A stretch of DNA of 64,000 nucleotides from Acetobacteraceae bacterium AT-5844 (GTDB lineage Bacteria > Pseudomonadota > Alphaproteobacteria > Acetobacterales > Acetobacteraceae). Numbering within the stretch: position 1 is the stretch's first letter; every line of letters starts with the position of its first letter. The stretch spans positions 1 to 64,000 of the forward strand of contig JH599961.1 in assembly GCA_000245075.1 (NCBI GenBank), given 5' to 3'. The position numbers and the translations under genes were made by a program. Shown one piece after another: positions 1-64,000 of the stretch. A model generated the notes under the pieces. It was not told where the DNA came from and did not search any database. It worked only from the letters and a program-made list of their open reading frames with translations.

Positions 1-216
1 TGTGGTGATCACAAGCCACGTCGAGTTATCGACACTTCCTTCTACCTGAATTCTAAGGCTAGTGCCGTTAGGTCCTGCGAAAGCCGCAGAGAAAATCACC
101 GTGGCCGCGTAAGGCGCAGTGGGATTCGTGCCCAAGTCCAGGACATTGATGCTCACCCGTGAGGTGGTGAGGGCAGTTGCTGGGGGATCAAAGGAGAGTG
201 TGCTGTCGAGCAGCAT
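1..216 (-). CDS. Partial phage structural protein, Bbp16-like capsid cement protein
   Basis: The reverse strand is open from an ATG at 216 to the window edge (72 residues, C-terminus missing). It has a good ribosome binding site, GAGGAA, about six bases upstream. The N-terminus starts MLLDSTLSFD and carries VSINVLDLGTN, which resembles the N-terminal pattern of Bbp16-type capsid decoration proteins of tailed phages (xxDxxxxFSD...NVIDLG). This suggests a prophage or prophage remnant lying mostly to the left of the window. The upstream side (217 onward) holds no other phage gene, so the usual capsid gene order is broken. The family assignment is from a short match and is tentative. Confidence 0.5.
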   Translation of the reverse strand, partial: MLLDSTLSFDPPATALTTSRVSINVLDLGTNPTAPYAATVIFSAAFAGPNGTSLRIQVEGSVDNSTWLVITT

Positions 217-1004
217 GTGGTTTTCCTCGTCAGATGGTTATCAAGGGTCACATGCTGGAACACTTTGATGTTAAATGTGAGTGTGAAACAATAATTTTGT
301 GTTTAAAGAAAATGCGATCATCAACCGCCTGCGGGGCGATAACCGCCCTTTATTCTTGTCGGCGCAGGGTGCGAAGACATCCTTTTCAACGGTTGTTGGG
401 CCATCAAAAACAATTCCCATGGTTTCCATCTTTACCGGATGGAGCGCTGCAGGTCGTCGCGCGCGGAGCGAAGTAGGACGGTGCCTGACATGCCTACCGC
501 TCCTTGATTTCTGAGTTGGGTCCGCGCTGGCCCTCGCAGCTGCGAGGGCTAGTTCGCCAGGCAGGGTGCAATGGGCACTCGAGCGTGGCGTCCTCGCCGT
601 TCCGTTGGCGAAATGCAGTCGACTGCCGAGGCGCTGGCGCGGGTCAAGGTATTTGCGGCCAAGCTGACGTGAAGGCCGTCATCGACACTCTTGATCCGGC
701 CTGGGGTATTCTTGAGAGCGATTAGATGGGCCCCAGATGGCCGAGGTGGGAGGACAGGGCTATCGTCGGAGGATAAATCCACTTTGTCCGCTTCGCGCCT
801 ACTCCGGTCAGGCCTCAGCCATTGTCGAATTCCCGATAGCGGGCGTGGCCCTCACCGCCGTGCGGCTGAGTAGGTGGCTTTACAGCAGTCTATTTTCCAT
901 CAGCCAACTGCCAGTAAGCGGACGTCCCCTTTTACGCGTTCTGGGACTGCGGCTTCACGCCGGGCCTGTGGGGCGCGTGCCGGTTCTGTTGCAAACATTG
1001 GCTT
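217..1004. other. Non-coding stretch with no supported gene
   Basis: About 790 bases lie between the phage-like gene and the aspartate dehydrogenase gene. Short open frames exist on both strands but none has a plausible ribosome binding site together with a recognisable protein. The only structured element I see is an IS6-like terminal sequence near 982. The stretch looks like a junction of decayed mobile DNA. Confidence 0.5.
982..1002 (+). repeat. IS6-family-like terminal inverted repeat, solo
   Basis: The sequence GGTTCTGTTGCAAACATTGG matches the general form of IS6/IS26/IS6100 ends, GGYWCTGTTGCAAA. It stops three bases short of the stop codon of the aspartate dehydrogenase gene (1005-1007). 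I find no partner end in opposite orientation and no DDE transposase beside it. If real, it is a remnant left by an old insertion or deletion. Confidence 0.35.
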
Positions 1005-1826
1005 TCAGACGATCAAGGTGGACACCCGGTTGAGGAGGTGTCGCGCCAAGCTGTAGCCCGCCGTGAGGGAGGTCTTTGGGTTTTCGGGGGAGGCGCGCCC
1101 CTCCAGCCGGATGGTAAAGTCTACCGCGGCGGAGCGAAGTGCGATCTCGTGCACATTGCCACTAAGAGTGGGATCGGCCACCAGCCGCACCTGCGTCGCG
1201 TCAAAGCCGACGCCGGCCAGGGCGATGGTCGCCGCCACATTGGCATTCTGCGGATAGGCGCTGGCGGCCTCCCGTGCCGATCCCTCGAAGAAGGTCGCCG
1301 GCTGGTGCAGGGCTTCGAGGTCCAACACGGCCTCCGCCCGGGTCCCGCGCCAGGCGCGGGGCGGCTTCCGGCCGGTATAGGTCACGGATTCCAGGCCGGA
1401 GAGTCGGGCCGCCACCAGCGCGTCGATGCCGCCCACCGCTCCGGCGGGCAAGCTAAGCCGGCCGCCCCCTGTCCGCGCCGCGGCCTGCAGATCCCCGCGC
1501 AGCGCGTCATCAGCCAGCGCACCGGCAGAGATCAGCACCAATTCGCGCCCAGCGGCGAGCACAGCGGCGCCATGCTGGCGCACAGCCGCGTGGCCGGCGC
1601 ATTCCGCCACCACCTCGGCCCCCGCCGCCAACATTTCCGGCAGGCTTTGATACACCGCCATGCGGCGGGCGATGCGCGCCCCGTGCCGCTCCAGCAGCGC
1701 CGCCGCGCGGGGGGAGCCGGTGGAGAGAAGAGAAAGCTGGTCCAGCGGCGCGGGCATGGCATCGGCCAGGGCACGGAGCAATGTCTCCGCCATGCCGCCG
1801 GCCCCGATCACTCCCAGGTGGCGCAT
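1005..1826 (-). CDS. aspDH: L-aspartate dehydrogenase
   Basis: This 273-residue protein belongs to the NAD(P)-dependent aspartate dehydrogenase (NadX-type) family, which interconverts L-aspartate and oxaloacetate/iminoaspartate. A Rossmann motif GAGGMAE sits at residues 8-14, a YPQNANVAATIALAG segment lies in the substrate domain, and the family tail NPKTS is at about residues 249-253. Length is normal. The ATG at 1826 is chosen because the Rossmann motif follows at once; a longer in-frame extension runs into the preceding hydrolase gene. It is the last gene of an operon with a hydrolase and a TctC receptor, suggesting catabolism of an amino or dicarboxylic acid. NAD synthesis is less likely because nadA/nadC are absent nearby. 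Confidence 0.85.
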   Translation of the reverse strand: MRHLGVIGAGGMAETLLRALADAMPAPLDQLSLLSTGSPRAAALLERHGARIARRMAVYQSLPEMLAAGAEVVAECAGHAAVRQHGAAVLAAGRELVLISAGALADDALRGDLQAAARTGGGRLSLPAGAVGGIDALVAARLSGLESVTYTGRKPPRAWRGTRAEAVLDLEALHQPATFFEGSAREAASAYPQNANVAATIALAGVGFDATQVRLVADPTLSGNVHEIALRSAAVDFTIRLEGRASPENPKTSLTAGYSLARHLLNRVSTLIV

Positions 1827-1848
1827 CGACGTCTTCCTTTTTGTCAGC

Positions 1849-2667
1849 TTAGCGTAGGATGGAGTCCCGGAGCAGCGCGGCCACAACATCGGGCGCTTCC
1901 TGTGGCAGGGCATGGCCTGCCTTGGGGATTTCAGCAAAGGGCGTGCCGAGGGGAAGCGCGGCATGAAGCCGGCGGGCCTGGGCGGGTGGGGTGACGACGT
2001 CCTCCGCGCCCACGCCCACCAGCAGTGGGCCGTGGAGCAGGTCGGCATCGGCCAGCAAATCCCCGGCGCCAAGCGCCCGCACGGCTGCGGCGTAGCCGTC
2101 CAGCCTCACCGCCGCCATGCCCCGCCGCACCCCTTCCAGCACCGCCGGCTTGTGCGCGGGCTGGAAGACCAGCCGCGCCGCGCGTTTCGCGGCGAAGGCC
2201 TCGGGGCCGAGCTGCCGGAGATCGTCGATGCGCGCCTGCACGCCGTCCGGCAGAGGCGCCCCCGGCGGCACGGCGTAGCCCAGCGCAGGGGAAAGGAGCG
2301 CCAGCCCCGCCACACGCTCCGGATGCAAGGCTGCGAAGCGGGCGGCGAAGAGACAGCCCAGCGAATGCCCGGCGATGGCGACGCGTTCCAACCCCAGCGT
2401 GTCGAGCAACCGCAACACGGCGCCGGCATAATGCTCCGGCCGCGCCTCGGTCTCGCCCAGCGGGGCGGAGCCGCCATAGCCTGGCGCGTCCCAGGCCAGG
2501 GCGCGCTGCCCTGGCGGCAGCGCTGCCATCACGCCCAGCCAGCTTTCCGCATGGCTGCCGATGCCATGCAGCAGCAGCAAGGCCGGCCGCACGGAATCGC
2601 CCGCCCGCTCCAGGAAGGAGAGGCCGGCTGCGTCGAGCCGTGACAGCGCGTGGCGGGGCGTGTCCAT
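1849..2667 (-). CDS. Alpha/beta-fold hydrolase
   Basis: A 272-residue cytoplasmic alpha/beta hydrolase. The oxyanion motif HGIG is at residues 34-37, the nucleophile elbow GHSLG puts the serine at 102, the acid is likely Asp223 in GAEDVVTPP, and the histidine is His252 in AGHALPQ. All triad members are present. The family includes esterases, C-C bond hydrolases and haloperoxidase-like enzymes, so the substrate cannot be read from sequence. The ATG at 2667 lies four bases after the stop codon of the upstream TctC gene, so the two are probably co-transcribed and translationally coupled. Confidence 0.85.
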   Translation of the reverse strand: MDTPRHALSRLDAAGLSFLERAGDSVRPALLLLHGIGSHAESWLGVMAALPPGQRALAWDAPGYGGSAPLGETEARPEHYAGAVLRLLDTLGLERVAIAGHSLGCLFAARFAALHPERVAGLALLSPALGYAVPPGAPLPDGVQARIDDLRQLGPEAFAAKRAARLVFQPAHKPAVLEGVRRGMAAVRLDGYAAAVRALGAGDLLADADLLHGPLLVGVGAEDVVTPPAQARRLHAALPLGTPFAEIPKAGHALPQEAPDVVAALLRDSILR

Positions 2668-2671
2668 GATC

Positions 2672-3664
2672 TTAGAGCCCGGCCTCGATATGCCGCTCGC
2701 GAATTACCTCCGCCCAGGTGGCTGTCTCCTGGCGGATGCGCTGAGCAAAATCCGCCTGGCTTTCCTCCACCAGCGCCAGACCTTGCGCCTTCAGCATTTG
2801 CAAGGTGTCGGGCGCGTGCAGCACCGCCCGGATGCGCTCGAAGATTGCGGCCTGCACCGGCTGGGGTGTCTGCTTTGGCGCCAGCAGCCCATACCAGGAG
2901 GTGATGTCGATCCCCTCAATTCCCTCCTCGGCCAGGGTCGGAATTTCGGGCGCCGTCTCGCTGCGGGTAGCGGTGGTGAGGGCGAGGGCACGAAGCTGCC
3001 CGCCTTGGATAGCGCTGAGCACAGCGGGGAGATTGCTGAACAGCAGTTGCACCTGGCCGGAAATGGCATCAGCCACCGCATGGCTGGAACCCTTATAGGG
3101 CACGTGCAGCATGGAGATGCCGGCCTTCTGTGCCAGCAGCTCGCCCGCCAGATGCAGCTGACTGCCGACGCCGGGGGAGGCATAGGTCACGCCGTCGGTC
3201 TGCTGCTTCGCAAAGGCCAGCAGCTCCTGGAAATTACGGACGGGCAAGGAAGCGGGACAGACGATGACATTCGGCGCCGTCGCCAGCAGGCTGATCGGCG
3301 CGAAATCCCGCTCCACATCATAGGGCAGGTTGCTCATCAGCGTCGGGTTGATGGTCAGGTTGCCGGCCGGCACGATCAGCAGCGTGTTGCCATCGGGCTT
3401 GGCGCGGCGCGCGAAATCGATGCCGATATTACCCTGTGCGCCCACCCGGTTATCGACAATGACGGTCTGGCTCGTGGCCGCCTGGATGCCCATGGCCACG
3501 GCGCGCGCCAGCACATCGACCGGCCCGCCCGCCGTGAAGGGTGCGACGATCGTCACCTGCGCCTCCGGCCAGGTGGCGGCATGGGAGCGGCGCGGCATGG
3601 CGAGCAGCCCGGCCGAAGCGGCGAGCAGGGCGCGGCGGCCGGGGAGAAAGGGTGAGGCTGTCAC
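2672..3664 (-). CDS. Tripartite tricarboxylate transporter substrate-binding protein (TctC/Bug)
   Basis: A 330-residue periplasmic receptor of the Bug/TctC family, which binds carboxylates or related small metabolites. The N-terminus has an export signal with a twin arginine (GRRALLAASAG) ending near SHAA. The mature protein shows the family start VTIVAPFTAGGPVDVLAR and the motif VIVDNRVGAQGNIG. No TctA or TctB membrane partner is encoded nearby, which is usual for the expanded orphan receptors of Burkholderiales and Acetobacteraceae. The start overlaps the IclR gene stop by four bases (ATGA), so the regulator and receptor share an operon with the hydrolase and aspartate dehydrogenase. Confidence 0.9.
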   Translation of the reverse strand: MTASPFLPGRRALLAASAGLLAMPRRSHAATWPEAQVTIVAPFTAGGPVDVLARAVAMGIQAATSQTVIVDNRVGAQGNIGIDFARRAKPDGNTLLIVPAGNLTINPTLMSNLPYDVERDFAPISLLATAPNVIVCPASLPVRNFQELLAFAKQQTDGVTYASPGVGSQLHLAGELLAQKAGISMLHVPYKGSSHAVADAISGQVQLLFSNLPAVLSAIQGGQLRALALTTATRSETAPEIPTLAEEGIEGIDITSWYGLLAPKQTPQPVQAAIFERIRAVLHAPDTLQMLKAQGLALVEESQADFAQRIRQETATWAEVIRERHIEAGL

Positions 3665-4539
3665 GGCGGATCGGATCCTTGGCAGGCGGGGGAGGCCGGT
3701 GATGGCGGCGGGTTGTCTCCCGCCGTGTACTGGTTCGCGGCCGGGTCGTGGCCCAGGGCGCGGGAGAGTTCCGCCGCCGCCCGCAGGACCTCCTGGCGCA
3801 AACTGCCATGCAGTTCCTGCTCCGAGACATGCAGCGCCACGGCGGAGACGTTGATGGCGGCGACGACGGCGCCCGACACGTCGCGCACGGGGGCGGCGGC
3901 CACGGCCACCCCTTCCTCGAAGCCGGACGCGCTGGCGACGAAGCCATTGGTACGGTCAATGGCGAGCTGTGCCTGCAGCATGGGCAGGGTCAACGAGGTG
4001 CGGGGAGTGAAGCCCTGTAGCGCATTGCCGGTGTAGCGGCGGGCGAGCTCGGCCTCCGGCAGGGCGGCGAGGAGGATGCGGCCCATCGCGGTGGCGTGGG
4101 CCGGCAGGCGGCTGCCAAGCTGCACATTGCTGGCCACGGAGCGCCGCGTCGGCACACGCGCGACGTAGACAACCTCCGTGCCTTCCAGAATGCCGAGATG
4201 AGCGGACCAGCCGGTGCGGTCGCGCAGCGCCTCCAGCGCCGGGCCCGCCACCTCCACCAGATCCCGCGAGGCCAGATAGCCATAGCCCAGGCGGAGAACC
4301 TCCGGCCCCAGCGCATAGCGCCGGTTGCGCGGATCGTGCCGCAGGAAGCCCAAATGCTCGAGCGTGTAGGCCAGGCGGTAGGCGGCGGAGCGGGTGACGC
4401 CGATCGCCGCTGCCAACTCGGCCAGTGTCATCTCTGCCCGGCCGGGCTCGAAGGCCTTCAGCAGACCGAGCCCGCGGATCAGGGCGGGAACAAGGTAGCG
4501 TTCATCAGGCTCGGGGCGGGCGGGATCCGGGGTCTCCAT
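3661..4539 (-). CDS. IclR-family transcriptional regulator
   Basis: A 292-residue regulator with an N-terminal winged helix (about residues 18-80, MTLAELAAAIGVTRSAAYR) and a C-terminal IclR effector domain (about 95-265, including GRILLAALP and ASGFEEGVAVAAAPVRD). It is the first gene of the minus-strand operon with TctC, hydrolase and aspartate dehydrogenase, and faces away from the bicupin gene. It probably controls both directions from the shared 124-base region. The C-terminal tail of about 25 residues is Pro/Ser rich and lies outside the domain. Confidence 0.9.
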   Translation of the reverse strand: METPDPARPEPDERYLVPALIRGLGLLKAFEPGRAEMTLAELAAAIGVTRSAAYRLAYTLEHLGFLRHDPRNRRYALGPEVLRLGYGYLASRDLVEVAGPALEALRDRTGWSAHLGILEGTEVVYVARVPTRRSVASNVQLGSRLPAHATAMGRILLAALPEAELARRYTGNALQGFTPRTSLTLPMLQAQLAIDRTNGFVASASGFEEGVAVAAAPVRDVSGAVVAAINVSAVALHVSEQELHGSLRQEVLRAAAELSRALGHDPAANQYTAGDNPPPSPASPACQGSDPP

Positions 4540-4564
4540 ACCGCCTTCCTGTAGGCCCGAAATG

Positions 4565-4593
4565 TTGGCCTGTCAAACATAGTATCGTATATG
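4565..4593 (+). promoter_or_regulatory. Putative promoter for the bicupin gene with IclR-type control region
   Basis: A TTGGCC -35-like hexamer and a TATATG -10-like hexamer are separated by exactly 17 bases in the divergent region between the IclR regulator and the bicupin. The spacer and -10 include the short direct repeat GTATCGTAT, the most AT-rich spot in the gap and a candidate regulator contact site. The promoter assignment is by pattern only. Confidence 0.35.
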
Positions 4594-4663
4594 AACTTTC
4601 CGCTTGAACCCGTCGGTGGGTGGCGACATGCTGAAAGCCGCCAGAACAGGGGAGCCATCGGGC

Positions 4664-5611
4664 ATGAACGTCATCCTCTCGCCCAGCAGCACGCTGGAAG
4701 CGGAGTTCCGCAGCCATATCGGCCGTCATGTCGAAAAATCCTTTGACTGGGACGCGTTCCCCAGCAACCGGGGCTTCCCCGATCTGGCGCGGGCGCAGAT
4801 GCGCTACATCGGCTCCGGTGGTTCGCCCAAGCTCGGCGACACCAGCACGCTGAAGCCCGAGCACTTCACTATCAGCCTCATCCACAAGCCAGTCGGCAAG
4901 TATGCCGCCTGCCACGCGCATGAAATCGAGGAATCCTTCCTCATCATCGATGGCGTGCTCGTCGTGGGCTGGGAGAAAGATGGCGAAGTGGTCGAGGTTC
5001 AGCTCGGCCCCAAGGACATGATCCTGAACGCGCGCGATGTCGGCCACGGATTTCGCAATGACGGGGTGGAACCGGTGCTGATGTCCATCAGCGTCGATGT
5101 CGGCAAGCCGCTGCCGCCGCGCTACCTCTATCACCCGAAGAACACGGCGCCGGAGCTGGCGCGCTCCTTCGGTGCCGAACCGGGCAAGACCATGCGCTTT
5201 GACCGCAACAGCGACCATCCGCTGCAACGGATGATGGCCGCGAAGGTCGCCCGTTTCACCGAGCTGCCGACGCGCTGGGAAGAGGCCGGCTTCGCGCGCA
5301 AGGTCTATGTCGGCGAGGGCGGCATCCAGTCCGATACGGCGCGCAAGGAGATGCTTGGCGTGCCTCGCGGCGTTGGGGTGCGGCCCTATGAACGCCCGGT
5401 GGAAGACGCCTTCCTGGTCCTGGAAGGCAGCCTGACCGTCGGCTGGGAGGAGAATGGCCGCACGGTGGAGGCTGAACTTGGCCCGCGCGACCTGGTGATG
5501 AACCCCGCCGGGCGCCGCCACTGGTTCCGCAACACCGGCATGTCCGATGCCGTTGTCTGGAGCGTCATCGGCGACAGTGGCGCGGAGACGGTGCGCTTCC
5601 AGGCCGCCTGA
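4664..5611 (+). CDS. Bicupin (two-cupin-domain) protein
   Basis: About 315 residues with two related cupin halves. The first contains HAHEIEESFLIIDGVLVVGW and DMILNARDVGHGFRN; the second contains EDAFLVLEGSLTVGW and DLVMNPAGRRHWFRN. Such double cupins are usually metal-dependent dioxygenases, isomerases or binding proteins. The first half keeps a HxH-like cluster, while the second (RPYERPVEDAFL) has lost it, so only one site may bind metal. The ATG at 4664 is preferred because AGGGGAG precedes it; in-frame TTG 4604 and ATG 4628 upstream have weaker sites. It is divergent from the IclR operon and probably acts on the same compound. Confidence 0.75.
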   Translation: MNVILSPSSTLEAEFRSHIGRHVEKSFDWDAFPSNRGFPDLARAQMRYIGSGGSPKLGDTSTLKPEHFTISLIHKPVGKYAACHAHEIEESFLIIDGVLVVGWEKDGEVVEVQLGPKDMILNARDVGHGFRNDGVEPVLMSISVDVGKPLPPRYLYHPKNTAPELARSFGAEPGKTMRFDRNSDHPLQRMMAAKVARFTELPTRWEEAGFARKVYVGEGGIQSDTARKEMLGVPRGVGVRPYERPVEDAFLVLEGSLTVGWEENGRTVEAELGPRDLVMNPAGRRHWFRNTGMSDAVVWSVIGDSGAETVRFQAA

Positions 5612-5625
5612 GGCTCCCGCTCAGG
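5607..5625 (+). terminator. Short hairpin at the end of the bicupin gene
   Basis: CCTGAG (5607-5612) pairs perfectly with CTCAGG (5620-5625) across a seven-base loop, overlapping the stop codon. No T-tract follows, so termination by it alone is doubtful. The 5626-5900 stretch after it holds no gene I can support. Confidence 0.3.
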
Positions 5626-5900
5626 GACCGGGTTCCCTGGCGCCGTGCGACGCCGAGGCGCCAGCGGCCCCGTCCTGGGTTCCCTTCGTCCGGAAAGGGC
5701 GCCGCCGGTCTCATGTCCGCTTCAGGGCACCTAGCCCGAGAAGCGGACAAGCAGATTCCGGCCAAGAGCAGTTCGGCCCAGGTCTTTGTCAGGCAGATCG
5801 CTTGGCGCCTGCGAGCAGAGGGCGACCAGCCCCGCGGTGGCGAGCAGCGGCCGGTTCTTGCCCATGCGCTGGGCGGTGCTGTCGATGGCGGCCAAGAGAC

Positions 5901-6494
5901 CTACCTCGATGATATGTTCACGCGCACGCCAGGGCGGCTGTTGCTTCCTGCTATGCGAGCCTGCCAAGTCAGAAGGTAGCCGTATTGCCATTCAGGATTT
6001 GTGGCGACGAACAGCACGTTGGCGAAGCCCGCGGCCCACTGGCCCGTGCCGAGCGCACGATCCGTGGCAGTGGGAGCGGTAAGCTGTGGTCCGATACCAA
6101 AACTAATGCCGGGGTTGCCTGTGTCGAAGAGATAGGCGGCGAAGACGTTCAGGTCGCCGAGGCCTGTCTCGTGCGATCCATCCGGCAGACCCGGATAGGT
6201 GCTGATCGGCAGCGTGGCCCGCGCGATCCAGTTCGTGTCGCCAATCGAGAAGGGCTGGGCACCACGGAGAAGGAACGCGTTAGCGGACTCACCGAAGCCG
6301 CTTAGCCGGCCGGTGAACTGATTCTGAAAGTTCAGCGACGTCGTGCTGGCCAAGGGATTATTAGCCTGCGCCTCGGCATCACCGGACGCCTGGGCGAAGA
6401 CCGGATGAACCAAGGCGACGACGCAGAAGACGGAAGCGAGTACCGCCGTCACACGCACCCGGCGGAAAGCGCATAATCCTATAGCTTTTGCCAT
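5901..6494 (-). pseudogene. Truncated outer-membrane transporter/porin-like protein
   Basis: About 197 residues from the ATG at 6494, with a signal peptide ending near HPVFAQ and the segment NPLASTTSLNFQNQFTGRLSG. These features are typical of a family of roughly 270-300-residue outer-membrane 'transporter' proteins. Conserved parts continue through GLGDLNVFAAYLFDTG and QYGYLLTWQA, then the reading frame ends in an unrelated tail (RIAGSNSRPGVRVNISSR). The last third of the barrel is therefore missing, and I find no continuation in other frames downstream. It is last in a cluster with a frameshifted sulfatase, so the whole locus appears to be decaying. Confidence 0.6.
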
Positions 6495-6559
6495 TTGAAG
6501 AACCCTTCGGTGATGATGGGCACAACTACAGAAGTAGGACCGCGCTTTCCGGTCGTGAA

Positions 6560-7099
6560 TTAAGCGCACAGGAACCGGCTGTATCCGACCTCCGGGAAGG
6601 CCATCAGCAGTGCTGAAACGATCTTTTCCCGCTTCGTCTCCTCGGCATCGACCACAAGCAAACCACTTCGGATTGCCTCCGCGCCCGTAAGTTTGCCCGC
6701 CAGGATGTGCCGCAGGGCGCTTTCAGCACCCACGATAACGGCGTCCCGTTCTCTGACGTCATCAGAGGCGACTCTCGGCGGCTCCGGCCTGCAATTCGGG
6801 TCAAACCCTTGGGCCGTTGGATGGAAGAATCCCCAGGTACGGCTTTCGACCATGAGCGCAAAGAAGTCCGGCATATCGAGCAGGCCTGGCCGGTCCAGAG
6901 CGTATTCAAACCGCTCCTGGAGGGATTTCAAGGCTTCGATCGCTTCGACCCGGAGAGGCTTTGCCATCTGCTCTGATAGCGTCGCCTTCACGGTGGGTAG
7001 CAGGCCAGCGTCGATGGCCTGCCGGGTGGCGACAGCCACCGACAGGCTCATCGGATGCTCGACGCTGAATTCGATCCTCAGATCGCATATCGTACACAT
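6560..7099 (-). CDS. Conserved hypothetical protein with N-terminal CxxC
   Basis: A 179-residue protein that starts MCTICDLRIEF and has no signal peptide or membrane segment. The CxxC pair at residues 2-5 could bind metal or form a disulphide. The rest looks mostly helical (TRQAIDAGLLPTVKATL, LTGAEAIRSGLLVVD). I do not recognise a characterised family. It lies 14 bases after the sulfatase gene and about 65 bases before the outer-membrane protein gene, all on the same strand, so it probably belonged to the same alkylsulfate-related operon. Unlike its neighbours its frame looks intact. Confidence 0.6.
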   Translation of the reverse strand: MCTICDLRIEFSVEHPMSLSVAVATRQAIDAGLLPTVKATLSEQMAKPLRVEAIEALKSLQERFEYALDRPGLLDMPDFFALMVESRTWGFFHPTAQGFDPNCRPEPPRVASDDVRERDAVIVGAESALRHILAGKLTGAEAIRSGLLVVDAEETKREKIVSALLMAFPEVGYSRFLCA

Positions 7100-7113
7100 G
7101 GCATTCGCCCTGT

Positions 7114-9177
7114 TCAGGCTGTGACGATATTGAACCAGAGATCAAAGCTATCGAGACAGGAGACCAATTCGGCCAGCTTCCGGGGATCGCCGGTGATCTT
7201 GGCCGTGCCGTCGACGATGAGCTTTTCCATCGGCGTTGTTCCGAGCATGACCTCATTGAACGCGGCTCGCGTCGTGACGATGCTCGCATCGGCGTTGTTG
7301 AGCGATTTTCCGACGGAATAGTGGATGGCCGCGTTCTCAAGGCCGATGACATACTTCGTGTTGGTATCGCTCAGTTCCAGATTGATGTTCAGGTTTTTCC
7401 CTGCCGCGCGATCGGCGTTGAGCCGGACGCCGAGGTAGTCGAAGAACATCTCGATGGGCATGGCGCGGATGGTGTCAGGGCTGGCGGTATTCGGCGTCGG
7501 CAGCCGCTGTACGCCACGCCGGAGCTCGGCTGCACCTGTCAGGTAGAAATTACGCCAGGGACCGGATTCAGCCTGGTAGCCAAGCTGCTCATAGGCGTCA
7601 GCCAGCAATTGCTTTGCCGCGACATTGTCGCCCTGGGCAAACACCAGATGGTTTACTACCTCGGCAACCCAGCGATAGTCTCCTTGCTCGAAGGACGTTC
7701 TGGCCTGCCGGAGCAAGTTCTCCGGCCCCCCCCATGAAAGCCACGTACCTGCGTCCAGCCTCGACCGGGGAATGCTGGTGCAAGGTGGCAGGGACCCCGT
7801 CAAAGAAACCCAGCCTCAAATTGTATTGCGCGACGGCGTCGTGATAGACGGAGCCGTAGTAGCTACGGCATGCCCATCGCGTGATGAGGGAAGGGGGCAA
7901 TCTGATGGCGTCGCCAATCTCCTTCGGAGTCATGCCGCTATTGGCCATCCGCAACGTCTGATCGTGGATGAACCGATAAGTGTCCCGCTGCGACCTCAGG
8001 AAGTCTAGGACATTATCCTTGCCCCAGGTTGGCCAGTGGTGAGAGGCGAACACGACCTGCATATCGTCGCCAAACATGTCGAGTGCCAGCTGCAGATATT
8101 TCGACCACAGCAGGCCGTCGCGCACCTTCGCACCCCGCAAAGTATAGAGGTTGTGCAGGGTATGCGTGGCGTCTTCGGCCGCGCAAAACGCCTTGTACTT
8201 CGGGAGATAGAACATGAACTCCGAGGGCGCCTCAGACTCAGGTGCCATCAGTACATGCAATTCGAGGCCATCCACGGTGAGCGTCTCGCCGGTTCTGGTG
8301 GCATGCACCGTTGGAAGGGCAAGACCGATGGATCCAGTGGAGGTCGTCTTTCCGAGGCCGCCATCGACCTGTCCGGCCGGGCCTTTCGAAAGAAGGTTTC
8401 CGTACATGTAAGTCGCCCGGCGGCTCATGGCGTTACCGGCGATGATGTTTTCTCCGACTGCGGCTTCGGTGAAATTCGCGGGACCAATGATTTTCACGGT
8501 GCCCGCATCGATATCGCTCTGCTGCACCAGGCCACGAACGCCGCCATAATGGTCGACATGGCTGTGAGTGTAGAGAACCGCCACAATGGGTCTGTCACCG
8601 AGATGCGGGACGACGAGCTTTTTCCACACCTCTGACGCGCACTCGGCAGACACAAAGGGATCTACCACGATGTAGCCGGTGTCCGTCCGGATGATGGACA
8701 TGACGGAGAGATCGTAGCCTCTCGCCTGGTAGACCCCGTCCACCACCTCGAAGAGGCCGTGGATCATGTTGAGCTTTGCCATACGCCAAAGGCTGGGGTT
8801 GACCGTGTCTGGCGCATCATCTCGGGAGCCGGTTCCCAGGAACGCGTACTGAGAGAGGTCCCAAACTGTATTGCCCTGGGCGTCCTTGATGAGGACAGGA
8901 TCAGGGAGCGAGGCAATCAGGCCCCGGCGGGCGTCCTCGAAATCCCTGGTGTCGTCGAAAGGCAGGCCCTGCCGGTAAAGCGCATTGACATCAATCGTAT
9001 GACGCGTTGCTGGCTTTGCCGTGGAGCTGGCGGGAGACGAGGGAGGAGCATCCTGCGCCAGAGCCGGCGTTACGCCAGGAATACCGGCAGCAAGGCCGAG
9101 AGAGGCGCCTGCTACGCCGCGAAGAAAGTCTCCCCGATAAATTCCTTGCGGAGCTTTGTCTTCTTGGAGTCCGTCAT
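7114..9177 (-). pseudogene. Alkyl/aryl-sulfatase (SdsA1/BDS1-like, metallo-beta-lactamase fold) with two frameshifts
   Basis: The full-length product (about 680 residues) would be an exported type III alkylsulfatase that hydrolyses alkyl sulfates such as dodecyl sulfate. From ATG 9177 the frame breaks within the signal peptide near G4 at about 9137. It resumes as DFLRGVAGASLG, continues through DTRDFEDARRGLIA and the metal site THSHVDHYGG, and reaches ASHHWPTWG. A second break lies in a run of eight C (G on the coding strand) at 7726-7733: seven G would give in-frame MGGPENLLRQARTSFEQGDYRW and the SCP2-like C-terminal domain ending at 7114. Either the gene is dead or both homopolymers are sequencing errors. 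The downstream truncated porin favours real decay. Confidence 0.8.
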
Positions 9178-9552
9178 GGTCCGCCTCCGTTTCCTTTTAA
9201 GATCAAAAGAAATCGGAGGCAGTAGGCAGGGTCATCCGGGGGAGGGGGAATACCGTAAAACCCTGAGAGCGTGTCTGAACAACGCCGCTTGCTTTCCTTA
9301 AGCTTTATCTCTGCTGCGTAATGGGCTTACAAATCAGCCTTTTGTTTTCGAGGACGCTGAGGCATCGACGCCGTGGGCATGAATCATTCGCGCCTTCGTG
9401 AAAGCTCCGGAATTCTCTAACTCCTCCGCTCCACCTGCCGCTCGACCACGCTACAGCCGCTCTCAACGAGGCGACGCATGCCTTGGATGCCCCCATTCCC
9501 AGGCTCATGTTGTAGGCTATCGTGAGAGGGCCGGAGCCCTCTCCTACCTGCT
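9178..9552. other. Intergenic stretch without a supported gene
   Basis: About 375 bases separate the sulfatase start from the next TctC gene. A purine-rich site (GGAAACGGAGG) sits just before the sulfatase ATG. I see no recognisable protein, RNA or repeat in the rest. Confidence 0.4.
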
Positions 9553-10527
9553 TCAATCCACGGTAATTCCGCTGTCGCTGACCAGCTTGGCCCAGCGCGC
9601 CCGCTCTGCACCCATGAACCTGCCGAAGTCCTCGCCGCCCATGCGGGAGGGCACGGCGCCTTCCTCCTGCAGCCGCTTTTCCACGTCCGGGGCGGTCAGG
9701 CTTTCGGCGATGGCGGTTTCCAACTTCGTGCGGATGGCGGCCGGCGTACCCTTCGGCGAGAGGATGCCGTACCAAGCCGAAGCCTGATAATCCGGCAAGG
9801 CGGCCTCGGCCACCGTAGGCACATTGGGTAGTGCCGCGATACGCGCACTGCCCGTCACCGCCAGGGGCCGCACCAACTCACCCTGAATAAGCCCGACGAC
9901 GGAAGGCAGTGTTGTCACCATGAAGGGGATATGCCCGGCCACCACGTCGTTCAACGCGGGCCCCGCGCCGCGGAACGGCAGGTGTTGCGCCTCCACCTTC
10001 GCCATCTGGAACATCAACGCCGCCGCGAGATGGCTGGCCGAGCCGTTGGAGGCCGAGGCGTAGCTCATCTGCCCCTCCATCCTGCGGCCTTCCTCCAGCA
10101 GGTCGTTCAGCGTGCGGGCCTTGGTGCCAGGGCCGGCGACGGCCACCAGCGGTGCGTCTGCTACCAGCGCCACCGGGTCCAGCGCCTGTAGCGGGTCCAC
10201 CCGCATGTTGGGGAAAAGCGACTGGTTGACCGTCATTGGTCCCTGGTTCCCCATCAGCAGCGTATAGCCATCGGGCCTGGCGGAGGCCACGGCTTCGGTA
10301 GCGAGGTTGCCGCCGGCGCCGGGCTTGTTCTCCACCACCACAGGCTGCCCCAATACGCCCTGTAGCCGGGCTGCCAGCACGCGCGCGACGTTGTCTGTGC
10401 CGCCACCCGGGGCATAGGCCAGCAACAGGCGGATGGGGCGCTGCGGCCAATTCTCTTGCGCGCGCAGGAGGGAAGGAGTGGCGAAGGGCGCGGTAGCCAG
10501 CAGGCCCAGCAGGTGGCGGCGGTTCAT
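9553..10527 (-). CDS. Tripartite tricarboxylate transporter substrate-binding protein (TctC/Bug)
   Basis: A 324-residue periplasmic carboxylate receptor. The signal peptide begins MNRRHLLGLLATAPFA and ends near LLRAQ. The mature part shows the family signature IRLLLAYAPGGGTDNVAR followed by VVVENKPGAGGNLATEAVA. ATG 10527 is chosen because AAGGAAA lies just upstream; an ATG seven codons earlier has no ribosome binding site. The gene follows the PrpF-type isomerase by about 24 bases and is probably co-transcribed with it, so its ligand is likely a tricarboxylate or unsaturated dicarboxylate processed by that enzyme. Confidence 0.9.
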   Translation of the reverse strand: MNRRHLLGLLATAPFATPSLLRAQENWPQRPIRLLLAYAPGGGTDNVARVLAARLQGVLGQPVVVENKPGAGGNLATEAVASARPDGYTLLMGNQGPMTVNQSLFPNMRVDPLQALDPVALVADAPLVAVAGPGTKARTLNDLLEEGRRMEGQMSYASASNGSASHLAAALMFQMAKVEAQHLPFRGAGPALNDVVAGHIPFMVTTLPSVVGLIQGELVRPLAVTGSARIAALPNVPTVAEAALPDYQASAWYGILSPKGTPAAIRTKLETAIAESLTAPDVEKRLQEEGAVPSRMGGEDFGRFMGAERARWAKLVSDSGITVD

Positions 10528-10550
10528 GGGAGACGTTTCCTTGTTCATCG

Positions 10551-11639
10551 TTATTCGGCAGCGAGGGGCAGGGTGGTGGCCTGTAGGGCAGGGCGCTGCA
10601 CCAGCAAGTGGCCTTCGAAGATTCGGCGCGCGGTACGCAGCACGCTGGCCCAGCGCACCGCATCTCCGTCAAGAGCCAGGCCGATGGACAGCCTGCCTGC
10701 CGGATGCGCGATGTGGACCTCGGCACCCGCGCCCACCGCCAGCGGTGCCGCCACGGTGCCCGGCAGCCGCGCGGCCACGGCCAGGGTAATGCCCCCGGTT
10801 ACCGCCATGGCGCGATGCACGGCATGGGGGGTCAGATAGCGGGCGGTGATGGTGGCGCCGTCCACGCCAGGCCCCAGGAGTGCGGGCTTGGGGATGACAC
10901 TCGAAGACACGTCGCCCAGACCCATGCGGCGGCCCGCTTCCAGGCGCAGCGCCTCGATGCGCGCCATCAGCACGGGGTCGGCCTCGATCTCTTGCGGCGG
11001 CAGGGTGGCGTCGGTGCCCAGGGTGTGAGCTTCCACCAGCAGCATCGGCATGGCGCCGTCGATCAGCGTGACAGGGACACCGTCGATCTCCTCCATCCGC
11101 TGTCCCGTCGGGAACAGCGCGCCGGTCTTGCTGCCGGCCACGTCGCGGAAGCGCAGAGCAATGGGCGCCGCCGTGCCAGGCACGCCTGGAATGCTGGCAT
11201 CTCCGTCATAGGTGACCTGCCCGCCCGGGGTCTGCACCACCGCCTCCACCAGCGCGCCAGTGTTACGGTTGCGGATGCGCACCAGCGTCTCGGGGTCAGC
11301 CGGCGTCACCAGCCCCGATTCAATGGCGAAGGGGCCGACGCCGGCCAGCATGTTGCCGCAGTTCGGCCGGGTATCTACCACGCCACGGTCGATGGAGATC
11401 TGGGCAAACAGGTATTCCACATCCACCCCGGGCTCCGCCGAGGGGCCGACGATGGCGACCTTGCTGGTCAGGCTGTTGCCGCCACCGATGCCATCGATCT
11501 GTAGTGGGTGCGGGGAGCCGAGGGCCGCGAGCAGCGTGGCGTCTCGCGCCGCCGGATCGGCCGGCAGGTGCGCCGCGAGGAAAAAGGGGCCGCGGCTGGT
11601 GCCGCCGCGCATCAGGACGCAGGGGATGCGGATCTGCAT
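10551..11639 (-). CDS. PrpF-family isomerase (4-oxalomesaconate tautomerase/aconitate isomerase-like)
   Basis: A 362-residue protein of the PrpF/diaminopimelate epimerase fold. The family start RIPCVLMRGGTSRGPFF is intact, as are IDGIGGGNSLTSKVAIV, the loop DTRPNCGNMLAGVGPFA with the active-site cysteine, and the C-terminal part RLPGTVAAPLAVG. Members isomerise 2-methylaconitate (PrpF) or 4-oxalomesaconate (GalD). No prpC/prpD or gallate genes are near, so the exact substrate is open. The gene leads a two-gene operon with a TctC receptor and is divergent from a LysR regulator. Confidence 0.85.
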   Translation of the reverse strand: MQIRIPCVLMRGGTSRGPFFLAAHLPADPAARDATLLAALGSPHPLQIDGIGGGNSLTSKVAIVGPSAEPGVDVEYLFAQISIDRGVVDTRPNCGNMLAGVGPFAIESGLVTPADPETLVRIRNRNTGALVEAVVQTPGGQVTYDGDASIPGVPGTAAPIALRFRDVAGSKTGALFPTGQRMEEIDGVPVTLIDGAMPMLLVEAHTLGTDATLPPQEIEADPVLMARIEALRLEAGRRMGLGDVSSSVIPKPALLGPGVDGATITARYLTPHAVHRAMAVTGGITLAVAARLPGTVAAPLAVGAGAEVHIAHPAGRLSIGLALDGDAVRWASVLRTARRIFEGHLLVQRPALQATTLPLAAE

Positions 11640-11721
11640 GGAGGTCGTTTCCGTATCGTTGCCCCTGTTCTGCGCTGGATCAGAGCCTCACTGAAGTGCA
11701 AAGATCGGAGGTATTCTTGCG

Positions 11722-12627
11722 TTGGACACAAGTATGGCCATCGATCTAGACCAGCTTCGCGCCTTTGTCGCCGTCGCCGAGGCGCAGAGCCTGACGCGCG
11801 CCACGGACACGCTGCACCTGTCGCTGCCCGCCGTATCGCGCCGCCTGTCGGCGCTGGAAGAGGAACTGGGCGTGGCGCTGCTGGCGCGGTCCACCCGCCG
11901 GGTGGCACTGACGCAGACCGGGCGCGAGTTCTTGCCCCGCGCCCGCCGCCTGCTGGACGAGCTGGAAGAAAGCCTGCTGGGCATCCGGGAAACGGCAGCG
12001 CGGCGGCGGGGACTAGTGACCATCGCCTGCATCCCGACCGCTGCCTACTACTTCCTGCCGGAAACCTTGGCCGATTTCGCGCGGCGCTTTCCTAACGTGC
12101 GTGTGCGAGTCATGGATCTTTCGGCGGATGGCGTGGTCGACGCGGTCGCAACCGGCGGCGCGGAGTTCGGCATCGGCATGGAAGGCGCTGTGCACCCGGA
12201 GGTGGAGTTCCGCCCCTTGCGGCGCGACCCCTTTGTTCTGGCTTGCCGCCGCGATCATCCGCTGGCGAAGAAGCGCGGCCTGAAATGGGCAGACCTGCAC
12301 AACGAGACACTGGTGGGTGTGTCACGCCGGTCCGGCAACCGCCTGATTCTGGATCGCGCCCTGCTGCCGCGCGGCATCCAGCCCAACTGGCGCTATGAGG
12401 CCGAGCACCTCTCTACCAGTCTTGGCTTGGTGGAAGCCGGGCTCGGAGTCGCCGTGGTGCCGCGCCTGGCGCTGCCGCGCGAGGCGCATCCGGTGCTGGT
12501 GGCGCGTCCTCTGGCGGACCCGAAGATCGAGCGCGCGACAGGCGTGATGTTACGACGTGGCGCGGTGCCCGGACCAGCGGCGCGAGCGCTGCTGGACCTG
12601 CTGAAACGCCGGATGATTCGGGCTTGA
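11722..12627 (+). CDS. LysR-family transcriptional regulator
   Basis: A 301-residue LysR regulator: N-terminal winged helix (LDQLRAFVAVAEAQSLTRAT, HLSLPAVSRRLSALEEELG) and a periplasmic-binding-like effector domain from about residue 95. The likely start is the TTG at 11722, because GGAGGT lies nine bases upstream; the ATG at 11734 is too far from that site. It is divergent from the PrpF/TctC operon and probably activates it in response to the transported acid. Confidence 0.88.
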   Translation: MDTSMAIDLDQLRAFVAVAEAQSLTRATDTLHLSLPAVSRRLSALEEELGVALLARSTRRVALTQTGREFLPRARRLLDELEESLLGIRETAARRRGLVTIACIPTAAYYFLPETLADFARRFPNVRVRVMDLSADGVVDAVATGGAEFGIGMEGAVHPEVEFRPLRRDPFVLACRRDHPLAKKRGLKWADLHNETLVGVSRRSGNRLILDRALLPRGIQPNWRYEAEHLSTSLGLVEAGLGVAVVPRLALPREAHPVLVARPLADPKIERATGVMLRRGAVPGPAARALLDLLKRRMIRA

Positions 12628-12907
12628 GCCATACCCTTAGCGCTCGGGATGGCGCGGGCTGTGGCGTGAACCTAATCCGGTGCCGCCGTGGGTGTGGCGG
12701 CGTAACCATCACTAGATCTTAGCGAAAAGCGTTGGAAACGGGCAGCCATTGAAGGCTGCGCCCATGATGTCCGCTTTGTGCCCATCTCAGTCATCTGCAT
12801 AGCGTCGCCGCCTTTCAGAGAGGGGACGCGACCGGCCGGCAGCGTATTGGCATGGTGCCTTTACCCACCAACGGACGCCGCCGTGTCCACTGATAGTTGC
12901 TGCATAA

Positions 12908-13879
12908 TCACGGCCGCAGCTTCCGTTGTCGGGTGTGGTGCGCTTCTTCGACCAGACTTGGCGCCGGTGGATTGCGAGCGCCACCCCGCCATTTGTAGGT
13001 GCGGAGGTGGTCCAGGAAGGCTCGCATCGCAGCGCCGGTATGGCGCCGGTTCGGGTAGTAGAGAAACCAGCCTGGCAGCTTCGGACTCCAGTCGCGCAGC
13101 ACCTCGGTCAGATCGCCGCGCTCGACATGGGTCCTTGCATAGTCCTCGAAAACATGCGCGATGCCTTGACCGGTGAGGGCTGCCTGTAATTCCTGGTGCG
13201 CAGAGCTGAGCGTCAGGCGTCCAGTGGGCGTGACTTCAAGCACCTCGCCGTCCTTCTCGAAGCGCCAGGTGGCAAGGGTTCCGCCCGGGAAGCGGCGGCG
13301 GACGCAGTCGTGCCGGACGAGGTCGTGCGGCGTGGCGGGCTCGCCCCGCCGCCGGAGATAATCGGGCGAAGCGACGATCGCGTAGCGCAGAGACGGCCCC
13401 AGCGGCACCGCGATCATGTCCTTCGCGACTTGCTTTCCGAAACGCACGCCGGCGTCGAACCCGCGCTCGACGATGTCGATGATCGCCGCGTCGCTGATGA
13501 TCTCGACCTTCACGTCGGGGTAGAGCCGCATGAAGTCGAAGGCGAGGGGGCAGAGGACATGGTCCGCCGCAGGCCCGGGTGCGTTGATGCGGATGGTGCC
13601 CGAAGGGTTCTTCCGCAACTGGTCGAGGTCGGTGATCGCCAGCCTGATGTCGTCCAGCGCCGGGGCAAGTCGCTCCAGCAAGCGCTCCCCAGCCTCGGTC
13701 GGGGCGACGCTTCGCGTTGTCCGGTTCAGCAGGCGGATGCCGAGCGCCGCCTCCAGCGCGGCGACAGCTTGGCTCAGTGCTGACGACGAGATCCCGCGCT
13801 CCGCCGCCGCGGCCCTGAAGCCACCGCATCGGACGATTGCTGCGAAGGCGTCCAGGCTATCGAGACGAATGGGCTGCAT
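12908..13879 (-). CDS. LysR-family transcriptional regulator
   Basis: A 323-residue LysR regulator of the small-genome-typical DmlR/YafC-like branch, with the helix-turn-helix near residues 18-45 (AAAAERGISSSALSQAVAALEAALG), RLLNRTTRSVAPTEAGERLLER and an effector domain with FDAGVRFG. It is divergent from the exported metallo-hydrolase and aldo/keto reductase operon, and probably regulates it. The C-terminus has an unusually basic tail of about 30 residues after the effector domain. Confidence 0.88.
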   Translation of the reverse strand: MQPIRLDSLDAFAAIVRCGGFRAAAAERGISSSALSQAVAALEAALGIRLLNRTTRSVAPTEAGERLLERLAPALDDIRLAITDLDQLRKNPSGTIRINAPGPAADHVLCPLAFDFMRLYPDVKVEIISDAAIIDIVERGFDAGVRFGKQVAKDMIAVPLGPSLRYAIVASPDYLRRRGEPATPHDLVRHDCVRRRFPGGTLATWRFEKDGEVLEVTPTGRLTLSSAHQELQAALTGQGIAHVFEDYARTHVERGDLTEVLRDWSPKLPGWFLYYPNRRHTGAAMRAFLDHLRTYKWRGGARNPPAPSLVEEAHHTRQRKLRP

Positions 13880-14081
13880 TGCAAAGCTCTGCTTATCAAG
13901 CTGCTCAGATTAGAGCCGCTTATGCGCACACGTCGACAGGGTCATCTCAAGGGGGAGCAACCGCTCCATCTGCCGCCACGATGCCAATGTCGGCAGATAC
14001 CGGAACACCAGGATCAACTGCCGCAGGCTTCGCATCGGTGCGGTGGCCGCGTGCGCGATGCAGGATGAAGGGAGATGCCGC

Positions 14082-15071
14082 GTGCATGACCTAACGGGCT
14101 ACCGCCGCAGGACTGCGCTGACCGCTCTCGCCGGCGCGACGGCTCTTCTCTGTGGGGGCGGCTCCGCCCGCCGGGCCGTCGCGCAGCCCGTCGTTCCGTT
14201 TGGTGGCAGCGCCGGCCACTATCGCTTCCGGGTAGGCGAGATCGCCGCGACGGTGCTGAGCGATGGCCTGATCGGCGGCCCCCCTCGGATCTATGCCATC
14301 GACGCGCCAGACAGCGAGCTTCAGGACGCTCTCCGCCGCGCTTTCCTGCCGACCGACCATCTGACCCTGAACCTGAATACTCTGCTGATCGAGACGGGCG
14401 GCCGGCGGATCCTGCTCGAGGCCGGCGCGGGACAGACCATGGGGCCGAATGGTGGCCGCCTGTTCGCCAATCTTGCCGCCATCGGGTTGACGCCAGCCGA
14501 CATCGACGCGGTGGTGATCTCGCACACGCATCCCGATCACGTCGGCAACCTGCGCGGGGCGGATGGGGGGCGGGCCTTCCCACGCGCCACGATCTTTGCC
14601 CCGCGGGCCGATTGGGAATTCTTCGTTCGCGGCGATCCGGACCTCTCCTACATGCCCGTGCCGGACGACTTCCGCCGTCGCTTCGCCACGGCCATCAAGC
14701 GCAGCGTCCAGCCGGTCGCTCGCGACGTGGAGCTCTACGAGGCAGGAACCGAGATCGTGCCGGGGCTGGCCACCATCGCCGCGCCCGGCCATACGCCTGG
14801 CATGGCCGCGTTCCTGGTCCACTCCGGGACCGACCAGCTCCTGCTGACGACGGACCTCGCCTATCACCCGGTGGTCAACGTAGACCGCTCCTGGCGGCCG
14901 GGCCCGGACCGCGATCCCGACGCTGCGTTGTCCGCGCGCCGGCGCCTCTTCGACAGGGCGGCGGCCGACCGAATTCCTGTACTGGGCTTCCACTTTCCCT
15001 TCCCCGGCGTGGGCCGCCTGCTGAAGACCGATGCGGGCTACGCCTGGGTCCCGGCGGCCTGGCAGTTCTGA
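14082..15071 (+). CDS. Exported MBL-fold metallo-hydrolase
   Basis: A roughly 329-residue metallo-beta-lactamase-fold protein. The zinc motif is ISHTHPDHVGN, with further ligands in APGHTPGM and TTDLAY and a C-terminal FHFPFPG. The N-terminus is a twin-arginine-type signal (YRRRTALTALAGATALL) cut near RRAVAQ, so the enzyme should be periplasmic. GTG 14082 is preferred because AAGGGAGA sits seven bases upstream; earlier in-frame GTG 14043 and ATG 14058 would spoil the signal peptide. Family members include lactonases and arylsulfatase-like enzymes. The next gene, also Tat-type, starts 33 bases after the stop. Confidence 0.8.
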   Translation: MHDLTGYRRRTALTALAGATALLCGGGSARRAVAQPVVPFGGSAGHYRFRVGEIAATVLSDGLIGGPPRIYAIDAPDSELQDALRRAFLPTDHLTLNLNTLLIETGGRRILLEAGAGQTMGPNGGRLFANLAAIGLTPADIDAVVISHTHPDHVGNLRGADGGRAFPRATIFAPRADWEFFVRGDPDLSYMPVPDDFRRRFATAIKRSVQPVARDVELYEAGTEIVPGLATIAAPGHTPGMAAFLVHSGTDQLLLTTDLAYHPVVNVDRSWRPGPDRDPDAALSARRRLFDRAAADRIPVLGFHFPFPGVGRLLKTDAGYAWVPAAWQF

Positions 15072-15103
15072 CGATCCGAGACCCGAACAGGAAAGGGGAT
15101 CCC

Positions 15104-16192
15104 ATGACCGATGAGGTTTCCCGCGCCGGCCGGCGCGGTTTTCTTGGGGCCGCGGCCCTCGGCGCGACCCTGGCCGGCGCGCATGGCGCGCTTGCCCAGG
15201 CCGGAGGCGGCGCAGTGCCCGCGGCGACGGCCACCGCCGCAGGTCCGGTGATCACGCGCCGGATCGGAAGGACCGGCCAGACGGTGACGGCGTTGGGTCT
15301 CGGGACCTTCCTGACCTACGACCTGAAGCCAGGCGACCGGCGGGACGGGTTGCGCGAGGTGCTCCGGCGCTACATTGCCGGCGGCGGCCGCCTGATCGAC
15401 ACCTCTCCACTCTACGGCTCCGCCGAGGTCAGCGTTGGCGCCTTCCTCGCCGGCACGCCGGAGCAGCCGGAGGTCTTCGTCGCCAACAAGATCTGGTCGA
15501 CGGGCGAGTACCTCGGCGACGAGAGCCATGCGCTGGCGAGCCTGGAGCAGTCCAGGCTCCGGATCTGGCGCGCCTCGATCGACCTCATGCAGTGCCACAC
15601 CCTCGTCAACGCACCGGTCATCATCCCCCTGCTACAGGCGTGGAAGAGAGAGGGACTGATCCGGCACGTCGGCATCACCCACCATGAAACGCAAGCGCAG
15701 GACGAGCTGGCGAGAATCGTCGAGGGGGGTGGCGTGGACGTCGTGCAGACGAACTATTCGATCTTCTCCCGAAGTGCCGAGAACCGGCTGTTGCCCGCTG
15801 CGGCTGACCGCGGCGTCGGGGTTCTGGTGAACCTGCCGCTGGAGAAGGCCCGCCTGATGCGGGTGGTGGAAGGCCGCCCCCTGCCGGACTTCGCGCGCGA
15901 GTTCGGCGCGACGACTTGGGCGCAGTTCTTCCTGAAATGGGTGATGGGCCATCCGGCCGTGACGTCCGTTCTCTGCGGCACCTCCAACCCGGACCACGCC
16001 GCCGACAACGTGCAGGCCCTGCGCGGACCGCTGCCGGATCAGGCCATGCGTCGCCGCATGGTGGCGCATATGGAGACGATCCCTGGCTTCGGCGACGTCG
16101 GCAGAATGCCCTGGTATCCTGGCAAGGATGGAATGTACCAGGGCCTGATCCGAGCGTCCCAGGCCCGAGCCAGGGCCCGGCTGACCCAGTAG
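15104..16192 (+). CDS. Tat-exported aldo/keto reductase
   Basis: A 362-residue aldo/keto reductase with an N-terminal twin-arginine signal (AGRRGFLGAAALGATLAG) ending near GALAQ. The catalytic tetrad is visible: Asp and Tyr in LIDTSPLYGSAE, Lys in VFVANKIW and His in MQCHTL. The ATG at 15104 has a strong GAAAGGGGA site. Aldo/keto reductases normally use cytoplasmic NADPH, so a Tat signal implies export with bound cofactor, as in a few family members. The gene forms an operon with the exported metallo-hydrolase and is controlled by the divergent LysR regulator. Confidence 0.85.
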   Translation: MTDEVSRAGRRGFLGAAALGATLAGAHGALAQAGGGAVPAATATAAGPVITRRIGRTGQTVTALGLGTFLTYDLKPGDRRDGLREVLRRYIAGGGRLIDTSPLYGSAEVSVGAFLAGTPEQPEVFVANKIWSTGEYLGDESHALASLEQSRLRIWRASIDLMQCHTLVNAPVIIPLLQAWKREGLIRHVGITHHETQAQDELARIVEGGGVDVVQTNYSIFSRSAENRLLPAAADRGVGVLVNLPLEKARLMRVVEGRPLPDFAREFGATTWAQFFLKWVMGHPAVTSVLCGTSNPDHAADNVQALRGPLPDQAMRRRMVAHMETIPGFGDVGRMPWYPGKDGMYQGLIRASQARARARLTQ

Positions 16193-16505
16193 CCGAGCCA
16201 GCGGCCATGTGCGGCCGGCGAAGCGGGGCCGACACCGCAGCGGTTCCAGGGCCAGCTAGACTAAGCCCAGCCCCACCTTCTCGTTACATTTCCGGCGACT
16301 TTCCTGAGCCAAAGAGTTTCCTTTCAGGACCGTCGCCATGGGTTTTTCGCGCGTTAAGCGGGCCGTGTGACGTTGCCGTCATGCTCATGCTCCGCCGCGC
16401 CTTGCTCGGTCGTCTCCATGCTGGCGCGGACGAAAGAAGGGCGGGGAGGCGGCCATGGCGGTCGCCGCTACCGTCGTATTCTGGTTCGGCCGGTGGCTCC
16501 CGCGC
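16193..16505. other. Convergent intergenic region
   Basis: About 310 bases between the ends of the aldo/keto reductase (plus) and ABC receptor (minus) genes. No gene or clear T-tract terminator is visible. Confidence 0.35.
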
Positions 16506-18089
16506 CTAACGTTTCTCCACATTCCAGAACACCATGATCGGTGCCGCCAGCACTGCGGATACATTGGCCCGCCGCGCGTAGGGCTGGTCGTATTGACCGA
16601 GCACCCGATAGGGCTGCATTTCTGCCAGCCGACGGTGCAGGGCCTCGGTGGCCGCTGCCCTCGCGGTGCTGTCGGGCGCATCGACCACTGCGGCCCGCAA
16701 CCGCTCCGCCTCCGCATCGCAAGGCCAACCGACCCAGCCACGGGCACAGCTCATGTTGGTGCCGATGTTGGTCGCGGGACTCTGCATGGTGGCGCCGGAA
16801 GAGGAGGTGATGAACATGTCCCACCCACCCTTGTCATTGGTCTCGCGGTTCTGCAGCCGCGCCGACACCGCGCCCCAGTCGGTGAACTGAAGGTCCACAT
16901 TGATGCCGCCGCGGGCGAGGGCAGCTGCCGCCACTTCCGCCATGCGGCCCATGTAAGGGATCTCATGGGTCGAGATCAGGACCACTTTCTCGCCGCGATA
17001 CCCTGCTTCTGAAAGCAGCTGTCTCGCAGCCTCGACGTTGGTCCGGGCGAACCGCTCGGCGCCTGCCTCCGTGCCGTTGGGGCTGCCACAAACGAAATAG
17101 GAATTGCATCGCCGCCAGAACCGCTCGTCACCGAAGCCCGCGGCCATGAAGTCACCTTGGTCGGTCAGCAGGGCCACGGCCTGCCGTACCCTCGGGTCGT
17201 TCAGGGGCGGATGCAACTGATTGGGCCGCAGCATCGCCTGGTTCGGCAGACTGCTGTAGCTTTCCACCCGAACGCCGCGCGCGCCTTCGATGGTCGGAAT
17301 CAGATCCTGCGCCGGCTGCTCCCAGATATCGATCTCGCCCGTCTGGAGCGCCGCGGCTGCCGTCGCCGGATCGGGCAGGATATGCCACTCGACCCTGTCA
17401 ACCTTTACCACACGGCCACCTGCCAATCCGTTCGGCGGCTCCTGGCGCGGCACATAGTCGGGGTTGCGATCGTAGACGACGCGCGCACCTGGCTGCCATT
17501 CGCCCCGGTTGAACCGAAAGGGTCCTGAGCCAATGACGGTTGTCACCGGCTTCAGAGGGTCTGTCGCCGCGTCGGCTTCACGCATCACCACGGGGATGTA
17601 GCCCACGGCAGATCCCAGCGCGAAAGGCACCAGCCCCATGGGCCGCTGGAGCCGCAGCACGAAGGTGCGGTCATCGACCACGTCCAATGACGCGACGTAT
17701 TCCTTCAGCTTGCCGCCCAGGGTGTCCCGCGCCATCCAGCGATTCAGCGAGGGAATGACATCGCGCGTGGTGACGGGCTGCCCATCGTGGAAACGAAGTC
17801 CGTCGCGCAGGTGGAAGGTCCAGCTCAGCCCGTCGGCCGACTGGTCGAAGCGGTCCACCATCTGCGGTTGCGGGTTCAGCTGCGAGTCCCAGGCGAACAA
17901 TGTTTCGTAGATCATCAGCCCGTGCATGCGGGTAATGACGATCGAGGCTGCCACCGGATCGAGGTTCCGCAGATCGGCATGCGGCACAACGCGTAATACC
18001 CGTTGCGCCGCCGGCTGTGCAGCCAAGGGCAGCGTGGAGAACGCCGACAGACATAGCGCGATCCCAAAAGCGGCCTTTTTCATTTGCAT
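16506..18089 (-). CDS. ABC transporter substrate-binding protein, peptide/dipeptide type (SBP_bac_5)
   Basis: A 527-residue periplasmic receptor of the DppA/OppA family. A signal peptide (MKKAAFGIALCLSAF... to AQPAAQ) precedes the family signature region LRVVPHADLRNLDPVAAS and the segment DGLSWTFHLRDGLRFHDGQPVTTRDV. These proteins deliver peptides, nickel chelates or glutathione-like ligands to ABC permeases. No permease or ATPase gene is adjacent, so it is an orphan receptor. The ATG at 18089 has a GGGGAGG site; a second ATG two codons later is equivalent. Confidence 0.88.
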   Translation of the reverse strand: MQMKKAAFGIALCLSAFSTLPLAAQPAAQRVLRVVPHADLRNLDPVAASIVITRMHGLMIYETLFAWDSQLNPQPQMVDRFDQSADGLSWTFHLRDGLRFHDGQPVTTRDVIPSLNRWMARDTLGGKLKEYVASLDVVDDRTFVLRLQRPMGLVPFALGSAVGYIPVVMREADAATDPLKPVTTVIGSGPFRFNRGEWQPGARVVYDRNPDYVPRQEPPNGLAGGRVVKVDRVEWHILPDPATAAAALQTGEIDIWEQPAQDLIPTIEGARGVRVESYSSLPNQAMLRPNQLHPPLNDPRVRQAVALLTDQGDFMAAGFGDERFWRRCNSYFVCGSPNGTEAGAERFARTNVEAARQLLSEAGYRGEKVVLISTHEIPYMGRMAEVAAAALARGGINVDLQFTDWGAVSARLQNRETNDKGGWDMFITSSSGATMQSPATNIGTNMSCARGWVGWPCDAEAERLRAAVVDAPDSTARAAATEALHRRLAEMQPYRVLGQYDQPYARRANVSAVLAAPIMVFWNVEKR

Positions 18090-18245
18090 CGGCTTCGTGC
18101 CTCCCCGGTATTACTCGAATACCAGCACTCATACGATGGATGACACAAGCCATATTGGGCAAACTGTCCCGAGTCCGGCGGGGATTCCAAATCTTGAAGC
18201 TGTCCGAGGCCGCTCTTCATCGGGCGAGGGGCCAGGAATGCTGCC

Positions 18246-18887
18246 TCACTCCCAGCGCTGCTGGTAGGAGAATGTCGGCAACTTCCATCCTCCCCAGATG
18301 GCCGAGATACGGAGTGTCAGGCCGCCGATAAAGCTGATGGCGAGGTTCAGGTCGGTGGAGACACCAAATTCGCGCAGGCAGAGAAAGAGCACACAGACGG
18401 CAAGCGAGACGCTTGCGTAGAGTTCTCGCCGGAACACCACCGGCACCTGGTTGCACAACACGTCGCGCAGGATGCCGCCGAAGATGCCCGTCATCATGCC
18501 CGACATGATGACAACGATGACCGGATATCCCATCGTCAGCGCAATGCTGCAGCCGATGAGCGAGAATGCGACCAGGCCCATTGCATCGAGTACAAGGAAG
18601 ACGCGCTTCAGGCTGTGCATGAAGGAAGCGACGACAGTGGTCAGCAGCCCAGCCGAGATCACCAGGTAGACGTATTCCGGATGCTGGGTCCAGCCGATGG
18701 GGAAGTGGCCGAGGATCAGGTCCCGGATGGTGCCGCCGCCTAGCGCGGTGACAAAAGCAATGGTGGCGACACCAAAAATGTCCATGTTGCGACGGCCGGC
18801 CGCCAGTGCGCCCGACATCGCCTCGGCAGTGATCGCGACTAAATAAATGACGAACAGAACGGATTCCGAAGATACGCCTGAATCCAC
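18246..18887 (-). CDS. TRIC/UPF0126-family membrane protein (YicG-like, possible glycine transporter)
   Basis: About 213 residues and seven predicted membrane segments. Two copies of the family motif are present, GGGTIRDLILG and GGILRDVLC, one in each half. Bacterial members of this trimeric cation-channel family (YicG/YadS-like) have been linked to glycine transport, largely because glycine riboswitches precede them. Here a tandem glycine riboswitch lies directly upstream. GTG 18887 is chosen as start because GGGAG (18896-18900) is eight bases before it and the first membrane segment follows at once; the longer open frame upstream runs into the riboswitch itself. Confidence 0.85.
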   Translation of the reverse strand: MDSGVSSESVLFVIYLVAITAEAMSGALAAGRRNMDIFGVATIAFVTALGGGTIRDLILGHFPIGWTQHPEYVYLVISAGLLTTVVASFMHSLKRVFLVLDAMGLVAFSLIGCSIALTMGYPVIVVIMSGMMTGIFGGILRDVLCNQVPVVFRRELYASVSLAVCVLFLCLREFGVSTDLNLAISFIGGLTLRISAIWGGWKLPTFSYQQRWE

Positions 18888-18895
18888 TGGAGAAG

Positions 18896-18929
18896 CTCCC
18901 AAAAATCCAGCGCACGCGTCTCCGCATGC
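18896..18929 (-). terminator. Expression-platform hairpin with T-run after the glycine riboswitch
   Basis: On the minus strand GCATGCG pairs with CGCGTGC across a GAGA loop (18912-18929, one G-U pair), followed six bases later by five T (18901-18905) and then the ribosome binding site GGGAG. This looks like an intrinsic terminator that the riboswitch could form or disrupt. An outer pairing, GCGCAC with GTGCGC, offers an alternative fold. Confidence 0.55.
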
Positions 18930-18945
18930 CCTGGTGCGCCTCTCC

Positions 18946-19129
18946 CTCTGTCCTTTTGCCTGAGAGTTTCTGCTCCGGTCGGAGCTAGCCCCTTCGGCGG
19001 ACCAGGCGCGCGCAGGACGGCGCCCCAGCCTCTCTCCAGACGGCACACACTGCCTTTGCGGTTCTGAATGCCTGAGCGATTATGGGAGTTTGCGCCTTCG
19101 GCGGAGGCAACCAGCCTCTCTCTCCCGCA
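18946..19129 (-). promoter_or_regulatory. Tandem glycine riboswitch (gcvT motif, two aptamers)
   Basis: Read on the minus strand, aptamer 1 (about 19129 to 19053) runs GGGAGAGAGAGGCTGG, then GCCGAAGGCGCAAACTCCC, then GCTCAGGCA. Aptamer 2 (about 19039 to 18946) runs GGAGAGAGGCTGG, then GCCGAAGGGGCTAGCTCC, then CTCTCAGGCAAAAGGACAGA. GGAGAGAGG, GCCGAAGG and CTCAGG are the conserved blocks of the glycine aptamer. The two aptamers are joined by a short linker, as in classic cooperative or single-site tandem forms. It lies about 60 bases upstream of the TRIC-family gene and should control it by sensing glycine. The divergent ChrB-like gene begins about 255 bases beyond its 5-prime end. Confidence 0.93.
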
Positions 19130-19385
19130 AAGGAGATTGCGCTTATCGGCTGCGCTCCACGTCTCTGTCAATCGACGGGCCGCTCAAGGCGGACCTTGGC
19201 AGATCGGGGGGAGGACTGACAGCGGCCAGGACACGGGCCGTACCGTCCAGTTGTCGCTCCAGATGTTCTTGACAGACCATGAGGACCCTCAGCATCCTCT
19301 GAAACAAGGGGACATCCGCGATCGCCCCGTGAGGCTTCGGCTGAAGCATCGCGTCCGACACTCCACAATGATGGAGGGGACGCTC

Positions 19386-20222
19386 ATGCCTGCACCTGAC
19401 ACCATCACCACAGCACAGCTTGCCCGGCTCGTCGGCCTGCCCGATGCACCGGTTCTGCTCGATGTCCGGATCGAGGAGGACTACGCGGCGGACCCACGGC
19501 TGTTCCCGGCCTCCCTCCGACGCGAAGCCCGCGACGTGACGGCCTGGATGGCCGACTATGCCGGTCAGCATGTGGTCGTCGCCTGCCAGCGTGGCCTCAA
19601 GCTCAGCCAGGGCGTTGCTGCCTGGCTGCGCCATGGCGGCGCCCGGGCCGAGGTGCTCGAAGGCGGCTTCGAGGCCTGGGCCGCCGAAGGGCAACTGCTG
19701 GTGCGCCCGGATCGCCTTCCGACGCGGGACGCGGAGGGGCGGACCGTTTGGGTTACACGCTCCCGGCCCAAGGTCGACCGGATTGCCTGTCCCTGGCTGA
19801 TCCGGCGCTTTGTGGATCCGTTGGCCGTCTTCCTGTTTGTGGCGCCGTCAGAGGTAGGCGCCGTGGCCGAACGCTTCGGCGCCGTGCCTTTCGATGTCGA
19901 GGGCGTCTTCTGGAGTCATCGCGGCGAGGACTGCACCTTTGACGTCATGGTCCAGGAATTCGGGCTGAGGTCGGAGCCGCTGCTTCGGCTCGCGGAGATC
20001 GTCCGCGGTGCCGACACGGCCCGGCCAGACCTCGCGCCGCAGGCGGCAGGGCTGCTGGCGGCCTCGCTGGGCCTGTCCCGGATGCATCGCGACGATCTGG
20101 CCCAACTCGCGGCGGGCATGGACCTCTACGATGCCTTCTACCGCTGGAGCCGCGACGCCGTCGCGGAAACCCACAACTGGCCTGTGGGGACGGCGGGCGG
20201 CGCCGGGAGGGACGTGCGATGA
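19386..20222 (+). CDS. Rhodanese-ChrB fusion, chromate resistance protein
   Basis: About 278 residues. The N-terminal half is a rhodanese domain (PVLLDVRIEEDYAADPR, with the active-site loop VVACQRGLKLSQG carrying the cysteine). The C-terminal half is a ChrB-type domain (RPKVDRIACPWLIRRFVDPLAVFLFV, CTFDVMVQEFGL, DLYDAFYRWSRD). Such fusions accompany chromate transporters; the exact role, regulator or enzyme, is unsettled. ATG 19386 is chosen because GGAGGGGA lies five bases upstream; nearer upstream ATGs at 19368 and 19371 overlap that site. It overlaps chrA by four bases (ATGA), so the two are one operon. Confidence 0.85.
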   Translation: MPAPDTITTAQLARLVGLPDAPVLLDVRIEEDYAADPRLFPASLRREARDVTAWMADYAGQHVVVACQRGLKLSQGVAAWLRHGGARAEVLEGGFEAWAAEGQLLVRPDRLPTRDAEGRTVWVTRSRPKVDRIACPWLIRRFVDPLAVFLFVAPSEVGAVAERFGAVPFDVEGVFWSHRGEDCTFDVMVQEFGLRSEPLLRLAEIVRGADTARPDLAPQAAGLLAASLGLSRMHRDDLAQLAAGMDLYDAFYRWSRDAVAETHNWPVGTAGGAGRDVR

Positions 20223-21613
20223 GCGACGCCACAATGAGCCAGGCACGCTCCACCCCTGTGCTGGCGCCAGGAGTACATGTGGCGCTGCCGTCCTTCGCCG
20301 AGGCGGTCCGGGTCTGGCTGAAGATGGGCCTGCTCTCCTTCGGCGGCCCGGCCGGGCAGATCGCCTTGCTGCATCGGGAAGTGGTCGATGAGCGCCGCTG
20401 GGTGTCGGATGCCCGCTTCCTGCACGCGCTGAATTTCTGCACGCTGTTGCCTGGGCCGGAGGCGCAGCAACTCGCCATTTATCTCGGCTGGCTGCTGCAC
20501 GGCGTGCGCGGCGGCGTTGTGGCGGGCACCCTGTTCGTGCTGCCGGGCATGGCCGTGATGCTCGGGCTGTCCGTATTATACGCGACATTGGGGCAGGTGC
20601 CCGCGGTCGAGGCGCTATTCTTCGGCCTGAAGTGCGCGGTGTTCGTACTGGTAGTCGAGGCGCTTCTGCGGGTTGCGCGACGCGCTCTGAAGACCAACGC
20701 CGCCTGGGCGTTGGCGGCAGCGGCCTTCCTGGCGCTCCATGTCTTCGGCCTGCCATTCCCCACCGTGGTGCTGACGGCGGCGCTGATTGGCTACCTCGTG
20801 CCTGGTGCCTTTCGGGGTGGCGGCCACGGCGCCGCCAAGGAGGGCCCGCCCGCGCTGCTGGACGCGGTGCTGGCGGCGGACCCCGACCGTCCAGCTCGGA
20901 TGGCGGCCAGTGCCTGGTGGGCGGGCTGGGCTGCGGTCGCCGCCTGGCTCCTGCCTGTTGCCATCCTGATGTCCACGGGCGCGGGGGTCTTCGCGGACGT
21001 CGCGTGGTTCTTCTCCAAGATGGCGGTGGTGACCGTGGGCGGCGCCTACGCCGTGCTGGCCTATGTCGCCCAGCAGGCGGTGGAGCACTATGGCTGGCTG
21101 ACCTCGGACCAAATGCTGGTCGGCCTAGGCTTGGCCGAGACTACGCCGGGACCGCTCATCCTGGTGCTCCAGTTCGTGGGCTTCCTCGCAGGTTACGGCC
21201 AGAATGGGCTGGCGGCGGCCATGCTGGCCTCGGTGCTGACGGTCTGGGTCACCTTCGCGCCATGCTTCGCCTTCATTTTCCTGGGCGCCCCTCTGGTCGA
21301 GCGGCTGCATGCCCATCGCAAGCTGACCGGTGCGCTCGCCGCGGTCACCGCCGCCGTCGTGGGCGTGATCGCGAACCTGGCGCTCTGGTTTGGGCTGCGG
21401 GTACTGTTTGCCGTTGTCCGGCAGGTGGAGTTCGGGCCTGCGACGCTGGACCTTCCGGTCCCGGGAAGCCTGGATCCGCTCGCTCTGGGGCTGGCCGCGG
21501 TCGCCACGGCCTGCCTGTTCGGCTTTAAGCTCGGCCTGCTGAAGACCCTGGGCGCCACCGCGGCTCTCGGGCTGGTGGCGAAGCTCGCCCTCGGCTGGGG
21601 GCTTGCTGCCTGA
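20219..21613 (+). CDS. chrA: Chromate efflux transporter ChrA
   Basis: A 464-residue, membrane-embedded CHR-family transporter of the long two-domain type. The first half begins VWLKMGLLSFGGPAGQIALLHREVV and has LNFCTLLPGPEAQQLAIYLGW; the second half repeats the fold with FFSKMAVVTVGGAYAVLAYVAQQAV and LGLAETTPGPLILVLQFVGF. Both halves carry the GG and TxPGP motifs expected for chromate export. It starts inside the stop of the rhodanese-ChrB gene and is surely co-translated. A run of hydrophobic segments fills the C-terminus. Confidence 0.93.
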   Translation: MSDATMSQARSTPVLAPGVHVALPSFAEAVRVWLKMGLLSFGGPAGQIALLHREVVDERRWVSDARFLHALNFCTLLPGPEAQQLAIYLGWLLHGVRGGVVAGTLFVLPGMAVMLGLSVLYATLGQVPAVEALFFGLKCAVFVLVVEALLRVARRALKTNAAWALAAAAFLALHVFGLPFPTVVLTAALIGYLVPGAFRGGGHGAAKEGPPALLDAVLAADPDRPARMAASAWWAGWAAVAAWLLPVAILMSTGAGVFADVAWFFSKMAVVTVGGAYAVLAYVAQQAVEHYGWLTSDQMLVGLGLAETTPGPLILVLQFVGFLAGYGQNGLAAAMLASVLTVWVTFAPCFAFIFLGAPLVERLHAHRKLTGALAAVTAAVVGVIANLALWFGLRVLFAVVRQVEFGPATLDLPVPGSLDPLALGLAAVATACLFGFKLGLLKTLGATAALGLVAKLALGWGLAA

Positions 21614-21987
21614 TGTCCCGAGCCCGGATGCCGCGCCAGAAGGCGGAAAACGCGCTGTGGGAGATTACGCGCGAGCTTCAGCGTCCGTCCGCCGGATGAG
21701 ATGCAGATTGTGGCCAAGGACCACCGGGAGGAGCTGGTGGAGGCCAGTTGCTACGCATACGCTAGCCGGGAGGCTTGGCTAAGCTAAGGCTCCGTCCAAC
21801 ACGCTCCTCATCGAAACCCACGCCAGTTGGAGGGAAGTGGCTTACTTCCGAGATAGAATGCTGGCCGGATACTACAAAAAGTCTGCCCTCACGATGAGTC
21901 TAGCGTCGGGAGACGCATGTGGGTCTGGCATTCCCTCCCTGGCGGAACCGAACTATGGATGGCGCCTTTCTGGCCTAGCGAGTTCCT
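21614..21987 (+). other. Intergenic stretch, possible decayed coding fragment
   Basis: About 370 bases after chrA. A short frame near 21690-21787 reads DEMQIVAKDHREELVEASCYAYASREAWLS before a stop, which has the look of a protein C-terminus, but no start with a ribosome binding site is visible and the frame is short. I cannot name it. Confidence 0.25.
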
Positions 21988-22419
21988 ATGTCTTCATATC
22001 GAGCCTCAGCGATGCAGTCGCCAAACGACGCCTTTGACCCTCCCGAACTCCTCCCCCTGGATCGCCTGGATCAGGCGGTGCTCGATGTGACGGCGAAGAT
22101 GAAAGAGCTGCAGGCCATCGTTACGGAGCAGGCCCGGCGGATCGAGGCGATGGAGCGGCAGGCCGCAGATCTTGAGCGGCAACATGCCATCGCGGAAGCA
22201 AAGCTGGCGGTGGAGACGATGCACTCCGCGGGCCTGATGGCCCAGGCGTCCCACATCCTGGCCGTCGCCATCGAGGCCAACGTGCCAGCCCTGTCAGAGC
22301 TGGTCGAAGAGAACAAGGCGGGTGGAAAGAGTCGACTGGCGCAGATCTACGACGGGGCTTTCGATGCCAAGGCCGCCGAACTTGGGATTGAGGATCCCGC
22401 TCGGTTTCGGGAGGCCTGA
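21988..22419 (+). CDS. Hypothetical coiled-coil protein
   Basis: About 143 residues with no signal peptide. Residues about 28-75 form a likely coiled coil (LDQAVLDVTAKMKELQAIVTEQARRIEAMERQAADLERQH). The C-terminal part, LSELVEENKAGGKSRLAQIYDGAFDAKAAELGI, may be a separate helical element. I do not recognise a family. The start is uncertain: ATG 21988 or ATG 22012 (MQSPNDAFDPPELL), neither with a strong ribosome binding site. Base composition matches its neighbours, so it is probably a real gene of unknown function. Confidence 0.55.
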   Translation: MSSYRASAMQSPNDAFDPPELLPLDRLDQAVLDVTAKMKELQAIVTEQARRIEAMERQAADLERQHAIAEAKLAVETMHSAGLMAQASHILAVAIEANVPALSELVEENKAGGKSRLAQIYDGAFDAKAAELGIEDPARFREA

Positions 22420-22553
22420 CAGGCGGCCGGCATCCCTTAATAAAGGCCGCTCAACCTCCATCCGAGTCATCTGGGGGCCGTGGCTAGCTGCCTTAGCTGC
22501 TGGAAAGGCGCGGCCAGTTGACCCTTCCCGTCCTGGCATGGCAGGCAAGGCTC

Positions 22554-23219
22554 ATGCCCCAGTTCCACGCCGCCCAGATCCCGGTCACGCCCTTCCAGCA
22601 GAACTGCGCCCTGATCTGGGACGCGGAGACCGGGCGAGGCACGGTGATCGACCCGGGTGGTGACGTACCGCGCATCCTCGCCGCGCTGGATAAGGCAAAG
22701 TTCAAGGTAGATCACATCCTTCTCACCCACGGCCACCTGGACCATGCCGGCGGGGCCGCCGCGTTGAAGCGCGAGTTGGAGGCGCGGCAGGGCGATACCG
22801 TGCCGATCGAGGGACCGGACCGCCGCGACGCTTTCCTCCTGGAGAGCCTGGCCGATCAGGGCGCGCGTTTGGGCATCGAGGGGTTGGAGAACGTGACCCC
22901 TGACCGCTGGCTGACGGAGGGCGAGACGGTCTCCATCGCTGGGCAGGACTTCGCCGTGCTGCACTGCCCCGGCCATACGCCTGGCCATGTGGCCTTCGTC
23001 TCCACCGCCCTGGGGGTCGCGTTGGTGGGGGACGTGATCTTCCGCGGCTCTGTCGGGCGCACCGACTTTCCCTATGGCGATCATGCCGCGCTGATCGCCG
23101 CCATCCAGGACAAGCTGCTACCGCTGGGCGATGAAATTCGCTTCCTTTGCGGCCACGGTCCGGGCTCCACTTTCGGCGAGGAGCGCCGGTCCAATCCCTT
23201 CCTCGGAGGCCGAGGCTGA
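22554..23219 (+). CDS. MBL-fold hydrolase, glyoxalase II-like
   Basis: About 221 residues. The zinc-binding motif THGHLDHAGG lies at about residues 59-68, with further ligands in HCPGHTPGH, the Asp in LVGDVIFRGSVGRTDFP and a final His in LCGHGPGST. This is the short YcbL/GloB-like class, which hydrolyses thioesters such as S-lactoylglutathione. It is cytoplasmic with no signal peptide. ATG 22554 is used because the family begins at about this point (PVTPFQQNCALIWD); a TTG 12 codons upstream lacks a ribosome binding site. Confidence 0.85.
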   Translation: MPQFHAAQIPVTPFQQNCALIWDAETGRGTVIDPGGDVPRILAALDKAKFKVDHILLTHGHLDHAGGAAALKRELEARQGDTVPIEGPDRRDAFLLESLADQGARLGIEGLENVTPDRWLTEGETVSIAGQDFAVLHCPGHTPGHVAFVSTALGVALVGDVIFRGSVGRTDFPYGDHAALIAAIQDKLLPLGDEIRFLCGHGPGSTFGEERRSNPFLGGRG

Positions 23220-23323
23220 GGCGCGGCCCTTCTCGCCTGGTGCGGTGCTGGAAACTCACAGATCGGCCTGGTCGTTCCTTACGGCAGATACCGCCGCCGC
23301 GTCGCCCAGGAAGGAATAGCCCC

Positions 23324-23632
23324 ATGCGCCAGTCGCTGATCATTTCGTCGCTATGGGGGGTGATGCTGCTCTCCCCCGCGGTCGCTCAGCCCGATCCCCA
23401 GCGCACTGTACCGCAACCGCCGACGCAAACAGTTCCCAATCCATCCAGCGGCACGTCCAATTCCAGCTCAGGCGTGACGCGTCCTGGCGGCAATGCAGGC
23501 AACTCGGCCAGTCAGCCAGAGAGCCAGCGTGGCCGAAGCGCGTCCCCGTCCGACAGAACCACCGAAGCCCCTTCGCTCGAGCAACGGGAAGTAAGTCCCG
23601 ACCAGAGGCCCGACCAGCAGCAAAGGCGCTGA
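23324..23632 (+). CDS. Small secreted Pro/Ser/Gln-rich protein
   Basis: A 102-residue protein with a clear signal peptide (MRQSLIISSLWGVMLLSPAVAQ) followed by a low-complexity tail rich in Pro, Ser, Thr and Gln, including SSGTSNSSSG and DQRPDQQQRR. No domain is recognisable and the mature part is probably disordered. The ATG at 23324 has AAGGAA upstream. It sits alone between the MBL hydrolase and the convergent P-type ATPase. A role at the cell surface is inference only. Confidence 0.6.
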   Translation: MRQSLIISSLWGVMLLSPAVAQPDPQRTVPQPPTQTVPNPSSGTSNSSSGVTRPGGNAGNSASQPESQRGRSASPSDRTTEAPSLEQREVSPDQRPDQQQRR

Positions 23633-23707
23633 AGTTGTATCGCGGGCTCGTATGACATGGTCTGAGAAAGCGACCTGGGCGTTTGGCTGAGCGATGGCGT
23701 GAACGGC

Positions 23708-25915
23708 TTACCTGTGCTTCGGCTTCCATGCCAGCAGGCGGAGAGCGTTGAGGGTGACAAGTACGGTTGCCCCCGTATCCGCCAGGATGGCAACCCACAG
23801 GCCGGTGGTACCGGTGACTGTCGTCAACAGGAAGGCCAGCTTCAGTCCCACAGCGATGGTGACGTTCGCCTTGACGTTGGCCAAGGTGGCACGTGACAGC
23901 TCAACCAGCTCGGCAATACCCGTCACGCGGTCCTTCATCAGGGCCGCGTCGGCCGCTTCCAGCGCGACATCGGTGCCGCCGCCCATGGCAACGCCGGCGG
24001 TGGCGGCAGCGAGGGCAGGGGCGTCGTTGATCCCGTCGCCGACCATCACGACAGGCCCCCGCGCCTTCAGCGCGCCGATTTCTCGCAGCTTGTCATCCGG
24101 CAGCAGAGAAGCCTTCACTTCCAGACCCAGCGAATTGGCGATGGCCGCGCCGGTTCGGGGATTGTCGCCAGTGAGCATCACCGCGCCGACGCCGAGCTGC
24201 TTCAGCGCTGCAATACCCTCCGCCGCGTCCGGACGGGGTTCGTCACGCATGGCAATGATGCCGATCGGCGCGCCTTCTCGCGTCACGACGACCGCGGTCT
24301 TGCCTTCTGCTTCCCACCGCGTCACGGCCCCCGCGAATTCGGACGACAACTCGCCGGCGGCCCAGGAGGGGGAACCCACCGCGACCAGCGCGCCGCCGAT
24401 GCGGGCACTGACCGCCTTGCCAGGGATTGCGACGGCCTCGCTTGTGGGAGGGGGGGTGAGGGCGCGCGCCTCCGCGGCCCGCAGAATGGCGCGGGCGAGG
24501 GGGTGGGAGGAGCTTGCCTCGACGCCGGCGGCCAGGCGCAGCAGTTCTTCTTCCCGCTGACCGTCCGCTGGCAGGATATCCGTGACACGCGGGTGGCCGG
24601 CGGTGAGGGTGCCGGTCTTGTCGAACGCGATGGTGTGAGCGCCGCCAATCGCTTCCAGCGCGGAGCCGCCTTTTACCAGCAGGCCGCGCCGTGCGCCCGC
24701 CGAGAGGCCGGAGGCCATGGAGGCCGGTACGGAGATCACCAGCGCGCAGGGGCAGGCCACCAGCAGCAGCGCCAGGCCACGATAGACCCAGGTGCCCCAC
24801 TCGCCGCCAAGGAACAGAGGGGGGACGACGATGACCAGGGCCGATATGGCCATGGCACCCGGTGTCCAGACATTGGAGAAGCGCTCGATGAAGCGCTGGG
24901 TGCGGCCGCGCGAGGCAGTGGCCTGCTCCACCAGCCGGGCGATGCGGGAGAGGGTGCTGTCCGCCCCCGCCGCCGTCACTTCCACCTGCAGCACGCCATC
25001 AGTATTGATGGAGCCGGCGACCACTGGCTCGCCAGGCCCGCGCGAGACGGGCACGCTCTCGCCGGTGACGGGGCTCTCGTCCAGGGAAGAGTTGCCTTCG
25101 CGAATAGCGCCATCGCATGGCACCCGGTCGCCGGGGCGGACCAGCACGCGATCGCCGACTGACAGGCGGTCCGCTGGCACCGTCTCCGTCTCGCCGTTCG
25201 CGCGCAGGCGCAGCGCATTCTTGGGCATCAGGTCTACCAGCGCCTGAATGCCCGCGCGGGCACGGCCAGCGGCAACGCCCTCCAGCATTTCGCCTACCGC
25301 GAAGAGCAGCACGACGAGGGCCGCTTCCTCCGCCGCGCCGATAATGGCGGCGCCGAGGGCTGCGGTGACCATCAGCGTTTCGATAGAGAAGGGCGAACCA
25401 GCCCGGGCCAGTGCCACGGCCCGGCGGCCGAAGGGCAGAATGGCGATCAGCGTCGCGGTCAGATAAAGCGCGTAGGAGGCCGTGGGCAGCAGATGGGCCG
25501 CGATCCAAGCGGCGGCGACCACGGCGCCAAGGGCCCAGACCAGCCTGGCTTTGGAAGTGGCGTACCATGACCTGCCTTTATCGGCAGGGCGATCGTGACT
25601 ATGGGCGTGCAGAGCGCCGTGAGCGTGGCCGGCATGGTCATGGTCGTGTTGGCCATGGGACTGAGGGGGCTGACTGGGCGCCATTTGTCCGGAGGCAAGC
25701 GGTGTAATTTTGTAGCCCAGGGCCTCTACCTGCCGCCTCACGGCCTCGGCATCGCCTTCCCGAGGGGCCAGGCTGACCGTCAACCTCTCACCCATCAGAT
25801 TGACCTCGATGTCCGAGACGCCGGGCAGCCGCTCAACCGCCTTCGTCACCTTGGCGACGCAGGAGGCGCAATCCATGCCCTCTACGCGCCACGAGGTTCG
25901 GCTGACTGCATTCAT
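23708..25915 (-). CDS. Zn/Cd/Pb-transporting P-type ATPase (P1B-2, ZntA-like)
   Basis: About 735 residues. Order: a heavy-metal-associated domain with GMDCASC near residues 14-20, a histidine-rich linker (HGQHDHDHAGHAHG), membrane segments, actuator loop TGES, the transport motif CPC in LLVACPCALVIS, phosphorylation site DKTGT, the HP motif SSSHPLA, and the hinge GDGINDAPA. A Lys in GLKLAF and an Asp in LADTGATVLV near the end are the P1B-2 markers for divalent Zn, Cd or Pb export. ATG 25915 has AGGAG nine bases upstream; ATG 25942 would leave almost no leader after the predicted transcription start. Confidence 0.92.
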   Translation of the reverse strand: MNAVSRTSWRVEGMDCASCVAKVTKAVERLPGVSDIEVNLMGERLTVSLAPREGDAEAVRRQVEALGYKITPLASGQMAPSQPPQSHGQHDHDHAGHAHGALHAHSHDRPADKGRSWYATSKARLVWALGAVVAAAWIAAHLLPTASYALYLTATLIAILPFGRRAVALARAGSPFSIETLMVTAALGAAIIGAAEEAALVVLLFAVGEMLEGVAAGRARAGIQALVDLMPKNALRLRANGETETVPADRLSVGDRVLVRPGDRVPCDGAIREGNSSLDESPVTGESVPVSRGPGEPVVAGSINTDGVLQVEVTAAGADSTLSRIARLVEQATASRGRTQRFIERFSNVWTPGAMAISALVIVVPPLFLGGEWGTWVYRGLALLLVACPCALVISVPASMASGLSAGARRGLLVKGGSALEAIGGAHTIAFDKTGTLTAGHPRVTDILPADGQREEELLRLAAGVEASSSHPLARAILRAAEARALTPPPTSEAVAIPGKAVSARIGGALVAVGSPSWAAGELSSEFAGAVTRWEAEGKTAVVVTREGAPIGIIAMRDEPRPDAAEGIAALKQLGVGAVMLTGDNPRTGAAIANSLGLEVKASLLPDDKLREIGALKARGPVVMVGDGINDAPALAAATAGVAMGGGTDVALEAADAALMKDRVTGIAELVELSRATLANVKANVTIAVGLKLAFLLTTVTGTTGLWVAILADTGATVLVTLNALRLLAWKPKHR

Positions 25916-25953
25916 GTCCCACACTCCTGATCTGGGCGCCATGACCGAACCCT

Positions 25954-25984
25954 TTTATGGGACCTCCAGTGACTGGAGCCTCAA
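25954..25984 (-). promoter_or_regulatory. MerR-family-type promoter for the P-type ATPase
   Basis: On the minus strand TTGAGG (-35) and CATAAA (-10) are separated by 19 bases. The spacer contains a perfect 7-1-7 dyad, CTCCAGT-C-ACTGGAG (25964-25978). A long spacer with a central dyad is the hallmark of promoters untwisted by MerR, ZntR, CadR or PbrR-type activators. No MerR-type gene lies in the window, so the regulator must be encoded elsewhere. Confidence 0.75.
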
Positions 25985-26227
25985 GAGGGAAAGGCGGGAA
26001 AATGTGCGCTATCTGGGCGGGGGGCGAATGCCAAGGCCGCGAAGCTCCTTCCGGCTTGATCCTGCCTGGGCCCGCTGAGCGGTAGCGTAAAGGGGCGGCG
26101 TGGTTATGCTGGGCTTGGCCGCTCAGGGCGCTCCGCGGCGCCTCCATGCTGTCCTGGCGAAACATTGGGGCGCTTCTCCCCGGATCAGCCAGTTCTCGTT
26201 CGGATCAGCTTCCAAGGTCTCTCCCGC

Positions 26228-27277
26228 ATGCATGGCGAATACAAGGTTCAGGGCGGCAAGCTTGTTGTCGTCGATCTCGAGGTCAGCGACGGTCATATAC
26301 AAAACGTTCTGATCGCCGGTGATTTCTTCCTCGAACCTGCGGAGGCTCTGGATGACATCCGCGCGGCGGTCGAAGGGCTGCCGGCCCAGGCGAGCTTCGA
26401 GGAGATTGCGGCCGCAGTCAGGGCGGGCCTGCGGCCGGACGCCTCCCTGATCGGCTTCAGTGCCGAAGCCGTGGCCGTCGCCGTCCGCCGCGCATTGGGC
26501 GGGAAAGGAGGCTGGCGGGACTACGACTGGCAGATCATTGAAGCACCTGCAGTCTCGCCCGCCATGCATCTGGCCCTGGACGAGGTGCTGGCCCAGGAGG
26601 TTGCCGCTGGCCGGCGCCCCCCGACGCTACGCTTTTGGGAGTGGGAGAGGCCGGCGATCATCATCGGTGCCTTCCAGTCTTTGCGCAATGAGGTGGACCT
26701 GGAGGCCGCCTCGGCCCGCGGGGTCGAAACCGTGCGCCGCGTGACGGGGGGCGGGGCAATGTTCGTGGAACCTGGCAGCACCGTGACCTATTCGCTGTAT
26801 GCGCCGGGCGAGCTCGTCCGTGACATGAACTTCGCCGATTCTTACGCTTTCCTCGATGCCTGGGCCTTGCAGGCGCTTATCTCCCTGGGCATCGATGCGT
26901 TCTATAAGCCGCTGAACGACATTTCGAGTTCCAAAGGCAAGATCGGCGGTGCGGCGCAGAAGCGCTTCTCAGGCGGTGCCGTTCTGCATCATGTGACGAT
27001 GGCCTATGACATGGACGCCGAGAGAATGGTCGACGTGCTGCGGATCGGGCGAGAGAAGCTCAGCGACAAAGGGACGACGAGCGCGGTCAAGCGTGTCGAT
27101 CCACTGCGTAGCCAGACCGGGCTCCCGCGCGAGGAAGTCATTCGTCGGATGCGCGAAACTTTCGTGTCGATGCATGGCGGACTTCCTGGCCAAATCACGA
27201 ATGAGGAATATGCAGCGGCTGAGAAAATCGCGCGGGAGAAATTCTCATCGGAGGAATGGCTGCGGCATATTCCGTAA
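26228..27277 (+). CDS. Lipoate-protein ligase A family protein with N-terminal accessory domain
   Basis: About 349 residues. Residues 1-90 resemble the LplA accessory (C-terminal/LplB-like) domain (MHGEYKVQGGKLVVVDLEV... IAGDFFLEPAEALDDI). Residues about 100-345 are the catalytic lipoate/biotin ligase fold with RRVTGGGAMFVEPG at 170 onward and the Lys of GKIGGAAQKR at about 238. The order is reversed relative to E. coli LplA, where the accessory domain is at the C-terminus. The usual GGGxxxHD is GGGAMFVEPG here. It should attach lipoate to 2-oxoacid dehydrogenase or glycine-cleavage proteins. ATG 26228 places the accessory domain at the very start. Confidence 0.8.
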   Translation: MHGEYKVQGGKLVVVDLEVSDGHIQNVLIAGDFFLEPAEALDDIRAAVEGLPAQASFEEIAAAVRAGLRPDASLIGFSAEAVAVAVRRALGGKGGWRDYDWQIIEAPAVSPAMHLALDEVLAQEVAAGRRPPTLRFWEWERPAIIIGAFQSLRNEVDLEAASARGVETVRRVTGGGAMFVEPGSTVTYSLYAPGELVRDMNFADSYAFLDAWALQALISLGIDAFYKPLNDISSSKGKIGGAAQKRFSGGAVLHHVTMAYDMDAERMVDVLRIGREKLSDKGTTSAVKRVDPLRSQTGLPREEVIRRMRETFVSMHGGLPGQITNEEYAAAEKIAREKFSSEEWLRHIP

Positions 27278-27317
27278 CGGCGTGGGGGGATAGGCAGTAT
27301 CGTCGGGGAGCCGGTGT

Positions 27318-27339
27318 GAGGAGAGGGGGGCTTCTCCTC
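27318..27339 (+). terminator. Hairpin after the lipoate ligase gene
   Basis: GAGGAGA pairs perfectly with TCTCCTC across an eight-base G-rich loop, 41 bases after the stop codon. No T-tract follows. It precedes a second hairpin before the convergent ugd gene. Confidence 0.35.
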
Positions 27340-27367
27340 GGACAGGCGAGGCGGGTCACGCAGCGCG

Positions 27368-27397
27368 AAGGGCGCGCAGATAGCATGGCGCGCCCTT
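27368..27397. terminator. Strong hairpin between convergent lplA-like and ugd genes
   Basis: AAGGGCGCGC (27368-27377) and GCGCGCCCTT (27388-27397) form a perfect ten-base stem with a ten-base loop in the gap between two convergent genes. It likely serves as a bidirectional transcription barrier, though neither side has a long T-run. Confidence 0.55.
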
Positions 27398-27410
27398 GCA
27401 GCGGACACGG

Positions 27411-28751
27411 CTAACCCGCCGCGAACAAAGGCAGGAGGGACCGTGCGCGGCCATTGCCAATGCAGCTATAGGCAAAGCCTGCAGCCTCCACTTCTGTGCT
27501 CGAGTAGATGTTCCGCAGGTCCACCATGACTGGGCACCGCATTCCGTCGTGCAGTCTTTTGAGATCCAGCCTGCGGAATACGTCCCAGTCCGTGACAAGA
27601 ACCAGAGCGTCCGTACCCGACGCTGCCTCGTAAGGGTCGCTCGCATACTCGACGTCGTTCAGGATCAGGGCAGCTTGCTCCATCCCCTCAGGATCATAAG
27701 CGCGGACCCAGGCGCCGGCATCCTCGAGTGCGCGAACCAGGGCGATGGCGGGTGAGTCCCGCATGTCGTCGGTGTTCGGCTTGAAGGTAAGGCCGAGGAG
27801 GCTGATTGTTTTACCCCGGACGCTACCACCGCAGGCCGCGATGACACGGCGAGCCATCGCTCGCTTGCGCCGCTCATTCACCTCAGCCACCGTTTCCGCG
27901 ATGCGCAAGGATGCACCGTGATCATGTGCGGTTTTGATGAGCGCAGAGACGTCTTTCGGGAAGCAAGACCCGCCGAACCCCGGGCCTGCATCCAGGAACT
28001 TCTGACCAATGCGGGTGTCGAATCCAATACCCTTTGAGACGTCGCGGACATCTGCGCCGACCAGCTCGCAAAGATCAGCCATCTCATTGATGAAGGTGAT
28101 CTTCGTTGCCAGGAATGCATTGGCCGCGTACTTCGTGAGCTCGGCGGTACGGCGTGTGGTGAAGAGCAAGGGGGCGTGGCCCGCGCTCAGCGGACGATAA
28201 ATATCCGCCATCACCTCGCGGGCGCTATCGTCCTCAATTCCAATGATGATGCGGTCCGGGCGCTTAAAGTCCTCAATCGCCGCGCCTTCACGCAGAAACT
28301 CCGGATTGGAGGCGACAGCAAATTGAAGATCCGGCCGCGCCTCGCGGATCATACGCTCCACCTCATCGCCAGTTCCGACGGGAACGGTGGACTTCGTCAC
28401 CACGACCGTATAGCCAGTCAGCGCCTGCGCGATTGCGCGGGCAGCCTGATAGACATAGGTCAGATCGGCATGCCCGTCCCCGCGCCGTGACGGCGTACCG
28501 ACGGCAATGAACACAGCGTCAGCGCCATCAACGGCCCAGCCGATGTCACCGCCGAAGGCCAAGCGTCCCTCGGCCATGTTCCGGGCCACCAGATCGTCGA
28601 GACCCGGCTCGTAGATCGGAATCCGTCCTCTCTGCAGGGCATCGATGCGAGCCGGATCTTTGTCGGCGCAGCGAATGGAGTGGCCGAAGTCGGCTAGGCA
28701 GGCACCTGTGACGAGGCCGACATAGCCGGCTCCGATAATGGCGATCCTCAT
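27411..28751 (-). CDS. ugd: UDP-glucose 6-dehydrogenase
   Basis: A 446-residue enzyme that oxidises UDP-glucose to UDP-glucuronate with two NAD. The N-terminal Rossmann motif GAGYVG is at residues 7-12, the central domain has KYAANAFLATKITFINE, and the catalytic cysteine (about 263) is in GPGFGGSCFPKD. The C-terminal UDP-binding domain includes LGLTFKPNTDDMRDSP. ATG 28751 has a strong AAGGAGG site. It is the last gene of the minus-strand exopolysaccharide arm and supplies UDP-glucuronate to the decarboxylase two genes upstream. Confidence 0.95.
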   Translation of the reverse strand: MRIAIIGAGYVGLVTGACLADFGHSIRCADKDPARIDALQRGRIPIYEPGLDDLVARNMAEGRLAFGGDIGWAVDGADAVFIAVGTPSRRGDGHADLTYVYQAARAIAQALTGYTVVVTKSTVPVGTGDEVERMIREARPDLQFAVASNPEFLREGAAIEDFKRPDRIIIGIEDDSAREVMADIYRPLSAGHAPLLFTTRRTAELTKYAANAFLATKITFINEMADLCELVGADVRDVSKGIGFDTRIGQKFLDAGPGFGGSCFPKDVSALIKTAHDHGASLRIAETVAEVNERRKRAMARRVIAACGGSVRGKTISLLGLTFKPNTDDMRDSPAIALVRALEDAGAWVRAYDPEGMEQAALILNDVEYASDPYEAASGTDALVLVTDWDVFRRLDLKRLHDGMRCPVMVDLRNIYSSTEVEAAGFAYSCIGNGRARSLLPLFAAG

Positions 28752-28918
28752 GTCAGGCCTCCTTTCCAAGGATATTTGAGCCGCAGGCGCGGCGGTTTGT
28801 GAGGGCGCAATTTCGGCTGCCCCTTTCCGACAATGCCGTAGGGCGTAGTACGAAACGGCCGGCCAGCTGACCGACGTCAACTAGGGTTTGGTAACCAGCG
28901 TACACTGCTCTTCTCCGG

Positions 28919-30016
28919 TCAGCTCGCTGGCGCCACATCTCGGGGCTGAGCCTCGCCCAGGCGCTCCGTCAGGCCCGCGTGGATATCCTCCATGATTTCG
29001 CGAATTCCGTAGCGGTAACGCCACTCGGGATACATGTTCTGAAACTTCCGCACGTCACTAATCCACCAGATATGATCGCCAGTGCGCGCGTCATCGCTGT
29101 AAGTGTAATTCATCGGCCGCCCAGCAATATCCTCGGCCATCGTAATGGCTTCCTGCATCGAGCAGTTTGCATGGCGGCCGCCACCGATATTGAAAACCTC
29201 ACCGGATGATGGGCGGCGGAAGAAGCACCAGAAAGCTTCGGCCAAATCACGCGAATGAATGTTGTCGCGCACCTGCTTTCCGCCGTGGCCGAAAACGGTA
29301 TAGGGAGTGCCGGTTACCGCACACTTCATGAGATAGGCGAGAAAGCCATGCAGCTGCGCACCGGAGTGCCCGGGACCTGTGAGGCAGCCACCGCGGAAAC
29401 ATGCCGTCCTCATGCCGAAGTACCGGCCGTACTCCTGTACCATAATATCAGCGGCGACCTTTGAGGCACCGAAGATGCTGTGCAGCGTGGCATCGACGGA
29501 CATCTGCTCCGGTATACCGAACTCCGCCCACTCGTGATCCGACCGCAGCTCCATCCGGGTCGGAAGCTCGACCAAGGGAAGATAGTTCGGCCGGTCTCCA
29601 TAGACCTTGTTGGTGCTCACGAAGATGAACACCGCATCAGGAGCATGCTTCCGTGTAGCCTCGAGGAGGTTCAGCGTGCCATTGGCATTGACGGAAAAGT
29701 CTGTCAGAGGCTCCCGTGCGGCCCAGTCGTGCGAAGGCTGCGCGGCGCAGTGAACAACAACGCCAATATCCTTGCCATATCGGGCGAAGACTGAATCCAT
29801 ACTGTCGAAGTCGCGGATATCCGCGTTGAGGTGGGTATAGTTCGGCTGTGCCGTGCGAAGCTGGTCGACCTGCCAGCGCGTGCTCGCGCTGTCACCGAAG
29901 AAGTATTTCCGCATGTCGTTGTCGATGCCCACGACATCGAGGCCACGCTCGGAGAATAGCCGGACGCACTCCGCGCCAACGAGCCCACCCGAACCGGTAA
30001 TGATTGCGACGGTCAT
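28919..30016 (-). CDS. NAD-dependent sugar epimerase, CDP-paratose 2-epimerase-like
   Basis: A 365-residue extended short-chain dehydrogenase. The dinucleotide motif GSGGLVGAE is at residues 8-16, and the mid part has [17 protein letters not shown] and [17 protein letters not shown]. This, with [17 protein letters not shown], is the pattern of CDP-paratose/tyvelose 2-epimerase relatives. The catalytic YxxxK position reads FGASK, so the usual tyrosine is a phenylalanine. It sits between the UDP-xylose synthase and ugd genes, suggesting a nucleotide-sugar epimerase for the exopolysaccharide. The exact sugar is unknown. Confidence 0.8.
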
Positions 30017-30030
30017 ATCATGGACTCCGT

Positions 30031-31170
30031 TTACACGCCGACCTTGCCGGCGCCATTCCCATTCCTGAGAGGTATATTGACCCGACTCGTTTCGGCGGCT
30101 CCACCGAGCAGGAGATCTGCATTGAGCTGATGGGCCGTCCCTGGCGGCGCTACGATAGGGGTGCCCAGTGCAAGGGCGGCTTCGTAGATCCGCTTCGCCC
30201 GCTCTCCTTGCGCACCATTCTTCTCGGTGAGTTCCTCCTGGAAATAAGCAACGGTGCGGCGCAGGCCTTCATCGAGGCTCACCCTTGGTGACCAGTTCAG
30301 AAGATTCTGAGCGAGCGTGATGTCAGGGCAACGTTGCAGCGGATCGTCCTGCGGCAGGGGACGCCGTACAATCCCCGAGCTCGATCCGATCAACGCAATA
30401 ATGCGTTCCGCCAGCGTGAGAACGGGAATCTCGTGTGGATTGCCCAAGTTAACGGGGCCGGTGACGCTGTCATCCGCTTCCATCATGGAAACGAACCCCT
30501 CGATGAGATCGTCCACGTAGCAGAACGCACGGGTCTGGCTGCCATCGCCGTAAATCGTGAGATCTTCGCCACGAATTGCCTGCGCGATGAAGTTAGAGAC
30601 GACGCGGCCATCGCTGGGGTGCAGACGTGGGCCGTAAGTATTGAAGATCCGGACGACGCGGATTCTCACCTTATGCTGCCGAGCATAATCGAAGAAAAGT
30701 GTCTCGGCGCAGCGCTTGCCTTCATCGTAACATGCCCGCGGGCCGAGGGGGCTCACATTGCCACGGTAATCTTCCCGCTGCGGGTGTACCGTCGGATCGC
30801 CATAAACCTCGCTTGTTGAAGCCTGAAGGATGCGTGCGCCAACCCTCTTGGCAAGACCGAGCATATTGATCGCCCCGATGACGCTCACCTTCGTCGTCTG
30901 CACCGGATCGAACTGGTAGTGCACAGGTGAAGCAGGGCAGGCCAGGTTATAGATATCGTCCACCTCCACGTAGAGGGGGAAGGTGATGTCGTGACGCATC
31001 ACTTCGAAACGTGAATGCCCAAGCAGATGGGCGATGTTGCTCTTGCGCCCGGTGAAGAAGTTGTCGACGCAGAGCACGTCATGGCCGTCCCGCAGGAGGC
31101 GCTCGCACAGGTGCGAACCTAGGAAGCCAGCTCCACCTGTAACCAGGACGCGCTTTCTAACCGACGCCAT
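30031..31170 (-). CDS. uxs: UDP-glucuronate decarboxylase (UDP-xylose synthase)
   Basis: A 379-residue SDR enzyme converting UDP-glucuronate to UDP-xylose. The cofactor loop GGAGFLGSH is near residues 12-20, followed by [16 protein letters not shown] and [17 protein letters not shown]. The family-specific catalytic stretch [16 protein letters not shown] contains the YxxxK pair, and STSEVYGDP carries the serine. A C-terminal extension of about 60 residues after the core is variable. It lies 15 bases upstream of the epimerase gene and uses the product of the nearby ugd. Confidence 0.92.
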
Positions 31171-31221
31171 GTTTCTCTCCTTCGGTTAAACCAGTGTTCC
31201 GCATAGATTCAGGGGCCTGCC

Positions 31222-32688
31222 CTAGCGGGCGCCCCGCGCCTTCAGCATGGCGGGGATCGTGTTGACGACGATGTACAGGTCGAGCCAAAGCGACCAGTTT
31301 CGGATGTAGAACGTGTCGATCGCCTGCTGCTGCCGCAGGTCGGCGTCACTACGTTCCGATATTTGCCAAAGGCCCGTCAGTCCTGGCTTTACGCTTCCGC
31401 GCAGCGCTTGGAACTCCGCGTCGAACCGTTCGACGTGGTAAGCGGGAAAGGGACGGGGTCCCACAAGGCTCAGATCACCACGCACGACATTCCAAAGCTG
31501 AGGCAGCTCATCAAGGCTGGTGCGGCGCAGGATGGAGCCAACGACCGGCAATATGCGGGGGTCATGCGAGAGCTTGACGCATCGTTGCCATTCGCGGCGT
31601 GCCTCAGGGTCGCGGTCAAGGAGATCCTGCAAGCGCTGTTCTGCGTCCATGTGCATTGTGCGTAACTTGAAGACAGGAACGAAGCTCTGCCTCAGTCCCA
31701 CGCGGCGCTGCACATAGAACGCCGGCCCACGGCTCGTTGCCTTGATCGCGGCCGCCAGCGCCGCAATCAGCGGTATGCTTACGAGAAGCGCCGGAACGGC
31801 AATGCACAGATCGAAAATTCGCTTTGCAAATGGCGCAATATTTCCCTGTGAGGCATTCGAAAACTCCACGCCCGACATCTCGCCAAATCCACGCGGGGAG
31901 AGCCCCAGAGCCGGAATGCCGCTCAGATCGGGTAGGACGATGACCCGGCGGAAAGGAAGGCTGGACGGATCGGGGGGTGAGAGATCCGGCGAGAGCACGA
32001 TAATCGCCACATCTGCTGAGTCTGCAAATGCCCCGGCCGCGGCCGGTACCCCCAGATGGGTAAGGGGGTGGGGCTCATCGCTCGGCTCTGCGTCGGCGAC
32101 ATAGCCGATCGGGCGCAGTCCGAATTCCGGACGGGCAACCAGTTGGGATGCGAGTCGTGCGGTTGCGCCTCGCGAGCCGATGAGAAGAGCTGTCCGGCCC
32201 CAGGCTGCTTTCCGAATGAGATGCTGCCGAAGGGCCGCCTCTACGAGCAGCCACAGGGGAAGCGTCAGAATGCCGCCAAGAGCAAGTACCAGGAAAGTAG
32301 GCATGGCTGCTGCCCCGGCCAAGATAGCAAGAGCAAAGGCCAGCCAGGGAAACAGCGAAGCGCCTAACACCCGAAGACGGAATCGCTCGATGGGGCCGCT
32401 TCCCGCCGTGTCATAGACGCCGAGGATCAAGTTCGCGACAAGCGAAGATACCGCAGCCGATATAGCGAGGGCGGAGTCCCAGACCGTGAGCGGTCCGTCA
32501 CTCGGATAGAGCGGCGTCAAAACGGCTGTCGCTATAAGAACGGCGATTTCGACCGACACGACGTCACCTGCTGCCAAGATCAGGGCATTACGGGTCGGTA
32601 CTCGAGCGCGTCGCCAGAGTGACTTCTTCGTTTGGGGGAGGGGCGAGGGAATGGATGCGTCGAGCACCTTAGAGGATGCATCAGCCAT
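31222..32688 (-). CDS. Undecaprenyl-phosphate sugar phosphotransferase (WbaP/WcaJ-type priming enzyme)
   Basis: About 488 residues. The N-terminal half holds several membrane segments and a CoA-binding-like domain ([20 protein letters not shown]). The C-terminal half is the bacterial sugar transferase domain: [52 protein letters not shown] and [12 protein letters not shown]. It loads the first sugar phosphate onto undecaprenyl phosphate in the inner membrane. ATG 32688 has GGAGG eight bases upstream; an in-frame GTG at 32709 overlaps that site. It opens the minus-strand exopolysaccharide arm. Confidence 0.92.
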
Positions 32689-33552
32689 GGCCCGGCCTCC
32701 GCCCGGCACCTGCGTAAGGCAGGCATAAGCCTAGCGGGCGGAACGCTACCAGGCGCTCGTACCGTACGCCTGCCGACGCGGCGTTTGACTTGCCTGCAAC
32801 TGTACGGTGAGTCGATCCGTTCTGCGCCATTGCCATAGGGCTTTTCAGCCGCCTCCGCGTTCGTGACCCATTTGCAACGGGTACAGGGAGCACAGCGAAA
32901 GTCAGTAGGGCGCAGACGGATATGCTCCACTTTCGCCGCGGCTGCGGCAACGTTCCCCCTAATGGACAGGGGGATTGCGGGACATCGCGACGAATGCCGC
33001 CCGAGCTGGCGAGGAGGGAATGACAGGCTTGAGGCTGGGTATTTTCCGCCGACGCATGGCGCATTCCGCTTCTGTCGACTGTAGTGCTGACTAATCGTTG
33101 CTGCGTCTCCGTCGTCCGATCTGGATCCGCCGAGGTGACTCCTTGCCCGAGGCAAACTGCGCTGTTGCGTGGCAGAGGGGGCACGCTGTCCTCCAGCCAA
33201 GACGCCCCCAGGCGGTAGGCGAAAGGGTTCGCGGGTCGCACGCGAGTTGGGATGGCCTTCGCAGTGGAGCGCAAAAACACCCGTTCGCCCGGTAATCCGG
33301 AAGCCGCACGTATGGGGATGGCGGGAGCCTGCTGAACAGTTGCGGAGGTCCGGCGCTGCCTCAGCAACTTCGTTCAGATTGCGGCATGCTCGTCGCCCAC
33401 GCAGATCTGCATGCGGCGCAGAAGTGGTAGAAGCCATCGGGCCTGCAGCGGCTCCTGACTACCTCTGAATTCCATTCGGGGCCGCGCCCCCGCATCCGCA
33501 GAATGCAGTCTCTGGGACAGGGCGACCGCCCGTCAAAGTTCGCAGCAGGGAC
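32689..33552. promoter_or_regulatory. Long divergent control region of the exopolysaccharide locus
   Basis: About 860 bases between the priming transferase (minus) and the Wzc-like gene (plus). Open frames exist on both strands, including one of 285 codons, but they have arginine/proline/serine-rich shadow composition and no ribosome binding site that I trust. I expect promoters for both arms and perhaps a small RNA, but no single element is convincing. Confidence 0.4.
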
Positions 33553-35850
33553 ATGCAACACGTGGATCGGCTCACCTTCGGCGCATCACTCGGGAAAATT
33601 CTGCCGGCACTGCCAGCCCGCGAGTATCGCGAGGGCGTCGCCGTAGCGACGATCCTGTCGCTGTGGCGCCGTCGCTACCTGATTCTCGGCGTTTCTGCGC
33701 TGTCGTTATTGGCGGCGGCGGGGGTACTGACGCAGCTCGAGAAAAGATATGCCGCGGAAGCGGTCGTGAAGCTCGACCTTCAACGGCCGGAAGGCGTATC
33801 CGGCGAGCAAGCTCTGGCTGTATCGATAGATTTAAATGCTCTTGCGCAGAGCGAAGCTCGTATCGCTCGCTCGCGCGCTGTTGCCAAAGCGGTCGTCGAG
33901 CGGCTCGGCCTGGCTACAGATCCTCGCTATGCAGGGGGTGAGTCCCGCCTTGCGGCCTTGCGGAATGCTGCCGCGGATCAACTGACGTGGGTTAGAAGCG
34001 AGCTATTAGGCCTCGGCCTGGCACCCGCTTCCGTACCAGATGAGGCTGACGCTGCGGGAGCGTCTCGCGCCGATACCGCCGAAGAGCGGGCTGTGCGCGA
34101 CCTCATGAGCCGGCTGGCGGTGTCTACCGACAGCCGGTCCTACCTCATTACAATCACCTATCAGTCGCATGATCCCGCGCTCGCTGCCCAGGTCGCTAAT
34201 GCCGTTGCACAGGAATATCTGGCCCGGCAGAGCCTGACCGTGCACGATCCAGCCCGCCAGCGCGCCGAATGGCTCGCCGGCCGCGTGAAGGAGATGACTG
34301 ACGCCCTGCGCGCCGCAGAAGCCGAAGTGGCTGCCTTCCGCGAACGCACTGGCCTGATGGGCTCTGTTTCCGAATCGTCGAATGACCGCGAGGATGTGCT
34401 CCGCCAGCAGTTGCAGGAAGCGACGGCGCAACTTGGCGTCGCGAATATGGCCCGGATCAACGAGGAACGCCGGCTCGCCCGCGTTCAGGAGCTTCTGCGG
34501 TCCGGCCAGCTTCCTTCCGCAGCCGACCTGCAGAGCTCGCCACTGATCACCACGCTTCTCGAGCGCGAGGCAGTCGCGCGTCGTGATTTGGGTGAGCGGC
34601 AACAGCGCTTTGGTGCCCGCCATCCCAGCGTTCTTGAGCTTCAGGCGGGTATCTCGGACATCCGTTCCCGCATCGATGCCGAGCTGCGTAGAACCGTGCG
34701 CGTCATAAGCGGAGACGTTGCCGCGGCACGCGAGACGGAGGCGGACCTGGAGCGGCGCCTCGAAGAATTGAAGCGTACGGCTCTCGGAAACAAGTCTCAT
34801 GAAGGCGAGTTGCGGGTCCTTCTGCGTGACACGCAGACCCTCAGGGATCGCCTGGCCACGCTTGAGCGCAGCTACGACCAAGCTCTGGCGGCGCGTGACC
34901 TACGGCCCATTGCTGCATCCCTGATCCTGCCTGCGGAGCCGGAGGGCATTCCCGTCTTCCCACGACCATTCCTGGTTCTGGCGTTGGGACTGGTGGCGGG
35001 CGTCGGCCTCGGCAGCACGGGAGCTCTACTCCTGGAGCGCCGCGACCAGGGTTTGCGTACGAGCGGCGATTTGCCGCCCAGCGCCGGCACGCGCTGCCTC
35101 GCGATGGTTCCGGAGGTAGCGTCCACAAACCGGCTCCTGGGGCGAGTGCGGCGGAGCTCGAGCGATACAACCTTTGAAGAGGCGATCTATGCGGTGGGCG
35201 CCGGGGTGGGGCTTTTCAACAGCGCCAGAGGCTGCCGAACCGTGCTCGTCACCTCCTCCGTCCCGGGAGAGGGCAAGTCCATGCTCTGCCACGCGCTTGC
35301 CCGCGCGCTGAGGGCGTCCGGTAAGCGGGTTCTGCTCATATCGGGCAGCCCGCTGCGCGAGCAGAGCCCAGAGGCCGTTCTGGAGGGGGCCGAGGCAGAC
35401 CAGGCAGCCTCCAGCACTTCGGCGGGCAGGGGGGTGTTCGGGCCGCTGCCGCGCGACAGCGGCCTGGCGCCCGACGCCTATAGCTTCAATTCCGCGAATT
35501 TGGAAACGAAGCTCGAAGAGGCGCGGGAGCGCTTCGACCTCATCATCCTTGAAGGCGCTCCCGTCATGTTGGTTGCCGACAGCCTCGTGCTCGGCCGGGA
35601 GGCAGACGTCGTGATCCATGTTGCGCGTTGGGCCCATACGCCGCGCCGCGTGGTGGAGGCCGCGCTTCGCCGCATGAGTGAGAACTCCCTGGTAGTCGAT
35701 GGCGTCGTGCTAACGCGGGTGAACCTACGCCGCCACAGCCGCCTCCATTTCTTCGACGACTGTTCCTTCTATGTGAAGGAGCGCCGTTTTTACGAACGCG
35801 CGGCCGGGCATTCCAGGCTGCGCCTGCCTTCCCTGCGCGAGAGGATTTAG
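33553..35850 (+). CDS. Exopolysaccharide chain-length determinant, Wzc/GumC-like with divergent kinase domain
   Basis: A 765-residue inner-membrane polysaccharide co-polymerase. Membrane segment 1 lies near residues 38-60, then a long periplasmic coiled-coil region (GNVR-type), then membrane segment 2 near 473-494. The cytoplasmic domain has Walker A SSVPGEGKSM (about 568-577). The Walker A-prime site reads RVLLISGSP instead of the usual LLIDxD, and Walker B reads FDLIILEGAP instead of DxPP, so key aspartates are missing. The C-terminus has only a few tyrosines. It may regulate chain length without tyrosine kinase activity. It opens the plus-strand arm and is three bases from the next gene. 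Confidence 0.88.
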   Translation: MQHVDRLTFGASLGKILPALPAREYREGVAVATILSLWRRRYLILGVSALSLLAAAGVLTQLEKRYAAEAVVKLDLQRPEGVSGEQALAVSIDLNALAQSEARIARSRAVAKAVVERLGLATDPRYAGGESRLAALRNAAADQLTWVRSELLGLGLAPASVPDEADAAGASRADTAEERAVRDLMSRLAVSTDSRSYLITITYQSHDPALAAQVANAVAQEYLARQSLTVHDPARQRAEWLAGRVKEMTDALRAAEAEVAAFRERTGLMGSVSESSNDREDVLRQQLQEATAQLGVANMARINEERRLARVQELLRSGQLPSAADLQSSPLITTLLEREAVARRDLGERQQRFGARHPSVLELQAGISDIRSRIDAELRRTVRVISGDVAAARETEADLERRLEELKRTALGNKSHEGELRVLLRDTQTLRDRLATLERSYDQALAARDLRPIAASLILPAEPEGIPVFPRPFLVLALGLVAGVGLGSTGALLLERRDQGLRTSGDLPPSAGTRCLAMVPEVASTNRLLGRVRRSSSDTTFEEAIYAVGAGVGLFNSARGCRTVLVTSSVPGEGKSMLCHALARALRASGKRVLLISGSPLREQSPEAVLEGAEADQAASSTSAGRGVFGPLPRDSGLAPDAYSFNSANLETKLEEARERFDLIILEGAPVMLVADSLVLGREADVVIHVARWAHTPRRVVEAALRRMSENSLVVDGVVLTRVNLRRHSRLHFFDDCSFYVKERRFYERAAGHSRLRLPSLRERI

Positions 35851-35853
35851 CAG

Positions 35854-36831
35854 ATGACGCTTGCACGCATTCTGGTTACGGGCGGCAATGGCTATGTGGG
35901 GCGACAGCTCACGCGCCGGCTGATTCGTACCAGCGAAGTCGGCGTGGCAGATAGCCTTCGCTACGGCGGATGGAGGTTTACCCCCGCGGAGAAGGCAGAG
36001 CTGCAACTCCATCGCTGTGACATACGGGAAGCGGACGAAGTCGCCCGGCTCATGGATGATTTCGTGCCGAACGTTGTCGTGCACCTCGCTGCCCTGCATT
36101 ATATCCCCGAATGCGAGGATCAACCTTCCCTCGCGGTGGACACAAACGTCCTGGGGACGCTCAACCTGCTCATGGCATGTCCCCCCGGAACCCGCTTCGT
36201 CTTCGCGAGTACCGGCGCTGTTTATCGCCCGGATGAGCGTTCGCATAACGAGGATCATTCGGCCGTTGGCCCTAGCGACATCTACGGCTTCAGCAAGCTG
36301 CATGCGGAGCATTACGTACGTACAATCGCGGCTAAGCGTGGCTTGCGCGCCGTAATTGTCAGGTTGTTCAACGTCGTCGGCCCCGGTGAGACCAATCCTC
36401 ATCTGCTGCCGGAGATCGTGGCTCAGCTGCAGTCAGGCCGTCGTGTCGTCGACCTTGGAAACCTTTCGCCAGAGCGGGACTACATCAGCGTTGAGGATGC
36501 TGCACGCGGGTTCGAGGCTGTGGCGCTGGGCAACGCGGTTGAGCCAGGCGAGACCGTGGTGGTTAATCTCGGGACGTCTCATGCTTACTCCGTCTCCGAG
36601 GTGGTAGAGAAGCTGCGCCAGGTCTCGGGAGCCGATTTCGAGATACGGCAGGACGAGAGCCGGGTCCGCAAGGTGGACCGACCGGTCCTGCGGGCGGATA
36701 ATCGTCGGATCGGGGAGCTGTTCGGCTGGCGCCCTCAGCAGACTCTCGACGACGTTCTCGCGCAGATGTGGAAAAATCCAGACCTCGCGACATGGCTGCT
36801 CGATCGCTATCGCAGCACGGTGGCTTCGTGA
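35854..36831 (+). CDS. NAD-dependent epimerase/dehydratase (UDP-glucose 4-epimerase-like)
   Basis: A 325-residue extended SDR. It has the cofactor loop GGNGYVGRQL at residues 10-19, LAALHYIPECEDQP, STGAVYRPDE, and the catalytic YGFSK. The C-terminal substrate part includes RDYISVEDAARGFEAV. It is likely a nucleotide-sugar epimerase or dehydratase supplying the exopolysaccharide; the specific sugar cannot be read. The start follows the Wzc stop by three bases, and its TGA stop overlaps the GTG start of the next gene. Confidence 0.85.
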   Translation: MTLARILVTGGNGYVGRQLTRRLIRTSEVGVADSLRYGGWRFTPAEKAELQLHRCDIREADEVARLMDDFVPNVVVHLAALHYIPECEDQPSLAVDTNVLGTLNLLMACPPGTRFVFASTGAVYRPDERSHNEDHSAVGPSDIYGFSKLHAEHYVRTIAAKRGLRAVIVRLFNVVGPGETNPHLLPEIVAQLQSGRRVVDLGNLSPERDYISVEDAARGFEAVALGNAVEPGETVVVNLGTSHAYSVSEVVEKLRQVSGADFEIRQDESRVRKVDRPVLRADNRRIGELFGWRPQQTLDDVLAQMWKNPDLATWLLDRYRSTVAS

Positions 36832-38090
36832 TCCGCGTCCTTGCCGCGGTGGTAGTGCCACCGCATCTCTCCGTGAGCGGCGGAGCGCGCGCCGCAGAGC
36901 AGCTTAGCGCGGCCCTGGCTCCTCATTGCGATATCACGGTTGCAAGCATGATGAACGGAGCCGGTGCGGGCACCGCCTCCTTCACGGCCGGCGGGGTGAA
37001 GCGGGTTGCTGTGCGGAGCTGGCGTCCGCGGGGCCTCCCGTGGTCACGCTTGCCGGACCGCTATAGCACCTTGTTCTACCGCTCCGACCTGGCTGAAATC
37101 GTGGCGCAAGGGCAGTATGACCTGGTGCATCTGCATAACCCGCTTCCGGCGCTGGAGATGGAGCGCGTGGCGCGGGCCTGTGTTGCGCGCGGGATACCTT
37201 ACGTCGTCTCTACCCATGGCTTCAATGAGGTGGCCAACGGCAGTCGGATCTATGGCTTTGACCGGATTCGGCGCCTTGTCTGGGAACGTCTGGTGGTTGG
37301 GCCCGTGAGCCGCGTGGCGCGCCAGGCCAGCGGAATCTTCGCGCTGTCTCCGGCAGACGTGTCAATCGTTCGCTCCATGGGCTTTAGGGGAGAACCAGAT
37401 ATCGTTTGCAACGGCGTGCCGTTGCCGTCCTCCCCTGCGCCAGGCGTAGATGCGGAGGCGCTGCGTCGCCTGGGTATTCCGGTGGAGCGGCGGCCGGGCC
37501 AGATCACTTGCATGTTCCTGGCAAACCACACACCGAACAAGGGTTTGCCGCAGCTACTCGAAGCGATCGGCCGCCTTCGCCGTCCCTGTCTGTTGATTGT
37601 CGGAGGCGAGCGGCGCGCTGCGATCGATTATGAGCGCTATCTGCGCGCCTGCAAGCCGGGGCAGGAGATCATTGTGACGGGGCGCGTGGGAGACGATGAC
37701 GTCGCGGCGATGTTCCGGCGGTCGGATCTTTTTGTGTTCCCGACGCTCGCGGATACCTTTCCGTTAGTGGTGCTGGAGGCGATGTCACATGGATTGCCCG
37801 TCCTGGCGACGCGGGTGGGAGGTATCCCCTATCAAGTCGACGACGGTTGCGGCGCCCTTGTCGAGCCTGATGACCCCGCTCAGCTTGCGGAAGCAATTGA
37901 TCGCCTGGCAACGTATCCTGCTCTTCTAAGTCAGCTCGGCGAAAATGCACGCGCGCGCGTTACCGCCGAGTTTGTTTGGGAGCGCGCCGCAGAGAGGGCC
38001 ATGGACGGCTACCGAAGGGTGCTAGGGCTGGAGGCCGCCGGCAGCCCGTCCCTGAGGCAGAGGGCAGTGGAGCGTGCCCATGCGGGGTAG
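36828..38090 (+). CDS. Glycosyltransferase family 4
   Basis: About 420 residues, GT-B fold. The N-terminal acceptor part shows VVPPHLSVSGGARAAEQL and HNPLPALEMERV. The nucleotide-sugar part has CMFLANHTPNKGLPQLLEAI and the GT4 E-x7-E region FPTLADTFPLVVLEAMSHGLPVLATRVGGIPYQV. It adds a sugar to the lipid-linked repeat unit on the cytoplasmic side. The start is GTG 36828, overlapping the preceding stop (GTGA). The end overlaps the flippase start by 11 bases, so the genes are tightly coupled. Confidence 0.88.
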   Translation: MIRVLAAVVVPPHLSVSGGARAAEQLSAALAPHCDITVASMMNGAGAGTASFTAGGVKRVAVRSWRPRGLPWSRLPDRYSTLFYRSDLAEIVAQGQYDLVHLHNPLPALEMERVARACVARGIPYVVSTHGFNEVANGSRIYGFDRIRRLVWERLVVGPVSRVARQASGIFALSPADVSIVRSMGFRGEPDIVCNGVPLPSSPAPGVDAEALRRLGIPVERRPGQITCMFLANHTPNKGLPQLLEAIGRLRRPCLLIVGGERRAAIDYERYLRACKPGQEIIVTGRVGDDDVAAMFRRSDLFVFPTLADTFPLVVLEAMSHGLPVLATRVGGIPYQVDDGCGALVEPDDPAQLAEAIDRLATYPALLSQLGENARARVTAEFVWERAAERAMDGYRRVLGLEAAGSPSLRQRAVERAHAG

Positions 38091-39357
38091 CATCGTCCTG
38101 CACCGGGGGTCCTGGACGGTAGCCGACCAGCTCGTCGTCAGCGGCGGTACTTTCGTCGTCAATCTTCTCCTGGCGCGGCAGCTGCCTGCTGTTGAGTATG
38201 GCCTGTTTGCCGTGTTGTTCGGCGCCATGCTTACCATGCAGCTGCCGAGCGGCTCGCTGCTCCTTTATCCCCTTTCGATTCGCTTGCAGGCCATGGAGCG
38301 GTGGAAAGACCGCGCCGTGCTGATGCGTTCCACGCTTCTTCTGAACTTGATCCTTGCGGTAGTATTGGGCCTGGCGCTCGTTCCGGCGCTGGTTGTCTTC
38401 GGCCGGGCGGAGCTCGCGCTGCCGGCATTGCTGTGCTTCGTGCTTTGGCAGGTGCAGGAAGGGACGAGGCGCTGTCTGTTCGCTACCTTCCGCCACAAGT
38501 CAGCCATTCTTGGCGATAGCGTCAGCTACATCGGACAGGCCGTGATCGTTGCCACGCTCGCCGCTAATGGTGCGCTGACGCTGTCCGGTGCCTTCCTTGG
38601 CATGGCGGTAACGTCCCTTGCAGCCTCTGTCGTCCAATGGGCACAACTGAGGATTCCACTACGCGGTTCCCTTCCGCTGCGTCAGGTCGCGGCGGAATCC
38701 TGGGCGTTTGGGGGCGGCTGGTCGCTGGGTAATGGCATCCTTTCACAGCTCCGCGGGCAGGTCCTTGCCTGGGCGGTCGCGATCCACGGGGGGATGGCCG
38801 CGGCTGCTTCGCTGCAGGCTGCTCTTAATGTCGTCAATATGGCCAACCCGCTTCTCATCAGCCTTGGAAACATTATCCCGCAGGCCGCCGCTCATGCGCG
38901 CCGTGAGGGTAATTCCGAGGCCTGGCGTGCGGCGCGGGCCTATGCATATCTCGCGCTGCCTCTCTTCACGGGATATGCGGCGCTGGTCCTCGCCGTTCCG
39001 GAGCTGATCCTGCAACTCTTCTACGGGTCGCGTTCTGAATATGCGGGTCTGGCTACCGTCTTGAGATTGCTCGTCGCCGGGGCGTTGATTGGGTACATGG
39101 CTGACATTGTTGTTAGCTTTCTGCATGGTGTCGTCGCTCTGCGGCTCGCCACGCTCATCAATGCCGTAGGCTTGTGCGCCACCCTTCTTCTATCTTGGAT
39201 GCTGGTCGGGAAATACGGCCTGATAGGCGGCTGCATCGCTTCCTTGGGTGCTAATCTGGCGCGCCTGGCCGTATCCCGAGGTGCGATGACGAAGGTGCTG
39301 GGCGACAGCGGTCCGCCGGTGGCATCTGCTCTCGCTACGGCTCGCCTTCGCGAATGA
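38080..39357 (+). CDS. Polysaccharide flippase, Wzx/MATE-like (polysaccharide biosynthesis protein)
   Basis: About 425 residues with 11-13 predicted membrane segments. The N-terminus GSWTVADQLVVSGGTFVVNLLLAR and the following LPAVEYGLFAVLFGAM are typical of the PST/Wzx family, as are the paired segments around LLRLLVAGALIGYMADIV. It likely flips the undecaprenyl-linked repeat unit to the periplasm. ATG 38080 has GGAG eight bases upstream; the GTG at 38074 is too close to that site. Confidence 0.85.
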   Translation: MRGSIVLHRGSWTVADQLVVSGGTFVVNLLLARQLPAVEYGLFAVLFGAMLTMQLPSGSLLLYPLSIRLQAMERWKDRAVLMRSTLLLNLILAVVLGLALVPALVVFGRAELALPALLCFVLWQVQEGTRRCLFATFRHKSAILGDSVSYIGQAVIVATLAANGALTLSGAFLGMAVTSLAASVVQWAQLRIPLRGSLPLRQVAAESWAFGGGWSLGNGILSQLRGQVLAWAVAIHGGMAAAASLQAALNVVNMANPLLISLGNIIPQAAAHARREGNSEAWRAARAYAYLALPLFTGYAALVLAVPELILQLFYGSRSEYAGLATVLRLLVAGALIGYMADIVVSFLHGVVALRLATLINAVGLCATLLLSWMLVGKYGLIGGCIASLGANLARLAVSRGAMTKVLGDSGPPVASALATARLRE

Positions 39358-39364
39358 GGAGCTT

Positions 39365-40516
39365 ATGACACAGGCCGAGGGGCCAAGGCTCGCGATCATC
39401 GGCTGCGAAGATGTTGTCGCGCATCACCTTCTCCCCTCGTTGCTCCGCATTGGGTGGCTGCCGACTGTCCTGGTCGATCGTTCCCGCGCGCGCTGCGAGA
39501 AGCTCCTGCCGCAGTTCGGCCCACGAGCGTCGGTAACGATTGTCTCCGACTGGGTCGAGGCTGATGGCAAGTTCGACGCAGCAATTGTAGCAACGCCCTC
39601 GGCAGCCCGCGGCACGATCGGCAATGCGTTGGCGGGTCGGGGTATCCATCTCCTCGTCGAGAAGCCACTTGCCTCTACTCTCGCCCAGGCCGAGCAAATG
39701 GTGGCTACTGCGGATGCGCAGGGAGCCGTGCTCGCGGTTGGCCTGCTACGCCGACATCTGATGATTGCACGCTGGACGAAGGCGTTGCTCGTGTCAGGCA
39801 TTCTCGGACGCATCGAGCGCTTCGAGGCATGTGAGGGCTTCGTCTATAACTGGGCGGTGAACTCGCCGGACACGCTTTGCCCTGGAACCACCGGTGGTCG
39901 TGTCGCAGAGATTGGGGCTCATGTTCTGGATCTTCTTCTCTGGTGGTTTGGTGAAGTGCGCAAGGTGACCTGCCGGGGAGACTTCCGGCTTGGCGCAGAG
40001 GCAGGGTGCAGGCTCGATCTGGTGATGGAGTCCGGAGCGGTGGGAGCGTTTGATCTCGGCCGCAGTCGCAAGCTGCGCAATACGGTCCGTATCGTTGGCA
40101 GCGAGGGGCATGTTGAGGTCCATCTCTACACGAACAATGTCATCTCCGCCTCGACTAAGGTCCTCAGCTTTGTTCATGAAGGTGCATCGCCGCGCACGAT
40201 GCGACCCCAGATCTTCCCGGACCTGTTTGACGCGGAGCTGCGGGATTTCCGTGAGGCTGCGGTGAAGCGGAGTGCTCCGGCCGTGGGAGGCCGCGAGAGC
40301 CTGCGCTCCCTTGCGCTGATCGAACGGTGCTTCACAAACTATGGCCCGCTCGCGCTACCCTGGGTCGCCCGGCCGCCCAGGCTTGGACCTTCAGCAATCC
40401 GAGGCCGGCCGGGAGAGGCGCCGGGCGCTTGCGGCTTTATCGGTGGAAGAAGCGGGGAGCAGCCCGACAGGAATGATGGCGCCGCCGGCCGCTGCACCTC
40501 GCGTAGCCTCGCCTAG
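39365..40516 (+). CDS. Gfo/Idh/MocA-family oxidoreductase
   Basis: A 383-residue NAD(P)-dependent sugar oxidoreductase. The Rossmann region is RLAIIGCEDVVAHHLLPSLL (IIGCED in place of GxGxxG) and the family motif LLVEKPLAS is intact at about residues 99-107, with GGRVAEIGAHVLDLLLWWFG in the substrate domain. After about residue 340 the protein ends in a low-complexity Gly/Arg/Pro tail. It is the last gene of the plus-strand exopolysaccharide arm, seven bases after the flippase. It probably makes or modifies a nucleotide sugar, possibly a uronic or amino sugar precursor. Confidence 0.82.
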   Translation: MTQAEGPRLAIIGCEDVVAHHLLPSLLRIGWLPTVLVDRSRARCEKLLPQFGPRASVTIVSDWVEADGKFDAAIVATPSAARGTIGNALAGRGIHLLVEKPLASTLAQAEQMVATADAQGAVLAVGLLRRHLMIARWTKALLVSGILGRIERFEACEGFVYNWAVNSPDTLCPGTTGGRVAEIGAHVLDLLLWWFGEVRKVTCRGDFRLGAEAGCRLDLVMESGAVGAFDLGRSRKLRNTVRIVGSEGHVEVHLYTNNVISASTKVLSFVHEGASPRTMRPQIFPDLFDAELRDFREAAVKRSAPAVGGRESLRSLALIERCFTNYGPLALPWVARPPRLGPSAIRGRPGEAPGACGFIGGRSGEQPDRNDGAAGRCTSRSLA

Positions 40517-40676
40517 TCGAGCTCGGGCCTGCGGCACTGCGGTCGAGACCATTCCGGCCGGATAATCTGAGAGCGTGATGGATAACGCGCTCACGGAGCG
40601 GGCTGCGCCCTCCACTGCGGTGTCCGGGCGGCTGGTGATGCTCCGCGGCTGCGGTTAACACGCGTCAGCGGGCCGC

Positions 40677-41546
40677 CTACCGAGTGCCGAGCTGTTGGTG
40701 CCGACGGGAGGGTGACCTGGCGGGGAGCGGCCGCTGCTGTGTGACTGCTGTGTACGGAATCTGCGAACTAATGGGGAGGCCGTTTGCTGCCCCGCCAGCC
40801 TGCCGTGTCTGCCACCAGAGCAGCGCAATTTGCTCAATGGGGTCCCGAGAGGTGCGTGGCCGTTCGTGAAGCGTTGTCGTGAATGGGCGAGGGCGGCTTT
40901 CGGCATTCTGGTTCGTGGTCCAAGCGTCTGCCACTCGGTCGCGCTGAATATCAGCAGGAGATCTCTGGCTCGCACCCGACCAAACGGCGAGGACGCGGGC
41001 CCGATAGCCTTCGGAGATTCCAGGGGTAGACGAATGGTAGCGGCCGATGGCGGTCTCCCAGTCTCCCGCACTGGCGCGCAGACGGTTCAGGAAACGAGCA
41101 GCGTATCGCGCGTTGGCGGCAGGGTCGAATGCCTCGGTGAGTGAGCTGAACGCATCCGGGTGGTGATGCAGATTGACCTGCATGCAGCCCACGTCGATCA
41201 ATTGTACCTGGCGGGCGCGCAGTTCCTCGGCCGCGGCCACAGCCTCCTCCCGCGTGTCAAAGATCATCGGCACGCCTTCAGCGTTGATGGTCCAAGGCCA
41301 CGGGATAGCGGAGGCTGATACAGGGTCCCATCGTCCTGACTCGACGCGGGCTATGGCGAGCAAAAGGCCCTGCGGCAGTCGAGCGTCGATCTCTGCGGCA
41401 GCGGCCGCGGGCCTGCACAGGTCGCCCAGCCTGCGTGACGAAGGTGATGCGGCGGGCGCGTCCCACTGATGCAGGAGCGTCAAGGAGAACACGACAAGGC
41501 CCAGGCACCGATTGGATATGGATACTTGTCTGAGCGCCCGCCTCAT
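40677..41546 (-). CDS. Lytic transglycosylase (SLT domain) protein
   Basis: A 289-residue exported protein: basic N-terminus and hydrophobic segment ending near APAASP, then a soluble SLT domain. The catalytic glutamate is in LLLAIARVESGRWDP, and PWPWTINAEGVPMIFDT plus VGCMQVNLHHHPDAF are family features. It cleaves peptidoglycan glycan strands, probably to let the Wza export channel cross the wall. The ATG lies two bases after the Wza stop, so the two genes are coupled. The last 80 residues look disordered. Confidence 0.85.
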   Translation of the reverse strand: MRRALRQVSISNRCLGLVVFSLTLLHQWDAPAASPSSRRLGDLCRPAAAAAEIDARLPQGLLLAIARVESGRWDPVSASAIPWPWTINAEGVPMIFDTREEAVAAAEELRARQVQLIDVGCMQVNLHHHPDAFSSLTEAFDPAANARYAARFLNRLRASAGDWETAIGRYHSSTPGISEGYRARVLAVWSGASQRSPADIQRDRVADAWTTNQNAESRPRPFTTTLHERPRTSRDPIEQIALLWWQTRQAGGAANGLPISSQIPYTAVTQQRPLPARSPSRRHQQLGTR

Positions 41547-41548
41547 TG

Positions 41549-42163
41549 TCAGAACCGCCGCTCGAACACGTTGACGACGTCACCTGGCTGGAGGAGGGCG
41601 GATCGTCCGGCCCGATATTCACGCGCATGGCCGTCCTCGCCAATGCGGGTGAGGCTGACATAGTCGGTGACGGCACGATAGTTGAAGCCGCCAACGACCG
41701 CGACCGCCGAGAGCACCGTCATACCGGGCTGATAGGGCGTTTGCCCGCCACGTTCCACCATGCCCAGCACAAAGACCGGCCTGTACTGGAGAACTTCCAG
41801 CGCGACAGAAGGCTCGTTGAAGAGGCCGCTAGAACGGAGGGAGTTCTCGATCAGGCGTGCAGCTTCTTCGGTCGTGCGCCCCTGTACCGCGACCAGCCCC
41901 AGGAGGGGCAAGGCGAGGGTACCTGTGTCCGCCACACGGAAGTCACCCGTCAGGCGCGGGTCGTTGAAAACCGTGACACGAACCTGGTCCCCGGGCCCCA
42001 GGCGGTAGGGGCCGGCCGTCTCGGCCGGCAAGGGCGGCAGATCCGCGCCCGTCGTGGCGCATCCTCCCAGCACGACGGCGAGGGAGAGCGCCATGCGCAA
42101 CGCCCCTCGGCGACCCGTCGGCTGGAGCGGCGGGATGCTGCGCTGGATGAGTCGGATGTGCAT
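41549..42163 (-). CDS. Polysaccharide export lipoprotein, Wza/GumB-like
   Basis: A 204-residue outer-membrane export protein. The signal peptide ends in a lipobox, VLGGC, with the cysteine as lipid anchor. The poly-export domain (YRLGPGDQVRVTVFNDPRLTG) and a SLBB-type domain (VFVLGMVERGGQTPYQPGMTVLSAVAVVGGF) follow. ATG 42163 is chosen because GGAGGG is directly upstream and the signal peptide follows. It forms an operon with the barrel protein and the lytic transglycosylase. It probably makes the outer-membrane pore for the exopolysaccharide together with the Wzc-like protein. Confidence 0.9.
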   Translation of the reverse strand: MHIRLIQRSIPPLQPTGRRGALRMALSLAVVLGGCATTGADLPPLPAETAGPYRLGPGDQVRVTVFNDPRLTGDFRVADTGTLALPLLGLVAVQGRTTEEAARLIENSLRSSGLFNEPSVALEVLQYRPVFVLGMVERGGQTPYQPGMTVLSAVAVVGGFNYRAVTDYVSLTRIGEDGHAREYRAGRSALLQPGDVVNVFERRF

Positions 42164-42261
42164 AAACCCTCCATTTGCCTTATCCGGACATGCAGTCGTC
42201 CCGCCGCAAGGTGAGAACTTGCCATGCGCGAGCCCTGTGTGGGACGGGATGCGCGGCGGGC

Positions 42262-43614
42262 TCAAAGCGAGACCCTCAACCGCAGCTGAAAGAGGTTCTG
42301 GTCAAACTCCGGAATTCCGCCCGAAGCGTCCAGGCGCTGATATCGCTGATAGCTGGCGAGCAATGACACCCGGCGATTGAGCATAATCTGGGCGGAAAGA
42401 ATGCCGACGGCATCCGTCACGCTTTCGCTCGTCTGGTCATACTCGCGGTGCTCGCCTCTAAGTTCGGCCCGGAGAATGACATTGCGCAAAAACTCGTGGT
42501 CCACGTTCAGGCGAACGAGCGTGCGGGTGTAGCTGACATTGTCCGCCCGTATGGATTCCTCGATGCTGCGCTGCGCCGTAAGCGTGATCGTCGTGAGCTG
42601 GGTCGGCAGGTACAGAAGCTGCCCTTCGAAGGCCGGGCCCGAGACGCTCTTCAAGGCCGGGTCGTCGTAGTCGCGGTGCCTGTAGCCGATGGCAAAGCGG
42701 ACCCCCCAGAGACCGGTGAGATCATATCGGACGCCGGCGAGGGCTTCCCAGGTGCGGGAATCACGACTGTTCTGCCCGCTCTGGAGGTAGGAGATATCGG
42801 TCACTCGCGCCAGTACGATGACGTCGCGCCCGGGAAGGAAGCTGTAGGAGGCCGAGACTTCCCCTGTTGTCCGGTCATAGTCTCGCCCGTCCACGCCTTG
42901 TTGAAGGGCAATCGCCGCATCCTCGTCATCGTAGCGGACGGTTCGGTATTCGACCGAGGCGCCGAGCGTAATCCTGTTGAAAGCGGCGGTTCCTGCGGCA
43001 CTGACCACGTCGGAATCATAAGGCACCGGCTGGACCAGGCCACCTTGCTGGACGTCAAAATCCGTGACCTCCAGGTGGCTGCGGATGTGACGGTAGCCGA
43101 TGCCCATGGAGGATGCGCGCCCGATGTCGTAGCGGCCGGAGAGGCCGACTTCGTAGTCTGTCCAGTCGAGCACTCCGTGGTCCGGATATCGCCGGGCGGC
43201 CTGGGACACATCCACATTGATGGCATGACGTGTCCAGTTGCTTCCGAGTGCGAGACGGACGGATTCTTCGAGGAAGCCGCCGGCCTCTTTCTGCGGAGCC
43301 GTAGGGGCGAGATTGTCGCTGTATCCAGCGCCAACCTCCACCGACCCATCAAGCCTGAATCCACCAAGCCGGACGCCATAAGGCTCGTAATCCGGACGCC
43401 AGCGGCCAACCACCGTGGGGGATTGTACAACCGCCTCGGGCAGTGCCGTCTGTGCCTGGGCCGGTGGAGACCAGTTCGAGATCAGCGTAGCTGTGACAAC
43501 TATCCCAATCTTGTTGCAGAACGGCAGCGCCGGCTTGGTTCTCGGCGCACCGCTTGCGCCTGAATCGGGCGCATACCACATGCGCTCCGTGTCCTCGCGG
43601 TTATGGGACGTCAT
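42262..43614 (-). CDS. Outer-membrane beta-barrel protein of exopolysaccharide locus (BBP2-like)
   Basis: About 450 residues with a signal peptide ([19 protein letters not shown]) and many alternating, aromatic-ended beta strands ([56 protein letters not shown] at the end). The C-terminal phenylalanine/leucine pattern suits outer-membrane insertion. These barrels (PF10082-type) occur beside Wza in Acetobacteraceae exopolysaccharide operons and may assist export. ATG 43614 is used; it overlaps the LuxR stop by 14 bases. Confidence 0.8.
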
Positions 43615-44563
43615 CGGCAATCAGGCATCCATCACCTCCAACCGAGACGCTGGTTCTTTGAGGGCCAGCTTCAACGGCGCGCCCTTCCTGTCTCAGTTCG
43701 CGTTCACGCCAACGCGGTGCCATCCGCCCCATATTTGTCCCGGCTGATAAGGCGAGGGTCTGGGGCCTCACAGGAACCTGTTCATCGCTGAGCCATGCGG
43801 GGCTGCTTTCCTCCTCGGCTTCTGCCGTGCAAAGCAGCTTGCTCTCCGGCGGATTGCTGAGGGCCCAGATGGCCGCCTGTGTCCTGTTTGCCAGGCGAGT
43901 CTTCCGGAGCAATGCCTTAACGTGAACCTTCACTGTCGCCTCGGAGATGTCGAGGTCGCGCGCAATGGCCTTATTGGTAAGACCATTGATGAGGCACTGC
44001 AGAATCTGATGTTCCCGGCTCGAGAGAAGAGCGCTGTCGCGCACGCTCGGCTTTGGCAGGGGCTCCGGTGGTGGAGGCGGTATGATCTCCGCTTCCGTGA
44101 CATGCACCTCCTGCCTCAGCAGCGACTTTGCCAGTTCCGCAGGAATGATGCATTTCCCGAGGAGTACGAGCTCCAGCGAGCTTCGTAATACATCGATCGA
44201 AATGTCCCGTGACAGAATGGCCTCGATACCGGCCTGCATCACCTTTAACTTCGTGGAGATGCGACGGCAGTCAGCGAGAATGACAGACCTTGCGAGTGGA
44301 AACCTCGCATGGATAGCCTTGATGTTATCGAGCTCCTGCTCGACGTCATCGTCCGTGTCCAGGTTGTAGACAACCAGCGACAGCGGGCTGTCCGACGCCT
44401 TATCCTGAAGCGCCTCTTCAAGCGTCCTGCCGGCGCCGACGATGGTGTAGGCCGGCGACCTCAGCAGACGCTGTAAAGCGTCGAGATAGAGTTGCTGAGG
44501 GCTGACAACCGCGACCTGCGCTTGAGGCCGCATATTCGCGGCGCTGCTCTCGGTTACATGCAC
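43601..44563 (-). CDS. LuxR-family response regulator with atypical receiver domain
   Basis: About 320 residues. The N-terminal part (about 15-130) is a receiver-like domain, but the phosphoacceptor site reads LVVYNLD, an Asn where Asp is expected. It then has a proline-rich linker ([12 protein letters not shown]) and a LuxR helix-turn-helix, [45 protein letters not shown] 44563 is preferred because GGAGGGAG lies eight bases upstream; the longer frame begins at a TTG without such a site. It heads the barrel/Wza/transglycosylase operon and probably controls exopolysaccharide production without phosphorylation. Confidence 0.85.
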
Positions 44564-45288
44564 GACAATCTCCCTCCGCGGCTCCGAACGGCTGAAACCG
44601 ATAAGAATTCCTAAGCGGCTTGCAAGAACCCCTGCTGCCAAAGCGTTTCGTTAAATGAAAACCGTAGTAAAATTTCCCGAAACCGCCATGTGACTTTGCG
44701 CTTCAGAGCTTTTTTCCAAATCGTGTCTTCGTAAAGTTCTGTGAATTGCATCACTGAGCCCAATCGATGCCAAGGCAAAACGTTAATGTGTCTCAAAGAT
44801 CACGGAAAGGTGATGGTTCGGGATATGCCAACGCGGCGGCGTTTGGGCGGATTTCTCCATTGCAGGCAGCCGCTTGCAGGTTTGGGCGTCTGTGGGGAGG
44901 CAGCGGCTCGTCTCGTGGCTCGCTTAGCATGGCAAGCGGACTCACGCGGTCAGAATCGGCGCCGTGAACGAGCACCTTGTTCCGCTCTTCAAGCCGCTTC
45001 TTGCAGGGAGGAGTTTTCTTCCGACACGCGAAGCGTAATTTGAGATTGCAGATAGTGCCTACAAACAATCCGCTGAACTATAGATGTAATGCAGCCTCTT
45101 GCATTCGCGAGAGGGCCGCCAGCGGGAACACGCGTTCTCTGGATGGTTGCGCCGGGTTGGGGCAACCGGCCGCTAGGTCAGCACATGTCGGACAGGTGCT
45201 GCAGGGCGGCCAGCAAGCGACAAGTCGGATGCAAAGCAGTCCCAGGCCCAGTTATTCGCTGGAACCGCCTGGGATATGCGGAGCTGGC
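44564..45288. other. Intergenic stretch upstream of the LuxR operon
   Basis: About 725 bases. The part just upstream of the regulator (44640-44760) is relatively AT-rich and should hold its promoter. The rest is unannotated and contains no supported gene. Confidence 0.4.
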
Positions 45289-46143
45289 TCAGGCATATCC
45301 TAGATGCTTAGGGGCCGGCGCATCTGGAGTTGCGGGTCGTCGTAGTCCCGTTGCTTGCAATGCGAGCATTAGGACGTACAGGGGATTGAGGAACAGGTAT
45401 CGACGCCAGAGGCGTCGAGGCTCACTGGCGAGACGGAACAGCCATTCAAGGCCACGCCGCTGCATGGCGGCCGGTGCCTGCGGCAGCCGTCCGGCGTGGA
45501 AATCGAAAGCCGCCCCCACGGCGAGCATCGGCATGGGAATCAGGTCGCGATGCTCGTACAGCCAGGCTTCCTGCCGAGGGCAACCAAGCCCGACGAACAA
45601 AATGCGTGCTCCGCTCGCAGATAGCGATGCTGCGATTTCCGACTGTTCAGCTGGATCAACCTGGCGGAAGCGCGAGGGGACCATGGTCACGATGTTTAGC
45701 CCAGGAATGCGCTGGAGGAGCTTTGTCCGTAGATCATCCAGCACCTCCTGCCGACTGCCATAGAAGGCCACGGGAAGACCTTCGGCGGCTGCCATTCTGC
45801 AGACCCTTAGCGTAAGCTCCGGTCCATAAACCCGATCCGAGAGGCCGGCCTTGAATAACAGGTTGAGTGCCCAGCGGACGGGCTGGCCATCGGGCACGAC
45901 GAGGTCCAGTGCGTTGAGCCGCCGGCGATGTTCATCGTCGAGAGCGCCGGTCATGACACCATGCACGGCCAGCGCCGTCACTGTCAGCGGCTTCCTGGCG
46001 TGTGCTGACTGTCGGATCATGTTGCAGGCGTTATCGTAATCCGTCGCTGCAATCCGCACGCCAAGGACTTCGTGGCGTATCACCGCTCCAGCGGAAGCAT
46101 TGTTTTTGGTTTCGCCGCAAAGCGGCGCAGCTATTCCGTGCAT
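45289..46143 (-). CDS. WecG/TagA/CpsF-family glycosyltransferase
   Basis: A 284-residue GT26 enzyme. The family start [18 protein letters not shown], the motif [16 protein letters not shown], the Rossmann-like [11 protein letters not shown], and [19 protein letters not shown] are all present. It transfers N-acetylmannosaminuronic acid, glucuronic acid or a similar sugar to the lipid-linked intermediate; acetan-type relatives use glucuronate, which suits the ugd gene here. ATG 46143 has GAGGAG six bases upstream. It is a single-gene unit between two long gaps. Confidence 0.87.
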
Positions 46144-47025
46144 CGCTCGCTCCTCATCTTCCAGTTTCAGAGATGACCGCGAGCCTGTCGCGGCGTTGGG
46201 GGAGGGCATGCCGCTGTGGGCGCCAGCGAGCCGAACATCCGGCGCGGCAAGGAGCGTAACCAGCGAAGGTCGCATCGCTTCTCGCAGTCATCCGGCTTCA
46301 TCACCACAATGCGTCTTCGTCCCCTTGACGTTGTGGCCTTAGCACGGGCGCGTGGTACGCAGGCATGTGCAATAGGGGTAGCCTTAACATGAGGGCCCGT
46401 GCTTCCGGCGTACGGACGGCGCCGCTTCCACTAAGTAGGGAGTAGCTGGAACACCTAACGCCATCACGCCTATACGCAGGCGGAGAGAACTTATCCCGAA
46501 GGTAATTTCTGTGGCGCCCAGCGAATATTAAGTCGCCGGGCGAGGGCGTGAGACCAGCGACAACGTCAGGCATGGCTGGCGGGACACGCCTTCCGGTTGG
46601 CTCATGCCGCCGATGGTGGGAGGAGTGCTCGCACGTATTCTATAGTGGCACGCCGCAGGCTTATGACCCTGCGGTAGGGCCGGGAACCCTGCGGAGTTAC
46701 CTCTCTTGAGGGGTAGAGCTTAGGAAAATGAGGGGCAGTGGACGGTCTCGTCGAAAGCTATCGACAGCCTAGCTGCCACCGCTGGCAGATAATCATGATC
46801 GCCGGGAACTGACGCCAATCGTAAGAAAGCAGCGCGGGCCGACGGGCAACCTTGGAAGGCGTGCAGAACGCTCGAGAGGGCGCCTGCCGGCTTGTCGCCA
46901 TGCCGTTCTGCGGCCATTGGCCTGGCGCGGCGCTCCGCGCCAGGCTTAGCATCAAGGCCAACTCACGGGGACCAGGCCCCTAGAGAACGGTGCTCGTGAG
47001 AGACTGATTTTGGCCCTCGAAAGGA
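46144..47025. other. Intergenic stretch between WecG-type and beta-helix genes
   Basis: About 880 bases with no supported gene. It contains a strong hairpin at 46921-46944. The small open frames on either strand lack ribosome binding sites and recognisable products. Confidence 0.4.
46921..46944. terminator. Perfect 10-bp hairpin after the beta-helix gene
   Basis: CCTGGCGCGG pairs perfectly with CCGCGCCAGG over a CGCT loop. It is about 80 bases past the end of the minus-strand beta-helix gene. Neither side has a T-run, so it may act as a transcript end or RNA stabiliser. Confidence 0.5.
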
Positions 47026-48396
47026 TCAGGCGAACACCAAAGTTCCGCCGGCTTCCTGGTTTGCTGCCTTGGTGAAGTCTTCAAAGGTGTAGAATTCGCC
47101 AAAAGCAAACTGGTCGTTTTCAACGTCCAAGACCTGATAGTCGTTGTTGTTGAAAACGTTTCCGCCGGAGAGCATGGTCTCTTCGTCGTAGTCTGCCACA
47201 GCCCCGACACCGCTCATGTCGGAAAGGATGAGCGTGTTGTCGTGCACGTTGTTGTTCACGGTGATCCACGGCCCATTGGCACCTTCGCCACGATCCTGCT
47301 GGATGAGGCCGATACCATTGCCGCCGCTGCTGGCATCAATGAAGTTGTTGAAGATCTCAACGTCCTGGCTGTTCTGGACCTGGATGGCGCTGCCCCACAG
47401 CCAGGTCAGCCCGTTGCCACCGTTGCCGACGAACGTGTTGTCGTGAATGCTGGCAGCGTAGCTGATCTCGTGGTTGATGCCGCCACCGGAGTTGTATTCG
47501 ATCCGGTTGCCTTCATAGACCGTGTTGATGTTGTCGATATCGGTCCAGAGGCCATAGCCGTTGTTGTCATGCGAGTAGTTGTTCCGCACGACCAGCCCGT
47601 CAGTCTCCGTGAACTTGGCGCCGCCGCCTTCCCAGAAGACATCGATACCGGACCAGAAGCCGTTCGAGGCGATCTCGTTGCCTTCAACCAGGATATTGGT
47701 GCCGCCGGCATCCAGGCCCATCTGCCCGTTATCATGGACAAAGTTGTTCAGGATCTGGCCATCGGAGCCGACGCTGATTCCGACACCGTAGTTGAGGCGC
47801 ACCTCGTTGTTGCTAACAATCCAGTTCTCGCCGCTGCCGGTGATCGCGGCAAACTGCGTCGGCGTCGCATACTTCTCAACAGTCAGCCCGCTGACGGTGA
47901 CGTTGTCTGCAGTGCTGGCGATCGCATGGGTGCCGACTGCCGCTTCCACGGTCTGGCCGTTCGGGTCGTCACCGAAGTAGATGCGGTCTTCATCATAATC
48001 GAAATAGTAAGTGCCCGACGTCAGATCATCGAGCGATTCGACCGGCTTCAGGGGCTGATCGTTGACATACACGGCGTCGGGATAACCGGGGCGCTGGGCG
48101 CCTTCCGCGGCTTCGTCGACTTCCCGGCGTTCACCCTCCTGGGTCTGCCCTTCCGCCACCCAGTGTCCGTCAATCTGCGTAAAGTCGGTCAGCAGGCGGG
48201 ACCCGTTCAATACAGCGCCGCTGGCACCGTAGAAGGATTGCCCATTCAGGGGCTCGATTTCCTGCATGCGGTAGACGCCGGCCTCAAGCCAGAATACCGC
48301 ACCTTCGCCGCCAGCAAGCACTGCTTCCTGGATGTTGTCACCAGGGTGCAGAACGATAGCGTCTTCCGGCTTATCGAGGGTAATCAGGTCAGGCAA
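47026..48396 (-). CDS. Right-handed beta-helix repeat protein, likely polysaccharide lyase or epimerase
   Basis: A 456-residue acidic protein. From about residue 160 it shows parallel beta-helix turns rich in Asn and Gly (WIVSNNEVRLNYGVGISVG, ILVEGNEIASNGFWSGIDV, VVRNNYSHDNNGYGLWTD). This fold is shared by alginate/mannuronan epimerases, pectate lyases and phage tailspikes. There is no N-terminal signal peptide; the short hydrophobic C-terminus (GGTLVFA) is compatible with type I secretion but does not prove it. The start is TTG 48396, seven bases after GGAG. It is less GC-rich and far more acidic than its neighbours. It may trim or modify the exopolysaccharide. Confidence 0.75.
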   Translation of the reverse strand: MPDLITLDKPEDAIVLHPGDNIQEAVLAGGEGAVFWLEAGVYRMQEIEPLNGQSFYGASGAVLNGSRLLTDFTQIDGHWVAEGQTQEGERREVDEAAEGAQRPGYPDAVYVNDQPLKPVESLDDLTSGTYYFDYDEDRIYFGDDPNGQTVEAAVGTHAIASTADNVTVSGLTVEKYATPTQFAAITGSGENWIVSNNEVRLNYGVGISVGSDGQILNNFVHDNGQMGLDAGGTNILVEGNEIASNGFWSGIDVFWEGGGAKFTETDGLVVRNNYSHDNNGYGLWTDIDNINTVYEGNRIEYNSGGGINHEISYAASIHDNTFVGNGGNGLTWLWGSAIQVQNSQDVEIFNNFIDASSGGNGIGLIQQDRGEGANGPWITVNNNVHDNTLILSDMSGVGAVADYDEETMLSGGNVFNNNDYQVLDVENDQFAFGEFYTFEDFTKAANQEAGGTLVFA

Positions 48397-48812
48397 TATT
48401 AGTCTCCGTATTTCTTAAGATCGATAACGGAGAATGCAAATATCTTGCATCAAACGAAGCATCGAGTAATTTTTTCTGATCTGATTTTGCAATGTCGTAG
48501 ATTTAGATAAATATAGCTGTGCGATGGATTGATTCGATTTTTAGGCGATTATTTTGAATGTGTTGCGTTGAGCCGTTTGCACCTGCGGACAGGCGTAAAG
48601 GACCGAATTGGAAGGGGAATCGGATGTATTCCGATGCAGCGCTATGGCGCCGTGGGGACAATGAAGCCCCGGGATGCCGGCTCTCGACCGCTCTGCACGG
48701 ATGGCGGCGGAGGATATCCGTGATCCGGTCCGTTGCGGCGGAGCAACGCCGCTAGAATGTGCTCAGGAGCCGCCGCCGACGGTCCGCAACGCAGCGGGGC
48801 TGAATTGCAGAT
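48397..48812. promoter_or_regulatory. AT-rich promoter region of the beta-helix gene with inverted repeat
   Basis: The first 160 bases are the most AT-rich in the window. A perfect inverted repeat ATGCAA-ATATC-TTGCAT lies at 48434-48450, about 40 bases before the start codon, and looks like an operator. The remainder up to the cupin stop holds no supported gene. Confidence 0.45.
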
Positions 48813-49184
48813 TCAGGATGTTGACTGAGCCTGCGGTTGGGGAGGCATGTGGACGGCGAGCCAGAGTGTCTCCGCCGCGGGATCCGTCCAGGCAACCCGA
48901 TGACGGCAGAAGGCGGGGAGAATGGCATAATCTCCGCTCTGCATGCGGCGCTCGCTGCCATCCGGAAAGGCCAGCACGGCGGCGCCAGATATCACCAGGA
49001 CGAATTCGTCCCATGGTTGCTCGTACCAGAATCCCGGCGGACTTGAGGCGCCATTCGAAATGATGCGCTCTACCCGGGTCCCTTGAGGAGCGGCCAGCAG
49101 ATCGAGAAAGCACTCCTCGCCGAATGCAGGGCGCGGCCCGCCTTCGGCAAGTCGGCCAAAGGATGGAGATTCTGCGGGCTTCAT
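48813..49184 (-). CDS. Small cupin-domain protein
   Basis: A 123-residue single-cupin protein. The cupin core is PPGFWYEQPWDEFVLVISGAAVLAFPDG followed by GDYAILPAFCRHRVAWTD. The first metal motif is degenerate (YEQPWDE rather than HxHxxxE), so metal binding is uncertain, while the second motif keeps its histidine. ATG 49184 has GAGAGGGA upstream. It lies downstream of the phthalate-type cluster on the same strand, but about 290 bases away, so membership is unproven. Confidence 0.75.
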   Translation of the reverse strand: MKPAESPSFGRLAEGGPRPAFGEECFLDLLAAPQGTRVERIISNGASSPPGFWYEQPWDEFVLVISGAAVLAFPDGSERRMQSGDYAILPAFCRHRVAWTDPAAETLWLAVHMPPQPQAQSTS

Positions 49185-49474
49185 TCTTGTCCCTCTCTGC
49201 CGCAGGCGCACTGCCTAAGGCAGGAAGCGGGCCCGTATGGTCTTGCGCGAGTCAACCGTCTCCACGGCAACACCGTCACGCCTCTTCCAGCATGACCAGC
49301 AACGGAATGCCAGTGGGTCCGGCCCGGCGTGAAATTGACAGCGCACCGTCGCCGGTCAACCAGCGGAATAAAAGCGGCCTTCTTTATATAGAGGCAGTCC
49401 CGCAGAAGTCTGGACCTGCCTGCCCGAGACGAGTGCCTGGTCCCGAGCAGGCCATAGTCTCCTCTATGAAGGAA

Positions 49475-50464
49475 CTAGAGCCGGAACACTTCCAGGGACG
49501 CGGGGTGGAATAGCTCTTCCGGCTGAACCAGGCGGGACGAAAGGCCTTGAGCGTGATGGGCCTTGAGAAAGGCGTCCAGGACATGGCGATTCGGTGCCAG
49601 ACCGTAAGACCAGAAGTCCTCTCCCATGAGCGCCCGCGCATGCTGTAGCCGCTCTTCCACAAAGGGTAGGGTGACCTTGGTGGCCGCCGTGTTGGTCAGT
49701 TTGGCGAGGGCGGCGGCTTTCGCTTCCTCGAACGCTTTCACCAGCGCGGCAGGAAGGTAGGGATGCTGTGCCGCCACATCCTTGCGAACGCCCAGCAGGT
49801 GCATGATCGGAAAAATCTTATGTGTTCCGTACCATTCCGAAGCTGCCGCCACAGGATCTTTCCACAGCCGGCCGATCTGGGGATGGCCTCGCTCGAAGCA
49901 GGAGGGCGCCCGGGGGCCGATCACCGCATCGATCGTACCGTCTGCGAGTGCGGTGGATAGGGTGGCGCCGGCCGGAAGACTTTCCAGCCGGATCTCCGGC
50001 GGCAGTTGCAGGGCTATCTTCTCTTCCCGCCCGGGATGCTCGTAACCGCCACGCACCCAGGTAATGTCGGATGGGCTTACGCCGTATTCCTCCAAAATAG
50101 CTCGCACCCAGACATTCGCGGTGAGCTGATATTCCGGCACACCGACGCGCCGCCCCTTCAGGTCTTCGGGCCGACCGATGCCCCGATCGGTCCGAATGTA
50201 GACCGAGGTGTGGCGGAAGGCGCGGGAAGGGAAGACAGGTACTCCGATATAGGGGCAGCTGCCATTCGCCGTCTTCACCACATAGGAAGAAAGGGAGAGC
50301 TCACAAATGTCGAAATCAGCGTATTTGAAGGCGCGAAAGAAGATCTCCTCCGGATCGAGGATCGACATGACAGGATCGACGCCGTCAATTCGGACACTGC
50401 CGTCGGCGATGGGCCGGATGCGGTCGTAATCGCCGATGGCGAGAGAAAGACGCAGAGGGTTCAA
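49475..50464 (-). CDS. 4,5-dihydroxyphthalate decarboxylase-like protein (Pht5 family)
   Basis: A 329-residue protein whose N-terminus LSLAIGDYDRIRPIADGSVRIDGVDP and EEIFFRAFKYADFDICELSLSSYV match the 4,5-dihydroxyphthalate decarboxylase family, which resembles periplasmic binding proteins in fold. No signal peptide is seen, which favours a cytoplasmic enzyme over an ABC receptor. In phthalate degradation it removes one carboxyl from 4,5-dihydroxyphthalate to give protocatechuate. It starts within the last codons of the 65-residue gene (ATGA overlap). Neighbours encode the other upper-pathway enzymes, supporting the role; the exact substrate could be a phthalate analogue. Confidence 0.82.
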   Translation of the reverse strand: MNPLRLSLAIGDYDRIRPIADGSVRIDGVDPVMSILDPEEIFFRAFKYADFDICELSLSSYVVKTANGSCPYIGVPVFPSRAFRHTSVYIRTDRGIGRPEDLKGRRVGVPEYQLTANVWVRAILEEYGVSPSDITWVRGGYEHPGREEKIALQLPPEIRLESLPAGATLSTALADGTIDAVIGPRAPSCFERGHPQIGRLWKDPVAAASEWYGTHKIFPIMHLLGVRKDVAAQHPYLPAALVKAFEEAKAAALAKLTNTAATKVTLPFVEERLQHARALMGEDFWSYGLAPNRHVLDAFLKAHHAQGLSSRLVQPEELFHPASLEVFRL

Positions 50465-50658
50465 GCCGTTTTCTCCTCGGGAACGCTACTGGCTGCCGCG
50501 GCCAGAATGGCTACCGCGTCATTCTCCGCAGCGGCGGCGGAGGCATAGCGGGGCTGTGTGGTCACAAAGGGCGCTGGCGCGTCATGCGGATTATAGATTT
50601 CGAGGTAATAGCGGCCCGTACGCTCATCGCGCACGGGCTCAATCCGGATCACAGCCAT
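50461..50658 (-). CDS. Small conserved-context protein of unknown function
   Basis: A 65-residue protein, MAVIRIEPVRDERTGRYYLE... ending EEKTA, with two beta-like stretches followed by an alanine-rich helix. It has no signal peptide or known motif. It begins 10 bases after the TctC stop and overlaps the decarboxylase start by four bases, so it is very likely translated as part of the phthalate-type operon. A role as a small subunit or accessory factor is conjecture. Confidence 0.6.
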   Translation of the reverse strand: MAVIRIEPVRDERTGRYYLEIYNPHDAPAPFVTTQPRYASAAAAENDAVAILAAAASSVPEEKTA

Positions 50659-50667
50659 GGCAGATTC

Positions 50668-51645
50668 CTATTCCGGCTTGATGCCGGCGGCTTCGATGAT
50701 GGCGGCATTCCGCGCCTGCTCCGCCACCTGGAGTTTGGCGAAATCCTCGGTGCTTTCGACGATGGGGGCGCAGCCAATGGCGGCAAGGCGGCGGACGATT
50801 TCGGGGTCCTTCAAGGCGTCCTCCGCCACACGATGCACTGTGGCGACACGCTCTGCCGGCAGGCCACGCGGGCCCCAGATGCCGCACCAACCTTCAAACA
50901 GCATGTCTGCTTGACCTGCTTCACCCATGGTCGGCGTATCCGGCAGGCTGGCAATTCGGTGCTCAGCGGTTACGGCATAGGCGCGGAGCTGCCCCCCCTG
51001 AATCATGGGCAGGACGGCCCCGACAGGAGCGAACATGAGCTGTACTGCCCCGGACATGACATCGTTCACCGCAGGTCCGCTGCCACGGTAGATCACTGGT
51101 GTCACCGGCACGCCCAGGCGCTGCCCCAGCGCCGCGGCACCGATATGGCCGACCGAACCCAGCGACGAGCAGGCGAAGCTGAAGCGGGCGGGCTCGCGCT
51201 TTACCGCGTCAATAAGGGCGCGCGGATCAGCGGGAAGTCCCGCGGAGGCGCTGCCTATAAGAACATAAGGAATGCTGACGGTGCGGGCCACCGGCGTGAA
51301 GTCCGCGATGGCATCGAAGGGTACACCACGCTGCACCAATTTGAGGATTGGATGTACTTCGTTGGAGTAGAGTAGGGTCTGCCCATCCGGCGCCGAGCGG
51401 GCGACCTCCTGCGCGCCGATTGCGCCGCTGGCGCCCGAGCGGTTCTCGATGACGCATGTGGAGCCAAAGCCTTCGCTCATCCGGGGGGAGAGAAGGCGGG
51501 CCGTGACGTCATTGGTGCCACCAGGAGCATAGGGCACCACGAGGCGCACCGGGCCTCGGCCGGGCTGTGCGCGGGCAAGGCCAGGCACGGCAGCAGCAAG
51601 CAGCGCCAGGCGGAGCGTGTCCCGGCGTTTCCAGGGGAATTGCAT
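50668..51645 (-). CDS. Tripartite tricarboxylate transporter substrate-binding protein (TctC/Bug)
   Basis: A 325-residue periplasmic receptor with a twin-arginine-like signal (WKRRDTLRLALLAAAVPGLARAQ). The family signature VRLVVPYAPGGTNDVTARLL and CVIENRSGASGAIGAQEVA follow. Its place between the dihydrodiol dehydrogenase and decarboxylase genes suggests it binds phthalate or a related aromatic carboxylate. No TctA/TctB partners are nearby. Related Bug receptors for phthalate isomers are known in other bacteria. Confidence 0.88.
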   Translation of the reverse strand: MQFPWKRRDTLRLALLAAAVPGLARAQPGRGPVRLVVPYAPGGTNDVTARLLSPRMSEGFGSTCVIENRSGASGAIGAQEVARSAPDGQTLLYSNEVHPILKLVQRGVPFDAIADFTPVARTVSIPYVLIGSASAGLPADPRALIDAVKREPARFSFACSSLGSVGHIGAAALGQRLGVPVTPVIYRGSGPAVNDVMSGAVQLMFAPVGAVLPMIQGGQLRAYAVTAEHRIASLPDTPTMGEAGQADMLFEGWCGIWGPRGLPAERVATVHRVAEDALKDPEIVRRLAAIGCAPIVESTEDFAKLQVAEQARNAAIIEAAGIKPE

Positions 51646-51672
51646 CGTCGTTTCTCTCTCCCGTGGCGTGCT

Positions 51673-52866
51673 TCATGGCGCGCCTTGTTGATGAAGGGCC
51701 ACCTCTCGTCCCGTGCGCGCCGATTGCAGCATGGCGAGGCAGATCTCCACCGTGGCCAGTCCCCACTCGCCGGAGTGGAGGGGTGCAGTTCCACGCCGAA
51801 GGGCTGCGTGGAGCTCGTCGATAACTTCAGCACGGGGGATTTCGGGTGGCGGCAGGTGCTCAAGGTGGCGGAGGTCGTCGGCGTAAATCATCACGCCCCG
51901 AGGGGTGGGGCGCAGATCCGCAAATTCGCAGGAAGCGATAACGAGGCCAAAATGGTTGTAGGCGCCTGGCAGCGGCGCGGTTCGTGCCTCGGTAGCGCCC
52001 GGCCCGAGGCCATAGGTGCGCTTCTCCTTCAGCATCACTTCTTCTTCGCGAGAGGCAAGGCCACTCAGCACGTTGCGGGCTGTTCCGTACTCGGCCGGAT
52101 TACGCTGCTGGCCCATTTCTCCGGTCCAGTCCTGGAACTCATCCGTGTCGAAATGGCCATGGCCGCTATAGGTCAGGGTGGCGGCGAGGCCATCACCAAA
52201 ATCGAGCAGGGCGTTGTAAGCGCCTTCTGTTCCGCGCGACGGATCCCAGACAGTGGAGGCGGCGCGAATGCTGCGCGCTGGCCGCCCGGCCAGGAGTCGC
52301 ACCACTTCGATCTGATGCGGCGCCTGTGAGAATATCGCACCACCACCTTGCGCCGTGTCCAGCTCTTCAGGCCGGCGAGGGCGATAGAGATAATCGGTGA
52401 AGTTCATGGCGGTGATCATGCGCACCGCACCGTGCGTACCGCTCTGTATGATCTCGCGCGTGCGGAGATAAGGCGCGTCAAAGGAATGGCTGTGGCCGAC
52501 GATGAGGTGCACGCCGGCCTCGCGGGCGGCTTCCACCATTGCGCGACAGTCCGGCAACGTCAGCGCCATGGGTTTTTCCACGAGCACATGTTTGCCTGCC
52601 GCAGCTGCGGCACGCACATCAGCGACATGATGCTGATGCGGCGTGGCGACGTAGATCGCCTCGACGGCCTCGTCTGCGCATAATGCGCTCATGCTCTCAT
52701 AAGTGCGCGAGCCGGGGAAATCGGCGGCGAAGCGGGCGCGGGCCTCGGGGCGAGGATCTGCGCATGCCAGCACCGCCAGGCGGGGATCGCGCGCCAGGGT
52801 CGGCAACATGAGCATAAAGGCCCGCCCAAGCCCTACCACGCCGAGACGGATGGGTTCCTCCGGCAC
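51673..52866 (-). CDS. Gfo/Idh/MocA dehydrogenase, phthalate cis-dihydrodiol dehydrogenase-like (Pht4)
   Basis: A 397-residue NAD-dependent dehydrogenase. It has the Rossmann start LGVVGLGRAFMLMLPTLARDP, the motif LVEKPMALTL, and the stretch FTDYLYRPRRPEELDTAQGG that matches Pht4 of Pseudomonas phthalate pathways. It would oxidise the cis-4,5-dihydrodiol made by the Rieske oxygenase to the 4,5-dihydroxy compound. It follows the reductase gene by two bases and precedes the TctC gene by 27 bases on the same strand. Confidence 0.85.
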   Translation of the reverse strand: MPEEPIRLGVVGLGRAFMLMLPTLARDPRLAVLACADPRPEARARFAADFPGSRTYESMSALCADEAVEAIYVATPHQHHVADVRAAAAAGKHVLVEKPMALTLPDCRAMVEAAREAGVHLIVGHSHSFDAPYLRTREIIQSGTHGAVRMITAMNFTDYLYRPRRPEELDTAQGGGAIFSQAPHQIEVVRLLAGRPARSIRAASTVWDPSRGTEGAYNALLDFGDGLAATLTYSGHGHFDTDEFQDWTGEMGQQRNPAEYGTARNVLSGLASREEEVMLKEKRTYGLGPGATEARTAPLPGAYNHFGLVIASCEFADLRPTPRGVMIYADDLRHLEHLPPPEIPRAEVIDELHAALRRGTAPLHSGEWGLATVEICLAMLQSARTGREVALHQQGAP

Positions 52867-52868
52867 GC

Positions 52869-53834
52869 CTAGAGGTCCAGCACCAAGGTGCCGCGGGCGC
52901 GAGAGACGCAGATCATCAGCGCCTCCTGTCGTTCGGCCTCCGTGAGGACCATGTCGCGGTGGTCCACCTCTCCCGAGAGGTAGCGGGTGCGGCAGGTGCC
53001 GCAGGTTCCGCTTTCGCAGGAAGAGGGAAGCGTACGGCCGTGAGCGCGCAGAACTTCAAGAATGGTGGTGCCGACTGGAACGTCCAGCGGCGCGGCTTCC
53101 GCTCCCGCGCACACGGTGAAGGGCTGGTCATCCGCGCGGGGGCGGACGAGGTCCGAACCGAAATCCTCAAAATGCACGGCGTTCTCCGGCCAGTGGCCGG
53201 TCATGTCGCGTACGGCGTCCATCAGCGGACGCGGGCCGCAGCAATAGATCTGCGCTCGCCCAGGTTCCTCAAAGACGGGCCAGAGATCATAGGCCTGGTC
53301 GGGATCGCCTTCATCATGATGAATGACGATGGAACCGCCGATTGCAGCAATGTCCTCCCGGAAGGCGGTGCTGGCGGAATTGCGCGTGAGATAGAACAGA
53401 CGAAAGGGCTTGCCGCCTTCCGCCTGCAGGTAGCGGATCATGGCGAGGATCGGAGTGATACCGATGCCGCCCGCGACGAAAATGTATTCTGGCGCGCGCG
53501 TGTCCAGCTCAAAAAGATTGCGTGGAGCTGAGACCTGCAGCGTCGCACCTGGTGGCGTCCCATCGATCAGCGCGACGGAGCCACCCCTTCCGTTTTCCTC
53601 GCGCTTTACAGCGATGACGTAGCGGTCTCGCTCATGAGGATCGTTGCAAAGGGAATAGTTGCGCATGGCGCCGGAGGGCACTCGTACGGCGAGGTGCGAG
53701 CCCGGCGTGAAAGCGGGCAAGGGAGCATCCTCCGGATGTCGCAGCTCGAAAAGCTGTACGCCATCGGCCGCGGGCTCGGCGCGCGCGACACGCAGGGTCA
53801 TCAGCTCCGCGTCAGGGGCGGGCAGGTCCAGCAT
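52869..53834 (-). CDS. Phthalate dioxygenase reductase-like flavo-iron-sulfur protein (PDR/VanB family)
   Basis: A 321-residue electron carrier. Order: FMN-binding beta-barrel (RNYSLCNDPHERDRYVIAVK), NAD-binding domain (EYIFVAGGIGITPILAMIRYL), and a C-terminal plant-type 2Fe-2S domain with CESGTCGTCRTRYLSGE and a distal cysteine in LMICVSRA. It passes electrons from NADH to the Rieske oxygenase encoded by the divergent gene. It starts the minus-strand catabolic operon. A MarR-box-like sequence lies 52 bases upstream of its ATG. Confidence 0.9.
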   Translation of the reverse strand: MLDLPAPDAELMTLRVARAEPAADGVQLFELRHPEDAPLPAFTPGSHLAVRVPSGAMRNYSLCNDPHERDRYVIAVKREENGRGGSVALIDGTPPGATLQVSAPRNLFELDTRAPEYIFVAGGIGITPILAMIRYLQAEGGKPFRLFYLTRNSASTAFREDIAAIGGSIVIHHDEGDPDQAYDLWPVFEEPGRAQIYCCGPRPLMDAVRDMTGHWPENAVHFEDFGSDLVRPRADDQPFTVCAGAEAAPLDVPVGTTILEVLRAHGRTLPSSCESGTCGTCRTRYLSGEVDHRDMVLTEAERQEALMICVSRARGTLVLDL

Positions 53835-53885
53835 CGCTCTTGGTTCGTCCTCCTGGCGCTTTGAAGAGGCGCCTCACAGATATTG

Positions 53886-53897
53886 TTAGGTATCTAA
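53886..53897. promoter_or_regulatory. MarR-type operator-like box, reductase side
   Basis: TTAGGTATCTAA is a near-palindrome in front of the reductase operon. A near-identical box, TTAGTCATCTAA, lies at 54016-54027 before the divergent oxygenase. Two matching AT-rich boxes in one divergent region next to a marR gene suggest common repression. Confidence 0.55.
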
Positions 53898-53989
53898 GTT
53901 ACGTCTGCAAGGGGAATTGGGGATTTTCCCGCCTAATCCAGCACAGGGTGGAGCGGTTAAGGCCGGAATGAGGCCATTATCGATTCCAC

Positions 53990-54017
53990 TTGACGCATAC
54001 GAGCGCATAAATAAGTT
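53990..54017 (+). promoter_or_regulatory. Putative promoter of the Rieske oxygenase gene
   Basis: TTGACG (-35) and TAAGTT (-10) are 16 bases apart. The -10 overlaps the start of the second MarR-like box, so a bound repressor would block RNA polymerase. The leader to the ATG at 54069 is about 45 bases with AGGAGC as ribosome binding site. Confidence 0.5.
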
Positions 54018-54027
54018 AGTCATCTAA
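54016..54027. promoter_or_regulatory. MarR-type operator-like box, oxygenase side
   Basis: TTAGTCATCTAA matches TTAGGTATCTAA at 53886 in 10 of 12 positions. It overlaps the predicted -10 element of the oxygenase promoter. Confidence 0.55.
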
Positions 54028-54068
54028 TTAAATTCTGACCGCAAAGGTCGAGTTAGGAGCATTCGCCC

Positions 54069-55409
54069 ATGCTGACCGCTCTGGAGAACGAAACTCTCTG
54101 TCGAATTGAGGGCGAAGCGCCGATGGGCCGCCTCATGCGCCGGCATTGGATCCCCGCCCTGCTCTGTGAACAGGTGGCGGAACGGGACGGTAGGCCTGTC
54201 CGCATTACCATCCTCGGGGAGAAGCTTGTCGCCTATCGCGACACTGAAGGCCGCGTTGGTGTGCTCGGCGAAATGTGCCCGCACCGCAAAGCTTCCCTGG
54301 CCTTTGGGCGAAACGAGAACTGCGGCCTGCGTTGCCTTTATCACGGCTGGAAGATTGACGTGGAGGGGAGGGTGACGGACATGCCCTCTGAGCCCAAGGA
54401 AAGCGGGTTCGCTGAGCGCGTGAAGCACAAGGCCTACCCGACGCGCGAAGCGGGCGGCTTCGTCTGGATCTATATGGGCGAGCCAGCGCTAATGCCGGAA
54501 TTCGAACCGCCCCCCTGGGCGCCCACTCCCGAAGCGCATGCGGCCATTGTCCGCATCGATCTACCCTGCAACTGGGCGCAGATCATGGAAGGGCAGATCG
54601 ATAGCGCCCATTCATCATCACTGCATTCCTCGGACATGCGGCCGGCCCGAGGGGAGGCCGAAGCGAAGGAAACGCACTGGGTGCGTCCGTCTACAGACAA
54701 GAATCCCCGCATCCAGGTACAGGTCACGAATTACGGCATGCGATATGCGGCGATCCGCCGCCCCATCATGAATGCGGCTACGCAGGATTATGTGCGCATC
54801 ACCACCTTTGTTGCGCCCTTCACTGCGCTCATTCCGCCCAATGCGACCTACAATGTGGCGAGCGTGATCGTGCCGAAGGACGACACCAACAGCTATTTTC
54901 ACTTCATTGCCTGGCATGAGAGCCGCGAGGCGATCTCCACGGAGACGTGGCGAAAGTTCTGCGTCGCCGAGGTCGGCGTCGATGTGGACGAGAACTTTCG
55001 CCCGATGAAGCGCCACGCCTGGAATGACTACTTGCAGGATCGCGCCTGGATGAAGACTGGCGATAGCTTTACCGGCATTCCTGGTATCCCGAACCAGGAC
55101 ATCGCGATGTGGGAAAGCATGGGTGCTATCGCCGACCGTACCAGCGAGCGCCTGGGCGCCAGTGATATCGCCGTGATCCAGTTCCGCAGGATCATGCTGG
55201 ACGCCGTGGCGCGGCATGAGGCGGGGGCGGAGCCCATCGGCCTGTCGGTGCCACATCTGCCGTTGGCCAAGCTACGGTCATACCAGGGAGTTGTGCCAAA
55301 GACCGCGAATTGGCGCGTTTTGGGCGCCTCGGAGGAAGAAGTGGCTGCCCTGGCAGGGATCGAGGAGGAGGAGGACGAGAAGGCGATGTCGCGGGCGGCC
55401 TTGGCTTGA
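54069..55409 (+). CDS. Rieske non-heme iron oxygenase, phthalate 4,5-dioxygenase-like
   Basis: A 446-residue terminal oxygenase. The Rieske 2Fe-2S ligands are in CPHRKASLAFG and CLYHGWKID (about residues 70-98). The mononuclear iron site is in MEGQIDSAHSSSLHSSDM (about 178-195), with the bridging Asp and two His present. Length and sequence fit phthalate 4,5-dioxygenase or related carboxyl-aromatic oxygenases such as those for isophthalate or carbazole-type acids. It adds both oxygen atoms to the ring to give a cis-dihydrodiol. It is divergent from its reductase and followed by the MarR gene. Confidence 0.9.
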   Translation: MLTALENETLCRIEGEAPMGRLMRRHWIPALLCEQVAERDGRPVRITILGEKLVAYRDTEGRVGVLGEMCPHRKASLAFGRNENCGLRCLYHGWKIDVEGRVTDMPSEPKESGFAERVKHKAYPTREAGGFVWIYMGEPALMPEFEPPPWAPTPEAHAAIVRIDLPCNWAQIMEGQIDSAHSSSLHSSDMRPARGEAEAKETHWVRPSTDKNPRIQVQVTNYGMRYAAIRRPIMNAATQDYVRITTFVAPFTALIPPNATYNVASVIVPKDDTNSYFHFIAWHESREAISTETWRKFCVAEVGVDVDENFRPMKRHAWNDYLQDRAWMKTGDSFTGIPGIPNQDIAMWESMGAIADRTSERLGASDIAVIQFRRIMLDAVARHEAGAEPIGLSVPHLPLAKLRSYQGVVPKTANWRVLGASEEEVAALAGIEEEEDEKAMSRAALA

Positions 55410-55453
55410 GGGCCACATTCCCGCCTCCTCCATTTCCATCTAGGCTGGCGGGC

Positions 55454-55915
55454 ATGACAACGCCCGCCGATGCCCTTGCCGATCCTCTTCCATTCGATGA
55501 CAGCGTCGGCTTTCTCGTCCGTGACCTGAACCGTGCCATTCAGCGGCATCTGCACTCGCGCCTCCAAGCCCATGGCGTCGCTCCAGGGGCTTGGTACTTC
55601 CTCCGCGTCCTGTGGCAGGAGGATGGGATCACTCAGCGGGAACTCGCACGCCGGGTGGGAATGATGGAGCCCACCGCCGTTATCGCCCTGCGAGGCATTG
55701 AGGAGCAGGGCTGGATTCATCGTGTGCGCTCAGGCACCGACCGCCGGAAGGTCCATATTTTTCTCACGCCGGGCGGGCAGGCCCTGCGGGAGGAACTCAT
55801 GCCTGAAGCTCACCTGGTGAACGCCCTGGCCGTTCAGGATATGTCCCCTGACGAGCAACTCATGTTCAAGGCGCTCCTCCGCCGCGCTCGCGCGAATTTC
55901 CCCACTTCGGATTGA
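55454..55915 (+). CDS. MarR-family transcriptional regulator
   Basis: A 153-residue MarR regulator. The winged helix is GITQRELARRVGMMEPTAVIALRGIEEQGWIHRV with the wing GTDRRKVHIFLTPGGQAL. It is 44 bases after the oxygenase gene on the same strand, so it is probably co-transcribed with it. It is the natural candidate to bind the paired boxes at 53886 and 54016 and release them on sensing an aromatic acid. Confidence 0.88.
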   Translation: MTTPADALADPLPFDDSVGFLVRDLNRAIQRHLHSRLQAHGVAPGAWYFLRVLWQEDGITQRELARRVGMMEPTAVIALRGIEEQGWIHRVRSGTDRRKVHIFLTPGGQALREELMPEAHLVNALAVQDMSPDEQLMFKALLRRARANFPTSD

Positions 55916-56050
55916 ACTGAGGCTCACGGCGCTTACGTGCCTGCGCGGTGCCCAGATGGAGTTACCCATGCACCGCAACCGTGGGGAAGGGAGGCACGAG
56001 GCCAAGTTGGTCCCGAAGCAAGGATACCATCCCCTTGGCCCCGTCGCCGG

Positions 56051-57022
56051 TTATGCCGGCTGGATATTCCGTTCTTCGATGAGGCGCCGCCAGCGCGCTG
56101 TCTCATGACGAACGAATTGAGTGAACTCGGCCGGTGTTGTGCTCACCGCCATTGCCCCGAGTTCCTCGAACCGCGCCTGTGTGGCGGGGCGCTTCATGAA
56201 CTCAATGATCGCCCCGGAGAGGCGGTCTGCGATGGCTGGCGACGTTCCCTTAGGCAGGAAGAAGCCGTGCCAGGCAACAGCCTCGAAGCCCGGCAGGTAC
56301 TCGGCGATCGCGGGCAGGCTCGGGTCGAATGCCGGTCGTTCCTTGGTGGCGCTACCCAGCAGTACCAGCTTCTTGTCGGCGACATATGGCAACAGCAGCG
56401 GAATGTTATCAAAGGAGAGGTCGATGGAGCCGCTGAGCAAATCCACCACCATGTTGCTGGATCCGCGATAGGGCACATGCACCATCGAGGTCCCCGTCAT
56501 GGCCTGGAACAGCTCGGCAGCAAGGTGCTGGCTCGTGCCGACGCCCGGGGTGCCATAGGTGACCTTGCCGGGATTGGCCTTCAGATGCGCAATGAGGTCG
56601 GGCACGCTCCGCGCCTGGATGGTCCTGGGGTTGACCACCAACACATTCGGGATGGCGGAAACCTGGCCCAGCAGCACCAGTTCCTCGACATTGTAGCTGA
56701 TGGGGATATTGCCGAAGGCGGGAATGATGGAGAGGCCGGAGACGGCACCGATACCAAGCGTCTGGCCATCCGGTGCCGCGCGTGCGACCTGAGCAACGCC
56801 CAGCGTGCTACCGGCGCCACCAACATTCTCGCAAACGAAGGGCTTGCCCAACGCCTGGGTGAGGTGCTCGGCAATGAGACGGCCAAAGATGTCGGCCGAA
56901 CCACCGGGGGAAAATGGAATGACGACGCGTACCGGCCCGGTGGGATATCCGTCTGCCGCCAAGGCGGGCGTGGCGGCGAGAGCCAGCGTGGCGGCACAAA
57001 GGCCGCGACGTGTGATGGACAT
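56051..57022 (-). CDS. Tripartite tricarboxylate transporter substrate-binding protein (TctC/Bug)
   Basis: A 323-residue periplasmic receptor with a signal peptide ending near PALAADG. It has the family signature VRVVIPFSPGGSADIFGRLI and FVCENVGGAGSTLGVAQVA. It is the last gene of the aldolase/FAD-dehydrogenase operon, 38 bases after the dehydrogenase stop. Its ligand is likely the hydroxy acid or keto acid that those enzymes process. Confidence 0.88.
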   Translation of the reverse strand: MSITRRGLCAATLALAATPALAADGYPTGPVRVVIPFSPGGSADIFGRLIAEHLTQALGKPFVCENVGGAGSTLGVAQVARAAPDGQTLGIGAVSGLSIIPAFGNIPISYNVEELVLLGQVSAIPNVLVVNPRTIQARSVPDLIAHLKANPGKVTYGTPGVGTSQHLAAELFQAMTGTSMVHVPYRGSSNMVVDLLSGSIDLSFDNIPLLLPYVADKKLVLLGSATKERPAFDPSLPAIAEYLPGFEAVAWHGFFLPKGTSPAIADRLSGAIIEFMKRPATQARFEELGAMAVSTTPAEFTQFVRHETARWRRLIEERNIQPA

Positions 57023-57060
57023 TTTTATCGTTTCCTCTTCTGGACGTCGGTTGCGGGCGC

Positions 57061-58518
57061 TCAGCCCGGATGAGGTGGGCCTTCGGGCAGCACTTTCCCG
57101 GGATTCATCAGGTTGTTCGGATCCAATAGCGTCTTGAAGCGCTGCATCAGTTCCATCTCGAGCGGTGAGGTAGCGCGGTGCAGACGAGCGCGGTTAGAGA
57201 CGCCTATGCCATGTTCCGCGCTGATGGCACCGCCCAGCGGCACAAGCACGTCGTCCACTGCCATGGAGATGGCCGCCGCCTTCTCCCGCAGCGCTTCCGG
57301 GGAGGTAAAGAGGCCAGGGTCGAGAATGCCGAGGACGTGGATGTTGCCGTCGCCTACATGGCCGTGCATCACCACCGTGGCGAAGGGCTCGACAGCGAGG
57401 ATGGCCTGCTCCACGCCGCGGATAAATGCCGCCTGGCTTTCCAGCGGCACGACACTGTCATGGCTGACCACATAGCCATGTGCCTTGCTGCTTTCGGAAA
57501 CGCTGTGCCGGATGCGCCAGAGCGTGGCGGCCTGGGCCTCGCTGCTGGCGACGATGGCATTGGTCAGCAGCCCCGCCTCCAGCGCCTCTCCCAGCAGGGA
57601 CTCCAGCAGTGCCGGCAGTGTGTCGGTGGTCAGGGTATCGGTGATCTCGACCAGAACATACCAGCCCGCATCAAGCGGGAAGGGAATGGCGACATCGGGC
57701 ATGTGCTGCGCGATCACTTCCACCTGGCGGCGAGACATCACCTCGAAGGAGAGCAGCCTGTCACCCAGATGCGTGCGTGCCAGGGCCAGCAGGTCCAGCA
57801 CCTGTTCCGGCTCTTCAGCCATGGCCATGGCCAGCGCGGAGACCCGCGGGCGCGGGAAGAGTTTGAGGACGGCGCCTGTGATGATGCCGAGCGTGCCCTC
57901 CGCGCCGATAAACATCTGCTTGATGTCGTAGCCGGTGCTGTCCTTCCGGAGCGCCGTCATCATGTCGAGCAACCGCCCGTCGGGCAGCACCACCTCCAGC
58001 CCGAGGCAGAGCTCGCGCATGGTGCCATAGCGAAGCACGGCGGTACCTCCGGCATTGGTGGAGAGGTTGCCGCCGATCTGGCAGCTTCCTTCCGCCCCCA
58101 GGCTGAGAGGAAAGAGGCGCCCGATCGCTTCCGCCGCTGCCTGAACATCAGCCAGGACACAGCCGGCGTCGACAGCGATGGCATCGCCCAGGCGGCTGGT
58201 CCAGCGGACGCGGTTCAGCCGGTCTAGCCGCAGCACCACGCTGCGGCCTTCCGCTGCCGGGGTGGCCGCCCCGCACATGCCGGTATTGCCGCCCTGCGGC
58301 ACAATGGCGACGCCCTGCGCCGTGCAAAGGCGCACAACAGCCGCCACTTCCTCTGGCGAACCGGGCTTCACCACCGCCTCGGCAAGGCCCCGATAGCGGC
58401 CGCGCCAATCAGTAACGAACGGCTCTTGGTCGTGCCCCGGCGGGATAACGTAGCGTTCGCCAACGATGCGGGCCAGCCCGGCGAGGAGGTCGGCGGGTGG
58501 GGGAAGGGTATCAGGCAT
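57061..58518 (-). CDS. FAD-linked oxidase, D-2-hydroxyacid dehydrogenase (GlcD/D-lactate dehydrogenase type)
   Basis: A 485-residue flavoenzyme. The PP-loop FAD domain has VVKPGSPEEVAAVVRLC, IVPQGGNTGMCGAATP and GGNLSTNAGGTAVLRYG; the C-terminal oxidase domain has MHGHVGDGNIHVLGILDPG and ISAEHGIGVSNRARL. It oxidises a D-2-hydroxy acid to the 2-oxo acid, passing electrons to the chain. ATG 58518 lies nine bases after the aldolase stop; a much longer upstream frame overlaps that gene and is not credible. Confidence 0.9.
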   Translation of the reverse strand: MPDTLPPPADLLAGLARIVGERYVIPPGHDQEPFVTDWRGRYRGLAEAVVKPGSPEEVAAVVRLCTAQGVAIVPQGGNTGMCGAATPAAEGRSVVLRLDRLNRVRWTSRLGDAIAVDAGCVLADVQAAAEAIGRLFPLSLGAEGSCQIGGNLSTNAGGTAVLRYGTMRELCLGLEVVLPDGRLLDMMTALRKDSTGYDIKQMFIGAEGTLGIITGAVLKLFPRPRVSALAMAMAEEPEQVLDLLALARTHLGDRLLSFEVMSRRQVEVIAQHMPDVAIPFPLDAGWYVLVEITDTLTTDTLPALLESLLGEALEAGLLTNAIVASSEAQAATLWRIRHSVSESSKAHGYVVSHDSVVPLESQAAFIRGVEQAILAVEPFATVVMHGHVGDGNIHVLGILDPGLFTSPEALREKAAAISMAVDDVLVPLGGAISAEHGIGVSNRARLHRATSPLEMELMQRFKTLLDPNNLMNPGKVLPEGPPHPG

Positions 58519-58526
58519 GGCCTTGT

Positions 58527-59318
58527 TCAGTAGCCTGGGCGCGGCTGCGGCGCCCCCGTCTCGCGCTCCAGCGCCTGCATCAGCAATTGCGCCCCGAAGC
58601 CGAACAGCCTGTTCTCGTTGGGCGCCGTCACCATGTCGAAGCCCCGGCCCCACATCTTCGCGCAGTAATCGATGGCGGAGCTGTGCATGCCGACCTTCTT
58701 GCCATGCCGGTGCGCGGCATCACGGATGGCATCAATTCGGGCCAGCATCTCCGGATGTTCCGGCCCGTTCACCGGGTCATGGCCATGGGTGAAGCTGAGA
58801 TCGGAAGGGCCGATATAAACGCCATCCAAGCCGGGTACGGCGAGGATCTCCTCCAGGTTACGCACCCCTTCAGCGGTTTCGATCATGGCGAATGTCAGGA
58901 TGGTTTCATTCGCTTCGGCCATGTAGCGTGGCCCGGCATAAAGCTGCGCCCGCGTGGGCCCGAAGGAACGGTTGCCCTGCGGCGGGTAACGGCAGGCGGC
59001 AACGAAGGTCGCGCACTGCTCCGCGTTATCGATCAGGGGGCAAATGATCCCCATAGCCCCCGCATCCAGGATCTTCATGATGGCGCCGGGGTCCAGCGCC
59101 GCAACCCGTGCCAGTGGCGTGACCTCGGTGGTGGAGAGCGCCTGAAGCATGGCCAGGGCGTTGTCGAAGGAGATCAGCCCATGCTGCAGGTCGAGCGTCA
59201 CGGCGTCGAAGCCCTGATGCGCCATGGCTTCGGCCAGGAATGGGCTGGGAATGGCCATCCAGCCATTCAGCGCCCGTTCCGATGCACGAAGCATCTGTTG
59301 AAGCCGTGTACCTCTCAT
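58527..59318 (-). CDS. HpcH/HpaI aldolase family protein
   Basis: A 263-residue class II pyruvate-dependent aldolase of the HpaI/citrate lyase beta fold. Motifs: VTLDLQHGLISFDNA near residues 40-52, EVTPLARVAALDPG, PLIDNAEQC, MIETAEGVRNLEEILAVPGLDGVYIGPSDLS. It cleaves or forms 4-hydroxy-2-oxo acids with pyruvate or a similar donor; a 2-oxo product can feed the FAD dehydrogenase. GGAGGGGG lies just before the ATG. It begins the minus-strand operon, divergent from the GntR regulator. Confidence 0.9.
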   Translation of the reverse strand: MRGTRLQQMLRASERALNGWMAIPSPFLAEAMAHQGFDAVTLDLQHGLISFDNALAMLQALSTTEVTPLARVAALDPGAIMKILDAGAMGIICPLIDNAEQCATFVAACRYPPQGNRSFGPTRAQLYAGPRYMAEANETILTFAMIETAEGVRNLEEILAVPGLDGVYIGPSDLSFTHGHDPVNGPEHPEMLARIDAIRDAAHRHGKKVGMHSSAIDYCAKMWGRGFDMVTAPNENRLFGFGAQLLMQALERETGAPQPRPGY

Positions 59319-59343
59319 GGCAATCCCCCTCCAATTGATTTAT

Positions 59344-59360
59344 GGTTATCAGAAGACTTG
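59344..59360. repeat. 17-bp repeat/operator copy 1, aldolase promoter
   Basis: GGTTATCAGAAGACTTG recurs exactly at 60630-60646. This copy sits between the aldolase operon and the divergent GntR gene. On the aldolase strand it lies between and over TTGCCA (59367-59372) and ATAACC (59344-59349), a pair spaced by 17 bases. It has a loose dyad, ATCA-N7-TGAT. A GntR/FadR operator role is likely. Confidence 0.65.
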
Positions 59361-59372
59361 ATGACTTGGCAA
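59344..59372 (-). promoter_or_regulatory. Putative promoter of the aldolase operon
   Basis: TTGCCA (-35) and ATAACC (-10) on the minus strand with an exact 17-base spacer that contains most of the 17-bp repeat. The repressor would therefore occlude the promoter. The predicted leader is about 20 bases before the ATG at 59318. Confidence 0.5.
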
Positions 59373-59442
59373 TCCGTTGCGGCAGCCGCCCGGTGCGGCC
59401 GCTGTGCTAGAGTGCAGATCTGAGGGCAAAGGGCGGAGAAGG

Positions 59443-60129
59443 ATGGCTGAAACGATCGCAAGGCCCAGTCTCGCGGATCATGTCGTCGCGTCGCTGACGC
59501 GCAGCATCAGTGACGGGCGGATGCCGCCCGGCGCGCGGCTGCCTACCGGTCAGCAGTTGGCCGAGCAGTTCGGGGTGAGCCTCGCAGTCATCCGGGAGGC
59601 CATTTCGAGCCTCAAGGCAGAGGGGCTGATTGAAACACGGCAGGGCGCAGGCGCCTTCGTAGCGGCCCCCAGTGCCAACCGCCCCTTTCGCATTCAACCG
59701 GAGCTGGCCAGCGCACCCAATGCAGCGCGAATGATCTTCGAGCTCCGCATGGGCGCTGAGGTCTCGGCGGCCGCTCTGGCCGCCGCCCGCGCCACACGTG
59801 GCCAGCTTGCCGAACTGCGGCGCGCGCATCGTGAGATGGAGAAGGCCATCGCCGCTGGAGGCAATGGGGTGGAGGAAGACCTTCAGTTCCATCGTGGCAT
59901 TGCCGAGGCAGCGAACAACCCGCTCTTCGTCGCCTTCGTCGGCTTCCTTGGCCATCACATCCGGGACAGCATCAGCCTTTCCCGCCCCACCGGCACGCCA
60001 TGGGAGGCCGCGGAGGTACTGGGCGAGCACGAGGCTATACTGGAGGCAATCCTGCGGCGGGATGTCGAGGCGGCGCAGCAGGCCGCCTGGAACCACATGA
60101 ACAACTGCCTGGCCCGCTGCGCCAAATAG
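59443..60129 (+). CDS. GntR-family regulator, FadR subfamily
   Basis: A 228-residue regulator: N-terminal winged helix (DGRMPPGARLPTGQQLAEQFGVSLAVIREAISSLKAEGLIETRQGAGAFV) and C-terminal FCD all-helical effector domain (ELRMGAEVSAAALAA, DLQFHRGIAEAANNPLFVAF) with the metal-binding His positions (FHRGIA, EHEAIL, NHMNN). GGAGAAGG lies upstream of ATG 59443. It probably represses the aldolase operon and the nearby cupin through the two identical 17-bp sites. Confidence 0.9.
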   Translation: MAETIARPSLADHVVASLTRSISDGRMPPGARLPTGQQLAEQFGVSLAVIREAISSLKAEGLIETRQGAGAFVAAPSANRPFRIQPELASAPNAARMIFELRMGAEVSAAALAAARATRGQLAELRRAHREMEKAIAAGGNGVEEDLQFHRGIAEAANNPLFVAFVGFLGHHIRDSISLSRPTGTPWEAAEVLGEHEAILEAILRRDVEAAQQAAWNHMNNCLARCAK

Positions 60130-60149
60130 GAGGCGAGGGCAGGTAGCCC

Positions 60150-60539
60150 TCAGCCCTTCTTACCGATGATATCCTCTGGCCGGATGTTATCCACCTGCCC
60201 GTAAATGCAGGCCGCATCAATAAACCCACCCTCGCCATATTCGAAGATGTGCCATTCCAGCTCGTCGAAATGCAGGATCGTGCCGGCTTGCACGGGGACG
60301 GTCTCGTCCAGATTGTCCTTGCTGGGCCCCTTGCGGATCCAGCCATCCTTTGCATCGATGATATAGACCGTTTCCTCAGCATGGTGGTGCGGCTCCATCG
60401 GGCCGCTCTCCTTGGAGTACCGGCAGAAGGAGACAGTCATTTTCTGGCTGGCTGAGGCCGAGTTCTTGCCGACCGCACGTTGCAGCACGCGCCCGGGCAA
60501 GGGTTCGCGCGCCAGTTCATCTCTTTGCAGCACTCTCAT
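60150..60539 (-). CDS. Small cupin-domain protein
   Basis: A 129-residue single-cupin protein with an intact metal motif MEPHHHAEETVYIID and the second motif ELEWHIFEYG. The EPHHHxEE cluster suggests a bound divalent metal. It may be an isomerase, lyase or dioxygenase acting on the same acid as the aldolase operon. ATG 60539 has AGGAG seven bases upstream. The 17-bp repeat lies 91 bases upstream of it, so the GntR regulator probably controls it too. It is convergent with the GntR gene. Confidence 0.78.
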   Translation of the reverse strand: MRVLQRDELAREPLPGRVLQRAVGKNSASASQKMTVSFCRYSKESGPMEPHHHAEETVYIIDAKDGWIRKGPSKDNLDETVPVQAGTILHFDELEWHIFEYGEGGFIDAACIYGQVDNIRPEDIIGKKG

Positions 60540-60629
60540 GGTCGGGCTCCTGTCTTGGACGGCCGCGCGGCTGAGGCAGCGAATCCGCTTCCCCACACCG
60601 CTGCGCGGCACCCCGTACCACAGATTTCA

Positions 60630-60646
60630 GGTTATCAGAAGACTTG
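60630..60646. repeat. 17-bp repeat/operator copy 2, cupin promoter
   Basis: An exact copy of GGTTATCAGAAGACTTG in the same orientation as the copy at 59344-59360, in the gap between the DadA-like gene stop and the cupin start. It gives the cupin its own regulated transcription start inside an otherwise tandem gene row. Confidence 0.65.
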
Positions 60647-60669
60647 GGGCGGCCCGCCCGAAACCAGCC

Positions 60670-61914
60670 TCAGCGGAAGCGTTCGGCGCGGTAAGGCGCG
60701 GGGTCGATAAACGGTTTCTCCCCGTCCATCATCTCGGCCAGCAGCCTACCCGTGGTCGGGCCCAGCGTCAGGCCCTGATGCGCATGACCGAACGCCCCCC
60801 ACAGAGTGTCCTGGCCGGGAATGCGGCCAATGATCGGAAGCATATCCGGCGTGCAGGGCCGCGTGCCCATCCAGGGCTTGTCTTCAACCTTCTCGGCAAG
60901 AGGTAGCAACCGGCGTGCGATCGGCTCCGCCCGCTCCAGCTGGACAGGCGTCTCCGGCGCGTCCGGCCTGGCGAACTCCGCGCCAGTGGTCAGGCGTATG
61001 CCGGCACGCATCGGCACGAGGCAGAAGCCGCTTTCCTCATCGATGAAGGGGTGGTTGAGCACGGCATTGCCCTGCATGCCGAAATGGTAGTGATACCCGC
61101 GCTTGCCGAAGAGCGGTGGCGCGTAGCCAAAGCGCCGCGTCAGATCACCCGCAGCGGCCCCGAGGGCGATGACCGCCTGTGCCGCTTCCACCGGACCGTC
61201 CGCGGTTTCCACACGCCAGCCCTGGCCGGCTCGCCGGAGCGAGGCCGCATCGCCCGTGGCAAGGCGGCCGCCCTTGGCCTCGAAAAGCCGGGCATAGGAG
61301 AGGGTGAGGGCGTGCGGGTCGCTTACCGAATACGGGTCCGTCCAATGCAGCGCGCCTTTTCGCTGTATAAGGAGATGCGGCTCCTCCGCCGCCAATTCCT
61401 TCCCATCGAGCATACGGTAGCCGACGCCATAGTCCCGATGCGCGGCTTCGGCCTCCTTGCGCGCTTCCTCCAGCTTCGCGTCATCGTTGAACAGACGCAT
61501 CCAGCCGATGGGGCGCAGCAATTCGGCGGAGCCGGCCTCGCCGGCCACCACCATATGCTCGTCCAGGCAGGTGACGATAAGGCGCGCATAGGCACGGGCA
61601 ACGGCCTCATAGCGTTCGGGCGCGGATTGCCACCAATAACGCAGCAGCGGATAGGCCAGCCCCGGCAAGGCGCCGGCATGATACACGGCGTCCACCGAAC
61701 GGTTCCCGGCAATACGCGCGATCTCAGCAAGGCGGCGCGGGAAGGGGTGGGGGTGTACCGCCTCACGCTGGATCAGCCCGGCATTGCCGAAGGAGGCACC
61801 TTCACCCGGCCCTCGCCGGTCCACCAGCGCCACATCCCAGCCACGTTGCCGCAGATGAAGGGCGATGGAGACGCCTACCATCCCCGCCCCGAGCACGATC
61901 ACCGATTTGCTCAT
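60670..61914 (-). CDS. FAD-dependent D-amino acid dehydrogenase-like oxidoreductase (DadA family)
   Basis: A 414-residue flavoprotein. The dinucleotide motif VIVLGAGMVGVSIALHLRQRGWDV at residues 4-27 is of the DAO type, with GASFGNAGLIQ just after. The C-terminal substrate part has PWMGTRPCTPDMLPIIGRIP and GHAHQGLTLGPTTGRLLAEM. It oxidatively deaminates D-amino acids or related amines to 2-oxo acids. ATG 61914 has GAGAGG six bases upstream. It follows the XRE-cupin regulator by 40 bases and is probably in the same transcript. Confidence 0.88.
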   Translation of the reverse strand: MSKSVIVLGAGMVGVSIALHLRQRGWDVALVDRRGPGEGASFGNAGLIQREAVHPHPFPRRLAEIARIAGNRSVDAVYHAGALPGLAYPLLRYWWQSAPERYEAVARAYARLIVTCLDEHMVVAGEAGSAELLRPIGWMRLFNDDAKLEEARKEAEAAHRDYGVGYRMLDGKELAAEEPHLLIQRKGALHWTDPYSVSDPHALTLSYARLFEAKGGRLATGDAASLRRAGQGWRVETADGPVEAAQAVIALGAAAGDLTRRFGYAPPLFGKRGYHYHFGMQGNAVLNHPFIDEESGFCLVPMRAGIRLTTGAEFARPDAPETPVQLERAEPIARRLLPLAEKVEDKPWMGTRPCTPDMLPIIGRIPGQDTLWGAFGHAHQGLTLGPTTGRLLAEMMDGEKPFIDPAPYRAERFR

Positions 61915-61954
61915 GAATTGCCTCTCGCGGCCCACCGGCCCAGCCTTACCAAGA

Positions 61955-62614
61955 TCATTCTTTCGGAGTCTTTCGCGGTTGGCCAGCGAGCAACGCGATC
62001 AGCGCCGCATCCAGCTCCGGGTCTACTCCGGAACAGACGACAACGGCGCGGGCCGGCCTATCCCCGGCATTGAGGTAGGCGTGGCCCATGGTGCTGTCGA
62101 GGTAGATGCCGTCGCCCGGCTCCAGCACGTCCGGCGCATAGAATTCGGTATGAACCTCCACGCGGCCCTCGATGACGTAGAAATATTCCTCGCCTCCATG
62201 GCGGATCAGATCGCCGAATTCCTCGATCGTGCGGGCATGCAGTTCCGCCATGATGGGGATCATGCGTTTCCGGGCGAGATCAGTGAATTGGTAGAGATAC
62301 TCATACCAGTCCGTATGCAGCCTTTGTCCTTGCCCCCGCCGGCTGATGCTGCGGCGCGCCATGACGGGACGGGCCGGAGCGCTGCCAGGCGTCTCGAACA
62401 ATGTGGCCACGTTCACCCGCAGCCCCTCGCTGAGCGCGAGCAGCTTGTCATAGGTGAGGGACATCTGCCCGTTCTCCACCTTGGACAGGGTGGAGACGGC
62501 AAGCCCCGACCGCGCGCTAACCTCCTTTAGCGTGAGGCCCTGAGCCTGACGCGCGGCGCGGACAGACTCCCCCAGGGACGGACGGCCGATTGTCGAGTCG
62601 GGAAGCTCACCCAT
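61955..62614 (-). CDS. XRE-family regulator with C-terminal cupin domain
   Basis: A 219-residue regulator. The helix-turn-helix is at about residues 18-72 (LGESVRAARQAQGLTLKEVSARSGLAVSTLSKVENGQ). The cupin sensor follows (RHGGEEYFYVIEGRVEVHTEF, LEPGDGIYLDSTMGHAYLN). These HTH-cupin regulators often control amino acid or amine catabolism, which suits the DadA-like gene downstream and the divergent M81 peptidase. Confidence 0.9.
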   Translation of the reverse strand: MGELPDSTIGRPSLGESVRAARQAQGLTLKEVSARSGLAVSTLSKVENGQMSLTYDKLLALSEGLRVNVATLFETPGSAPARPVMARRSISRRGQGQRLHTDWYEYLYQFTDLARKRMIPIMAELHARTIEEFGDLIRHGGEEYFYVIEGRVEVHTEFYAPDVLEPGDGIYLDSTMGHAYLNAGDRPARAVVVCSGVDPELDAALIALLAGQPRKTPKE

Positions 62615-62717
62615 GTTGACGCTTTCGCGAAGGCAGTTTCACTATAGGTCAACTTTTGATCGATCCTGCTACCGTGGCTGTAGGATGCCGGGGCGCATTG
62701 AGCAAGGGAGAAGGCGA

Positions 62718-64000
62718 GTGAAGATTTTCATCGCGGGGCTGGCGACCGAGACCAACACCTTCTCTCCCATCCCCACGGGATGGGCAGGCTTCAAGGACGG
62801 CCGGATTTGGTTCCGCAACGACGGCAGCCGCCATCCCGCCGTCTCCGGCAATGTCCCTCTCATCACCTGGCGCCGCCTGGCGGAGGCCGATGGCCATGAG
62901 GTGGCGGAGAGCCTGTGCACCTTCGCCCAGCCCGCCGGCACCACGCTGAAGCATGTCTATGAGGGCCTGCGGGACATGCTGCTGGACGATCTGCGGCAGG
63001 CAGGGCCCGTGGATGTGGTGCTTCTCTTCATGCACGGCGCCATGGTCGCCCATGGCTATGACGATTGCGAGGGCGACACCCTGGCGCGGGTGCGGGAGGT
63101 AGTCGGGCCCGGGGTCAAGATCGGCATAGAGCTCGACCTGCACTGCCATCTGACGGAACTGATGCGGACAAGCGCCGACGCTATCATCACCTATAAGGAA
63201 TACCCGCATATCGACATGGCGGAGCGGGCGGAAGAGCTCTACGCCCTCTGCACCCGCGCCGCACGGGGCGAGGTGAACCCCGTCACGGCCTACCACGATT
63301 GCCGCATGATCAGCATGTGGCGCACGCCCCAGGAGCCGATGAAGTCCTTCGTCGCCCGCATGCAGGCGCTGGAAGGCAAGGATGGCATCCTCTCCGTCTC
63401 CTTCGGTCACGGTTTCCCCTGGGGAGATGTTGAGGAGGTCGGAGCCAAAATGGTCGTCATCGCCGATGGCGACGTGTCGAAGGCTGAAGCTCTGGCAAAG
63501 ACGCTGGGCGAGGAAGTCTGGGCCATGCGGGAGGCGACCTCCACGCGCCATGACACGATCGACGAAGGGATCGACCACGCTCTGGCCGGCACGGGCGGGC
63601 CGATGGTCCTGGCCGATGTCGCCGACAACGCCGGCGGTGGCGCGCCCTCGGACAATACCGCCATCCTCCGCCGGCTGGTTGACCGGGGCGTGAAGGGCGC
63701 CGTTATCGGCTGCTTCTGGGACCCGCAATCGGTGGCCTTCTGCCAGGAAGCGGGGGAGGGCGCCAACTTCCTCCTGCGCATCGGCGGCAAATGCGGCCCC
63801 TCTTCCGGTGATCCGGTGGACCTCATGGTGACGGTCCGCAAGGTCGAGAACGACTTCTTCCAGACCGGCTTGAGCGGCGGGCGGGCGAGTTTCGGCCCCA
63901 GCGCCTGGGTCTCCGCCGATGGCATAGACATCGTGCTCACCAGCAAGCGGCAGCAGACCTTCGCGCCGGATGCCTTCACCGGCCTCGGCATCACGCTGGA
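62718..64000 (+). CDS. M81 metallopeptidase (MlrC/microcystinase C-like), cut by window edge
   Basis: About 427 codons are visible, C-terminus missing. The family start KIFIAGLATETNTFSPIPTG is at residue 2, then LLFMHGAMVAHGYDDCEGD, IGIELDLHCHLTELM and YKEYPHIDMAERAEELY, which hold the metal ligands, and VLADVADNAGGGAPSDNTAIL. The start is GTG 62718 with AGGGAGAAGG upstream. Relatives of MlrC cleave small peptides or amidino acids; few substrates are known. It is divergent from the XRE-cupin regulator, probably in one regulon with the DadA-like oxidase. Confidence 0.9.
   Translation, partial: MKIFIAGLATETNTFSPIPTGWAGFKDGRIWFRNDGSRHPAVSGNVPLITWRRLAEADGHEVAESLCTFAQPAGTTLKHVYEGLRDMLLDDLRQAGPVDVVLLFMHGAMVAHGYDDCEGDTLARVREVVGPGVKIGIELDLHCHLTELMRTSADAIITYKEYPHIDMAERAEELYALCTRAARGEVNPVTAYHDCRMISMWRTPQEPMKSFVARMQALEGKDGILSVSFGHGFPWGDVEEVGAKMVVIADGDVSKAEALAKTLGEEVWAMREATSTRHDTIDEGIDHALAGTGGPMVLADVADNAGGGAPSDNTAILRRLVDRGVKGAVIGCFWDPQSVAFCQEAGEGANFLLRIGGKCGPSSGDPVDLMVTVRKVENDFFQTGLSGGRASFGPSAWVSADGIDIVLTSKRQQTFAPDAFTGLGITL

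Follow-up and report, generated by a model that had tools for sequence, protein, structure and literature searches.

The window analysed here, a stretch of 64,000 nucleotides from Acetobacteraceae bacterium AT-5844 (contig JH599961.1), contains a tandem glycine riboswitch on the minus strand that belongs to the gene of a TRIC (UPF0126) membrane protein. The same pairing of leader and gene occurs in many bacteria, and in the samples checked it is confined to one clade of TRIC proteins, those with a glutamate at a pore position. We consider it probable that the riboswitch is a translational ON switch, and that the protein most likely admits glycine to the cell for glycine cleavage.

The tandem aptamers and their association with the TRIC gene

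The features of the locus are as follows.

18246–18887, minus strand: TRIC/PF03458 ("Gly_transporter") gene, 213 aa, Glu-type (YicG type), with a GTG start at 18887–18885
18889–18896, minus strand: GCUUCUCC, the partner of GGAGAGGC, between the Shine–Dalgarno (SD) sequence and the start (predicted duplex of −13.8 kcal/mol)
18896–18900, minus strand: SD sequence GGGAG
18901–18906, minus strand: ATTTTT 3' of the hairpin, a possible terminator tail
18907–18934, minus strand: platform hairpin CCAGgGCATGCG-GAGA-CGCGTGCgCTGG, found by folding and by a terminator scan, its stem kept in eight alphaproteobacterial leaders
18938–18946, minus strand: switch segment GGGAGAGGC, complementary to the ribosome binding site (RBS) and also to CUCCC of aptamer 1
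18944–19048, minus strand: glycine aptamer 2 (RF00504), with P2 and P3 drifted relative to its relatives
19042–19048, minus strand: GUGUGCC, 5' strand of the distal P1 extension of aptamer 2, pairing with GGCGCAC at 18940–18934
19049–19137, minus strand: glycine aptamer 1 (RF00504), strongly conserved across 48 homologous leaders
19084–19088, minus strand: P3-loop CUCCC of aptamer 1, which would supply one strand of the P5 pseudoknot
19142–19171, minus strand: likely promoter, TTGACA (19171–19166), an 18-nt spacer and GATAAG (19147–19142)

Both aptamers match the Rfam model RF00504 above its gathering score (the curated cut-off) of 32 bits. Aptamer 1 (19137–19049, minus strand) scores 62.1 bits with E = 8.8e-13, and aptamer 2 (19048–18944, minus strand) scores 36.2 bits with E = 5.9e-6; a scan of the whole window listed aptamer 1 alone, the weaker aptamer 2 being absent from the listing. 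The original prediction had proposed a tandem glycine riboswitch on this strand, with two RF00504 matches expected, and both were obtained. The span of 18896–19129 that it gave has to be corrected, as the aptamers run from 18944 to 19137, while the tandem arrangement itself stands. From their sequences, the window aptamers would be expected to bind glycine. The two share one platform 3' of aptamer 2, consisting of the hairpin and then the RBS of the TRIC gene, both of which had been anticipated in this order. The platform alone stands out from shuffled sequences (z = −3.9). The fold of the whole leader does not (z = −1.2), and for this reason we do not use it as evidence. The putative promoter has an equally placed TTGACA in six alphaproteobacterial relatives (L010, L012, L013, L014, L021 and L081), five of which also have a GATAA/GATAC-like −10 element; a promoter consensus scan of the region did not pick TTGACA-18-GATAAG.

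The 80 nearest homologues of the gene in 84,980 genomes supplied the loci for comparison. A motif search found both aptamer cores, properly spaced and directly upstream of the gene, in 48 of the 80, a count that does not represent a population rate because the set was picked by similarity. When RF00504 was run on 17 of these loci, it matched 11 of 11 motif positives and none of six negatives, one negative leader being masked. The riboswitch hosts are mostly Comamonadaceae and Rhodocyclales (Betaproteobacteria), together with Roseomonas-type bacteria, Azospirillum and other Alphaproteobacteria. None of the neighbouring window genes that were compared adjoins the TRIC gene in the riboswitch-bearing relatives, and therefore the leader and the gene move together. 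Two further scans applied stricter filters that may miss weak aptamers: no other genome in an 80-genome sample of the window's own family had the riboswitch–TRIC pairing, and three other genomes in a 100-genome sample of the phylum did, one of them probably Comamonas testosteroni. A search of the openly accessible literature found no paper with "glycine riboswitch" together with UPF0126 or "trimeric intracellular cation channel", although an earlier mention of the pairing is possible.

Several observations concern the surroundings and history of the locus. Two Geminicoccus loci (L015 and L017) contain, ~250 bases before the gene, an eroded riboswitch whose aptamer cores are gone; the start-adjacent RBS stem GGGAGAGG...CCTCTCCC is kept in L015 and has changed end bases in L017. 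The G+C content of positions 18000–18999 is ~0.60 compared to 0.65–0.70 in most of the surroundings, and this, together with the patchy spread of the pairing in Alphaproteobacteria, would fit acquisition by transfer. On the opposite strand, a chrB-a RNA (RF03078, 62.9 bits) at 19303–19388 runs up to an ATG in the chrB reading frame, so that chrB probably starts at 19386 rather than at the upstream ATG at 19068; chrA lies 3' of chrB, at 20219. The TRIC gene and chrB, both RNA-controlled, are divergent. A glycine switch shared with the chromate genes was considered and ruled out, since chrB comes with a separate RNA on the opposite strand and the nearest relatives have no chrBA nearby.

The switch segment and the mode of control

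The segment GGGAGAGGC has two mutually exclusive partners, because it is complementary to the RBS and also to the aptamer side, that is, to CUCCC and, by its 3' part, to the linker before aptamer 2 that forms the P1 extension. Its complementarity to the bases between the SD sequence and the start was found in all 25 alpha- and betaproteobacterial leaders tested (mean 10 kcal/mol), and in 24 of these at most 5 of 200 shuffles gave an equally good stem. For the window, the GCUUCUCC/GGAGAGGC duplex was equalled by 1 of 200 shuffled RBS sequences. The RBS-hiding stem also emerges from the unconstrained consensus of eight alphaproteobacterial leaders. On the aptamer side, none of the 49 TRIC leaders lacks GGGAG 3' of aptamer 2 or the P3-loop CUCCC of aptamer 1; being invariant, these P5 partners show no covariation. 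The GUGUGCC/GGCGCAC pairing (7 bp in the window) shows compensatory changes in two relatives (L014 and L021), and the distal P1 extension is weak in two others (L013 and L018, 4 bp ungapped).

These pairings suggest the following mechanism. When glycine is absent, GGGAGAGGC would pair between the SD sequence and the GTG start and hide the RBS, and the intervening hairpin, which in this genome is followed by a U-run, may stop some transcripts. When glycine is bound, the folded aptamers would withdraw GGGAGAGGC, its GGGAG pairing with CUCCC of the aptamer 1 P3 loop (P5) and its GGC(GCAC) lengthening P1 of aptamer 2. The RBS would be released and the TRIC gene translated, and the protein would most likely admit glycine to the cell for the glycine cleavage system.

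The direction of the switch is judged mainly from known ON types, because the RBS is predicted to open only modestly further. Freeing GGGAGAGGC raised the mean predicted openness of the RBS from 0.35 to 0.48, with a gain above 0.1 in 14 of 25 leaders; in the window it rose from 0.41 to 0.46. Openness was predicted over the whole RBS, which replaced the SD sequence alone, as the latter gave no consistent switching direction across leaders. Mean identity over the 49 TRIC leaders is 71% for aptamer 1 and 62% for aptamer 2, and the bit scores in the window (62.1 and 36.2) point the same way. Better conservation of aptamer 1 has been tied to glycine-cleavage genes (Crum 2019, PMC6944388), and its combination with P5 has been linked to ON switches (Torgerson, cited by PMC13104608). 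The ON-type gcvT leaders of Bacillus subtilis and Neisseria gonorrhoeae (RF00504) resemble the window leader in having tandem aptamers with the first better conserved and C-tract/G-tract partners of the P5 type, counterparts of which also occur in the gcvT leader of the window's own genome. An alternative pairing that hides the RBS is likewise shared with Neisseria (PMC13104608). Unlike the gcvT leaders, which control glycine cleavage, the window leader controls a TRIC/PF03458 membrane protein; its P5 is formed by CUCCC/GGGAG, and the partner of its RBS is the P5 G-segment itself.

A switch of the opposite sense, in which glycine lowers expression, would resemble the riboswitches of Na+/alanine symporters, where glycine aptamers also precede a transport gene. 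OFF control is classically associated with transporters (PMC6944388, PMC13104608), and once GGGAGAGGC is withdrawn the freed SD sequence can, in some leaders, pair locally with CUCC, which would favour this opposite logic. That local hairpin has 4 bp, however, against 7–9 bp for the RBS stem in most leaders, and the OFF types conserve aptamer 2 and have no P5, the reverse of the window leader with its conserved aptamer 1 and invariant P5 partners. We therefore regard an OFF switch as distinctly unlikely. It was separately considered whether the phylum-sample cases in which aptamer 2 scores better are OFF types; this is unsupported, as the same CUCCC/GGGAG partners are present there.

The platform hairpin raises the question of whether an ON switch would operate mainly on transcription, with the hairpin and ATTTTT acting as an intrinsic terminator that forms when glycine is absent. 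A terminator scan picks the hairpin and ATTTTT (18934–18901), with 2 terminators found against 0.3 expected in a 601-base region. The hairpin, described in the original prediction as a terminator-like GCATGCG/CGCGTGC stem with a T-run, does occur with its ATTTTT, but the pairing is longer than 7 bp (CCAGgGCATGCG/CGCGTGCgCTGG, 11 pairs). A hairpin with a T-run is also found in several Comamonas, Acidovorax and Dechloromonas leaders among the Betaproteobacteria. In the seven closest riboswitch-bearing relatives, on the other hand, the hairpin is kept and the U-run is gone (CTCTATCC, CCCGATCC and similar), so that the terminator-like character applies to the window and is not conserved in its nearest relatives. 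The hairpin overlaps neither P1 nor P5, and no conserved antiterminator was found. A mainly transcriptional switch thus seems unlikely to us. Translational control is probably the better model, because the nearest relatives retain the RBS-hiding stem but not the U-run of the hairpin; termination would be at most an addition to the switching, given that the seven nearest riboswitch-bearing relatives have no U-run.

Glu-type and Phe-type TRIC proteins

The window protein matches PF03458 with 146.6 bits over two repeats (cut-off 23.5), as expected for the TRIC/UPF0126 gene that had been predicted downstream. A fold model of moderate confidence (pLDDT 70.5, pTM 0.71) has seven helices and a TM score of 0.82–0.83 to 5wuc, 5h36 and 5wuf. 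The predicted fold with seven helices is that of SaTRIC, CpTRIC, RsTRIC, SsTRIC and E. coli YadS, and, as in prokaryotic TRIC channels, both repeats contain GGG kinks and the RD motif. SaTRIC F20 is one of two phenylalanines that cover the pore (PMC5477506). The second is retained in the window protein as F108 (SaTRIC F106). At the first, the TM1 position at which F-type proteins have Phe, the window protein has E22, which aligns with the Phe of all five solved prokaryotic TRIC sequences. It differs from those channels also in belonging to a separate clade and in its riboswitch.

In two genome samples (179 genomes) the pore residue was F in 64, E in 15 and another residue in 5 of 84 TRICs. The E-type proteins form one clade even when the pore column is removed (SH-aLRT 99), with Glu at the pore position in 97 of 97 members. 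The riboswitch adjoins 3 of 14 E-type compared with none of 69 other sampled TRICs, the window gene being excluded (p = 0.004 by Fisher's exact test, on low numbers and with related genomes that do not count as independent). Some members of the Glu-type clade have no riboswitch, and the tree of E-type proteins implies 14 changes of riboswitch presence, in which gains and losses are inseparable. The genome of the window itself encodes a second TRIC (L009 5200–5823, minus strand, contig C26), which is F-type and has no riboswitch nearby. E. coli has both kinds, YadS with Phe and YicG with Glu (L124 1502–2125, minus strand; L125 1875–2492, plus strand). YicG shares PF03458, the Glu-type residue and the clade with the window protein; unlike for the window gene, no such leader was found in a glycine riboswitch scan of E. 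coli, run as a control.

In the samples checked, the riboswitch is thus confined to the Glu-type (YicG) clade. The idea that it is a general property of TRICs was ruled out, as sampled F-type TRICs never carry it. A link of this channel family to glycine, as originally claimed, accordingly holds for the Glu-type clade and not for TRICs at large, the F-type proteins, including all solved prokaryotic ones, never having been seen with the switch.

Possible roles of the protein in glycine use

Pfam names PF03458 "Glycine transporter", and a review lists UPF0126 genes as required for glycine use in 11 bacteria. The glycine role of the family is supported by these data, and for the same reason, that is, the Pfam name and the reported mutant fitness, it is not a new inference from the switch, as the original prediction had presented it. 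The mutant fitness data go back to Price et al. 2018.

The genome of the window contains a second tandem glycine riboswitch, on another contig, before a gcvT-gcvH-gcvP operon (L008 4568–4767; C50:52567–52766). A lipoate ligase ~7 kb from the TRIC gene, which had been pointed out in connection with glycine cleavage, is uninformative, since the glycine-cleavage genes lie on that other contig behind their own riboswitch. Glycine uptake for catabolism appears to be the simplest reading, because the TRIC gene would be under an ON switch and the glycine-cleavage operon of the same genome is under another tandem glycine riboswitch. In the genome that is probably Comamonas testosteroni (L122), a further tandem glycine riboswitch (C1 977356–977576) precedes a gene for a D-amino-acid dehydrogenase-like FAD oxidase, which suggests that this gene, gcvT and the TRIC gene form a regulon for the use of glycine.

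Substrate-driven ON control would also suit an exporter of glycine, or a protein that relieves glycine excess, and prokaryotic TRICs were at one time proposed to act in metabolite efflux (cited in PMC5401562). The reported mutant phenotype concerns glycine use, however, which an exporter does not explain, and we consider export improbable. Still less likely, in our opinion, is a K+ channel whose control by glycine reflects membrane potential or osmotic balance while other proteins transport glycine. TRICs purified from bacteria and archaea do conduct K+, and an indirect role has been argued (PMC5401562); together with the modelled TRIC fold of the window protein, this speaks for a channel. Within the literature cited (including PMC5401562 and PMC5477506), the members shown to conduct K+ are F-type only, whereas the clade to which the riboswitch is confined has Glu instead of the pore Phe throughout, and a glycine phenotype is reported.

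We speculate further that one pore residue divides TRICs into two classes. YadS and every solved prokaryotic structure would be Phe-type K+ channels, and YicG and the window protein would be Glu-type glycine facilitators, with only the Glu class under glycine riboswitches and its Glu binding glycine by the amino group inside the pore. We offer this as a tentative proposal that may well turn out otherwise. The role of bacterial TRICs is unsettled, as structures and bilayers indicate a K+ channel and mutant fitness indicates glycine use. The split into Glu and Phe branches, if true, would explain this disagreement, and E. coli, with one protein of each kind in YadS and YicG, would be a convenient test bed.
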